This document shows, piece by piece, positions 1 to 45,064 of a stretch of DNA of 45,064 nucleotides. A program made the position numbers and the translations under genes. Below the pieces are notes generated by a model. The model was given only the letters and a program-made list of their open reading frames with translations. It made no database searches and was not told where the DNA came from. This stretch comes from Bacteroidota bacterium (lineage in GTDB: Bacteria; Bacteroidota; Ignavibacteria; UBA10030; UBA8401), in NCBI GenBank assembly GCA_020052095.1, contig JAGVPT010000044.1, positions 1 through 45,064 on the forward strand, in the 5' to 3' direction. The number at the start of each line of letters is the position of its first letter. Within the stretch, counting starts at the first letter, position 1.

Positions 1-112
1 CCACCAAGGCACTAAGGCACAAAGACTTTCTAAGGAAAGCTTCATTTTGTAAGGTCCATTAATAAAAAAGGTTGTTTTTCTTAGTGACTTTGTGACTTCG
101 TGACTTCGTGAC
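1..112. repeat. Imperfect inverted, heptamer-rich intergenic repeat
   Basis: The left arm (10-24, CACTAAGGCACAAAG) pairs with the right arm (88-102, CTTTGTGACTTCGTG) at 13 of 15 positions. The right side also repeats an 8-bp unit (GTGACTTC/T) three times at about 84-112. It resembles the dispersed intergenic repeats seen in many environmental Bacteroidota genomes. No protein is encoded. The element may continue beyond the left edge of the window. Confidence 0.55.
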
Positions 113-136
113 AATAATATTGGCGTTTTGCGTAAC

Positions 137-344
137 ATGAGTGAGTCTGCTCTAAAAAGGTATTTTTAAGAAAATAATTGTCAAATTTAAACTGGATTCG
201 ATATCTGAAAATTGAAATTAGACCTTTTTAGATCCGACTCATGAGTGAGTCTGCTCTAAAAAGGTATTTTTAAGAAAATAATTGTCAAATCTAAACTGGA
301 TTCGATATCTGAAAATTGAAATTAGACCTTTTTAGATTCGACTC
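137..344. repeat. Two tandem 104-bp repeat units with inverted ends
   Basis: Unit 1 is 137-240 and unit 2 is 241-344. They differ at only two positions (T/C in AAATTTAAAC and C/T in GATCCGACTC). Six bases of a third unit (ATGAGT) follow at 345-350. Each unit begins ATGAGTGAGTCTGCTCTAAA and ends in a partial reverse complement of this, sharing TCTAAAAAGGT and ATGAGT as inverted ends. That gives each unit a MITE-like or hairpin layout. No reading frame of note is contained. Confidence 0.85.
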
Positions 345-1070
345 ATGAGTTAGTAAAACAATTCAACATAATTGATTTTGTCGAGCTCAGCAGACGTGGA
401 ACAAAGGATTTTTCAAAAGTGAAGGATAAACGAACGAAGTATCGAGGATAGAAGAGCGCTACTACAATCCCAGATATCAAACAGAACAACGCCGGACCAA
501 TATTTGTGACCAAGGGCCGCTCCTTTTTGTGCCAACCCAATGTAGAAATGCGTCGTGCAAAAGTCAATAAATGAAGGACAACATGTAGTCTACGTCACAT
601 GAGAGATTGAAAACCGCTCTTCATGATTCTAGTCAGCCACGCCTGACTTTTAACCATGTCTCTCGATAGCGGAGATCGCGTGGAGTACTCTCCGTTCTCA
701 AGTTTTTTGCATGTATTCTTGAGTGAGCACTTGGCCCCCAGTACCTTCGCGGTTTCGACACTCTGACAAGTGCTTCTTGCTCGATCAATCCCGCCTTTCG
801 GAGACCAATCAGATCTACCGGTTTCAGGTCCAAAAAGTATGGTGTCCGAGCTGGATTTATGAGAATACGCTTTGCTCCTTTGGCGTAATTGCTGAATTTG
901 ATGGGGATTTCCAACGAAAGCTTGTTAGAGTCCTTGTGTCTAACGCGGAGCAAGGAACACATCCCCCAGAATATTTGGGGATTTTTTTGAGGAGAGTTGT
1001 CTTACCTGCGGCTGTTGCCCTATCGGAGCGAAGCGGAGATCCCACCAAAGGCGGGACTCGCAGAGCCATA
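345..1070. other. Intergenic stretch without a convincing gene
   Basis: The only open frames are short and overlap on both strands: 343-567 minus (74 codons, one hydrophobic stretch), 633-962 minus (109 codons) and 723-1079 plus (118 codons). None shows a recognisable domain or a good ribosome binding site. The 633-962 and 723-1079 frames are antisense to each other. A decayed gene cannot be excluded. No tRNA or rRNA structure was seen. Confidence 0.5.
961..988 (+). terminator. Rho-independent-type terminator (first of two)
   Basis: A 6-bp stem ATCCCC (961-966) / GGGGAT (977-982) with a partly paired loop is followed by a run of T residues ending at 988. It reads as a plus-strand terminator, but no convincing plus-strand gene lies upstream of it. 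Confidence 0.5.
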
Positions 1071-1101
1071 ACTCCCTAAGACTTCTTAGGGAGTTTCTTT
1101 T
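1071..1101 (+). terminator. Rho-independent terminator with 10-bp stem
   Basis: A perfect 10-bp stem ACTCCCTAAG (1071-1080) / CTTAGGGAGT (1085-1094) with a 4-nt loop is followed by TTCTTTTTG. It lies directly before the GIY-YIG reading frame. It therefore ends a transcript coming from the left or attenuates one entering the nuclease gene. Confidence 0.75.
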
Positions 1102-1115
1102 TGTTGGGGGAGCAC

Positions 1116-1373
1116 TTGCCATATCACTTCTACATTCTTTATTCCGAATCATTCAATCGCTACTACAGCGGCTCTTCAGAAAATCCAATGCGTCGGCTCA
1201 CCTTTCACAATTCGATCGAAAAGGGATTCACTGCTCGATTCCGTCCGTGGAAATTAGTTTTCACACAAGAGGTTCCGACCAAACAGGCTGCTCAACAAGC
1301 CGGACGCAAAGTAAAATCATGGAAGAGTAAAATTATGATCGAAAGGCTATTGCGCGGTGAAATCTCCCCTTGA
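1116..1373 (+). CDS. Small GIY-YIG domain nuclease-like protein
   Basis: This is a single-domain protein of about 85 residues of the small GIY-YIG family (UPF0213/COG2827 type). The GIY strand appears as FYILYSES and the YIG strand as YYSGSS, followed by the conserved arginine helix (NPMRRLTFHN). The usual lysine-rich C-terminal helix (GRKVKSWKSK) is present. Members are putative structure-specific endonucleases with poorly known roles. No in-frame ATG exists. Family alignment favours the TTG at 1116 (protein starting MPYHFYIL), preceded by GGGGGAG; the frame is also open from a TTG at 1101. The gene sits directly behind a strong terminator and alone between intergenic repeats, so it may be weakly expressed. 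The YIG isoleucine is replaced by serine, so activity is uncertain. Confidence 0.75.
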   Translation: MPYHFYILYSESFNRYYSGSSENPMRRLTFHNSIEKGFTARFRPWKLVFTQEVPTKQAAQQAGRKVKSWKSKIMIERLLRGEISP

Positions 1374-1623
1374 GATGCAGCTGTTATTCCGCCAAAGGCG
1401 CCCGCCAGCCATCGGTCGGGTTGGAATACGCATCTGAACGTGTATTTTTACAAACTACAAGCCCTCCACAAAGATGGTCAGCGACTTGACTTGTCAAGCG
1501 GGCGATCGTGCAATTTTGTTGAATCGAAAAAGCTAATGTTTCTCGAGTAAATCTACGTTTCACGGGTATGATTGCATTAGAAAAAAGAAATTTGCAACTT
1601 TAAGAAAATATTAGGGAGATGTT

Positions 1624-4332
1624 GTGAAAAAGATAGTGCTTCCCCTCGCCTTTGTTATACTCATACTTTGCTTACGTATTCTTCTACCGAAGAATGAAAA
1701 CAGTCCCCGACTCTCCATTGGTTCAGAAGAAAACCCAAACGGTCGTGAAGAATATGAATTCATGGTCATGCGTGATCCGGTTCGAAATGAGATCCCTGCA
1801 AATATTCATCGTATGGAGGTCGAGTTGTCACGCCGGTTACCCACGCGTGAATCATACGCTCTTGCAAAAGGATATGCAGTCGAGGCATTAAAATGGTCCG
1901 AACGTGGACCGGATAATGTCGGAGGACGCACTCGAACTTTTGCTGCGGATGTCGAACATCCTGGTATTCTTATTGCAGGAGGTGTTGACGGTGGTATCTG
2001 GAAATCAACCGACGATGGTGGCTCGTGGAAACTTAAACTGAAACCACAACAAACTCATTCGACAAGCTGCATAGCACAGGATAACCGGCCGGGGAAAAAA
2101 CATATTTGGTATGTCGGTACCGGCGAGTTCCGCGGTTCAACGACAAATAACACCCGCTGGGGTTCGTACTATCATGGTGATGGTATCTATAAATCAACAG
2201 ATGATGGCGAAACATGGGATATTCTTCCCTCAACCGTTTCCGGAACCCCGAATATACCGGACGCTTTTGATTTTATCTGGAATATCGCAACGAATCCCTT
2301 AAATCTTACGCAGGATGAACTGTTCGCTGCAACCTGGCGCGGTATCTATCGCTCAACGAACGGCGGCACAACGTGGAATAGTGCTAAACTCTCTGATTCC
2401 GGAACCGTCAATACCGCAACCGTTACAACCGATGTTGCTATCACACATTCCGGTGTCATGTATGCCCACACACGGGAAAATGGTATCCTAAAAATTTGGA
2501 GATCAATAGATGGCGTAACGTGGACTTCGATCGCGCCAAATACATTCCCAACTTCTAGTGGGCGCGTTGTATTTGCAACGGCTCCCTCCGATACAAACGT
2601 TTTGTACTCTTTCATTCAGGGTGCAAATACAACTCCCGCAGTGAACGGACACCAACTCTGGAAATATACATACAGCGATTCCGGCAGCACGTGGGAAAAC
2701 CGGAGCGCTAATCTTCCTTCTGATCTCTCAACCCAATCAGGTTATGATCAGACCCTCCATGTAAAACCTGATAATATCGACTTTCTGCTGCTTGGGGGGA
2801 CCAATCTCTATCGCTCGACAGATGGATTTAAGACATCCGCAGCTACTCAAACGATAGGCGGCTATCCTTATTATCCTGGAGGTCTACATCATCCCGATAT
2901 GCAAGGAGGAATGTTCAAGCCAACAAATCCAAACGTGTACTATTCATCGAATGACGGCGGGGTACAACGTGCAGATGATATCACGATGGGCGGATTTATG
3001 AAATGGACTTCCCTCAATAATGGGTACAATGTCACTCAATTATATTCGGTTTCAATTTCACCTGATAGCGGCGATCGCGCGATTATTGCCGGTGCACAAG
3101 ATAACGGTTCCATTGCCACAGATTCTCTTGGGATGTCTTCGTGGATAGCGATCTTTGGTGGAGACGGCACGGTGTTGGAACTTCCCCCTATTGCAGATGA
3201 TCGTATGTATACTCAGTATCAGAATGGACCCCTCCATCGCCAAACGCGCGCCGGATTCAGTGTTACAACCTTAAATCCAAATGGAAGTACACGGCAATTA
3301 TTTGTGAATCCGATCGCACTCGATCCCAATAATTCAAAATTGCTCTATTATGGGGCCGGCAGCACGATATCTCCAACATTCTATAGCGGTATCTGGAGAA
3401 ACAGTAATGCACCCAATGGTACAATAACGGCTGGTTGGACACCGATCGCAGCAAGCGATGTTGGTATTCCATCGGGATCAACTCGTGCCGTGAGCGCTAT
3501 TGGAATTTCAAAATCTAATAACCCAAACGTTGTATACATCGGAACGACGGACGGAATTGTGAGACGGATCGATAACGCAGAATCTGTCACACCAACCGGT
3601 ACGGACGTAACTCCTCCCGGATTGAACGGAGGAACCGCTCAAGGAGGGTTCGTGCGATGTGTCGCGGTTGACCCTATAAATTCAAATAGAGCGCTTCTTG
3701 CATATGGTAACTATAATTTCAAGAGCCTCTGGCTCACTACGAATGGCGGATCAACCTGGAGTGATGTTGAAGGAAATATTTCCGGAGTGTCCGGTCCGTC
3801 AATTCGATGGGCGAGCATGCTTTATGTCGGAGATCAGTTGAATGCATTTATTGGAACGAGCATTGGTCTTTTGATGACAAACAAGCTTCAGGGCGATTCA
3901 ACAGTGTGGGTGCAAGCAGCCGCAAACGAGATCGGTAATGTTCTTATCTCCTATATGGATTACCGGGAATCAGATAGAACAATTGTTGTGGGAACACATG
4001 GCCGAGGAGTATTTTCAACTCAAATACCAAGCACACCATTAAGCGTAAAACCGACGCCAACGACACCTCAACAATTTGCGTTGGAACAAAATTTCCCAAA
4101 TCCATTTAATCCGACAACAACTATTCGATACACACTTCCGACATCTTCAAAAGTGAAATTGACGATATATGATATTCAAGGAAGAGAAATTGCAACACTC
4201 GTGAACGAAGAACAATCTGCGGGATGGAAGGAAGTGCAGTGGAACTGCACCGGTGTGTCGTCGGGTATTTATTTTTACCGAGTGCAAGCCGGAAGTTTTG
4301 TCGAGATAAAAAGAATGGTGTATTTAAAATGA
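1624..4332 (+). CDS. Secreted sortilin-like beta-propeller protein with T9SS sorting domain
   Basis: This 902-residue exported protein starts at a GTG behind AGGGAGA. An N-terminal hydrophobic segment (about 4-21) serves as signal peptide or anchor. The body carries repeated Asp-box/BNR motifs (KSTDDGGSW, KSTDDGETW, RSTNGGTTW, TTNGGSTW) typical of sortilin/VPS10-like or glycosidase-type beta-propellers. Residues 818-902 form a type IX secretion C-terminal domain (Por_Secre_tail type) with NFPNPFNPTTTI, a YDIQGREI strand and a GIYFYR strand. Such proteins cross the outer membrane through T9SS and are retained at the surface or released. No catalytic residues could be assigned, so the specific role (binding, adhesion or hydrolysis) is unknown. 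It is transcribed towards the polysaccharide locus and is not part of that operon. Confidence 0.9.
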   Translation: MKKIVLPLAFVILILCLRILLPKNENSPRLSIGSEENPNGREEYEFMVMRDPVRNEIPANIHRMEVELSRRLPTRESYALAKGYAVEALKWSERGPDNVGGRTRTFAADVEHPGILIAGGVDGGIWKSTDDGGSWKLKLKPQQTHSTSCIAQDNRPGKKHIWYVGTGEFRGSTTNNTRWGSYYHGDGIYKSTDDGETWDILPSTVSGTPNIPDAFDFIWNIATNPLNLTQDELFAATWRGIYRSTNGGTTWNSAKLSDSGTVNTATVTTDVAITHSGVMYAHTRENGILKIWRSIDGVTWTSIAPNTFPTSSGRVVFATAPSDTNVLYSFIQGANTTPAVNGHQLWKYTYSDSGSTWENRSANLPSDLSTQSGYDQTLHVKPDNIDFLLLGGTNLYRSTDGFKTSAATQTIGGYPYYPGGLHHPDMQGGMFKPTNPNVYYSSNDGGVQRADDITMGGFMKWTSLNNGYNVTQLYSVSISPDSGDRAIIAGAQDNGSIATDSLGMSSWIAIFGGDGTVLELPPIADDRMYTQYQNGPLHRQTRAGFSVTTLNPNGSTRQLFVNPIALDPNNSKLLYYGAGSTISPTFYSGIWRNSNAPNGTITAGWTPIAASDVGIPSGSTRAVSAIGISKSNNPNVVYIGTTDGIVRRIDNAESVTPTGTDVTPPGLNGGTAQGGFVRCVAVDPINSNRALLAYGNYNFKSLWLTTNGGSTWSDVEGNISGVSGPSIRWASMLYVGDQLNAFIGTSIGLLMTNKLQGDSTVWVQAAANEIGNVLISYMDYRESDRTIVVGTHGRGVFSTQIPSTPLSVKPTPTTPQQFALEQNFPNPFNPTTTIRYTLPTSSKVKLTIYDIQGREIATLVNEEQSAGWKEVQWNCTGVSSGIYFYRVQAGSFVEIKRMVYLK

Positions 4333-4349
4333 GACAATCGATATTCGAG

Positions 4350-4366
4350 ATCCCGCTTTGCGGGAT
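4350..4366 (+). terminator. Small GC-rich hairpin just after the propeller gene
   Basis: ATCCCGC (4350-4356), loop TTT, GCGGGAT (4360-4366), 17 nt after the stop codon. It has no T-tract, being followed by an A-rich run instead. It may stabilise the 3' end of the mRNA together with the larger hairpin at 4408-4440. Confidence 0.35.
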
Positions 4367-4407
4367 TGAAACGAAAAAAATGTTGGTGGTGAAGTAATTG
4401 AACACAT

Positions 4408-4440
4408 AGTGATGCCATGACTGTGAGTCATGGCATCACT
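4408..4440. terminator. Perfect 15-bp hairpin between convergent genes
   Basis: AGTGATGCCATGACT (4408-4422), loop GTG, then the exact complement (4426-4440). It abuts the stop codon (4441-4443) of the minus-strand guanylyltransferase gene and lies about 75 nt after the plus-strand propeller gene. A short T-run follows on the plus strand only. It probably works as a bidirectional transcript end or 3' stabiliser for both converging operons. Confidence 0.7.
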
Positions 4441-5355
4441 TTACCTCACCGCATCTCCGCCCAACCGCGCAAGGTCCGCGTCAATCCGCCCGCCGTTTCC
4501 CCAATCATTCCAATACACATCTTTCACCCGCAGAACTGCCAGGCCGCGGGGATCATGCTGGAGGATCGCATTTGAAAAATCAACTGAAGGAAGAGTTGCG
4601 TAGACTTCTTTCACTATGTCGGTTTCGCGGGGTGAGAGTAGTTCTGCGTCGATCTGTTTGAAGGCATGGAAAACCGAAGGTGTGATAAGGCGGAATTTCC
4701 GAAGAACCGTTGCCGCAAGACCAACGAACACCATTGTGTTACAGAGGGAATGATTTTTCTGAAGAGTAGTTGCTTTCGAGGCGTCAGGTTTTTCCAGGAA
4801 TCGTTTGACGCGAAATATTTCACATTCATCGATCTCCGCAACCTTTATGCTCGTTTCGATCCAGCCGTAGTCGGCTTCGGGATGATCCAGTTCTACTCCC
4901 AGCAGCAGCAGATACTTGGAATGGCGCTCAACGAACGCATCACCCGCGGCAACGTGCTTCATGAACAACTGCTCTTCCAGAATAAAATGATCCGACGGCA
5001 AGATAATGACGCGCGCCTCCGGATCCCGGCGAACCACGTGCAGGAGCGGGAAGAGTATGCTGGCGCTTGTTTCCCGGTTGGACGGCTGCACAACAATATT
5101 CCGCTTGTCCAGCATGCCGATGTCCCGTTCCGCATAGGCACGATGATCGCTGTTGATTGTAACGATGAGGTGATCGGATGGGATGAATTGCAGCGCTCTC
5201 GCAATGGTATGCGAAAGCATGGAGCGAGTGCCGGTGAAAACACAGAATTGTTTGGGGCAATCCGAATTAAACCGCGTTCGAACGAATTGGTTCAGCCGCT
5301 TGCCATCGCCACCGGCAAGGATGATTCCCCATACGTGGTCGTTGTGGCCTGACAT
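4441..5355 (-). CDS. Mannose-1-phosphate guanylyltransferase-like nucleotidyltransferase
   Basis: This 304-residue sugar-nucleotide pyrophosphorylase probably makes GDP-mannose from GTP and mannose-1-phosphate in the cytoplasm. The N-terminal signature GIILAGGDGKRL (10-21) and the PKQF motif (34-37) are those of the ManC/GMP family. Later elements include the IILPSDHF strand (the usual hexose-binding PSDH), a FLEKPD segment and a C-terminal VYWNDWGN motif. It lacks the C-terminal phosphomannose isomerase domain of bifunctional ManC and is shorter than typical 350-residue members. It is the last minus-strand gene, separated from the phosphatase gene by about 300 nt, so it may have its own promoter. 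It would feed the Gmd-like enzyme and mannosyltransferases upstream. Exact sugar specificity is inferred. Confidence 0.8.
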   Translation of the reverse strand: MSGHNDHVWGIILAGGDGKRLNQFVRTRFNSDCPKQFCVFTGTRSMLSHTIARALQFIPSDHLIVTINSDHRAYAERDIGMLDKRNIVVQPSNRETSASILFPLLHVVRRDPEARVIILPSDHFILEEQLFMKHVAAGDAFVERHSKYLLLLGVELDHPEADYGWIETSIKVAEIDECEIFRVKRFLEKPDASKATTLQKNHSLCNTMVFVGLAATVLRKFRLITPSVFHAFKQIDAELLSPRETDIVKEVYATLPSVDFSNAILQHDPRGLAVLRVKDVYWNDWGNGGRIDADLARLGGDAVR

Positions 5356-5657
5356 ATCGAGTTCGAGTTTTCACAACAAATGTACATAATCATTTCTTTA
5401 GTTGCGCGAGATTCACTTGAGTTGACCGTTATCTTCACTCTGTTTGAAACTTCATGCCTCTGATCTGTCGTGGACTTAGCAGAATGTCAGGGGATTGAAA
5501 AGATAACGGTCAACTTGAATATTTACATTCGGAGACAGCAAGCGCGCAATCTAAATCCGGATAATTGTCGTTGCTGTGGATAAACGGAGGTAGGTTTTAG
5601 CTTTCCATGAGAGGCGAATGAAGATCGTCGGTTTACCAGCAACTACGATACTTCGTC
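5356..5657. other. Non-coding gap with a long inverted repeat
   Basis: No gene is seen. A 15-nt sequence GTTGACCGTTATCTT (5421-5435) recurs as its exact reverse complement at 5500-5514, separated by 64 nt. Nearer the downstream gene, the minus strand has TACATTTG (5377-5384), which fits the Bacteroidota -7 element TAnnTTTG. No TTTG lies at the expected distance, so it is only a weak promoter candidate. The gap may hold the promoter or a processing site for the guanylyltransferase gene. Confidence 0.5.
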
Positions 5658-6128
5658 CTAGTCGGACATTGTTTGAAGAATGGGGAAGATTCTGGTGATC
5701 TCGCTTTCGAGTTCTTTAAAACATTTTTCGTATTTTCTCTTCGCTCTTCCCGTCGGGTCGTCCACAGATTGGTTCGAGGGGAGTTGGGGCTGACCGAACT
5801 CTTTCAATAATAGTATCTTGGTTTCCCACTGCGGAAAAATCCCCCGGATAATCCTCCTGTGAGTCTCGGCCATGCAAAGGACGACGGTTGCATCGCGAAT
5901 CATCGTATCGGTTACTTGTTGGCTTCGGTGCGACGCAATATTGATGCCGTGATTCTCGCACACGGCGGTCGTGGTATCGTCGGGGGGAGCCTCGATGAGC
6001 GCTTCTGTTCCCGCAGAGTCGACTATAAAATTTTCCTCTAGTCCCGCCTCCGCCGCCATCTTTTTGAGAATGGCCCCGCTCATAGCGCTCCTGCAAATGT
6101 TGGCGGTACAAACAAAGAGTACGTTCAT
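5658..6128 (-). CDS. Low-molecular-weight protein-tyrosine phosphatase (Wzb-like)
   Basis: This 156-residue cytoplasmic phosphatase has the P-loop CTANICRS, with catalytic Cys7 and Arg13 in the C-x5-R pattern. The general-acid loop is DDPTG (Asp123/124-Pro125). Length and order match the LMW-PTP family. In capsule and exopolysaccharide systems such enzymes dephosphorylate the Wzc tyrosine kinase; a Wzc homologue with a C-terminal tyrosine cluster lies at 38061-40448 in the same locus. Its ATG directly follows the stop codon of the histidine-kinase gene (TAGATG), so the two are probably translationally coupled. Arsenate reductase is the alternative reading for this fold, but the context favours the phosphatase. 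Confidence 0.9.
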   Translation of the reverse strand: MNVLFVCTANICRSAMSGAILKKMAAEAGLEENFIVDSAGTEALIEAPPDDTTTAVCENHGINIASHRSQQVTDTMIRDATVVLCMAETHRRIIRGIFPQWETKILLLKEFGQPQLPSNQSVDDPTGRAKRKYEKCFKELESEITRIFPILQTMSD

Positions 6129-8495
6129 CTATTGGGTATCCAGCACTTTCCTGATTACCGTCATCACTTCTTCGAGGGAGAATGGCTTCGTGATAATGTC
6201 CCGCACGCCTAGGTTCAGAAAATCAATTTTCGCTTTCAGGTCAATCCCTCCTGTGGCAAAAATGACTTTCACCGATGAATCGAGCGCGCGGAGTTTGCGA
6301 TACAGTTCTTCACCGTTCATCTTCGGCATCATTAGATCGCTTACCACCAAATTAATTTCGGAACGATGCTGCTCATACAGCGCAAACGCCTCTTCGCCGT
6401 CCTTAGCTGCATACACTTTATAGCCAATCGACACTAATACATCCTCGTAGATCTGGCGGAACGATTCTTCGTCGTCGGCAATGAGAATACACTCGGTTCC
6501 TCCAACGGGAGCCTCCGCAACATCTTTTTCTCCTCCCGACTCCTCGTGGTAAAGGACAGGGAAAAATATCGAGAATGCGGTCCCCTTCCCTTTTTCGCTC
6601 TTCACATCGATAAATCCGCCATGGTTCTGTACAATGCCGTACACGACAGAGAGCCTTAAACCTGCGCCATGGTCCGTTGTTCTCGCATTGAAAAACGGCT
6701 CGAAAATGCGCCGTTGGCTGTACTCGTCCAATTCCTTTCCGTTGTCGACAACGTTGATGACAATGAATTCTTTTTCTTCAGTGAAAGGGAATTTTTCTTT
6801 CACGAATTTCGGGTCCGCAATAGCTGTTTCAATTTTTATCGTGCCTCCACCGGGCATACGTTGTTGAGCATCGAGGGCAAGATTCACGATCGCCTGGTGA
6901 AGTTGATGAATATCGCCCTTCACAAAGGCCTTGTGGTCGTTTAAGCCGACCGAAAGCGTGATGGACGGGGGTAAGGAGTGCTCGAGAATTTTCCGGACAT
7001 GGTTGAGTATTTTTTCGGCTGAAACCGGCTTTTCTTCTCCGCTCTTCGACCGCGCAAACACGAGAAGGTCGTCAGCCAACTCCGATGCCCGTTTCGACTC
7101 TCGGAGGATCATTTCTACGTAATGTACAAGCAGCGGATTGCCGGCGGCCTCTTTGTTGATCACTTCGGCAGAATTCATTACGATGCCGGCAATGTTTTTG
7201 AGGTTGTTGCCAATGCCGACCGCGAACGCTCCGAGCGCATCCATTTTCTGGACTTGCTGTGATTCCAGTTCATACTTCTTTCTCTCACTCACGTCGCGGA
7301 AAATGCTGAGAAGCAGTTTCTCGTTCTTTCCAATATTGATGAATGAGTGACTGATTTCAACGGGTATCTTCTCGCCGTCGCGGCGATCAATAAGCTGAGA
7401 CGCCGGCATCTTCAACGTCCCAGCGTCGAACTGGGTTCGAAACGATGAGGCGGCGCTGTACCGTGCTTCGAGGTTTTCATCCCCTGCATTGTATTCACGG
7501 AGCAACTCCTCGTGTGAACTCTTCACTAAGTCGCAGTACGCCGAGTTTGCCATTACAATTCTCCCGTAGCGATCCATCAGGCGCATTGCATCGACGGAGT
7601 TCTCAAAAATAGTCCGGAACCGTTCTTCAGAGCCTCGGAGAGACGATTCTGCGGTTTTCAATTTTGTGTTATCGAGCAACAAGTAGAGCGTCATAACGAA
7701 AACCGCTGCACACAATGCTCCGCAGAGCGCCGCTCCGAAGGCCATCCCGGGCGTCCAAAACGAATACTTCGGGTTCGCAATATTAACGCTCATCAGGAGG
7801 CCGTACCCAATCACGGCGCGCTGAACGCGAAGAGAAGCGTCGACGTTCGAAAATCCGGTTGACGTTATCTCTTGCCCGAGACCAGAAAATAAGGAGATCT
7901 CATAGCCCGGCATGGGATAACGCCGAAGTACCGTGCCAAGAAGCTTCTCCGCAGAATAGAAAACCGAAATCGTTCCGGACGTAACTCCTTTTTCAATAAC
8001 GACAATTCTTAATTCAAAATAATACCCCTTCTCCGAACGAAACGGCTTCGAATAGAGCACGGTATGGAAGCTATCACTGACGGAAAGACGCTCGTGGTCC
8101 TCAGCGGATAACCGGGGAAAATATACTGCGGCCGAATCCGAAAGAATTTTCCATTCGACGACGTCGTTGTTTGTTCTGGCTTCAATAGAGACTATTTCGG
8201 GATGACTGAGAGCATAGCGCTGAAAGCGGCGTTTTGTGCTCTGGCCTTCGTCGGCCGCCGCGTGGGATGTTTGCAAGAAAAACTTTTCGTTATCGAGCAA
8301 CGTTGCTTGGATCGCTGAACTGAGGATTTGAATATCACGGTTTACCCTCTCCTGCTCGGAAGACGAGCTCTGATCTACCATATAAGAATAGAGTGAGCCG
8401 AATGCAGCCGCGAAAACAAGGAATAACGCAGTCGGGTAGATATACACTCCACGGTTGCGTGAAGTTGTTCTGCGTTTTTTCATCACCTCAACCAA
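6129..8495 (-). CDS. Hybrid sensor histidine kinase with degenerate kinase core and intact receiver
   Basis: This 788-residue membrane protein has TM helix 1 (about 20-40), an extracytoplasmic sensor region (about 41-245), TM helix 2 (about 248-275), a PAS domain (about 285-400), HisKA and HATPase regions (about 412-647) and a receiver domain (about 668-788). In the H-box the phosphoacceptor histidine is replaced: GIGNNLKN (427-434) stands where GIAHDFNN is usual, so His430 is Asn. The ATP-binding boxes are also altered: N-box NLALD has Asp542 for Asn, G1 DNGKE has Glu578 for Gly, and G2 GAGLRL has Arg614 for Gly. The receiver keeps Asp674/Asp675, phosphoacceptor Asp720 (SDLMMP), Thr748 and Lys770. 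It probably cannot autophosphorylate and may act as a pseudokinase scaffold or phosphate acceptor. Start chosen: TTG at 8495 after AGGA; ATG at 8483 is the alternative. Confidence 0.88.
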   Translation of the reverse strand: MVEVMKKRRTTSRNRGVYIYPTALFLVFAAAFGSLYSYMVDQSSSSEQERVNRDIQILSSAIQATLLDNEKFFLQTSHAAADEGQSTKRRFQRYALSHPEIVSIEARTNNDVVEWKILSDSAAVYFPRLSAEDHERLSVSDSFHTVLYSKPFRSEKGYYFELRIVVIEKGVTSGTISVFYSAEKLLGTVLRRYPMPGYEISLFSGLGQEITSTGFSNVDASLRVQRAVIGYGLLMSVNIANPKYSFWTPGMAFGAALCGALCAAVFVMTLYLLLDNTKLKTAESSLRGSEERFRTIFENSVDAMRLMDRYGRIVMANSAYCDLVKSSHEELLREYNAGDENLEARYSAASSFRTQFDAGTLKMPASQLIDRRDGEKIPVEISHSFINIGKNEKLLLSIFRDVSERKKYELESQQVQKMDALGAFAVGIGNNLKNIAGIVMNSAEVINKEAAGNPLLVHYVEMILRESKRASELADDLLVFARSKSGEEKPVSAEKILNHVRKILEHSLPPSITLSVGLNDHKAFVKGDIHQLHQAIVNLALDAQQRMPGGGTIKIETAIADPKFVKEKFPFTEEKEFIVINVVDNGKELDEYSQRRIFEPFFNARTTDHGAGLRLSVVYGIVQNHGGFIDVKSEKGKGTAFSIFFPVLYHEESGGEKDVAEAPVGGTECILIADDEESFRQIYEDVLVSIGYKVYAAKDGEEAFALYEQHRSEINLVVSDLMMPKMNGEELYRKLRALDSSVKVIFATGGIDLKAKIDFLNLGVRDIITKPFSLEEVMTVIRKVLDTQ

Positions 8496-8522
8496 AATCC
8501 TGTGAGTGGAAAAGAATATTTT

Positions 8523-9749
8523 TTATGGGTAGAAACTGATTCTGCCGGTCCAAAACTTCGTTACAAGATACGAAATAAATCCGCCGCGTTCACGTCGTTG
8601 AATCGATGACGCAGCAATAACGCTGTCGGCAAAGGTATCAAGCGACCACTTATCAATAATCTTACTAGAATGCAACCCCATCTGTTCCAATCGCTCCGCA
8701 GGCAGGTCAGTCATTGCGGACATGCATTGCGCGAGGCCTCCAGAATCATCAACACCGAAGGTCCAACCGTTGCCCCCCTCCTCAACCAATTCCCCGCCTG
8801 CTCCGCATCCTCTGCTTATGAGAACCGGAAGGCGCGACGCCATTGCCTCGTTGACGACGAGTCCCCAGGTTTCACCTTCGCTCGGAAGAATGAACGCGCT
8901 CGCAAGACCATAGTAACGGCACAAATTCTCGCCGAACTGACTCCCAACAAATTTCACTTCGGGAAACTCTTTCATCCTCTCTTCATGGTGCTTTTGTTCA
9001 TCACCGTCACCGACAAGAATTAATCCCCACTTCTCTTTAGACGACGATTTCCTGTATTGACAGTACGCATCGAGAAGGGTTTTGATTCCTTTTCGTTCGA
9101 TAAACCTTCCGACAAAAAGGAAATACTTTGATGGAAGATTCAACTCGCGACGCAGTGTTGTGGCTTGACGGCGAAACATGTCCGCGAAGGTTTCAAAATA
9201 GTCGTTGTCGACTGTATCGACACCATAAAAAATTCTTTCGGGTGAAAATCCCATTTTCAGATAATATGGCGCGTGCGATGGCGCCGGGATGAACGCCGCA
9301 TCGATATTTCTATGAATAACCTTTTTTATGGCACTGATGATGGGTCCACGCCGATCCGAGAATTCCCACGCGTCATCCATCATAACGCTGATCTTGTTGT
9401 GCTGCAAGCAGTATTTGATCGACGCCATCCCTGATGGAAACGGCGTGGCCGGCGCGATCACAACGTCGGGCTGAAGCCGTTCGATTGTCCGAAGCGCGGT
9501 CGTATGAATGGTGTACGGAGCGAGCGCTCGGTACGATTTTCCGGAGAAGAGGCAAATGTAATCGTCTTCCCTCGACACGTTTTCGGGGAATGGATAGAGT
9601 GCATCCTTCGATGCCACCTCGATTGCGGTGAGGTGCCATTCGAGAGCGAGAAGGCGTTTTCGCGTATGCCGAATCCGTGCCACGTGGTGCGGCAAATATT
9701 TCGTCCACATGATGACGATATGCTTGCGCGGATTTGGAGTGCTGTTCAA
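8523..9749 (-). CDS. GT4-family glycosyltransferase
   Basis: This 408-residue GT-B retaining glycosyltransferase would transfer a nucleotide-activated sugar to a lipid-linked glycan on the cytoplasmic side. The second Rossmann domain begins at YFLFVGRFIERKGI (about 209-222), followed by LILVGDGDE. The EX7E motif is Glu293...Glu301 (GETWGLVVNEAM). The start is a TTG (9747-9749) overlapping the TGA of the upstream ligase gene. The ATG at codon 14 would cut the first beta strand, so TTG is preferred. The acceptor and sugar cannot be told from sequence. Confidence 0.88.
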   Translation of the reverse strand: MNSTPNPRKHIVIMWTKYLPHHVARIRHTRKRLLALEWHLTAIEVASKDALYPFPENVSREDDYICLFSGKSYRALAPYTIHTTALRTIERLQPDVVIAPATPFPSGMASIKYCLQHNKISVMMDDAWEFSDRRGPIISAIKKVIHRNIDAAFIPAPSHAPYYLKMGFSPERIFYGVDTVDNDYFETFADMFRRQATTLRRELNLPSKYFLFVGRFIERKGIKTLLDAYCQYRKSSSKEKWGLILVGDGDEQKHHEERMKEFPEVKFVGSQFGENLCRYYGLASAFILPSEGETWGLVVNEAMASRLPVLISRGCGAGGELVEEGGNGWTFGVDDSGGLAQCMSAMTDLPAERLEQMGLHSSKIIDKWSLDTFADSVIAASSIQRRERGGFISYLVTKFWTGRISFYP

Positions 9750-11122
9750 TGGTCACCACTGTCTTGCGTATCGGCCTCATTCGAAACCGACGTTGTGGCA
9801 TCGTCCTCCAATCTTTCGTCTTCACGGTATGTCAATGAACGTGTCGTTCTTCGGTATCGGTTTTCGTAGAACTCGTCTTCTTCATACGAGATTTTTTCCA
9901 GCCGTGCACGTTTTTCCGCGCCGTACGCAAGACCGATGATCGTGAACTGAAGATTGCCGTAGAACGCTGCATACAACACAATATTGTCCGTAAACATCAT
10001 AAGAACAAATGGAAGAAATGATGAAGCGCCGGCAAAAAAGAATGTGCGTATCTCTCCCTCGCTGTGCCGCGCCTTTTTGAGAAGATGGCGAACCTGAAGA
10101 ATCATTGTCAGAAGAAACAACATAGTACCGACAACACCGTAATCGTACAAGAACCGGAGCCAATCGTTATGAGGATGCGTGAGCTGTCCTTCTGACAGTT
10201 TCAAGATTAATTCTTCCGATGCGTTGGCGCCATGCCCCCACCAGGGCTTGTTGGCAATCTCTAGCAGCAATATTTCTGCCATATAGCGTCGGCCGCTCGT
10301 CGCAAGAGTTCCTTCATCTCCAATATCTTTGAGTGTACCTTCCCCTGTCATGAACATTTTTCCTTGTACACGCGACGTGTAGAAGAGGGCCAACCCAAGA
10401 AGAGCAACAATCACCATCAGAACTACCCTCATCCGCAACTTCATGGGTGAAAAGGTGAATGGCAACGACAATCCTGTTACGAAGATTGCCATGCGCGTCA
10501 GCGCCAAAACGGGCAGCGTCGCGATAGCTCCCCACCAAAGCAGGTCTCTTACCCTCCCAAACGAATAGCCGGAGACAAAAAAGCTGGCAAGCAGTGTAGC
10601 GGTAATCGCCTGAGGCGCCAATGCGGTAGTGCCGGGCAATTGTCCTGTAAGGAGAAGACCGGTTAGAAGGCCGGCAAGAACAAGAAGAGATATCGAGAAG
10701 ATTCGTACAAGAATCTCAAAGTTAATAAGTTGCTCTTCATCGATCCTCGCGGTCGATGCGGCCATCCCGACAATAACAGGACACAGAAGCATCGCGCTTC
10801 GTTGCAGGTTAGTGTAGTCGGACATGTATCCACTCAGAATGATGAAGAGTCCCCACGGCATCCATACGGAAATCGGAAAACTCATTCTGTCTAAGTTCGC
10901 TGGAATGATCATGGCGGAGAATGCGAAACAAAGTATCCATGCGTACCCTGCGACAGAGAACATCAATAAACTCGCACCGCCAAAAGCGCATGCAAAAAAT
11001 GTTGTGATGAAGACCATCCACACGATGATGGAAAGCTTTGAATGCCGCAGAGCATCTTTCCAACTCAGCGTTCCGACTTCTTCGACTTCTTCTAAAACAT
11101 CATCTGGGACTTCTTCTGCCAT
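9746..11122 (-). CDS. O-antigen ligase/polymerase-family membrane protein
   Basis: This 458-residue polytopic inner-membrane protein has about ten hydrophobic segments and a large loop holding the Wzy_C/WaaL signature, including GHGANA and HPHNDWL. Proteins of this family join O-antigen to lipid A core (WaaL) or polymerise repeat units (Wzy); sequence alone does not decide. The charged C-terminal tail (about 395-458, many Glu, Arg and Asp) is cytoplasmic and unusual in length. The stop overlaps the next gene's TTG. In a locus with a Wzm/Wzt exporter, a ligase role fits better, because ABC-exported chains are polymerised before export. Confidence 0.82.
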   Translation of the reverse strand: MAEEVPDDVLEEVEEVGTLSWKDALRHSKLSIIVWMVFITTFFACAFGGASLLMFSVAGYAWILCFAFSAMIIPANLDRMSFPISVWMPWGLFIILSGYMSDYTNLQRSAMLLCPVIVGMAASTARIDEEQLINFEILVRIFSISLLVLAGLLTGLLLTGQLPGTTALAPQAITATLLASFFVSGYSFGRVRDLLWWGAIATLPVLALTRMAIFVTGLSLPFTFSPMKLRMRVVLMVIVALLGLALFYTSRVQGKMFMTGEGTLKDIGDEGTLATSGRRYMAEILLLEIANKPWWGHGANASEELILKLSEGQLTHPHNDWLRFLYDYGVVGTMLFLLTMILQVRHLLKKARHSEGEIRTFFFAGASSFLPFVLMMFTDNIVLYAAFYGNLQFTIIGLAYGAEKRARLEKISYEEDEFYENRYRRTTRSLTYREDERLEDDATTSVSNEADTQDSGDH

Positions 11123-11132
11123 AAGCTCACTT

Positions 11133-12113
11133 TTACGAAATGTGACGATGCAGCGTCTTTATAAAGGTAAAGATTTGCAGAACAAATTTCTTTATTTTTC
11201 TTGGCGTTGTCGCGAGAAGGAAATACATGGCGGCACGCGGATTCACCTTCGAATAATGCCACATTTTTCGCACTTCTTCCAGAGCATGGTTGGAATCCTC
11301 CAGTTGCACAAACATCGACGCTCTCATTCTGTGCCACATACCCGCATAATGCCGAAAATCGTCTCGCTGTTCTGGATGAGCGTGCGCCATCAACCGCGCC
11401 AATTCCTTCCCCACCCTGTCCGGCAATTCCGGTGTTCGTGTCGGAAATCCCGTCAAAGCTCCGCGGAGCCGAAACACCGCACATTGGCTTTTCGAGAAGG
11501 CAATCTGATGGTCGATTGCCAGGCGCGCCCACGTCAGCAAATCCTCCCCGATCGCAATCCCTTCGGGAAATCCGCCGATTGATCGCAAAGCGGATTTCTT
11601 CACTGCAATCGCAGAGGACCAGAGAGGCGGATCGGAATGCGAGGCTACCTCAAAATAGTTTCTCAGGACTCCTTCCCACTCGCCCGGCGGAACTCTCTGA
11701 AGAATCGGCGAACGAACACTACCGTCAAGTTCCTTGTACACATAGTGTGTCGCAAATACTGAACATTCAGGAAACGTCCCACACAATCTGCTTATAGTCT
11801 CAAGAAAGTCGCGCTTCCATTCATCATCTGCGTCGAGGAAGGCTACGAGGTTCCCTTGCGCTTCAGCAATGCCGCGATTTCGGGCTGCCGATACGCCTCT
11901 GTTTTCCTGGTCGACGACTCGGATGCGTCCATCGTTCAGATCGCGCGCAACTTTTTCCCCACCGTCGGTCGATCCGTCATTCACCACGATCAACTCAAAA
12001 TCAGAAACAGATTGCTCGAGGACAGAATGCACTGCTCTGTGCACTTCCTTCACATTATTGTACAAAGGTATCACAACGCTTATGAGCGGAGAGTCCACGG
12101 ATTCATCTCTCAT
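11133..12113 (-). CDS. GT2-family glycosyltransferase
   Basis: This is a 326-residue GT-A inverting glycosyltransferase. The N-terminal ISVVIPLYNN strand, the VVNDGSTDGG nucleotide-binding stretch and the DXD-type metal motif FLDADDEW are all present. An ED (GEDLLTW) in the second half matches the catalytic base region. The ATG at 12113 is preferred over the TTG at 12125 because it reduces overlap with the upstream FkbM gene to 11 nt. The C-terminal 80 residues form a basic, helical extension, perhaps for membrane association. Donor and acceptor are unknown. Confidence 0.87.
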   Translation of the reverse strand: MRDESVDSPLISVVIPLYNNVKEVHRAVHSVLEQSVSDFELIVVNDGSTDGGEKVARDLNDGRIRVVDQENRGVSAARNRGIAEAQGNLVAFLDADDEWKRDFLETISRLCGTFPECSVFATHYVYKELDGSVRSPILQRVPPGEWEGVLRNYFEVASHSDPPLWSSAIAVKKSALRSIGGFPEGIAIGEDLLTWARLAIDHQIAFSKSQCAVFRLRGALTGFPTRTPELPDRVGKELARLMAHAHPEQRDDFRHYAGMWHRMRASMFVQLEDSNHALEEVRKMWHYSKVNPRAAMYFLLATTPRKIKKFVLQIFTFIKTLHRHIS

Positions 12114-12948
12114 GATCGGACACAAAAAGGGTGGGCCCTATGTACGCGTCGCCCTGAAATTCCTTGTGTTCCCTGAAATACATATCGAAACACCGCAAGT
12201 TGTGTTGCCTCAAGAACTCGGACATATCCTTGTCGGAGTATCCAAAATGCTTCCAATTGTAAGGATGAAGTTCGCAGAATATTCTTCCGAAACGGCATTC
12301 CTTCCAGTTAATGCTTCGTAGCACATTTAGCTCCGCTCCTTCGACATCAATGATCATTATGTCCACGGCAGCGAGAGAATATTTCTTCAAAAGGCCGGAA
12401 AGCGGAATCGCTTCTACCTTGAATGCCGCAGGATCGATCGATTCCACGATTCGGCTCTGGTCCTCATTGTCCGTAAATTGAAAAGTGCCAGATCGTTCCA
12501 TAATTGCGGCGCTCTCGCATTTCACGGTATCTTCAAGATTATTCTTCCGAACGTTTTCTTCGAGGATCATAAACGCTGATGGATTTGGCTCGACCGCAAT
12601 GATTGTACCCTTCTTCTTTTGCACCAACTTGCCGAGGAGGATTGCGTACGCTCCGTGATGCGCTCCGACATCGACAACAACGGGAGGATCTTTCAGTTCC
12701 GCCAAAAAAAGATATGCTGAATGCGTCTGCACATAGTCGCCGTACCGAACAATCGTTGAGAATATCTCGCGAGTCGGAAAACGGAGCCCGCGAAACGAAG
12801 GAAAGTACGTGGACGGCGCGAAGTTAAATTGCTCTCCAAAGACAATCTCTTTTCTTCCCCCGGACATATTCCAGTACATTTGCCGGATATTCTGAAAAAG
12901 CTTGTACGCAGCCGTCGCAAGCAACGTGCGCATCTTAGAGTTGAGCAT
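12103..12948 (-). CDS. FkbM-family methyltransferase
   Basis: This 281-residue SAM-dependent methyltransferase has motif I VVDVGAHHGAYA (about 90-101), the acidic ribose-binding IAVEPNP (about 116-122) and the family motif IIDVEGAEL (about 208-216). FkbM proteins in polysaccharide loci O-methylate sugars. The start codon lies within the end of the preceding GT4 gene (14-nt overlap), which suggests coupling. It is one of three FkbM genes in the window; a second is intact (31782) and a third is broken (30115). The substrate is unknown. Confidence 0.9.
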   Translation of the reverse strand: MLNSKMRTLLATAAYKLFQNIRQMYWNMSGGRKEIVFGEQFNFAPSTYFPSFRGLRFPTREIFSTIVRYGDYVQTHSAYLFLAELKDPPVVVDVGAHHGAYAILLGKLVQKKKGTIIAVEPNPSAFMILEENVRKNNLEDTVKCESAAIMERSGTFQFTDNEDQSRIVESIDPAAFKVEAIPLSGLLKKYSLAAVDIMIIDVEGAELNVLRSINWKECRFGRIFCELHPYNWKHFGYSDKDMSEFLRQHNLRCFDMYFREHKEFQGDAYIGPTLFVSDHER

Positions 12949-14104
12949 ACGCTCCCATTATCGTTTCATGAAATTTGCTGATCGGAAACAGTTGTGAAAC
13001 GCGCAGCTTCCCATTTCTTCCCATGGAATTAGCCTTCCGTTTGCCAGACAGCAATATCAGGAGTGATGACGACATTTTCTCGATATCTCCGTACGCGACG
13101 AGCAGGCCCGTCTTGTCATGCTCAATAACCTCCCTCAGACCGCCCACATCGCTCGCTACGACCGGCAGGCCTGCTGCCATTGCCTCTGCTGCGCTGAGAC
13201 CGAATCCCTCAAACTCCGACGGAACCGCGACAACATCCATCAGTCCATATAGTCGAAATGTCTCATACTGCGGCTTTGCCCCTAACCAAACAACGTTTTC
13301 CGCAATCCGTAGTTCCTTTGCGAGAGATTGCAGGGCGGATTTGTCCGGGCCATCACCGATAACAAGAAGCGTCGTGTTGGGTGCAGATTGGAGTACCAAT
13401 TCCATTGCGTGGAATAGAAAAGAGTGTCCTTTTTCAGATCGAAGTCTCGCTATCACCCCAATAACATGTTTGGTCTTGATCCCCAAACGTTTTTTCATTG
13501 CTTTCGGATTAACAGATCCGGCAAGTTTTTCCATTTTCTGAATATCAATCGCGTTGTACACCGTGTAATGGTGAACATTGGAGTCGAGTGCAGCTCCATC
13601 ATACATCTTGCCTGTTCCAAACCAGGATCGCTCGGTGGCGATCGAGTTGCAGAAGAACATCGTACAGAGCTTTGCCGATATTCGCACGAAATTCTTTTCT
13701 CTTTTGCCAAACAGGTACCGGGGATAGTGAATCGTCGCAAGGACATTTTTCACTCCGGCCAATTTTGCCGCGATAATGGGAATGAGTCCCGGCGCAACAT
13801 ATTGCACATGCACAATATCGGGTCGTGTCCTATGGAAGTACCGTGTTAGGTTCCAGAGTAATATCAGCATCTGTCCATAAGAAGTGTGCTCTTGAGACCG
13901 CTGCAGACGCAAACGATGTACCTGTGCGCCTTCTTTTTCAAATTCTTCTACTATATTATTTTCAAACTCGTAATAGCAGCATACAGTGACGCGATACCCC
14001 TCTTCCCGCAACACTCGGACAAGTGCAAGCGTCTGAATTTCTGTTCCGCCACGCAATAAGATTGGGATTGCAATGACGACTGTTTTCTCATTCATCGACT
14101 TCAT
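12935..14104 (-). CDS. GT4-family glycosyltransferase
   Basis: This 389-residue GT-B glycosyltransferase has the N-terminal glycine loop LLRGGTEIQTL (16-26), IGVIARLRSEKGH opening the C-terminal domain, LLVIGDGPDK, and EX7E at Glu299...Glu307 (FEGFGLSAAEAM). Length is normal for the family. Its N-terminal 80 residues are clearly paralogous to the start of the adjacent chimeric gene (14104-14817), sharing the GG-E-TL loop and VCCYY, so a tandem GT4 duplication once existed here. Its ATG shares one base with the chimera's TAA. The donor sugar is unknown. Confidence 0.9.
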   Translation of the reverse strand: MKSMNEKTVVIAIPILLRGGTEIQTLALVRVLREEGYRVTVCCYYEFENNIVEEFEKEGAQVHRLRLQRSQEHTSYGQMLILLWNLTRYFHRTRPDIVHVQYVAPGLIPIIAAKLAGVKNVLATIHYPRYLFGKREKNFVRISAKLCTMFFCNSIATERSWFGTGKMYDGAALDSNVHHYTVYNAIDIQKMEKLAGSVNPKAMKKRLGIKTKHVIGVIARLRSEKGHSFLFHAMELVLQSAPNTTLLVIGDGPDKSALQSLAKELRIAENVVWLGAKPQYETFRLYGLMDVVAVPSEFEGFGLSAAEAMAAGLPVVASDVGGLREVIEHDKTGLLVAYGDIEKMSSSLLILLSGKRKANSMGRNGKLRVSQLFPISKFHETIMGAYAQL

Positions 14105-14817
14105 TAATGATGACTCTCCTCGTCGCGATGCGACTGAAGGTAGCTAGAAATCTTTTCCGCGACGATGTTCGCGCCCTTCTCGTTAAAGTGCATCGCATCA
14201 TAAAAGACTTCGCTGCTGTGAGGAATTTCGGCCGCAAGATCAAACACTTCCACGCTGTCCGCATGGCAGCTCACAATCAGTTCTTCATTGAAAATCCCCA
14301 ACAGCTTGGCGTACGTCGCTGCCGACAGTTTCCCCTTTTTTCCGTTCACGGAGTAGTCCCAGCCCACCACGGAATTCCAAGTATTGGAGCTGTCAAATAA
14401 TAGTGGCTGCGTCAGAAAAATAGTCCTGACCCTGAGCCTCTTCAAATCGACAACGTTCGTATGCACACTATTCCGAAACTCGACAAGCCACGGGACGAGC
14501 AGATGCAGTTGGACCATCAGAGAAATCAATTCAAAGAGTGTCGCGCGTGTCGTGATGCTTCTCCTCCGTTTCAACAAAAGAACACGTGCTCCGGGTGACT
14601 CATATTGACTTACCATCGCATCATTGTACTTGTAGTAACAGCATACGGCGACCTTGTACCCCTGCTGCACCAGAATACGGAGGAATGAAAGGGTATGGAC
14701 CTCGGCTCCTCCTTGAAGTATCATGAGCATTGCAACGATAATATGTTTCTTTCTGAGTTCACAATCTTTCTGTTTTTTTGAAACTGCTGCCCTACAAGCC
14801 GAGTGTGATGCGAGCAA
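14104..14817 (-). CDS. Chimeric ORF: GT4 N-terminus joined to SGNH-hydrolase C-terminus
   Basis: This 237-residue ORF is made of two unrelated halves. Residues 24 to about 108 match the N-terminal lobe of the neighbouring GT4 (ILQGGAEVHTL, VAVCCYY). Residues from about 112 to 237 match the C-terminal part of the SGNH hydrolase at 20827-22128 (TIFLTQPLLFD, KLSAATYAKLL, and block V with the catalytic DAMHF). The GT4 nucleotide-binding domain with EX7E is missing, and so are the SGNH serine, block II and block III. Neither activity should remain. The simplest explanation is a deletion that joined a GT4 paralogue to an SGNH paralogue. The reading frame is intact and sits in a tightly packed operon, so a protein may still be made. 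The start is uncertain because no good Shine-Dalgarno is seen. Confidence 0.8.
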   Translation of the reverse strand: MLASHSACRAAVSKKQKDCELRKKHIIVAMLMILQGGAEVHTLSFLRILVQQGYKVAVCCYYKYNDAMVSQYESPGARVLLLKRRRSITTRATLFELISLMVQLHLLVPWLVEFRNSVHTNVVDLKRLRVRTIFLTQPLLFDSSNTWNSVVGWDYSVNGKKGKLSAATYAKLLGIFNEELIVSCHADSVEVFDLAAEIPHSSEVFYDAMHFNEKGANIVAEKISSYLQSHRDEESHH

Positions 14818-14887
14818 TACCTGCGAAATGCTCTACATGCCGCATCGCAAAACAATTCTTCTTATGCGCTCGATCTAAAGCATATGC

Positions 14888-15514
14888 TCACAATCCTTTG
14901 CTCTCCTGCGGTCGATAGAGCTGAGGATTAAGGGACGGGTCGTTATACATCTTGAATTGGCGATAGAGAACCATCTTTATAGAACCCCGATTCAATGCAA
15001 GAATCATATCTTTCAACGCCTGCTGCAGATTTCTTTGCTGCTGTTTAAGTATCTCCAATTTTCCTGCGCATGTATTACGATGTGCTGCATCCACATCTTT
15101 TCGCCGTGTCTGATCGAACATGTAATAGACCTTTAGAGACAAGATGGACAATCGATCAAAAACACTTCCCGGTGTCTCAGTGCGAAGGGGCAATTCCCTG
15201 TCGCCAAGTTGCTTGTAATGATTCTCGACCAACCATATGTCAATCTTTTCAATGATATCATTTCGTTGCTGGTTCAGAGTGTCGATGGTGCGCTTTGCCG
15301 CCACAATAAGCGAGTCACCGACATCCCTTCGGCGGGCAAAATCCTCCTGATTCCATAGTGAATGATTGCAGACAAGAAGTTGAAAAATAAGGGCTTCTAA
15401 CTCCTTCGATGCTGCGGGGGCGCCAATTTTCTTGTTGTTTGCCAATCTGGTGACCCACACATCAAGCGAATTGAATATCTCTTCCAATTGTTCGCGATGA
15501 AACTTTTTCTCCAT
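14888..15514 (-). CDS. DUF4254 domain protein
   Basis: This 208-residue soluble, helical protein belongs to the DUF4254 family, which is frequently found beside LPS or O-antigen glycosyltransferases in Bacteroidota. Seen here are the LWNQEDFARR segment, the SVFDRLSILSLKVYYM stretch and the C-terminal YRQFKMYNDPSLNPQLY stretch, which I recall as characteristic of the family. No enzymatic motif is known to me. Its place between glycosyltransferase genes suggests a role in glycan assembly, possibly as a partner or acceptor-recognition protein. Family assignment is firm; function is unknown. Confidence 0.85.
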   Translation of the reverse strand: MEKKFHREQLEEIFNSLDVWVTRLANNKKIGAPAASKELEALIFQLLVCNHSLWNQEDFARRRDVGDSLIVAAKRTIDTLNQQRNDIIEKIDIWLVENHYKQLGDRELPLRTETPGSVFDRLSILSLKVYYMFDQTRRKDVDAAHRNTCAGKLEILKQQQRNLQQALKDMILALNRGSIKMVLYRQFKMYNDPSLNPQLYRPQESKGL

Positions 15515-15656
15515 TCGAATGGGTCCTTTTAGTAATGAGATAAGGGTACGACCGCCTGCTCACGGTCGAGAAAGAGAGTACGTCTGTGTTCATTCCTGTT
15601 GGAAAGCGCTCGACGTCAATCCGCTAGGCTTTGTATCTACTGCGATCCGTCGCCGT

Positions 15657-16685
15657 TCATGGCGTCACTGCCTTTCTGAATTTATTCAAGAAACTCAGTC
15701 CATGGCAGTAAAACCAGGTCGCAATGAGTTTCATTTTCGTATTGATGGAGACCATCCACAGGATCCTCGACCAGTATGGCAGAGAACTTTTTCTCCAGCC
15801 AGATATTTCTCGGTCAAGTGTGCGGGCGAGCTCCGTCGCTGTTCTGATAAATTCTTTGTTCTTTGTGTAGCAACCTTCGAAGAGCAACAGATTAATGAAC
15901 CGAATACTAAGCCTGCCAAGTGCCTTTATAGTTTCCTTGTCCAGATGACTGGAACGATGAAAATGATATCGCACAGCGAATTCATAATCGACAGCGAGAC
16001 GATGTGTCAATGATGCAACCCGCGCAGTCGCAGATTCGGAATGAATACGGAATTGTGCGAGCGGCTCACTAATACCGACCACATCCGTATATTGTCCGAC
16101 ACGCAGAAAGAAATCATCATCCGCGATCAGACCTGCTTCCTTCCGGTACGCACATCGTTCGATGATTAAAGAGCGCCGGCTCAAGACACCAGGGCAACGG
16201 TGAATATGTTCGTTTCGTTCAACACTCTGTATATATTTGTGTGCGTAGACTGTTCCGGAATAGAGTACTGGTTTCAAATCGTGTGGCAAAGGGGATTTCT
16301 TCGTTATCTCTCCCAGTTCGTTGGTATAGGAATACCCTGTAAAGAAATGATGGATCCCGGGAAATTCTCTCGTCGCCCCCTCCATAATCTCAAGATATCG
16401 GGGGTCCAGAACATCGTCTTGATGAAGCACTGTCACAAATTCACTTTTCGAGAATTGAATTGCGCGGTTCCAGGCATCAGCAAAACCTGTGGGTGTGCCA
16501 TTATAAATATACCGAACCGCTCCAGTTGCTTGAGTCTCCTGGACAATTTCTGCAGAACGGTCTGTCGACCCATCATCAACAACAACAATTTCATCAGCGG
16601 GACGCCTCTGGTTCATCGCAGAAGCGAGAGTCGCCTTGAGATATTTCTCTCCGTTATGTACCGGGATGGCAATAGAAAATGTCAC
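15657..16685 (-). CDS. GT2-family glycosyltransferase
   Basis: This 342-residue GT-A glycosyltransferase starts SIAIPVHNGEKYL and contains VVVDDGSTDRS and the metal-binding LHQDDVLDP. The DDDFFLRVG segment near residue 190 holds the probable catalytic acidic residue. The start is a GTG (16683-16685) 12 nt after the GT4 gene's stop. A gap of about 140 nt without features separates it from the DUF4254 gene. The sugar donor is not predictable. Confidence 0.87.
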   Translation of the reverse strand: MTFSIAIPVHNGEKYLKATLASAMNQRRPADEIVVVDDGSTDRSAEIVQETQATGAVRYIYNGTPTGFADAWNRAIQFSKSEFVTVLHQDDVLDPRYLEIMEGATREFPGIHHFFTGYSYTNELGEITKKSPLPHDLKPVLYSGTVYAHKYIQSVERNEHIHRCPGVLSRRSLIIERCAYRKEAGLIADDDFFLRVGQYTDVVGISEPLAQFRIHSESATARVASLTHRLAVDYEFAVRYHFHRSSHLDKETIKALGRLSIRFINLLLFEGCYTKNKEFIRTATELARTLDREISGWRKSSLPYWSRILWMVSINTKMKLIATWFYCHGLSFLNKFRKAVTP

Positions 16686-16697
16686 ACTTGTGGCGCT

Positions 16698-17909
16698 TTA
16701 CATGAAATAATAAAATCGTTTAGTGCGATTTGTCATTCGTTCTCGTGCAATTTCTTTCCCGCCTATCACGTTCGATAATATAGATGCCCACTGCTCCCTC
16801 CACCGCTTGAGCGAAAAGCCATCCTGGGAAGATCTCCATGCATTTTTTTGTATCTCCTGTCTCTTTGTTGGATTCTCGATGAGAAACTTCAGCCCATCAA
16901 CAATGGAATCTTTGTTCGGAAAACAGAGGATGCCATTGTGCATGGAAATGATCTCGGTGACAATTCCAAACATGTTCGTGGCGACAACGGCACAACCCGC
17001 GGACATTGCTTCGAGAATCGAGAACGAAGTCGCTTCCCCACATACGGATGGCACCAACGCTATGTCAAAGTCTTTATGGAATTTAGTTGCCTTCTCAGCG
17101 TCATACGAGGTGACGGTGACGCGCCGCTCGTTTAAAAAGCTTTGCACTATCAGAGATTTGTCTCCCCCCTCGCCGGCAATCGTTACTTCAACATTCGGAT
17201 AGAGTGAAAGTAACTCTTTGAATACTTCAATGGCTAGGCGCGTTCCCTTTTCCTGTACCAGACGACGAGCGAAGATGATGCGAACTGGTTTTTTCCGGTT
17301 TCCCTTTTTATCCCGGGATGCATTCCATCCCACCTTTAGCGCAGGATTGGGATTGTACCACACCCTTCCTTCATGGTTCGGCCCTCGAAATGAACGGTAC
17401 CAATTCAGAAACGTCAAATCAGCAACGACTCGGTTATAGCAGTTTTCAAAATATTCAACCCCTTTGATCTGTTTGCGAAGTCGTAAAATTTTCTCCCCAG
17501 CCTTCGTGCGAAAGATTTTCTTCTCCGTCAAGACTTCAATCGGAGCATCCCACGATAGGCCCTGCATAATCGAAATCGCCAGGGGATTGTTATTCCGGAC
17601 AGAAAAAAAATCGGCCGCAAAAAGTTCTATCCGTTCAGATGATCGCGAACGCTGCTCTGCAACTGAACGAAAATGGTTAACAACTTCACCCGTTGGCCGC
17701 TCCAAACCCGGGTAATCGGGGATCCCAATTACGCTTGCTTTCCCAAATTTTGTTTCCAAATGCCTGTGATAGCATTGATACACTGTTGAATCGTAACCGA
17801 GCTGGTCAAGAAGCGGGCAAAGAAATGCCAATTGTGTGCCGATGCCGCCACCCCCGACACCCGAGCCATCTTCTTTGAGAAACTGAAGAAAATAGATATC
17901 GACCTTCAT
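16698..17909 (-). CDS. GT4-family glycosyltransferase
   Basis: This 403-residue GT-B glycosyltransferase has an N-terminal glycine-rich loop (GSGVGGGGIGTQL, about 15-27) that is longer than usual. The C-terminal domain begins RIIFARRLVQEKGT and contains VTIAGEGGD. EX7E is Glu292...Glu300 (GEATSFSILEAM). Its ATG overlaps the TGA of the upstream GT4 by 4 nt. It probably adds a sugar to the growing lipid-linked chain in the cytoplasm; donor unknown. Confidence 0.88.
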   Translation of the reverse strand: MKVDIYFLQFLKEDGSGVGGGGIGTQLAFLCPLLDQLGYDSTVYQCYHRHLETKFGKASVIGIPDYPGLERPTGEVVNHFRSVAEQRSRSSERIELFAADFFSVRNNNPLAISIMQGLSWDAPIEVLTEKKIFRTKAGEKILRLRKQIKGVEYFENCYNRVVADLTFLNWYRSFRGPNHEGRVWYNPNPALKVGWNASRDKKGNRKKPVRIIFARRLVQEKGTRLAIEVFKELLSLYPNVEVTIAGEGGDKSLIVQSFLNERRVTVTSYDAEKATKFHKDFDIALVPSVCGEATSFSILEAMSAGCAVVATNMFGIVTEIISMHNGILCFPNKDSIVDGLKFLIENPTKRQEIQKNAWRSSQDGFSLKRWREQWASILSNVIGGKEIARERMTNRTKRFYYFM

Positions 17910-19057
17910 CTTATCCTCTTGAGTAAGAATTGAACGGCCGCTTCACAATACCATCGCGGCATGCCTAGTTTTCCTTTAGTTTGTCTGTCCTCGGGTTCGG
18001 CAAAAAGCGACTCATAACGGTCGAGCATCCTATCCGCAGAGAATGTATCGGCGGAAATTCTGCGGGCATTCAACGACATTGCCTGATAGTGTTCCGTATT
18101 GCCATGAATCCTCTTCACGGCCTCCACAAAACCATCTATATCCAGTGGCGTTACGAGTAAGCCCGTTTCGCCCTGTTGAACCAACTGGTCGGTAATGCCT
18201 AGCAAGCGCGAGACAACCGGCACGACTCCGCACATCATTGCTTCAACAATCACCAGCCCAAATCCCTCGAGGTTTGTTGGTAAAAGGAGTATATGAGATG
18301 CTCTCATTATCTTAGCAGTCTCGTCCGGAGATGTCGCGCCTTGTATCAATACTCTCTTTTGCAGCCCGCGCATCCTAAACTCAGAGTCAAGGTGTGCTTT
18401 TAACGGACCATCGCCGATTATTGTGAGAAACGAATCGGGAATCGCGACCGCGACCGCCTGAAAAATATCTGGCAGCAAATTGGCCCCCTTTGATTCCCCG
18501 AGGAATCCCACAAAAAGAATCTTACGGGCCGAACCGTCATTTTCGGCCCCCTTCGGGAAGAATCTGCTGCGATCAATACCATGAGGTATGACTCGGATTC
18601 TGCTGTGGAGACGTTGGTTAACAAATTTATGAAATCGAGCTGCAACTCCAGCGGTCGGTGCTATCCATCGAAATAGCCTGCCGGAAAAAAGGGCGCCTAT
18701 CGCATAGAATCGGGAGTCGTCACTGTGAAGAACAGAAATGGTTTTTATTCTTGGGTCGATCAATGGAATCGCGTATTGCATTAATGCACAATTATTCATC
18801 AAAATGACATCAGGCATAATTGAGTTGGCAAGGTCCGCCGCTTTGAGCACTTTCTTCGGAGAAAGCGGAACTGCTGACAGATCGTGGCAACTGAAGCTTC
18901 TGCTCGCCTCATCAAAATAATTACCATGGGCATTGGTAACCAGCAGATGAACGTCCCGGCCGCGAGACCTTAAGCCGCCAATTAGATTCATGAGATATGA
19001 TCCTAGCCCCCCGGCGCCTATTTCCGTTGAAGCAATGATAATTTTCTGAGACTTCAT
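17906..19057 (-). CDS. GT4-family glycosyltransferase
   Basis: This 383-residue GT-B enzyme has the N-terminal loop TEIGAGGLGSYL (11-22), ILFVGFLGESKGA at the start of the second domain, LTIIGDGPLK, and EX7E at Glu264...Glu272 (LEGFGLVIVEAM). ATGA overlaps occur at both ends, with the radical SAM gene upstream and the next GT4 downstream, so the three are translationally coupled. It probably acts on the same glycan. The sugar is unknown. Confidence 0.88.
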   Translation of the reverse strand: MKSQKIIIASTEIGAGGLGSYLMNLIGGLRSRGRDVHLLVTNAHGNYFDEASRSFSCHDLSAVPLSPKKVLKAADLANSIMPDVILMNNCALMQYAIPLIDPRIKTISVLHSDDSRFYAIGALFSGRLFRWIAPTAGVAARFHKFVNQRLHSRIRVIPHGIDRSRFFPKGAENDGSARKILFVGFLGESKGANLLPDIFQAVAVAIPDSFLTIIGDGPLKAHLDSEFRMRGLQKRVLIQGATSPDETAKIMRASHILLLPTNLEGFGLVIVEAMMCGVVPVVSRLLGITDQLVQQGETGLLVTPLDIDGFVEAVKRIHGNTEHYQAMSLNARRISADTFSADRMLDRYESLFAEPEDRQTKGKLGMPRWYCEAAVQFLLKRIR

Positions 19058-20553
19058 ATGTCCTTAGCTTTGCTCACCCACGGGAGGAATCGCCTCGCCA
19101 TGTTCAGCAATTTACGAAAAAGTCGATAAATGAATACGTGCAGATATTGTGCTTTTCTACTGCTTGTTAGAAGGGCTTTCAAGTAAGACGGATGCAGGCT
19201 GAAGATTTGCCAGCCTCTCTCAATCATAAATCGTCTGCCGAGCTTGGCGGAGAGGTCCTCAATATTGAGGCTATGAGCCGCCATTCGAAACCTCGGATCA
19301 ACGATAGATACGTATGTCTTGCAGTCGCTGTAAAGCTGATACTCTTCAACCGTAAGAGGTGGTCGGACATAGCGATCATAGATCTCCGTGCCTGGATAAG
19401 GCGTGGTAACACATATTCCATATGTCGTCGCTTTGATATTCTCCATTAGGTCGACGGTTTTTCTTACATCCTCCTCGGTCTCTTCGGGGGTATTGATGAG
19501 GATATTGGCATAGGTGCGGATTTTTTCCGCGCGGCAGCGGCGGAAGACCTCTTCCGTTTCATTTATCTTTATTCCTTTTTTCATCCGGTTCAATGATTCC
19601 TGTGAACCGGACTCCACGCCGAAATCTATCTGAATACAGCCGCTCTCTTTGAGGGCGCGAAAAACATTATCAGGAAACTGATTGACACGCCCTTCCATTC
19701 CCCAAACGAAACGGTGGTTGAGATCCGTGAGCTTTTCACAGAATTCAACAACGCGGTCCCTTTTTATCGTAAACGTATCGTCGTGGATGTAGAATCCGTC
19801 AATATCATATGTCTCTTTTAGAAAATTCAGTTCTTCAATAACAGACTCCAGAGGACGGAATGTTACTTTTCTTCTTCTGTTGGCGCAGAATGTGCAGTCG
19901 TATGGACATCCTCGAGCGGTAAATATATGCACTCCAGACAAATAGATCGAACGGAGAAGAAACTGTTGCGGCTGGAGATAGAAATTCATATCCAGTTTGT
20001 GGTATGGATGAATCGCCAGATCGTCCAACACCGGCTGTTCCTTCTGGGGTGCGGTGCGAATAACGTTGGTCCCTTTTCTGAAAACCAATCCGTTGATCTC
20101 TTTCCAGGGAATCGTCCCTTCTCGCTCGGCCTCAATCAATCTCCACAGCGGCAACTCACCGTCACCCACAACTGCCGCATCAAATGGGGAATCTTCATGA
20201 GCGAAGAAGTCTTCAGGAGAAACGGTCGCGTGTATCCCGCCCACGATGACCTTTGCACTGCTCCTTCGCTTGATCTCTTCGGCCAGTTTCATTACATCAC
20301 GATAATCTTCCGTGAACGCGCTGAGGCCTATCAGCGGTGACCGCGATGCGATTGCTCTTTCAACTGTTTCCTGAAATACCCTTTCCTTTTCTTTTTCAGA
20401 ATAACGGGCGTTGACATTACTTTTTACGTCAACCACGTCTACGCTGTGTCCTTTGTGCTCGACGTAACCTCCCAGCCAGAGTATCCAATGGGGAACGATC
20501 GTGCTTTTCGCACGTCCGAGCGTGGGCAACGACACCAAACAGACATCAGCCAT
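19054..20553 (-). CDS. B12-binding-domain radical SAM protein
   Basis: This is a 499-residue radical SAM enzyme of the cobalamin-binding (BchE-like, class B) type. The N-terminal Rossmann-like part (about 1-150) includes VIVGGIHATVSPED and DAAVVGDGE, typical of the B12-binding family. The radical SAM core has the 4Fe-4S motif CPYDCTFC (Cys216, 220, 223). The ATG at 20553 is chosen because GGGAGGA lies 9 nt upstream; an earlier in-frame start at 20580 has no such site. Family members methylate unactivated carbon or phosphorus, or rearrange rings. In this glycan locus a C-methylation or similar modification of a sugar or lipid carrier is a plausible inference. The stop overlaps the next GT4 start. 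The substrate is unknown. Confidence 0.87.
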   Translation of the reverse strand: MADVCLVSLPTLGRAKSTIVPHWILWLGGYVEHKGHSVDVVDVKSNVNARYSEKEKERVFQETVERAIASRSPLIGLSAFTEDYRDVMKLAEEIKRRSSAKVIVGGIHATVSPEDFFAHEDSPFDAAVVGDGELPLWRLIEAEREGTIPWKEINGLVFRKGTNVIRTAPQKEQPVLDDLAIHPYHKLDMNFYLQPQQFLLRSIYLSGVHIFTARGCPYDCTFCANRRRKVTFRPLESVIEELNFLKETYDIDGFYIHDDTFTIKRDRVVEFCEKLTDLNHRFVWGMEGRVNQFPDNVFRALKESGCIQIDFGVESGSQESLNRMKKGIKINETEEVFRRCRAEKIRTYANILINTPEETEEDVRKTVDLMENIKATTYGICVTTPYPGTEIYDRYVRPPLTVEEYQLYSDCKTYVSIVDPRFRMAAHSLNIEDLSAKLGRRFMIERGWQIFSLHPSYLKALLTSSRKAQYLHVFIYRLFRKLLNMARRFLPWVSKAKDI

Positions 20554-20826
20554 GATGCGAATTCCTCCCTTACCAAACAAATGATTTCTCGCGGTCTTCC
20601 TGTTCTATCTGGAAATAACTATCTTTTCCATCGACAACCGGAAAGCCAACAGCGGCGACCAGATAAGAGAACACCTCCTAATAGCTAGCATTCTTCCACG
20701 GCTTGGCGAAGAGACTGGCTTTCGTGAAATCGACATCCGGTAAGATTCTTCGACAAAGACATAATACACTTCTCGAGATGCCGCATTTCATGTAAGCCCC
20801 TCGGCGCAAGCGCGTATGACTTTTTG

Positions 20827-22128
20827 CTAGTTTGGATGTGTTGACATGTAGGATGCTATAATCTCGGCAACTGTGTCAGCACCCGCTTCCGTAAAGTGCA
20901 TGGTGTCATAAAAATATCTCGTCGAGTGAGGAATGTTTCGGGCAAGATCAAACACCTCGGCATTTTCCTCTCTGCAAATGTTGATCAATTTATCATTAAA
21001 TTGTGAAAGAAGCTTTGCATACGTCGCCGCCGACAATTCGCCTTTATTTCCTTTGTATGAGTAGTCACATCCTGAGATCGATTTCCAATAGTCTGTCGTG
21101 TCGAAGAGGACTGGTTGCGTCAGGAAGATAGGGCGAATACGCTGTCGACGTAACTCAGCGATCATGGCCCGCACGTTGTTCTCATGAACCGCCAGCGAAG
21201 GGAGTGCGATCTCAGTATCTTCAGGCAACATCATTTCCTTCCGGATAGGCACTGGCCGATAATTAGTATTCCCTGCCCGCTCGAGCACAACAACGTTATC
21301 CCATAAAATGATCTTCCACAGAAAAAGCACCTCCACCAGCCGGCTATAACCCAACAACTTGTGCTTCCAACCCGTAGTCTCCGGCGAGTACTCCACCTTC
21401 TTCGCATTCTCATCAAGAGAATACCACAGTTCATTGATGCCGCAGAGAACCATGACTGCTCTGGGTTTGATATGAGGGATGATTTCCCGAACAAAAATTA
21501 GGTGTGCGCGAGTTGAATGGCCTGAGATTCCAGCGTTTCCTACCCAGACATTGGCGTTCGCTTTTCGCATTTTTGATTGTAATACGTACGGCCATGTTTT
21601 GCTGTCATCAAGGTAGAAACACTGAGTAGTGCTTCCGCCGACAGCAACAATTGTATAATATTCATTCCAGTTGATCGGAGGATCATCACCCCGGAAGCCC
21701 CATTTGTTTGTAGTGTTCGCTGCAATTGGCGCGACGCCGTCCAATGCGACTTTCAACTTCATTTTGTTGTAGGGACGAAGTTGGATGAAGGGAGAAAAGA
21801 TAGAGTCGTGTGTCAAGACGCGAGCAAGAAGCTCCAGGGTTCCAAAACTTACGATACATGAGATCGACAACGCGACAATGGTTTGGATCGCTTTCTTCCA
21901 GTCATTAGAAAACTTCACTAGCAATAGACCGAGAAACACGCAAATGATGTCTATTGCCCAGATGAGAAGCGTGCTCGCCAGCCCCCACCTTCCCAATGAC
22001 TTTTCCAAAAGACCGGCCAGATGCATTCCGTCTGCCGGGTAGATTATCGACAGGGTCCATTGATTACACCCCAGCCCAAACAGAATCAATGTCACACCGA
22101 CCCGTATCATGGTATTTCTTTGACGCAT
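20827..22128 (-). CDS. Membrane-anchored SGNH/GDSL hydrolase-family protein
   Basis: This is a 433-residue protein with three N-terminal hydrophobic segments followed by an SGNH domain. Block I is VAVGGSTTQ (nucleophile Ser in GGST), block II is GNAGISGHST, block III is CGINE, and block V is DTMHF with the catalytic Asp and His. Membrane-bound SGNH proteins in polysaccharide loci add or remove O-acyl groups. The ATG at 22128 follows GGGAGAA; the frame is open back to a TTG at 22173. Its C-terminal third is paralogous to the C-terminal half of the chimeric ORF at 14104-14817, so a second copy once existed in the locus. About 270 nt without a gene separate it from the B12 radical SAM gene. Confidence 0.85.
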   Translation of the reverse strand: MRQRNTMIRVGVTLILFGLGCNQWTLSIIYPADGMHLAGLLEKSLGRWGLASTLLIWAIDIICVFLGLLLVKFSNDWKKAIQTIVALSISCIVSFGTLELLARVLTHDSIFSPFIQLRPYNKMKLKVALDGVAPIAANTTNKWGFRGDDPPINWNEYYTIVAVGGSTTQCFYLDDSKTWPYVLQSKMRKANANVWVGNAGISGHSTRAHLIFVREIIPHIKPRAVMVLCGINELWYSLDENAKKVEYSPETTGWKHKLLGYSRLVEVLFLWKIILWDNVVVLERAGNTNYRPVPIRKEMMLPEDTEIALPSLAVHENNVRAMIAELRRQRIRPIFLTQPVLFDTTDYWKSISGCDYSYKGNKGELSAATYAKLLSQFNDKLINICREENAEVFDLARNIPHSTRYFYDTMHFTEAGADTVAEIIASYMSTHPN

Positions 22129-22490
22129 TGCTTCTCCCGGATTAAAGAAAATTTGCATCGCACTCGTTAGCAATGTCCCTTACCGGCCAGGTTCATGCCT
22201 GCACAGCATAAGCAGAGAAGAACAATGGAACGCCCGCGAAGCATGAGCGGGCCGATCGATTGTCGTGATACAACATCCAGATTGCGAAAGAAGAAAAAGG
22301 AGTTGGTAGCATGCGTGCCTCTGCGATGTGTCGATGATCCCAGGAAAATGACTTTTCTTGCCTATGGATTGTTCTTGAAGACACCTGCCTGCCTTCTGCA
22401 TGTTCATTTGCTTCTGAAAAAAATGCTTTTGCAAGCCCATTTCACGCCATCCAATGATCGAGTCTACTCTAACAGTTTCCATCAACGGGA
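22129..22490. other. Gap between GT9 and SGNH genes, no gene seen
   Basis: An open frame at 22180-22614 (minus, 144 codons) overlaps the end of the GT9 gene in another frame and shows no domain. No promoter matching the Bacteroidota consensus, and no hairpin, was seen. The stretch may be the remnant of a deleted gene. Confidence 0.45.
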
Positions 22491-23630
22491 TTACGCGAAA
22501 CGCCTTACGAGTTTTTCGAACACCCGAAAGAACGGCCACAAAATGAACCGAAGATGAAAACCGTGCCTTCGAAGATGAAAAAGCAAAAAGCGAAAACCTT
22601 CCTTCAACTTCCAATGACGGAGAAGCTCGAATTGGCTGTCTTCATAGTAACGGTACGACATTTTGATTTTCTGATGGAAAGTCGATTTCGCCTCGACAAA
22701 TCCATCCTCGACCGCGCTCACAACGCATCGTGTCAGTCTGCCCGGATCGGAACCTTTCATTTCGATTATGGAATCGTAAGGCAAGCCAAAATATTCATGA
22801 TCATACACAAGTGATGCGAAACAAAATGCATCGGGCTTTATAAGCTGGATCATCGGCAATCGTTTTGCCCAGTCTGAGGTGCAGAGCCATGAAATCCCAC
22901 TTGAAGAGCCGACGAGCAAAGTACAATGCTTGGTGAGTTCTGCGTTTTCTCTGAATGAAAGCACACTCCCGTCGATTATTCGATCGTCGTTTGAAGCAAA
23001 AGAGAGGTGCGAGGAAAGAATTACACAGACATTGGGAAGCAACGATATAACTTGCTTTGCCGCCTCAAGCGCAAACTCCAGGTTTGCCGACGATTGTCCG
23101 CTTCGTGGCACGCACTCAAAGAGTATGACGGACTTTTTCTCTGAAAGTCTGCGCTCCGCGGCGAAACGGCGCACATTCTCGACTTCGGTTGCAGAGAGCC
23201 TTAGAACCGGTGTGGTCGGGACGGTAATTTTCCCGGGATAATTTCTAAACGTCGATGATCGAATCGTTCCGTCATAATTGCGAAGATTCCCTGGCAGGAT
23301 TTGGGTCAGAAAAATCTCGTCAAAGTCACCACGGCTTTTTCTTTCAATAGCTTCTCGCTGGAATTTTGGCCACTCGACGACAATCTCTCCGACCCCTGCT
23401 GCCGGAATTTCCCATGTGTCGTCGACGTACGGATTCAGATAAATAATAGAGCTGTACATTGACCCGATTGCCCATGTGAGATGGCACCCGGGGAAATCGT
23501 GTTTAATTTGCCGTGCAATTGTGGTCGCGTAGAGGCAGTCACCAAATGAGCCGAGGTGTCCCAGCAAGATTTTTTTTCGGTTTGTCTGGGGCGGCAAAGA
23601 GGCCGGTTCTATTTCTAGTGATAGGTTCAT
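22491..23630 (-). CDS. GT9 (heptosyltransferase-like) glycosyltransferase
   Basis: This 379-residue GT-B protein of the ADP-heptose:LPS heptosyltransferase type has the N-terminal ILLGHLGSFGDCLYAT loop (about 20-35). Its central VILFECVPRSGQ stands where the family has its beta strand and donor loop. The C-terminal part has LLVGSSSGISWLC, the usual G[ST]x[ST]G region, then a long basic tail (about 320-379) that probably contacts the membrane. The donor need not be heptose. The ATG overlaps the TGA of the Gmd-like gene by 4 nt. Confidence 0.8.
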   Translation of the reverse strand: MNLSLEIEPASLPPQTNRKKILLGHLGSFGDCLYATTIARQIKHDFPGCHLTWAIGSMYSSIIYLNPYVDDTWEIPAAGVGEIVVEWPKFQREAIERKSRGDFDEIFLTQILPGNLRNYDGTIRSSTFRNYPGKITVPTTPVLRLSATEVENVRRFAAERRLSEKKSVILFECVPRSGQSSANLEFALEAAKQVISLLPNVCVILSSHLSFASNDDRIIDGSVLSFRENAELTKHCTLLVGSSSGISWLCTSDWAKRLPMIQLIKPDAFCFASLVYDHEYFGLPYDSIIEMKGSDPGRLTRCVVSAVEDGFVEAKSTFHQKIKMSYRYYEDSQFELLRHWKLKEGFRFLLFHLRRHGFHLRFILWPFFRVFEKLVRRFA

Positions 23631-24507
23631 TTTCGTACACTTTTGCCAACCATCATCTCCGCAAGTTCACCGATACCAATTCTTGGGCTCCACCCGAGAT
23701 GATTTATGGTTCGCGGGTCTGTTACGAGGCGTGGGTATTCAGGAGTGAATTTTTCCTTCAACAAGACAAATCTTCTCCAATCGCTCCCTATTGCCTCGAA
23801 GCAGCATTCGAGCCAATGCTGAATAGTGTAAGCGCGGCCAGAACTAATAACCGCCTCGTACACTTTGTCCTGCTCAACAAGTGTCAGCATCCCTGCAACA
23901 ACATCTTCAGCGTACGTCCATTCTTTCTCAACTGTGATATTTCCAATTTCAATTTTTTCGCTGCTGCCATCCGCAATCCTCCTAGCCGCACTAGCGATCA
24001 TCTGGCTAACATGCGTAGGTTTTCGCAAAGGACTTTCGTGATGGAACAAATAACCTACGTACGCCTTGACCCCAAGCATCGGAAGTACCGCGCAGCATTC
24101 ACTGCATGTATGCGGGTAACAAAATATGCGCTTATGGCGTCAAAGGGATCGTATTCCGAGATTGAGAGTCCAGAATTCCTGAATTGTATGCCGCTTCCAG
24201 CGATGAAAACACGGGTATCTTCGCTATGAAGACGCACTGCTTCCAGTATATTGTGCGTGGCTGTTGAAATGGTCGCGTAATTTTCAAATAAAGTTGAATG
24301 GCATGTGGTAGAGTTCGCAGCAAGGTGAAAAATGTAAGCAGGTCGATGCTTCCAGACCAAAGACTCGACCAGAGTATAGTCAGGAACGTCTCCCCTAATT
24401 CCTTCTCCCGCACGGCTGACACCGAGCGGTTCAATCCCTTTTTCGCGGCACAGAATGCCCAAATAGTGGCCATCCTGGCCGTTAGCACCGAAGGCGAGCG
24501 CTTTCAT
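23627..24507 (-). pseudogene. Gmd-like NAD-dependent sugar-nucleotide dehydratase, frameshifted
   Basis: Two overlapping frames (24055-24507 and 23627-24079) together encode one SDR protein of about 290 residues. The first has the NAD-binding GANGQDGHY and YIFHLAANS. The second continues with YLFHHESPLR, EKEWTYAEDVVAGM and a normal C-terminus. The frames join near 24065-24075 if one base is missing in TTCCGATGCTTGGGG. GDP-mannose 4,6-dehydratase relatives share GxTGQDG and FNHESP. The Tyr-x3-Lys site reads Y128-FVT-R132, Arg for Lys. ATGA overlaps with both neighbours are preserved, so the damage is recent or a sequencing error. If intact, it would convert the GDP-mannose made by the enzyme at 4441-5355. 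Confidence 0.82.
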
Positions 24508-26282
24508 ATTTTCTTTTTTCTAAAGACAATCGTCGCAAACGTGTAGCGGCATCCCGCATAAACGAAATCGGGATTGTCGCAATCCCAATGGGGCTGGTCG
24601 ACCAACAAGCATTCTGGAACGTGGGAGAGAAGACGGTTTTTGAGATCGCGCTGAGTGTAAAACCGAAAATCCTCCTGAGGAATTCTGTCGCCGGGAATAT
24701 ACGCATTGTTGTAATCGCAGGTGAGAATCGCTACGCCGCCCGGCGCGAGTAATTCGCCGATCAACGAGATGAAGCGTTCATCGTTCCTCACATGCTCAAT
24801 AACTGATGTTGAGAACACAATATTGTACGATCCTTTCTGAGTTGTTGGACGAGCGCAAAACGTCTCAAGGTCATAATTGAGGAGGGGATCAACCTCTTCA
24901 AGACGAAATCCAACTTCTTTGAGAGAAGCGGCAGCAGTATCTTCAAAACTCCCTACACACAATAGCTTTGAATTTGTTGCGCCGGCATTCAATCGTACAA
25001 CTGTATCGAAGACAAAAGCCTGCTGAATATTTGCTGCAGGTATCTTGCGTTTCATCATCTCTGGAACGGCCTCGAACAAGAATTCGATAGCAGGATGATA
25101 AAGCTCCCTTGCGGCATTATCGAGTATCCGGTTGAAGCCAGCGGTTTGGAAGGATGGACGGTACGTTTCCGTCCTCAGAGTATTGCTCCGCGCCGTTTTC
25201 GCTCTACTCGATCCTGCGCCCCATCGATCTGTCTTTCCATTCTGTCTCGTTCTGCGTCTGGTGATCTTTCGGACCATCCTTCGGAGAAGGCTCGGTCTTG
25301 TCGGCAGCCTCCTTTCTAGGACTGTCTGAACTATTCTCTCGTAGTCCCACAAGAGGTTTTCTGTACACCATTCACGAACGTATGACGACAATGGTTCGAC
25401 ACCATCTGCAATTATTTCTTTGAGTGTCCTATTTTCTATGCAAATAGATGGTCTGGTATCTGTAATATGCCTGAACATGTTGCTTCGCGTTATTGCAATC
25501 GGACGTTTTACAGCAAGTGCGTAATCAATAACACTTGAAATTCCTCTTCCATTATTCTCTTCATACAGAAAAGCGTTTAGTGTGTTCGCTGCTAAAAAAT
25601 CAAGCACCTGATCGTCGTCCATGAAGTCGTGATCAACAATCAGCTTGATTCCAGGTTTTCGCACAAGCAATTGGCACTGCGTTGCGATCTTGCGAGCACT
25701 TATTCCATCGGCATCCCCAAACGTTGCAAATGGTATGTGCAGTTTGACAATAGCTTCATCGAATTCTTCCTGCACTGTTGAGACCAGTTTGTCGAACCCC
25801 TTGCCGGGAGTTCCAAATCCGAAACTTCCTATTGTAGGTATGCTTGATATGTTCTGCTCGTTTTGATAAGAAAGCACTAACCGTCCTGTTTTAAATACAA
25901 TCGGGTTTTTGAGTACGAGGGTTGGATCGGGTGCTATGTGGTAGTCAAAGAAATGATTTGTCGCCAAATCGGCATCACGTTGTGTCACTTCATGGGTAAT
26001 ACCAATGTTGGGTATGTTTTTAAGTTTCAAGATATTGTTTCTCAGCCATGGCATGGTGCTGGGGTGGTAATTGTAAATGATCCCTGCCGGCTGCGTTCTT
26101 CGCACAATATCATGGTATTCACTCGCGCCGGAACATTTTTCGAAGATGAATTGGAAGACTTTTGAGCTCTCAAGTGCCTTGGCAATATTCAGCCCGAATT
26201 GGTAAACGCCGCACTGTTGTTCACGATGTGATAGGAAGAGTATCGTCTTGCCACGCACTTCGCCATCATGCTGCCGATTCAT
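24504..26282 (-). CDS. Fusion of GT4-like glycosyltransferase and class I SAM methyltransferase
   Basis: This 592-residue protein has two domains. Residues about 10-325 resemble a GT-B glycosyltransferase (ILFLSHREQQCGVYQFG at the start, IGSFGFGTPGKGFDKL opening the second lobe, then FLYEENNGRGISSVIDYALA in the donor-site region). A basic linker (about 333-375, Arg/Lys-rich) leads to a methyltransferase (about 385-592) with LLCVGSFEDTA as motif I, FSTSVIEHVRNDERF and LLAPGGVAILTCDYN. The classical GT4 EX7E is not obvious. The second domain matches stand-alone methyltransferases of LPS loci. Coupling a sugar transfer with its methylation is a reasonable inference, for example at a chain terminus. 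Both ends overlap neighbouring frames by ATGA, and the upstream partner is a gene fragment. Confidence 0.8.
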   Translation of the reverse strand: MNRQHDGEVRGKTILFLSHREQQCGVYQFGLNIAKALESSKVFQFIFEKCSGASEYHDIVRRTQPAGIIYNYHPSTMPWLRNNILKLKNIPNIGITHEVTQRDADLATNHFFDYHIAPDPTLVLKNPIVFKTGRLVLSYQNEQNISSIPTIGSFGFGTPGKGFDKLVSTVQEEFDEAIVKLHIPFATFGDADGISARKIATQCQLLVRKPGIKLIVDHDFMDDDQVLDFLAANTLNAFLYEENNGRGISSVIDYALAVKRPIAITRSNMFRHITDTRPSICIENRTLKEIIADGVEPLSSYVREWCTENLLWDYERIVQTVLERRLPTRPSLLRRMVRKITRRRTRQNGKTDRWGAGSSRAKTARSNTLRTETYRPSFQTAGFNRILDNAARELYHPAIEFLFEAVPEMMKRKIPAANIQQAFVFDTVVRLNAGATNSKLLCVGSFEDTAAASLKEVGFRLEEVDPLLNYDLETFCARPTTQKGSYNIVFSTSVIEHVRNDERFISLIGELLAPGGVAILTCDYNNAYIPGDRIPQEDFRFYTQRDLKNRLLSHVPECLLVDQPHWDCDNPDFVYAGCRYTFATIVFRKKKI

Positions 26283-26472
26283 CGCTGTACCTCTTTCCTA
26301 ATGATTTCAATAGTCGGCAAGGGGAATATTAGCCCTACTCCCCGGTCTAACATCTCTTTTTCTCGCTCAATGAATTCCGCCTTGAAATGCCATGGTAACA
26401 CCAAGTAGTAGTCCGGATTCCTCTCGGCAGCGACGTCAATGATGTAAAGAGCTTTCACCGTTGGAGATTTCT
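26279..26472 (-). pseudogene. C-terminal fragment of a sugar C-methyltransferase
   Basis: The frame ending at the TGA overlapping the next gene's ATG reads KALYIIDVAAERNPDYYLVL, then PWHFKAEFIEREKEMLDRG and IFPLPTIEIIRKE. This is the C-terminal domain of NDP-hexose C-methyltransferases (Methyltransf_14 type; the DYYLVLPWHFK and IFPLP motifs are diagnostic). The frame is closed upstream by a TAG at about 26472. The SAM-binding domain is absent, so only about 60 residues survive. The preserved ATGA overlap shows that the whole gene once preceded the fusion gene in the operon. Confidence 0.78.
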
Positions 26473-26605
26473 AAATCATGGCAGAATCAATTTCAATCGC
26501 TGTATCCAATCGCTTGACAAGCCTCTCGACCGCTTCGATCACGTGTTCAACTGGTATCATCATACACTATCGTTCATAATCGTAATCATTCTATTCCCAA
26601 CACAC
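26470..26605 (-). pseudogene. Decayed 3' end of a GT9 gene (copy of the 28228-29199 tail)
   Basis: The minus strand reads DYDYER, a TAG stop, then CMMIPVEHVIEAVERLVKRL followed by DTAIEIDSAMI and a TAG. It lines up with the intact GT9 tail at 28228-28350 (DCDYERKCMT, VEHVTAAVERLIKRLDTPIE), with roughly 70-75% base identity by eye. An in-frame stop and the absence of the rest of the gene show it is a remnant. It fuses directly to the C-methyltransferase fragment. Confidence 0.78.
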
Positions 26606-26629
26606 CAAGTTTAAACTGCTCCTAATTTT

Positions 26630-27901
26630 TCAAGGTGTATAATTCTTATATTTATAAATATGCAGTTGTTCGGCACTTATTAATATTTTAGCACCTCGAT
26701 CTTGGTCACCCTGACCTAAACTGTTTTTGTTCTCCTTTCTGAAACCAAGAAAACTATTAACACGTTCATTTCTCTTGTTCGTCAAAAAGTGGTTTAATTC
26801 ATATACAACAGCAATTCTTCCCCAAAACAGTACAGTGCCTATTATAGCAACCGAAACGACTTTGTGTGCAAAATTGATTTTGGCGAACGAAGTTATGGTA
26901 AAGATATAAATACACACCCACGCAAGAAGAGAGTACGTCGAATATCTGGATGACAATGCTTGATTTACTCCAAAACCACTTCGAGTAAGTGCTGCAACTA
27001 AACCATTAATAACCACAAAACCGATCACTAAGTGTAAAAACCAATCATCTCGGCGTTTAACAACGAAATATGCAGAGAGAAGACATGCTATAAAACCTAT
27101 TGATATGGCCAGAGATTTTAATTGAGTTATATTTCCCAAAAAAGCAAAAAAATAGGCAATGGTCCGCAATGGGTTAATTAGTGCTTCAATTATGCTGGGA
27201 TGATAAGTGGGTTTATGGTAGCCAAAAAAATATATAAGCATACAAATGGTTGAAATTACAAAAAAAATTACCAGGGATTTCCATTTTTTTTGTATTACAA
27301 AAAAGAGATTGCCCAAAGGATATAAAACTACGCCACTGCCAAAAGTGAAAAGTGTTATTGGGAATAACATACATACAAAGAACAGTCTATTGCTTGTCAA
27401 GCAAATTAGAAACAGAATTGACATGAACAAAACCCAGTAGTTTGGTAAAGCGACCGATGTCAACATTATCTCCCAATGAGTGAACGATAGCAGAAGATAT
27501 GGAATGGGCAACAAGTAATCTATTGATAAATTGAAACTCCTTTGAAAATAAGCAACCAATGTTAACACGGTAAATATCCAACCTATATTTCCGACCACGA
27601 TAGAAAGCTTAAAATTTATTTCTTGAAATAGATAATATTGTATTAAGAAAGCGATGCGTGTGGAAACAATGCGGTGTTCGTTATGTTGCGAAAATAAAAG
27701 TGTAATTTTCTCCGTCAGGGTCTGAACCTGAATAAATTTGTTCAGAAAATCTAATGCGGCATCATAATCATCGGCAATAGGGATATTTAAGCTGTATCGA
27801 AAAACAATGTAAAAATATACAGCAAAAGGAATGACAAATAATGCCCATGGAATAAACATTGAAATTTTTGATATGGACAATTTTTTAGTGCCAAAAGGCA
27901 T
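26630..27901 (-). CDS. AT-rich polytopic membrane protein, possible GT-C-type enzyme
   Basis: This 423-residue integral membrane protein has about nine to eleven hydrophobic helices. The first periplasmic loop has NIPIADDYDAALDFLNKF, followed by SQHNEHRIVSTR. A paired acidic motif in the first loop is a hallmark of GT-C polyprenyl-phosphate-sugar-dependent glycosyltransferases, which makes that a candidate role, not an identification. Base composition is much more AT-rich than that of its neighbours. Together with the transposase relic beside it, this suggests recent acquisition. The ATG at 27901 is preferred (GGA upstream) over a GTG at 27916. O-antigen flippase is less likely given the DDYD loop and the length. 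Confidence 0.65.
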   Translation of the reverse strand: MPFGTKKLSISKISMFIPWALFVIPFAVYFYIVFRYSLNIPIADDYDAALDFLNKFIQVQTLTEKITLLFSQHNEHRIVSTRIAFLIQYYLFQEINFKLSIVVGNIGWIFTVLTLVAYFQRSFNLSIDYLLPIPYLLLSFTHWEIMLTSVALPNYWVLFMSILFLICLTSNRLFFVCMLFPITLFTFGSGVVLYPLGNLFFVIQKKWKSLVIFFVISTICMLIYFFGYHKPTYHPSIIEALINPLRTIAYFFAFLGNITQLKSLAISIGFIACLLSAYFVVKRRDDWFLHLVIGFVVINGLVAALTRSGFGVNQALSSRYSTYSLLAWVCIYIFTITSFAKINFAHKVVSVAIIGTVLFWGRIAVVYELNHFLTNKRNERVNSFLGFRKENKNSLGQGDQDRGAKILISAEQLHIYKYKNYTP

Positions 27902-28025
27902 GTCTTTTCCAATCACTCAGAGACAAATAATTTTATGAAAAAAGATATGTTTGAATTAAAGTGACTTGTATGGCACCAATTAGTCAAGCGCATTTGATTG
28001 AAAAACAGTGAATATTCAAGATCTG

Positions 28026-28155
28026 TTATTGCAGCGTACGATTGAAGCGTTCGATGATTCCGTTGCATTGTGAACTCCGAACAAATGACGGCGAATGAAC
28101 AAGACCATAATTTTCGACATCGGATGTTAATGAAGTCTCCTCGACGCAAGGGTCG
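28026..28155 (-). pseudogene. Relic of a DDE (rve-type) transposase
   Basis: The minus strand encodes TSDVENYGLVHSPSFVRSS then QCNGIIERFNRTLQ and a stop. The NG-x2-ERF-x-RTL motif around the third catalytic acidic residue is typical of integrase-core transposases (IS3/IS481 type). Only about 40 codons remain, with no inverted repeats recognised. It lies between the GT9 gene and the AT-rich membrane protein, at the edge of an apparent insertion. Confidence 0.72.
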
Positions 28156-28227
28156 AGGTATCTGAGTTGAATAGAAGATCTGATCATATTTTATGACTCC
28201 GATGCAAGCATCGATGAATTCTCTCGA

Positions 28228-29199
28228 TTAAATTATGACTGTGTCAATTTCAATCGGAGTATCCAATCGTTTGATGAGTCTCTCAACAGCTGCCGTTACG
28301 TGTTCAACAGAAATCATTGTCATACACTTCCGTTCATAATCGCAGTCGTGCCATAGCCAACAGGGGGCGCATTCTACAAAACTATCGATGTTTTCGTTGC
28401 AGCTGTAGCCGCTCTGCCATGAATGTTCCCGACCGCCATAGATAATTACTGAGCGGCAGTCAACCGCTCGCGCAAGGTGCATTCCAAGCCCGACTGTGCC
28501 GATAAAAAACCGCGATCGATGAATGAGAGCCGCGGACTCGCGCAGCGTCGTCTTGCCGCGCAAGTCCGTGACGCCGCGGAGCATAGGGTCCGCTGCACCG
28601 CCAATTTGTATTATTTGCACTCCGCGACCATACACCGCATGCAAGCTGTCGACAACATGTTGAAACTTCTCCGTGCTCCAAAGTTTATTGAGCATGACTG
28701 TCCGAAACGACTTCGGACCGAGACATTGAACGGTAATTTGAAAATCTCTCAAAATGCCGTTGTTTATCTCTTCATCCGTGAGGGACAAATATGGCCGCAG
28801 GGCGACCGGACCGCTTATTCCGGCGTTTCTACACAGGACCGCAAGAATATGTTCGGCCGGCGGAACTTCCTCTTTCTGCGGAATACGTTCAACCGCGTAC
28901 GCAAGGTTTCTTCTTCTGCCCCGCAACAAGAAAGCATATCGAAGGTACCGATCATCCCACGTGAAGATCTTGGCATAATCCTGATTATGTCGCAACAGTT
29001 CAGCCGAGTGGGAAACTTGCCAGATTTTCAATGATGAATCGCGGCGCTTAAGCTCATGCGCCACGGTCGTCAACAACAATTCGTCTCCTATTCCTCCTCC
29101 GAATTGCAGCATCGCATCCGGTAGTCCATGTCGAAGGATAATTCGTGCTGCGTGTGCCTCGATCGACGCGGCAAGGCCCAGTTTTTCTTTGACGTTCAC
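28228..29199 (-). CDS. GT9 (heptosyltransferase-like) glycosyltransferase
   Basis: This 323-residue GT-B protein of the GT9 family has the N-terminal LQFGGGIGDELLLT loop (about 31-44). The C-terminal half has DLRGKTTLRESAALIHRS and GTVGLGMHLARAV, equivalent to the G-x-D-[ST]-G-x-x-H region with Asp-Ser/Thr replaced, then IYGGREHSWQSGY. The GTG start at 29199 has AAGG upstream. Its last 35 codons are duplicated, in decayed form, at 26470-26605. The sugar donor is unknown; heptose is not implied. Confidence 0.82.
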   Translation of the reverse strand: MNVKEKLGLAASIEAHAARIILRHGLPDAMLQFGGGIGDELLLTTVAHELKRRDSSLKIWQVSHSAELLRHNQDYAKIFTWDDRYLRYAFLLRGRRRNLAYAVERIPQKEEVPPAEHILAVLCRNAGISGPVALRPYLSLTDEEINNGILRDFQITVQCLGPKSFRTVMLNKLWSTEKFQHVVDSLHAVYGRGVQIIQIGGAADPMLRGVTDLRGKTTLRESAALIHRSRFFIGTVGLGMHLARAVDCRSVIIYGGREHSWQSGYSCNENIDSFVECAPCWLWHDCDYERKCMTMISVEHVTAAVERLIKRLDTPIEIDTVII

Positions 29200-29204
29200 G
29201 GCAT

Positions 29205-29876
29205 TTACCTTCGTTTCCTGCCACAGACGAAAAAGCTAAAGAACGAATCGGGCCCTTCATCCTTGTCGACAATCGTGAACCTACGTCGCCGCAGTGCCTT
29301 GATTACTACTGACGGCTCCGGCACCCACTTGTGAGTATCGCTCATCAAGGGATTAGATTTATGCCACAGCTTGCACAATGGGTGCGGCAGATACAGAAAG
29401 AAATGGCCACCGACTTTGATTTTCGAAGCCCACACATCTAGAACGTCTTCCCAATTCTCGATATGTTCAAGGCAGTGAGAACTGAACACATAGTCCTGTG
29501 ATGCGGGCGGAATATCCTCAATCGTGTTCGCGAGGCCAAGTCCTCGGTCATTATCAATGGGAGTGCTTCCTTTGAGTGGCCAGTAGTTGGCGCCAATATC
29601 AAGCCCGCGACCGCGGCAATATTTCAGTGCTGTCCTCTGAATCGCCAGTGAATTTCCGCCAACGGTAATATAATCCGGGTAGAACTCGTTGCCGTACAGC
29701 CACCCGCCGGGCACGCGGACATGACCTGTTTGGAGAAGCGGTCTATAATGTTTGAAAAGCTCCGGTGCATTTGGCATCTCTTCCAACAGAATTTCAGGCG
29801 CGCCAAAGAGTCTTCTCCCGAACGGACGAAGGGGCTTCAACGCTCCCAGAATGAATTTCTTTATTCTCTGAATCAT
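29205..29876 (-). CDS. Class I SAM-dependent methyltransferase
   Basis: This 223-residue protein has a shortened Rossmann methyltransferase core: GRGLDIGANYWPL as motif I (about 89-101), FSSHCLEHIENWEDVL (about 130-145) and HFFLYLPHP. It resembles Methyltransf_11/23 enzymes found in LPS loci. The N-terminal 40 residues are basic and amphipathic and may associate with membrane. It ends 5 nt before the GT9 gene. It probably methylates a sugar; substrate unknown. Confidence 0.8.
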   Translation of the reverse strand: MIQRIKKFILGALKPLRPFGRRLFGAPEILLEEMPNAPELFKHYRPLLQTGHVRVPGGWLYGNEFYPDYITVGGNSLAIQRTALKYCRGRGLDIGANYWPLKGSTPIDNDRGLGLANTIEDIPPASQDYVFSSHCLEHIENWEDVLDVWASKIKVGGHFFLYLPHPLCKLWHKSNPLMSDTHKWVPEPSVVIKALRRRRFTIVDKDEGPDSFFSFFVCGRKRR

Positions 29877-30114
29877 GGTTTGATTTGTGTAGGGACCACT
29901 ATAATAAATTAAAAGAGGGTCTCCTATTTCCTGCGATTCGTCACGCCGCGAGTCAGGAAGTCAACCGCAGAATTGAATTGTTCATGGAGGTCGAACTTAT
30001 CCCGCGCGATCTGAGACTTGAACGCAAAAACGACTTTCTCTCTATTTTCGATTCCCCGCTTCAGATACCCCGGCGATTGGTTGAATTGATAGCGAATTCG
30101 GTTTCCGAAAAAGG
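29877..30114. other. Gap downstream of the broken FkbM gene
   Basis: A small frame on the minus strand (29924-30118, 64 codons) shows no family resemblance and is probably trailing debris of the broken FkbM gene. No promoter or hairpin was recognised. Confidence 0.4.
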
Positions 30115-30910
30115 TCATTTGATTGCATACACGAGACCATAGCCGCGTTCCGTGTCGTAAATCATGCTTTCAAATATTGGCATTGGCTTTTTACTCTTGA
30201 CCGTTTTGATTGCTCCACGAAAAACCTTTCCTTCGTCCCCTTCAACGTCGATTTTCAAACCAGTAGGCGAGGGAAGTTTCAAGTTGTCCAGCGTTGTTAT
30301 CCGAACTCACGCGCCAGAATTGTCGGAGCTTATTTTTGCAAGACCTCTTTCAACATTATCAGGCAGCGTCATGTTACCATTTCCGCCAATATCTCCCAAG
30401 GCTACTTGGCGACATTTGATATTCTGTACTGCTGAAGTTCTTGTCCTCTCCTCAAGATCTTTGAATGTCGCCGGCATAAGTTCAAAAGAAAATATCTCGC
30501 CGGTAAAATTTTCCCGACTTCCGACGAACAGGGAAAAATATCTCCAATCAGAACCAATATCAAAAACCTTTCCGTTCTTTTCGACGATGATATCCAGCGA
30601 TGCACTGGTCGGCAACTCATAGCCAGCCTGAATCTTGAAAACATAATGCATGGTACTGGGTGTTGCGCGAGTTGAAACGCAGCACCTTTTTCTCGCCACG
30701 AACATCAAAAACAAAAGCGCCTGTCCCTTTCATTTTTAAGGTTGTGAAAACAAATCTTAAAAATAATTCTGCAGAGAGATTCACAAGAAAGGAATAAATC
30801 CGGATTGGCTTGCGTTGAGATGCAAAACGGTACAGGCGCGCCAGAAATGGGAGCGAGAGAATGTGAAACGGGTTGCGAGGCAAAATGTTTTTAATAAAGA
30901 CTATAATCAC
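30115..30910 (-). pseudogene. Broken FkbM-family methyltransferase gene
   Basis: An FkbM coding sequence is spread over two frames with an internal stop. The start (30910 down to about 30640) reads in one frame. It then shifts near 30630-30670 into a second frame carrying FDIGSDWRYFSLFVG and IFSFELMPATFKDLEERT. A TGA at 30307-30309 interrupts that frame, and beyond it the same frame resumes with TTLDNLKLPS, LKIDVEGDEGK and IYDTERGYG to a TGA at 30115. Motif I (usually DIGANxGYFS) and the acidic motif (usually FEPxP) have also drifted. One frameshift, one stop and decayed motifs argue for a true pseudogene and not a sequencing error. Confidence 0.82.
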
Positions 30911-30924
30911 TTATGATTATATCA

Positions 30925-31773
30925 TCAAGTCGGCATGAGTGAATCTCGGATTCGTGCTGCGCTAGCTCTAAGAAAAAATACAGGGTCTTTAAACAGGTCA
31001 AAGAAAAAATACCTTTTGTTCAATCTTGCGGCTTCGTTCAAGGTGTTCTTGATAATTTCAGCGCGAGCGTTCTCCGAATATTTCAGCACACCATATTTTT
31101 CTCTCAGCATTTGACCTTCAACGGACGCGACGGTATGCGCAATTGTAGATGTTTTAGAATTTTCATGAACACGATACGCTGAAAGTATGCGATGACTAAC
31201 CGCCGGTTGACCAAGCTGCGCGAGCCTTAAGAAGAGGTCAAAATCAAAACAAAATTGGAGCGCTCGGTCGAACCCGCCGACTTTAAAAAAAGCCTCGCGC
31301 CTCCAAAAACATGACATCTGGCAAAACACCATGCCGTAGCATACGAGCGATTCGAAATTTTGTCGCGCTCCGTAAGATTTTGTAATCTTCTTTCCTTTTG
31401 AATCAACGATAGCACATCCCCCGACTAGCCATTGAGTTGTGGGGTGCTTTGAAAAGGACTTTGCAATATAATTCAGCGTGCCGGGCAAATAATAATCATC
31501 AGAATTTATATAGGCAAGAATGTCGCTTTTAGCCATTTCAAAGCCGCTATACACGGCGTCTGCCTGTCCGTTGTCTTTTTCACTCTTCCAGTACGTCAGG
31601 TGCTTCTCGTATCGTTTAATAATATCGATACTGCCATCCGTACTCCCGCCATCCATGATGATGTATTCAAGATTCGGATAGTGTTGATTCAACACGGATT
31701 GAATTGTTTGTTCAAGGTACTGTGCTTGGTTGAACGACGGAGTCACAATCGATATTCGCGGCACGCTGGACAT
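30925..31773 (-). CDS. GT2-family glycosyltransferase
   Basis: This is a 282-residue GT-A glycosyltransferase. RISIVTPSFNQAQYLEQTIQ opens the domain, IIMDGGSTDGS binds the nucleotide, and YINSDDYYLPGTL carries the DXD motif. The ATG at 31773 is preferred because it lies 8 nt after the upstream stop, while the longer frame (from 31836) would overlap the FkbM gene by 55 nt. This subtype (IMDGGSTDGS and a W-x-SE-x-DNGQ region) is frequent in O-antigen clusters. The sugar is unknown. Confidence 0.87.
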   Translation of the reverse strand: MSSVPRISIVTPSFNQAQYLEQTIQSVLNQHYPNLEYIIMDGGSTDGSIDIIKRYEKHLTYWKSEKDNGQADAVYSGFEMAKSDILAYINSDDYYLPGTLNYIAKSFSKHPTTQWLVGGCAIVDSKGKKITKSYGARQNFESLVCYGMVFCQMSCFWRREAFFKVGGFDRALQFCFDFDLFLRLAQLGQPAVSHRILSAYRVHENSKTSTIAHTVASVEGQMLREKYGVLKYSENARAEIIKNTLNEAARLNKRYFFFDLFKDPVFFLRASAARIRDSLMPT

Positions 31774-31781
31774 GGGAAGAG

Positions 31782-32663
31782 TCACTTCGCCAAGCCTTTC
31801 CGGGGAAGACAAAGAACATTTGTGCTGAATGCACAATTCATTGTCTCATTTAAGAAATTGATCCGATTCGTAAATGGCTTTCCCGTTTTTTCGGAGCGGA
31901 GTTCATAGCCGAGCGATTTCAACGTCCCTGCAAGAATTTCAACATCGCTATCGTTTAACTTGAGCGCCAGTTGCATAAATTCTATTAGAATCGCCGGCTG
32001 GAATCGTTTTAACATTTTTGTTGCACCGGCGATGAACTTTGGCTCATGGCCATCGATATCAACTTTGATGAAATCAACGCGATCGATCTTATGTTTTTTG
32101 ACGTACGAGTCAAGTGTTTTCAATTGAATTTCTTCTTGTCGGATTGGTAGGGTCGACTTGTACCACCAACGAAGCGTTGCCGTATCATCAGATTCTTGCA
32201 GTTGAAGAACTTTCTCTCCATCAGAGAGTCCAAAATTATTGACGATAATATTTTCACAATGATTGAGTCGAATATGCTCAATCAGACGTTCGCGAAATCG
32301 CGATGATGGTTCAAACGCGTGCACGGTACCGTTCGATCCTACGAGTTTACTCATCTGAATTGCATAGTACCCAAAATTCGCACCGACATCCATCGCTACC
32401 ATTCCGGGCTTCACATAGTGCGAAACCAATTCGATCGACTGGGGCTCAAAAAATCCTGTCCTAATAATGGAATTGTCCACACCACTCGTCCGGTCAAGTT
32501 TCCAAAAAAAATCCCCGTTCTTGCATAGGAACCAATTCCCCTCTCGTTTGATTACGGTAACGGCGTAATACGTAATGCTTTCCGAAAAACCAACAAGAGC
32601 ATCACCAAGACGTCGGATGAAGCGCTTTAAAGAGTATCTGAGTTGAGATGATTTTGAAAACAT
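31782..32663 (-). CDS. FkbM-family methyltransferase
   Basis: This 293-residue intact FkbM protein has VAMDVGANFGYYAIQMSKL as motif I (about 89-107), HAFEPSSRF, then LDSYVKKHKIDRVDFIKVDI and DGHEP, the family's catalytic-core motif. It presumably O-methylates a sugar of the glycan, possibly at the chain end. It follows the Wzt gene by only 4 nt. In several ABC-exported O-antigens a terminal methylation sets chain length and is recognised by the Wzt C-terminal domain. Its position directly after wzt makes it a candidate for that role, by inference. Confidence 0.9.
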   Translation of the reverse strand: MFSKSSQLRYSLKRFIRRLGDALVGFSESITYYAVTVIKREGNWFLCKNGDFFWKLDRTSGVDNSIIRTGFFEPQSIELVSHYVKPGMVAMDVGANFGYYAIQMSKLVGSNGTVHAFEPSSRFRERLIEHIRLNHCENIIVNNFGLSDGEKVLQLQESDDTATLRWWYKSTLPIRQEEIQLKTLDSYVKKHKIDRVDFIKVDIDGHEPKFIAGATKMLKRFQPAILIEFMQLALKLNDSDVEILAGTLKSLGYELRSEKTGKPFTNRINFLNETMNCAFSTNVLCLPRKGLAK

Positions 32664-32667
32664 GATG

Positions 32668-33933
32668 TTATGATTTTACCGTGCTCCATTCGAGCGCAAT
32701 TCCCAGCTTTCCGCGATGCGTGTCACCCAAATATGCCTGGTTATATCGACCCGATGCTTCGACAAAGAGGGGAATATGAATACCATCAGTAGGGCTGCAA
32801 TAGCGTACATTATGAATGCCAGAGTAGATTCCTAAATCGTATTTCATCGGCGCAAGAATATCAGCCGGTATCGTTGCGATCGACCTATAGTCTCCCGGCT
32901 CCATTGTCGGAATGACATTAGCATGTTCATCATGAAAGCTGCGGAATAAAATGGTCTCTTCTTCATCGGAAATATCAAAAAAAATACGTAAACCCACTGC
33001 CCGTTCGCGGACTCTATAGTCAATAACAATGTCCAATGCACGTCCGTTCAGAACTGTCTGCGTAACCGGTTTCCCATCTTGCAGCAGGCCGATATTTTTC
33101 CAAACAATGGTTTCATCGGTGGGTAAGGATGAGAGAATCTTCGGAATGGCACTTAATGAAGTGATAGATGACGAACCTTCGTTGAGATACTTTTCTGTCA
33201 CTTCATATGTCGGACCCTCGGCAACAATGACACTATTACGCAGGAGAATAACGCGGCTGCAGAGCTGGCGAACAGCTTTCATATTATGGCTCACAAAAAG
33301 CACTGTTCTTCCCCGATGACTGACATCTTTCATTTTCCCCAGGCATTTTTTTTGAAATTGCGCGTCACCCACAGCCAGCACTTCATCGATGATCAGTATC
33401 TCTGGCTCGAGATGTGCAGCCACGGTAAACGCGAGCCGCATGTACATGCCGGTAGAATAGCGCTTCACGGGTGTATCGATGAATTTTTCTACTTCTGCGA
33501 AAGCGATGATCTCGTCTAACTTTCTCGTGATCTCAGACTTCCTCATGCCGAGAATTGAGCCATTAAGAAAAATATTCTCCCGTCCTGTTAATTCCCCGCT
33601 GAATCCGGTTCCGACTTCCAGGAGCGAGGCAATCCTTCCTTTGATTCGAATGCGGCCTTCCGTCGGACCCGTAATACGAGCCAGAATTTTCAGCAAAGTA
33701 CTTTTTCCGGCACCGTTCCGTCCAACAATTCCCAGCACTTCACCTTCGTTGACCGAGAAGGAGACATCCTGTAATGCCCAAATCATATTCTCGGTTACAG
33801 GATTATCCTGATATTTCTTTTTGAAGATCGAGCGTACTTTGTCATCGAAAATATCTCGAAAGGAATTAGGCCGTTTTAGGGATCCGATTCGATACTGTTT
33901 GCTGAGATGTTCAACGCTGATGATTGTGGACAT
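32668..33933 (-). CDS. wzt: Polysaccharide ABC exporter ATP-binding protein with C-terminal carbohydrate-binding-type domain
   Basis: This 421-residue protein combines an ABC ATPase (about 1-245) and a Wzt-type C-terminal domain (about 270-421). Walker A is GIVGRNGAGKST, the signature is a degenerate YSTGMYMRLAF, and Walker B is EILIIDEVLAVGD with a following VSHN. The C-terminal half has the beta-sandwich character of Wzt proteins that recognise the modified non-reducing end before export. It pairs with the permease gene just upstream (12-nt gap). It moves undecaprenyl-linked polysaccharide across the inner membrane. Confidence 0.92.
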   Translation of the reverse strand: MSTIISVEHLSKQYRIGSLKRPNSFRDIFDDKVRSIFKKKYQDNPVTENMIWALQDVSFSVNEGEVLGIVGRNGAGKSTLLKILARITGPTEGRIRIKGRIASLLEVGTGFSGELTGRENIFLNGSILGMRKSEITRKLDEIIAFAEVEKFIDTPVKRYSTGMYMRLAFTVAAHLEPEILIIDEVLAVGDAQFQKKCLGKMKDVSHRGRTVLFVSHNMKAVRQLCSRVILLRNSVIVAEGPTYEVTEKYLNEGSSSITSLSAIPKILSSLPTDETIVWKNIGLLQDGKPVTQTVLNGRALDIVIDYRVRERAVGLRIFFDISDEEETILFRSFHDEHANVIPTMEPGDYRSIATIPADILAPMKYDLGIYSGIHNVRYCSPTDGIHIPLFVEASGRYNQAYLGDTHRGKLGIALEWSTVKS

Positions 33934-33945
33934 GGTTTCAACACT

Positions 33946-34770
33946 TTAGATGACATCCGCGAATTTTCGCTCCATGCGGAGAAAATTCATTAAGCCGGTA
34001 ATGAAGAGAAGAAGGCCCATCCCGGTTGACAGTGCAACCAGAGACAAGGGCATTGTTCCGGTGTGAAGCATCGACCAACGGAATCCTTCGATTACACATA
34101 CAATAGGATTTAGCCAGTATACAACTTGATAGTCTTCAGGTATCTTGTTAGCCGCGTACCCGACAGGGGTGATCCAGAAGACGACCTGCACAATAAAGGG
34201 AAGTGCATGCGCGACATCACGGTATTGAACGGAGATGGAGGAGAACCAGAAGCCGATCCCGAGCGATGTGAGTATCGTCAGAAAAACAAAGACTGGCAAT
34301 ATCAGAATTGTTAAAGTCGGAACAAATTGAAAGTAGATCATCAATATTATTGCCAGACTGAAAGCGATTGCAAAATCGAGAAGTCCTGCGAGTATGGCAG
34401 CAGCGGGAATAATTACGCGGGGAAAATAGACTTTCGAGATGAGGTTTGCGTTCGCCAAGAGACTTTGACTCGCTCCCATCACTCCTTCGGAAAAGAAATT
34501 CCAGGCGACAACACCGCAAAAGGTAAAGAGAAGATATGGGACTTCTTCAACTGCAAAGCCCGCCACTTTGTTGAACAGAATGGTGAAAACAACCATTCCC
34601 ATGAGCGGGCGGATCAGCGCCCAGGCTGCACCAAGAAAGGTCTGCTTGTAGCGTATCTTGATGTCCCGCCACACTAGAAAATAGAACAATTCGCGATATT
34701 CCCAGACCTCACCAAGACGGAGAGACGAAAGTCCTTTTGTTGGCTTGATAACAATTTCGCTTTGTATCAT
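33946..34770 (-). CDS. wzm: Polysaccharide ABC exporter permease
   Basis: This 274-residue permease of the ABC-2/TagG/Wzm family has six hydrophobic helices. The N-terminal amphipathic stretch ELFYFLVWRDIKIRYKQT and the following GAAWALIRPLMGMV are characteristic. The late FWITPVGYAANKIP and YWLNPIVCVIEGFRW motifs are also typical. It forms the exporter channel with the Wzt protein encoded directly downstream. It acts after complete synthesis of the chain on the cytoplasmic side. Confidence 0.93.
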   Translation of the reverse strand: MIQSEIVIKPTKGLSSLRLGEVWEYRELFYFLVWRDIKIRYKQTFLGAAWALIRPLMGMVVFTILFNKVAGFAVEEVPYLLFTFCGVVAWNFFSEGVMGASQSLLANANLISKVYFPRVIIPAAAILAGLLDFAIAFSLAIILMIYFQFVPTLTILILPVFVFLTILTSLGIGFWFSSISVQYRDVAHALPFIVQVVFWITPVGYAANKIPEDYQVVYWLNPIVCVIEGFRWSMLHTGTMPLSLVALSTGMGLLLFITGLMNFLRMERKFADVI

Positions 34771-34795
34771 GCGACGATCTCATCTCGATTCGTTT

Positions 34796-35674
34796 CTACT
34801 TCTTACGAGCAACGACCATCACGCCACCGGCAATGTATGGTAAATATTTGCTGATAAGTTTCCGGACAATGCCTGTGTTCCGTGAAAGTTCCAGCACTTC
34901 GAACCCGTGAGCACGCAAGAAAAAGAGATAATCCAAATGGTTACTGAGATATGTTACGTCTTCATCTGCTTCGGAAAAGGTGGCATAGTCTGGCTCTACG
35001 TAAATAAACTCCGGTTTTCGCAACAATATTTTCTTCAGCAGATAGTACATACTGAATAACAAAAATCTTGGCGTACCATATCTGTGAAACTTCTTCCTTT
35101 GTCCGTTCAATCGACTAACGATCAGCTTCAGGCGTACCAGTGGACTTAGCATATTTGGTGACTCAATAACCAAAAAGCCATTGATTTTGAGAAGTCGTCT
35201 ATATTCAAGAAGAATAGCATCGATGCCGGTACAGTGTTCCAAGACAGAACTCGCTGCAATAACATCAAACACTCCGTCCGAATATCGCAACGGAAGTCTG
35301 CCAATTACCTCAAATGTAATCGACGGTATATTACCAAATTTTCTTTTCGCGGATCGGATAAATTGCTCTGAAATATCGACTCCAGTAACAATGAATCCAT
35401 CCTTTGCCAAGAGCATGCTCAACATTCCGACACCACAGCCGTAGTCCAATACGGCTCCGCTCAGGGCATAAGTTTGTATGATATTGAGAATTGTGCTATA
35501 GTCAGACTCGTTTCTCTGTTCAAGAATTTCAAGATACGTTTCAGAAGAATTGTAGAACTGCAAACTTTTCAGACTTGCTTCATTCATCAGGAGTGTTCCA
35601 CCGGTAATTCTTTCACCCTCCATGAACATTGAATCAGAACAGCAATCACTCAATTCCGCATAGGGACATATCAT
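34796..35674 (-). CDS. Class I SAM-dependent methyltransferase
   Basis: This 292-residue protein has a clear methyltransferase core: VLDYGCGVGMLSMLLAK (about 75-91), VTGVDISEQFI, FDVIAASSVLEHC and FLVIESPNM. A C-terminal basic and aromatic part (about 190-292) could mediate membrane contact. The frame opens at an ATG (35674); a second ATG at 35587 would give a shorter protein and also leaves the domain whole. A gap of about 110 nt without visible signals separates it from the radical SAM gene. The substrate is presumably a sugar of the glycan. Confidence 0.83.
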   Translation of the reverse strand: MICPYAELSDCCSDSMFMEGERITGGTLLMNEASLKSLQFYNSSETYLEILEQRNESDYSTILNIIQTYALSGAVLDYGCGVGMLSMLLAKDGFIVTGVDISEQFIRSAKRKFGNIPSITFEVIGRLPLRYSDGVFDVIAASSVLEHCTGIDAILLEYRRLLKINGFLVIESPNMLSPLVRLKLIVSRLNGQRKKFHRYGTPRFLLFSMYYLLKKILLRKPEFIYVEPDYATFSEADEDVTYLSNHLDYLFFLRAHGFEVLELSRNTGIVRKLISKYLPYIAGGVMVVARKK

Positions 35675-35788
35675 CAGGGGTAATTGTGAGAAGAAGCGCT
35701 TTCGGTAGTTCTCTTGTCACGGGTATAATAATCTCATCATACGTGGTAAACAATAGATACTTATCTTTTCTCTCCTGAAGTCATTCAA

Positions 35789-36829
35789 CTACTCTTCTAC
35801 ATATTCCACCGGGACATAAAATGGGCACTTCTCGCATAATTGGGGCAATTTGCCATGCACAAAGTCTTTTCTGATTTCTTTGATCTTGTCAACATTGTGC
35901 TTCATTAACGCTTCCAGATCTTCGTATTTGGAAAGCGAATCAATATATAGCGAATCATGTTCGGTTTCTATGGAGGAGTCGTAGCGGCAATTACACAATC
36001 GTACATCGCCTTTAGCAAGAACACTTACCATATATAACCTCTCACATGGATATACTTTTCTAATCGGGTAAATAGATTTGACTGGATTCCAATCCACTTT
36101 CATATTGCCCACCATGTCTCGCTGAGTAATGTCACCCCCCCACGTATCGAATACACGCAACGGTTCACTGAGGTGCACATGTTCACCAATGTAACGACCA
36201 ATGACAGCTGAATAAAACATACTCTGCTCTAATTCTTCTTTAGTCAAAAATGTGCGCGGTTCAAAAAATATTTGAACGCTAGAGTTTATCTTCTTATGAA
36301 CCTCTAATAACAATCTGATAGATTTTTGAAATTCTGAAAACCTGGGAACGCCAAATAAGGATTCATACAATTGCTCTGAAAATCCAGGCGTCGAGATGAA
36401 GAGATAATCAACTCCAGAGTTGAGTAATCCCTCAATATCGAATCGATACAATTGGATACCGTTTGTAAACGTAGAGACAGTGTCAAAGCCAACTTCCTTC
36501 GCTATTCGAAAGACTTCAATTACATTTTTGTGAGTGAGTATTTCTCCCCCCATGGAAGTCAGATCAAGATGCCTATATCCTTGGGCGATACTTGATCGAG
36601 CTATAGAAGCGAACCATTCAAGGGAGGCAATTTTCTTCTCTCTATAACCTAATCGATAATTACAGAAAATGCACTTAGCATCACAAATGCTCGACACCTC
36701 AATTGTAATGGTTTGTCGTAGTTCTATTTTAGGGCTTGTCGGAAAAAAAAGATTACGCACAGACTTTGCGATAATCCGCAACGGCTGATGAGAAAGGACG
36801 ATTTCTTTTATTGCCTCTTGGAATTTCAT
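35789..36829 (-). CDS. Radical SAM protein with SPASM-like C-terminus
   Basis: This is a 346-residue radical SAM protein. The cluster-binding motif CDAKCIFC (Cys49, 53, 56) follows an ITIEVSS strand. A second cysteine set near the end (RLCNC, CEKCPFY) suggests an auxiliary Fe-S cluster of the SPASM/twitch kind. The ATG at 36829 is chosen over a TTG at 36898, which would overlap the upstream methyltransferase by 44 nt. Radical SAM/SPASM proteins in glycan loci are known for dehydrogenations, epimerisations and peptide modifications. The substrate cannot be predicted. Confidence 0.82.
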   Translation of the reverse strand: MKFQEAIKEIVLSHQPLRIIAKSVRNLFFPTSPKIELRQTITIEVSSICDAKCIFCNYRLGYREKKIASLEWFASIARSSIAQGYRHLDLTSMGGEILTHKNVIEVFRIAKEVGFDTVSTFTNGIQLYRFDIEGLLNSGVDYLFISTPGFSEQLYESLFGVPRFSEFQKSIRLLLEVHKKINSSVQIFFEPRTFLTKEELEQSMFYSAVIGRYIGEHVHLSEPLRVFDTWGGDITQRDMVGNMKVDWNPVKSIYPIRKVYPCERLYMVSVLAKGDVRLCNCRYDSSIETEHDSLYIDSLSKYEDLEALMKHNVDKIKEIRKDFVHGKLPQLCEKCPFYVPVEYVEE

Positions 36830-36854
36830 TCCATTCTTAGAGCTTTCTTGTTCG

Positions 36855-37448
36855 CTACTTGATTCCTTCCATAAAAAGTGATCCTGGCCTATAATCAATC
36901 CGTTCTACATCAGGACACTTGCCTTTGCCAGGTTCCACTCTCTCAACCGTAGTAAATCCTCCCTCTTGCAGCAAAGCCTTCAGGGAAGTGGCGTTGTAAC
37001 TCCAACACATATGATTTTTCTCGCCCATTATTGTCGGCTGGTATATCACGTCCAGAAGATACTCAGGATGGACGGGATCATAACTTTGAATAAGTGTGTC
37101 AAGATCGATAACTGCAACACGAAATACCCCCCTTGGTTTCAAAACCCGATTTACTTCTTTCACACAGAATAACGCACTATGTCTGGAAAAATTATAGAGC
37201 ACGTGCGAGCAGTACACAGCGTCGACAGAATCATTTGCTATTGGAAATCGTTTCACGGCGTTTAAGTAATGCACGTTGCGAAATACACCGTCACGATGCT
37301 GCCAAAAGCGCTTTTGATCCATCGCACCGATGGCGTGCAGTACCGCTGCTAGAAATGGAATACGGGCAATAATAATATGCGGCGTAATGTCGGTGTTGTA
37401 CCATCCATCAAGAGGAACGTCAAAGCAGCCAATGTGAAGTTTGATCAT
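36855..37448 (-). CDS. SAM-dependent methyltransferase-like protein
   Basis: This is a 197-residue protein of the methyltransferase type that starts KLHIGCFDVPLDGWYNTDI (a variant of the KLNLGCG start of Methyltransf_11-like LPS enzymes). It also has AVYCSHVLYNFSRHSAL, EVNRVLKPRGVFRVAVIDLD and a conserved C-terminal half. The GCG of motif I is GCF here, so cofactor binding may be weaker. The ATG at 37448 is used; the frame also has a TTG one codon earlier. It may methylate a glycan sugar. Confidence 0.72.
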   Translation of the reverse strand: MIKLHIGCFDVPLDGWYNTDITPHIIIARIPFLAAVLHAIGAMDQKRFWQHRDGVFRNVHYLNAVKRFPIANDSVDAVYCSHVLYNFSRHSALFCVKEVNRVLKPRGVFRVAVIDLDTLIQSYDPVHPEYLLDVIYQPTIMGEKNHMCWSYNATSLKALLQEGGFTTVERVEPGKGKCPDVERIDYRPGSLFMEGIK

Positions 37449-37528
37449 CAATTCTGGTTTGGTGGAACGTACAGCACGCCTCGGTGAACAGGTTGTCCAT
37501 GGATGAGGATCTCCAATGTGCGCCGAGG

Positions 37529-38041
37529 CTATTTTCTTACAAAATTGTAGATCGTTATGCCAAGCACAATAAGCGTAGCGCTTGTGTTAACGACCGACAG
37601 CACCTCCATCAACGACACAGTTTCCGGAATTCTTTTTACGACGATCATGTCGCCCGGTGTGAGCATCACTGATTGCGATTTACCCTCAAGAATATCCCGA
37701 ACGTTTATTGTCTTTAACATGCGAGCTTTTATTTCTTTCTTCCCCGAAGCGCGATACACAAGCACTTCTTCCAAATTTGATTTATCCCGCGGCCCTCCTG
37801 CGTAGGAGAGCAACTGGATGATATCGGTATTCGTTGAAACGACATACACGCCTTGCTGAGGCACTTCACCCCATAGATTCACCGTCATTGTTACTTCAAA
37901 CGGCTTCGCATAGAAAAAATATCCGGGCCTGCTTTGTTCCGCCTGCTTGGATGTGCTGAGTTCAGTTTGCGTGGAAACCTGCGCAAGCAAATGTGCACTC
38001 ACCGCAATTGTGAGGGAAAAAAGACAGAATACAGTTTTCAT
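37529..38041 (-). CDS. Short SLBB-domain protein, Wza-like fragment or accessory
   Basis: This 170-residue exported protein has a signal peptide (about 1-20, MKTVFCLFSLTIAVSAHLLA). A single SLBB-type domain (about 45-140; VNLWGEVPQQGVYVV, LSYAGGP, MLTPGDMIVV) is followed by a C-terminal hydrophobic segment (about 145-166) and FVRK. Normal Wza-type exporters have a poly-export domain before SLBB repeats and are 350 residues or more. That domain is missing here. The protein follows the Wzc-like gene closely (2-20 nt depending on start). It may be a periplasmic partner of Wzc or a truncated outer-membrane exporter. The ATG at 38041 is chosen; 38047 is an equally possible ATG. Confidence 0.78.
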   Translation of the reverse strand: MKTVFCLFSLTIAVSAHLLAQVSTQTELSTSKQAEQSRPGYFFYAKPFEVTMTVNLWGEVPQQGVYVVSTNTDIIQLLSYAGGPRDKSNLEEVLVYRASGKKEIKARMLKTINVRDILEGKSQSVMLTPGDMIVVKRIPETVSLMEVLSVVNTSATLIVLGITIYNFVRK

Positions 38042-38060
38042 GGACATTCGGGAATTCAAG

Positions 38061-40448
38061 TTATGTTTTTGCCTTGCTGGTGTATTTTTGCTGATAGTAG
38101 TATTCGCCGTGGAGATGGTAGTAACCTCTATGTAATCGGTTCAGCTGATACCCGTTTACGACAATGCCCGCAAGGTTGAGTCGGATTCCTTCAATGATAT
38201 CGACGGCATGTTCCATGCTATCAAATGTCGTTGAATCCGTCTTAACGACAAAAACCACCGCGTCCACCATGGCCACCAGCAATTCCGAATCAGTAAAGAG
38301 GAGAATTGGCGGTGAATCGTACACAACGATGTCGTAGATCTTATCCAGTTCAGTTTTGAGGTTCTTCATCGTTGTAGAACCAATGAGCTCTGTTGGATTC
38401 AGCGGGACCGCACCGCACGGGAGAATGTCCAGGTTCTCGAGAAACGTCTGGCGTATCGCAGTTGAAAGGTCGACTTCACCAAAAAGAACTTCCGTCAATC
38501 CCGGCTCCAGATCGAGTCCAAAGAGTTCATGGATGGCGGGACGGCGCAAATCGATATCAACAAGCAACACCTTCTTTTTTGTCTGGGCGAAGACAATCGC
38601 CAGATTCGAGCTTGTGAGTGACTTACCCTCTTGGGGCGCACCGCTTACCGTCAAAATACTCTTGACCGGCGTGTCTTTCTTCCAATACTGTACACTCGTT
38701 CGTAACCTTCGGTACGAGTCTGCAATTCTTGAGTAAGGGTTGATCGCAGTGATCAAATGGGGATCGATAAGTTGGACGTTGGCGCCGGACCCTTCTTCTC
38801 CACTTCCGCCCCCCGTGCGCTTAGTGCCCCGTTCACCATTCACCGTTCCGCTCACTGCATCGACTCCCACGACGAGGCTGAGAGACTTCTTATCCATTGT
38901 CGGGATCACCGTTAACACGCTCAGACCACGTCGTTTGACATCTTCCGGCTTGTGAATTCGGTCATCGAAATAATTCACAAGAAACGCGGCGCTAATCCCC
39001 AGCACCAAACCGATAAAAAATCCGAAGCCCAGATTCTTGGGAATATTGGGAGACACGTGCGTGATCGGCGGGACCGCCCGCTGCAAAATATCGACGTACC
39101 CAAACTCCGATTGCTCAGCGATCAGAGCAGATTGGTATTTTTCTTCCACGGCGACAAATACTTTTTCCAGGGTCATTTTTGCCCGCTGCAAGCGGGCATA
39201 TTCGATGTTCATTTTCGGTATCTCCTGGAATCGTGCTTCGTTTTGCTCGATGCCGTTTACCAGGGCGTTTCTTCGAACTTCCAACGACTGCAGTCGCATC
39301 CGTGAGTCGGAAATCTTATTGTTGAGGTCTTTTGCCAGATCCCGGTTCTCAAGATTTCTTTTAGGAGCCGTTGTGCTCGTCCCCATTCGCTCGTTTATTT
39401 TCTTCCGCAGCTCTGCAATCTGGCCGTCGATCTCGGCGATCCTCTTGCTTACCAATTCTTGATTCTCGGCGCCAACATTCTGTTCTCTGACAAAGTCGCG
39501 TTGTTGTTCAAGCGAGGCTATTTGTTCGAGGATCTTTGTCACTTCCAAGCTGGTGACCATATCCATAATGCGCTTGCTGTCTGCATCTATCTCCAGTTCC
39601 TCGCTTTTCGGCAGCGTCGCTTTTAGATCTGCCAATTTCCTTTCGTACGTCTGGATTGTGTTTCTCACGGTCACGATTTCTATGTCCGCTTCATCACGTT
39701 GCGCCTCTAAGCTTGAGATGGCGCGTACCACAGATTGACCTTCTTCGTCAATCGCTCCGTGCACTTCAATGTAATGACGAAGAGAATCCTCAACAGCGTC
39801 CAGCGAAATTTTCTTGGACAGCATCGTTCGTTCCAGAAACTCGCGCGTTGATCGCAACTGCTTACGGCTATTGTTGATGTTGTTCTCGTAGTATGCGTCT
39901 GAAAATGCGTTTGCAATAATTGCAGCTTCCTTCGGGTCGGCGCCTTGTGAGCTGACAAAGATAACATCGGAGGCCTTGTCCGGGTCAACCAGCAGCGATG
40001 CGTCGAGGCGACCTATGATGACTTCGTTGTGCGCAAAGGAACCGAAGGCGAGTTCGTCATCAACCGGCCTGAGAATTTCCAGCGTGTCGTAGCTGCCTAA
40101 CGTCGCCACAGGGTTTTTCTTGAGCTTGGCCAAAACCTCTTCGGCGATGACACGAGATTTGAGAATGCCGATTTCTTTCATGAGGTTTCGCGTCGATCCG
40201 GCCAGGCTCGATAAATCGAACGAACCCATCATTTCGTTCTTGGACCTACTGCTCACCTGAACTATCGCTGTGGCTTCATAAATGAATTCCCCCAGGTATG
40301 TAAACAAAACAGCGCCTGCGAAAACCGTCATGGTCAATCCCGCAATGATGCCCTTCCAACGGTCGAGAATCTCGATATAATCGCGAAGACTCAGCTCGAG
40401 AGTCGGCGCCGATTTGGGTTTGTGATTACCTTGTGACCTTGAAGGCAT
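38061..40448 (-). CDS. wzc: Wzc-like polysaccharide co-polymerase with C-terminal BY-kinase
   Basis: This 795-residue inner-membrane protein controls chain length and export. The N-terminal Wzz domain has TM1 at about 33-52, a long coiled-coil periplasmic region (about 190-445) and TM2 at about 473-492, preceded by the PNIPKN turn. The cytoplasmic BY-kinase (about 560-795) has Walker A GAPQEGKS (603-610), A' LLVDIDLRRP and Walker B YDIVVYDSPP. Its C-terminal tyrosine cluster (GYYHLHGEYYYQQKY) is the autophosphorylation site. A low-complexity linker (about 532-558) separates the two parts. The probable cognate phosphatase is at 5658-6128, at the far end of the locus. Confidence 0.93.
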   Translation of the reverse strand: MPSRSQGNHKPKSAPTLELSLRDYIEILDRWKGIIAGLTMTVFAGAVLFTYLGEFIYEATAIVQVSSRSKNEMMGSFDLSSLAGSTRNLMKEIGILKSRVIAEEVLAKLKKNPVATLGSYDTLEILRPVDDELAFGSFAHNEVIIGRLDASLLVDPDKASDVIFVSSQGADPKEAAIIANAFSDAYYENNINNSRKQLRSTREFLERTMLSKKISLDAVEDSLRHYIEVHGAIDEEGQSVVRAISSLEAQRDEADIEIVTVRNTIQTYERKLADLKATLPKSEELEIDADSKRIMDMVTSLEVTKILEQIASLEQQRDFVREQNVGAENQELVSKRIAEIDGQIAELRKKINERMGTSTTAPKRNLENRDLAKDLNNKISDSRMRLQSLEVRRNALVNGIEQNEARFQEIPKMNIEYARLQRAKMTLEKVFVAVEEKYQSALIAEQSEFGYVDILQRAVPPITHVSPNIPKNLGFGFFIGLVLGISAAFLVNYFDDRIHKPEDVKRRGLSVLTVIPTMDKKSLSLVVGVDAVSGTVNGERGTKRTGGGSGEEGSGANVQLIDPHLITAINPYSRIADSYRRLRTSVQYWKKDTPVKSILTVSGAPQEGKSLTSSNLAIVFAQTKKKVLLVDIDLRRPAIHELFGLDLEPGLTEVLFGEVDLSTAIRQTFLENLDILPCGAVPLNPTELIGSTTMKNLKTELDKIYDIVVYDSPPILLFTDSELLVAMVDAVVFVVKTDSTTFDSMEHAVDIIEGIRLNLAGIVVNGYQLNRLHRGYYHLHGEYYYQQKYTSKAKT

Positions 40449-40514
40449 GACGAGAGAGAATAGATATTGTGAAATAAACTAAGGATTCATCCATGTTCTG
40501 CTTGCTATTTGTTA

Positions 40515-41888
40515 CTACCTCCCTTTACCGAACAGCATAATGTGGATTGTTTTCAACATAATATCGATATCCAACAAAAGAGAATAATGGGAAATATAAT
40601 AGAGATCGTACTGCAATTTTTCCACGGTATCAGTGATGTTTTCGCCGTAAGAATAATTCACCTGGGCCCATCCTGTGATGCCAGGTTTTACCAGGTGTCG
40701 GAAGTGATAATAGTTAATTTTCTGCTCATATTCACGGGTTACTTCAAACCATTCTGCGCGAGGTCCTATCATGCTCATTTCACCCTTGAGAACATTCCAC
40801 AATTGCGGCAATTCGTCCAATCGGGAGAGCCGCAGTAACTTGCCCACGCGAGTGACCCGCGGGTCTCGCTCACGCACGTACTTGTCGAGGGAACTGGAGT
40901 CTTGATACATTGTCCGAAACTTGTACATCGTGAACGGAATTTCATTCTTTCCAATCCGCATCTGTTTGAAGATAGCCGGTCCCCGGCTCTCCACGCGGAT
41001 CAGGATACCGATGATGATCATGAGCGGGATAAAAATAATCGAATTCACCACTGCAATCCCGATGTCAAGCATCCGCTTCAAACGGCTGTACCAGGGATTC
41101 CGGACCAAAAGAAGGTCGCCTTCAAACAGCCACCACTTATTGAGGACAAAAATCGGGACTTTCCGAAAATTGTCTTCCAGAAATGTTCTGCTCGGAATCA
41201 AAGGCACGCTACTAAAATGCAATGTTACCAACTGTCGAAAAATTTCATCGTTCAGTGACGATTTATCTTCTGTCAGGATAATCCCGTCGCAATCGCCTTT
41301 CATGAGGCGCAATTTGCTGAGAACATCCCCCTCGATCGCCGGAGATCCGTTGCCGCAGATCGGGGCGCCAATTTTTTTCCCGCTCAAATCAGCGAACCGG
41401 ACATATTGATCTTTAGGAGTCTCGGCGTACGTGCGGTACAACTCCTGCGCAGTCTCATCCGTTCCAAGAACAAGATAGAATCTCTTTCGCCTCACTTCCG
41501 CAAGACGAGAATTGATCATCCTCCGGATGAAGAGCGACACAAGGAGGAACGAGAGAAAGCTTGCCGGCAAAACGCTGCGGCTGAATTGCAGCGACGGTTT
41601 GTAACTAAAAATATACACTACCACAATCGTCGACACAACGATGATGACGACCGCCAGAATGAACTGGCTGGTGAACTGCAAACTGCGCATATCCGTATCG
41701 AGGCTATACGCCCCGATCGCGTCGAGCACCAGCCACGTTAAGACCATCGGAAGTACTGCGCGATACCAGTATTCGGTAACAAAATCCACCTCGGCGCGCA
41801 GTAGACTTAGAATAAAAAATATCCCGAAGAGCGTAATGCCGTCGATCAACATTAGCGTCCATTTGAACAATGTTTTTGATCTATACAT
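40515..41888 (-). CDS. Polyprenyl-phosphate sugar-1-phosphate transferase (WbaP/WcaJ-like)
   Basis: This 457-residue membrane enzyme starts glycan synthesis by moving a sugar-1-phosphate from a nucleotide sugar to undecaprenyl phosphate. It has four N-terminal helices (about 9-130), a CoA-binding-like middle domain (about 135-265), a re-entrant helix (about 280-302) and the catalytic PGT domain. Hallmarks are KFRTMY, DELPQLWNVLKGEMSMIGPR and KPGITGWAQVNYSYG near the end. The length matches WcaJ/WbaP homologues. It lies 67 nt upstream of the wzc-like gene in the operon. The donor is probably UDP-glucose or UDP-galactose, by family. Confidence 0.93.
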   Translation of the reverse strand: MYRSKTLFKWTLMLIDGITLFGIFFILSLLRAEVDFVTEYWYRAVLPMVLTWLVLDAIGAYSLDTDMRSLQFTSQFILAVVIIVVSTIVVVYIFSYKPSLQFSRSVLPASFLSFLLVSLFIRRMINSRLAEVRRKRFYLVLGTDETAQELYRTYAETPKDQYVRFADLSGKKIGAPICGNGSPAIEGDVLSKLRLMKGDCDGIILTEDKSSLNDEIFRQLVTLHFSSVPLIPSRTFLEDNFRKVPIFVLNKWWLFEGDLLLVRNPWYSRLKRMLDIGIAVVNSIIFIPLMIIIGILIRVESRGPAIFKQMRIGKNEIPFTMYKFRTMYQDSSSLDKYVRERDPRVTRVGKLLRLSRLDELPQLWNVLKGEMSMIGPRAEWFEVTREYEQKINYYHFRHLVKPGITGWAQVNYSYGENITDTVEKLQYDLYYISHYSLLLDIDIMLKTIHIMLFGKGR

Positions 41889-41891
41889 AGT

Positions 41892-42689
41892 TCATTGTTC
41901 TCTCATAGATTCATCGTTCACAGCACTTCGCGAAAGCGTAAATTTCTGATGAAGGACATGATAGAGAAAAATCGGAGTCGACACAAAATTGCGCCGCCAC
42001 ATCCTATGGGGCTCCCGGAGTAACCGCGGGAGCCATTCCAGTCCGATACTCTGCGCTGCCGTCGACGCCCTCTTTTTTGTCCCCGCAAAATAGTCGAACA
42101 CCGCACCCACCGCGGCGATGAGGGGGACGTCGAGACGACGGCGATGCTGCTGCACCCATTTTTCTTGTTTCGGAGCCGTCATCCCAATCCAAAGAACAGT
42201 CGGTCCCGCCCGGTTTACACTTTCAATAATTCGGTCATTCTCAACAGCAGAAAATTCTTTATCGAAAGGCGGTGCATAAACGCCGCGCACCTCAATATTG
42301 GTATAGGTGCGGGCCATTCGGGATTTTATCTTCTCCAAGACTTCATTCGATGATCCGAGAAAAAAGAATGATCTGCCCGGCAACGCATTCCATCGCTCGG
42401 CAATTCCTGCCATCACGTCAGATCCCGTAATCCTCTTATGAATTGCCCCGTCCAACAACCTCGATGCAAGCACAATTCCCGCGCCATCCGGAACCAGTAC
42501 GTCCGCTCCACGTAGTGCACTTAAAAAAAGCGGATCATCATTCGCGACCACCAGCGAATGCGGATTTGCGCAAAACAGCGTCGACCCTCTAACTCCGGCA
42601 GCGATTCCAGCATCAATGGTGTCGAGTATCTCCGGCAACTGGTTCGTGTGGACCTGGACATTCCAAATATGTTCGCGCTGTAATTCCAT
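41892..42689 (-). CDS. WecG/TagA/CpsF-family glycosyltransferase (GT26)
   Basis: This 265-residue member of the GT26 family has the signature features FCANPHSLVVANDD, VPDGAGIVLASRLLDG, RITGSDVM, and IGMTAPKQEKWV near residue 170. The C-terminal YHVLHQ part is a probable membrane-contact helix. Such enzymes add the second sugar to undecaprenyl-diphosphate-linked monosaccharides (N-acetylmannosaminuronic acid or ManNAc in known cases). It stands 3 nt before the chain-initiating transferase gene, which fits a second-step role. Confidence 0.9.
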   Translation of the reverse strand: MELQREHIWNVQVHTNQLPEILDTIDAGIAAGVRGSTLFCANPHSLVVANDDPLFLSALRGADVLVPDGAGIVLASRLLDGAIHKRITGSDVMAGIAERWNALPGRSFFFLGSSNEVLEKIKSRMARTYTNIEVRGVYAPPFDKEFSAVENDRIIESVNRAGPTVLWIGMTAPKQEKWVQQHRRRLDVPLIAAVGAVFDYFAGTKKRASTAAQSIGLEWLPRLLREPHRMWRRNFVSTPIFLYHVLHQKFTLSRSAVNDESMREQ

Positions 42690-42695
42690 TATCCA

Positions 42696-43910
42696 TCAAT
42701 TTAGTTTCGCTCCCCGGTGCGCAGCAGCCGACGCATATATGCTCATCAAAATATCGTAGTTCTTCCCGGCTGTGTATTTCGAATCAAATTCCTGTTTCGC
42801 CTGAACTCCTAATATACGAAGCTGTTTATCCCCAGCAAACAAGGGCTGCACCGAAGCGAGGAGACTTTCCGCATCTCCCGGAACAAACAGCGTGCCTGTT
42901 CGATTCTCTGCAATCAGGTGCGGGAGAGATCCAATGTTCGATGCGGCGATAGGAACGCCGTAGGCATAAGCTTCTTGAACAACCATGGGGAATCCTTCAA
43001 AACAAAGCGACGGAAGGATCAGCAGCTTTGCGGACGAGAGCCTCCTCATCGCTTCCGCATGGGACAAGTTTCCTAAGAACGAAATCGAGCTTGCAGCTTC
43101 TGAGTTGCGTGCAGCGCTCATTAACTCGTCTCTCATCGGTCCGTCTCCGATAATTTCCAATGGCGCCGCGTTCTTTCCCCACTTCTTCCACGAATCGATA
43201 AGAATATGAATTCCTTTGGCGGTATACAGCCTTCCAATAAACACCGCTTTAGATTCGCGTTGTTGCCACGGGAGCGGGTCCGGCGGATTTTCAAGAAACT
43301 GGGGTTTCACAAAGAGAGATGCTTCCGGTATCCCAAATTGGACCATTTTCTCCCTTTGAAACTCCGTCAATGTAATAAAGGCGTCGACGTTCTTCTTCCA
43401 GGTATTCCTCGCGCTGTGCAGTGCAATCATAAGCGACACGGGCAATGTTGCGACTCTGCTGTCGCGATAACATCCGTATCGCAAAGCAGGCAGCACGCTT
43501 TTCTTGTCCAAACAGAGCGTACAAGGCTCATCCTTTCTGAGCGCAGTGGCCGCTGAGCACCCGATCCGGTAGTTGTGCAGTGTCATTACCGTGGGAATAT
43601 TGAGATCGCTAGTCGCGTACAGCACAGACGGTGATAGAATTGGAAAGGTATTATGCACGTGAACGATCTCGGGTCTTATTTTGCGCAGTGCCGATTTCAG
43701 TTTGCGCAAACTGACGGGATTCCATACGGTGCCCAGAGCACCCCTCACTGTTCCGTAAAGTCCTTGGTGAAGCAATTCATCGCTGTTGCGGGTAAATTCA
43801 ACGATCGAGTGTCCACGATTGCGAAGAAGACTTGCTTCCGATATAAATGCAGTGTTTTCGCCGCTTGGTGCCGTTGAGCCGTAAAAATTATGGACGAGGA
43901 GAATTTTCAC
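42696..43910 (-). CDS. GT4-family glycosyltransferase
   Basis: This 404-residue GT-B enzyme starts MKILLVHNFYGSTAPSGEN. A cysteine-containing insert in the first domain (CTLC with GCYRDS, about 130-150) marks a known GT4 subtype. AVFIGRLYTAKGIHILIDSW opens the second domain, and EX7E lies in CFEGFPMVVQEAYA. The start is a GTG at 43910. Only 13 nt separate it from the deacetylase gene, so they are co-transcribed. It may build the first branch sugars; donor unknown. Confidence 0.9.
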   Translation of the reverse strand: MKILLVHNFYGSTAPSGENTAFISEASLLRNRGHSIVEFTRNSDELLHQGLYGTVRGALGTVWNPVSLRKLKSALRKIRPEIVHVHNTFPILSPSVLYATSDLNIPTVMTLHNYRIGCSAATALRKDEPCTLCLDKKSVLPALRYGCYRDSRVATLPVSLMIALHSARNTWKKNVDAFITLTEFQREKMVQFGIPEASLFVKPQFLENPPDPLPWQQRESKAVFIGRLYTAKGIHILIDSWKKWGKNAAPLEIIGDGPMRDELMSAARNSEAASSISFLGNLSHAEAMRRLSSAKLLILPSLCFEGFPMVVQEAYAYGVPIAASNIGSLPHLIAENRTGTLFVPGDAESLLASVQPLFAGDKQLRILGVQAKQEFDSKYTAGKNYDILMSIYASAAAHRGAKLN

Positions 43911-43923
43911 AAACAGGAAATAA

Positions 43924-44700
43924 TTACGAAGCTAATTGGACCGATGGCGCATGGTCCATCAACCACTTTTTGACAAACAGGCGGTACCGCTGCACTCGAT
44001 ATTTCCTCAAATTCCATTTGCTGAACATAGATGTCGGATCATTCAAATCGTCGCAATACATCCTGAATAATACTCCGTCGATACCATCCCAGGACCTATT
44101 GTCTCCTGCGCCGACTGCGAAACTGTATTTGAATTGTTTCCGGACATGCTTCACAATCGAAGCATTAAATCTCCCATAAGGGTAGACGAACGCATCCACT
44201 TCTTTCTGCAGTTTTTCTTGAAGTATCTCTTTTGAATCTGCAAGCTCGGCTTCGACATCAGGAGATTGAAGCAAATTGCAGTGAGAGTAAGAATGAGATG
44301 CAATTTTCACATTTCCGCTGTTGCTGATTTCCAACAACTCTTCCCATGAACAGAATGGAATCGATTTTGAAAACGTATCGCCGAGCATCATCTCGTCAAC
44401 AGCCACATGCAAGCGCACGTGGGGCGCAACGCGGTTGGCGGAATCTACGATAAACTTCGTCGAAACAGCAAGAACGACGCGAATCCCAATTCTTTTGATT
44501 AACGGAAACGCATAAGAATAGAAGCTGTAACTTGCATCATCAAAAACCAGGCAGACGTTTACAGCGTCCTCTATTAACGGCTCGCCTGGCAATACGACAT
44601 TGAAATTGTCTTTAATGTATTGAAAATGTTTCTCAAGGATCGGCAACGAATTGGAGAGCTTATCAGCACCAACATGATGGTACATACAGCACAATAACAT
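43924..44700 (-). CDS. Polysaccharide deacetylase (NodB/CE4) family protein
   Basis: This 258-residue protein of the NodB-homology family starts LLCCMYHHVG, typical of the class. Motif 1 is VFDDASYS (Asp54-Asp55; TFDDG in most members, here Ala for Gly). Motif 2 is SHSYSH (His136 and His140, metal ligands) and motif 3 is FVYPYGRFN. The Asp-His-His triad is intact, so metal-dependent de-N-acetylation is plausible. No signal peptide is seen, which suggests a cytoplasmic substrate such as a lipid-linked sugar. It is the first gene after the promoter at 44762-44792. Confidence 0.85.
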   Translation of the reverse strand: MLLCCMYHHVGADKLSNSLPILEKHFQYIKDNFNVVLPGEPLIEDAVNVCLVFDDASYSFYSYAFPLIKRIGIRVVLAVSTKFIVDSANRVAPHVRLHVAVDEMMLGDTFSKSIPFCSWEELLEISNSGNVKIASHSYSHCNLLQSPDVEAELADSKEILQEKLQKEVDAFVYPYGRFNASIVKHVRKQFKYSFAVGAGDNRSWDGIDGVLFRMYCDDLNDPTSMFSKWNLRKYRVQRYRLFVKKWLMDHAPSVQLAS

Positions 44701-44761
44701 GCAGGCTCCCAGAAGTATGAAGGTTGGCTATTTCGAGCCATTTGTGGCATTCATGTTGGCT

Positions 44762-44792
44762 CAAATATACATTATATAATGCTATTAACAAA
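44762..44792 (-). promoter_or_regulatory. Bacteroidota-type promoter for the minus-strand operon
   Basis: On the minus strand TTTG (44789-44792) is followed by 19 nt and TATATTTG (44762-44769). This matches the Bacteroidota sigma consensus TTTG-N19-TAnnTTTG exactly. It lies about 60 nt upstream of the first gene of the minus-strand array, so it is the best candidate for the main promoter of the polysaccharide operon. Confidence 0.72.
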
Positions 44793-45036
44793 AATTTCAT
44801 CGAAAAATGTTAATAAAGTATATCCAGACATTGTTCACTCTGGGCGTGGGGTTAGCCACCCACTTGATCACTCCCATCTAAGTAACGGGAGTAGGAGATA
44901 CAGCCCATCCGATTTTCCAGTTCAAATACTCCTTCGCATACGGAACGGCGACAGGCTGATTTGCCCCTAGAAACTTGGTCGAAAAGTGATTTTATTGAAA
45001 AAACGATTTGGGAAAAGCTGATCTCTGTACTATATT
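44793..45036. other. Divergent intergenic region
   Basis: No gene is seen. ACTCCC and GGGAGT form a short inverted pair around 44865-44892. On the plus strand TTTG (45007-45010), 20 nt and TATATTAG (45031-45038) resemble the same promoter consensus with one mismatch, directed at the gene starting at 45054. The region therefore separates two divergent transcription units. Confidence 0.5.
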
Positions 45037-45053
45037 AGGAGGAATTTATTTTA

Positions 45054-45064
45054 ATGTCCAACCA
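45054..45064 (+). CDS. Start of an unidentified plus-strand gene (cut by window edge)
   Basis: ATG at 45054 follows a perfect AGGAGG (45037-45042) at a normal distance, and the first codons are Met-Ser-Asn. The rest of the gene is outside the window, so nothing can be said about its product. Confidence 0.55.

Follow-up and report, generated by a model that had tools for sequence, protein, structure and literature searches.

A conserved hybrid pseudo-histidine kinase with an intact receiver at the end of a surface-glycan gene cluster in Ignavibacteria

Autophosphorylation of HisKA histidine kinases requires an acceptor histidine and a metal-binding asparagine, and detailed studies exist for only a few pseudo-histidine kinases. 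We analysed 45,064 nt of a contig of a Bacteroidota bacterium of the Ignavibacteria (JAGVPT010000044.1, positions 1–45,064, hereafter the window). This stretch carries a gene for a hybrid histidine kinase with Asn in place of the acceptor His and with an intact receiver domain. This locus raises the question of whether such a protein is an enzyme in decay, a kinase that uses another residue, or a protein maintained for a function distinct from autophosphorylation. A search of the literature for surveys of His-less kinases found none.

Domain layout and loss of active-site residues

The gene lies on the minus strand at 6129..8495, as do all its domains given below, and encodes either 788 amino acids from a TTG codon at 8495 or 784 from an ATG codon at 8483. 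The start is uncertain; the orthologue from the same genus (G001) begins with MEKRRSSS, in agreement with the ATG. The architecture is TM–dCache sensor–TM–PAS–DHp–CA–receiver, the two transmembrane helices being placed by hydropathy near residues 17–40 and 248–276. Between them, the extracytoplasmic part (residues 40–250; 7746..8378) is predicted to adopt a dCache fold: modelled alone with AlphaFold it reached a pTM of 0.76, and VIA-align superimposed it on the sensor of Bacillus subtilis KinD (4jgq) over 185 residues (Z 16.3, rmsd 2.9), while the Pfam dCache_1 profile gave no more than a weak match (E 0.01) in one orthologue. The PAS domain (about residues 286–404; 7284..7640; PAS_8 and PAS), the CA domain (HATPase_c, about residues 500–650; 6546..6998) and the receiver (Response_reg, about residues 668–785; 6141..6494) all score above the Pfam cut-offs. 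The HisKA-like DHp domain (about residues 412–490; 7026..7262) is weakly recognized (18.1 bits, cut-off 26.9), and the match begins at position 21 of 66, so that the H-box falls outside it. The full-length model (mean pLDDT 75.9), in which PAS, CA and receiver are confident, matches the cores of CckA, HK853 and DivL (4q20, Z 21.0), and the CA domain is structurally closest to the CckA-type 5idm (Z 23.4). Likewise, the best-scoring NCBIfam model for the PAS-DHp-CA-receiver part is that of CckA-type hybrid kinases (NF046020); the pseudokinase differs from these in its missing catalytic residues and in its score of 246 bits, which falls far short of the 1000 bits that the family model requires.

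The search for orthologues in 31 related genomes yielded a set of five, including the protein of the window, which spans four genera of one family. The residues of the active site were then compared in an alignment of 49 rows, including the five orthologues and 43 paralogues. His430 is present in 43/43 paralogues and is replaced by Asn in all five orthologues (window, G001, G004, G005 and G009; codon at 7206–7208 of the window). The H-box of the orthologues reads I[GA]N[ND]xxNI instead of the canonical IAHDFNN; the acidic residue at H+1 is lost in four of the five (Asn431 in the window), and Asn434 at H+4, the residue needed for transmitter phosphatase activity, is invariant. Three residues of the ATP site, N542, G588 and G614 of the N, G1 and G2 boxes, are present in every paralogue and replaced in every orthologue, while D584, N538, G586 and G612 are kept. 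The preliminary description of this DNA had reported N430, D542 and R614 correctly; its change in the G1 box was misplaced, since residue 578 is Ile and the altered position is Glu588, which takes the place of Gly in the sequence DNGKE. The changes at positions 431 and 546 were not among the losses it listed. An apparent Asp at the N-box of some active paralogues turned out to be a gap artefact of tblastn; properly aligned, they have Asn in 43/43 cases.

Two new arginines are fixed in all five orthologues, R546 (N-box helix) and R614 (G2 box); they may close off the pocket or hold an anion. Their codons lie at 6858–6860 and 6654–6656, and active paralogues have Ala and Gly at these positions. 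In contrast to the catalytic residues, the receiver residues D674, D675, D720, T748 and K770 are present in all five orthologues, as the preliminary description had stated for the window. Since Asn stands in place of the acceptor His, and since the ATP site has lost its Mg-binding Asn as well as glycines, autophosphorylation on His is not to be expected. Thus, of the features of a catalytic hybrid HisKA kinase, the protein has the receiver residues and lacks both the acceptor and intact N, G1 and G2 boxes; it does share with pseudo-histidine kinases of the DivL kind a histidine kinase fold with an acceptor loss conserved across orthologues.

The canonical motif was found in the paralogues and in more distant kinases wherever the H-box could be aligned in a local comparison of the cores of all fetched loci, and the best 30 HisKA loci of the same genome all retain His. 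When the Asn form of the H-box was searched as an IUPAC DNA pattern, no other histidine kinase with it was detected in 22 genomes of the family, 98 of the order and 395 sampled from the phylum; the matches outside the family are not kinases.

Conservation across orthologues

The orthologues of G001 and G004 are full-length, with 58% and 40% identity, respectively. The copy of G009 (L047, G009:C203, 4534–6264; 43% identity) has no dCache sensor, which is replaced by two TM helices and a short loop, and that of G005 (43–45% identity) contains a frameshift within the PAS domain. The latter is found as two overlapping frames at 5400–7722 of L048 (G005:C69), and the frameshift may be either real or an assembly error. 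In a maximum-likelihood tree calculated after removal of the catalytic columns the five orthologues form a single clade with 100/100 support, in which the branch of G005 is long (1.22). A single loss of the catalytic residues followed by their retention in the lost state is the simplest account of this pattern. The preliminary description had reasoned that His430 in homologues at the same position would reduce the change to a local mutation; the Asn common to all orthologues rules this out, as it does a sequencing error, and supports the proposed selection for a non-catalytic input/receiver protein.

To compare constraint between domains we considered positions invariant in at least 95% of the paralogues. 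In the receiver 13 of 14 such positions are kept in the orthologues. Over DHp and CA together (48 positions) 18 are kept, 27 are relaxed and three are re-fixed to a new residue (H430N, A546R and G614R). The H-box is relaxed over positions 427–433; in the DHp alone 7 of 20 are kept, N434 being one of them. Between the window and G001, identity is 41% in the sensor, 71% in PAS, 76% in DHp, 65% in CA and 66% in the receiver. Differences at third codon positions are 2–4 times as frequent as those at the first two, and 1.6 times as frequent in the sensor. As dS is saturated, or nearly so, between these two copies from one genus, no dN/dS value is given. The identities of 65–76% from PAS to receiver, together with the excess of third-position changes, indicate that the dead core is constrained rather than drifting; judged from these comparisons, purifying selection still acts on the DHp-CA core, and most of all on the receiver.

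These data bear directly on the idea of plain decay, i.e., of a hybrid kinase that has lost its His and is becoming a pseudogene. The frameshift and the long branch of G005 would fit such a process, and may indeed reflect decay of the gene in that lineage. However, the same Asn, the same two new Arg and a complete receiver are shared across genera at about 40% identity, the frames are open in four of the five orthologues, and the third-position excess is strong. The shared fixed substitutions largely refute decay as a general explanation, and we consider it very improbable. The least probable reading is that of an active kinase with another phosphoacceptor: nothing was found in its favour beyond the retention of two ATP-site residues, D584 and N538, whereas the Mg-binding Asn542 and the G1 and G2 glycines are lost and no His in the DHp helices, where an alternative acceptor had been sought, is common to even three of the five orthologues.

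Genomic neighbourhood

In the window, as in G001, G004 and G005, the gene closes a glycan cluster; three of the four relatives thus have it in the same place. There the order is a Wzy_C protein, a glycosyltransferase and then the pseudokinase. In the window the O-antigen ligase/polymerase family (Wzy_C) protein is encoded at 9746..11122 and the group 1/4-type glycosyltransferase, directly upstream of the pseudokinase, at 8523..9749, both on the minus strand. Among the 22 genomes of the family, close homologues of this glycosyltransferase (55–67% identity) are found only in these four. The clusters of the window, G001 and G004 also contain a Wzc-like kinase and an initiating sugar transferase, the latter being a member of the EPS_sugtrans family at 40515–41888 of the window. 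The G009 copy lies on a small contig with no adjoining glycan cluster. The pseudokinase is a candidate regulator of the surface-glycan cluster, bearing in mind that genomic association by itself does not amount to control. Two further genes inside the cluster of the window encode a DUF4254 protein (14888–15514) and a B12-binding radical SAM protein (19054–20580).

Downstream, immediately after the stop codon of the pseudokinase, begins a gene for a Wzb-like low-molecular-weight tyrosine phosphatase (5658..6128, minus strand; Pfam LMWPc, 1.6e-35), which had led to the suggestion of a link between two-component signalling and control of Wzc. The adjacency holds in the window and in G001, which belong to one genus. 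Its place is taken in G004 and G009 by a gene for a DUF2062 membrane protein (assigned by Pfam for G004 and by resemblance for G009), and G005 has neither of the two; as a conserved function the phosphatase/Wzc link was therefore rejected beyond the genus. The DUF2062 genes occupy the place of the phosphatase at 2605–3093 of L046 (G004:C59) and at 4051–4521 of L047. At 1624–4332 the window encodes a secreted protein that ends in a type IX secretion sorting tail and weakly matches Sortilin/Vps10; G004 and G009, too, have homologues of it close to the pseudokinase. T9SS sorting tails fit a bacterium of the Bacteroidota type.

Possible modes of action

The protein probably regulates another kinase rather than acting as one. 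By analogy, the most likely mode would be that of Pseudomonas RetS, exerted on another hybrid kinase, and we assign a probability of about one half to the reading that this conserved pseudokinase works in a RetS-like manner on a phosphorelay for surface glycan. RetS has a degenerate HATPase, does not autophosphorylate, accepts phosphate from GacS on its receiver and has phosphatase activity through its HExxT motif; it dephosphorylates the receiver of its partner and inhibits the partner's autophosphorylation (PMC5992135). The dCache sensor would set the conformation of the kinase-dead PAS-DHp-CA dimer, which would pair with, or dock onto, an active hybrid kinase. Asp720 of the receiver could take phosphoryl groups from this partner, and the DHp, with its H+4 Asn434, may dephosphorylate the receiver of the partner or its own, with the overall result that the phosphorelay controlling glycan production would be dampened or gated.

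We favour RetS-like action since no other part of the protein is as well conserved as the receiver, and phosphorylation of this domain by another kinase, as the preliminary description had supposed, is plausible. Both proteins are kinase-incompetent, with a degenerate HATPase and a retained H+4 phosphatase residue; a receiver that takes phosphate from another kinase has been shown for RetS and is postulated here by analogy. The G009 protein, which has lost the sensor and the adjoining glycan cluster, still has the dead core and the intact receiver. Mutational work on HisKA kinases assigns the H+1 acid to the kinase reaction alone and the H+4 Asn/Thr to the phosphatase reaction alone, and a His-to-Ala mutant retains most of its phosphatase activity, although in some kinases, e.g., PleC, the His matters for it (PMC3510030). 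On the other hand, N434 is just one of the seven DHp positions kept out of 20, and is by itself a weak sign of a phosphatase. RetS, which we compared by its published description, also differs in keeping the His and the H-box and in having two receivers, whereas the lineage of the window has no acceptor His, a single receiver and, in place of an intact HExxT, only Asn434. Therefore, we do not class the protein as a RetS; it may work like one.

Alternatively, and less probably, the protein could have lost both activities, as in Caulobacter DivL, and serve purely as a sensor or scaffold: its core would bind the phosphorylated form of its own or of another receiver and relay a conformational signal to a partner kinase. 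In the conserved pseudo-kinase DivL the acceptor His is replaced by Tyr across orthologues; it has PAS input and a preserved DHp-CA fold, binds ATP weakly and lacks phosphatase activity (PMC4211667), a precedent which also weakens the phosphatase step proposed above. The structural match to 4q20 and the relaxed H-box agree with this alternative. However, DivL acts in the alphaproteobacterial cell cycle and ends in DHp-CA (PMC4211667), whereas the protein studied here has a C-terminal receiver, its best-kept part, and an invariant Asn434.

It is unlikely, in our view, that the receiver is a membrane-anchored, direct effector of a glycan enzyme, for instance the initiating transferase or the Wzy-type protein, with the dead kinase as its sensor-controlled mount. 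In Myxococcus xanthus, phosphorylated EpsW activates EpsZ (PMC12802240), which likewise ties a receiver domain to exopolysaccharide synthesis, and both the EPS_sugtrans assignment of the transferase and the conserved position at the cluster end suit such a role. Yet EpsW consists of a lone receiver domain, free of any other, which DifE phosphorylates (PMC12802240); in the present case an effect of the receiver itself on a glycan enzyme is a proposal, and the G009 protein has neither adjoining glycan genes nor the neighbouring glycosyltransferase. More doubtful still is a variant in which R546 and R614 replace Mg2+, turning the CA domain into a metal-independent sensor of a nucleotide or an anionic ligand, while the receiver, gated by the sensor and phosphorylated in trans, acts on the membrane glycan machinery itself.

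Pseudo-histidine kinases are a known kind of protein; on the sequence comparisons presented here, the Asn-for-His hybrid with an intact receiver would be a new variant of it. In this lineage the acceptor His and the ATP-site residues were lost, in one event according to the tree, and the loss has been kept across genera with the receiver untouched, which offers a natural case for separating the functions of a dead DHp-CA core (phosphatase, docking, heterodimer formation) from kinase activity. If the protein acts like RetS, its partner may be one of the active hybrid kinases of the same genome that are nearest to it in core or receiver (contigs C34 and C16), as related hybrid kinases tend to interact (PMC8175716). 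A whole-protein scan of genome contigs returned distant kinases only. The genome of the window also contains, at G000:C33:7440-8597 (L059), a hybrid-kinase match interrupted by one TGA.
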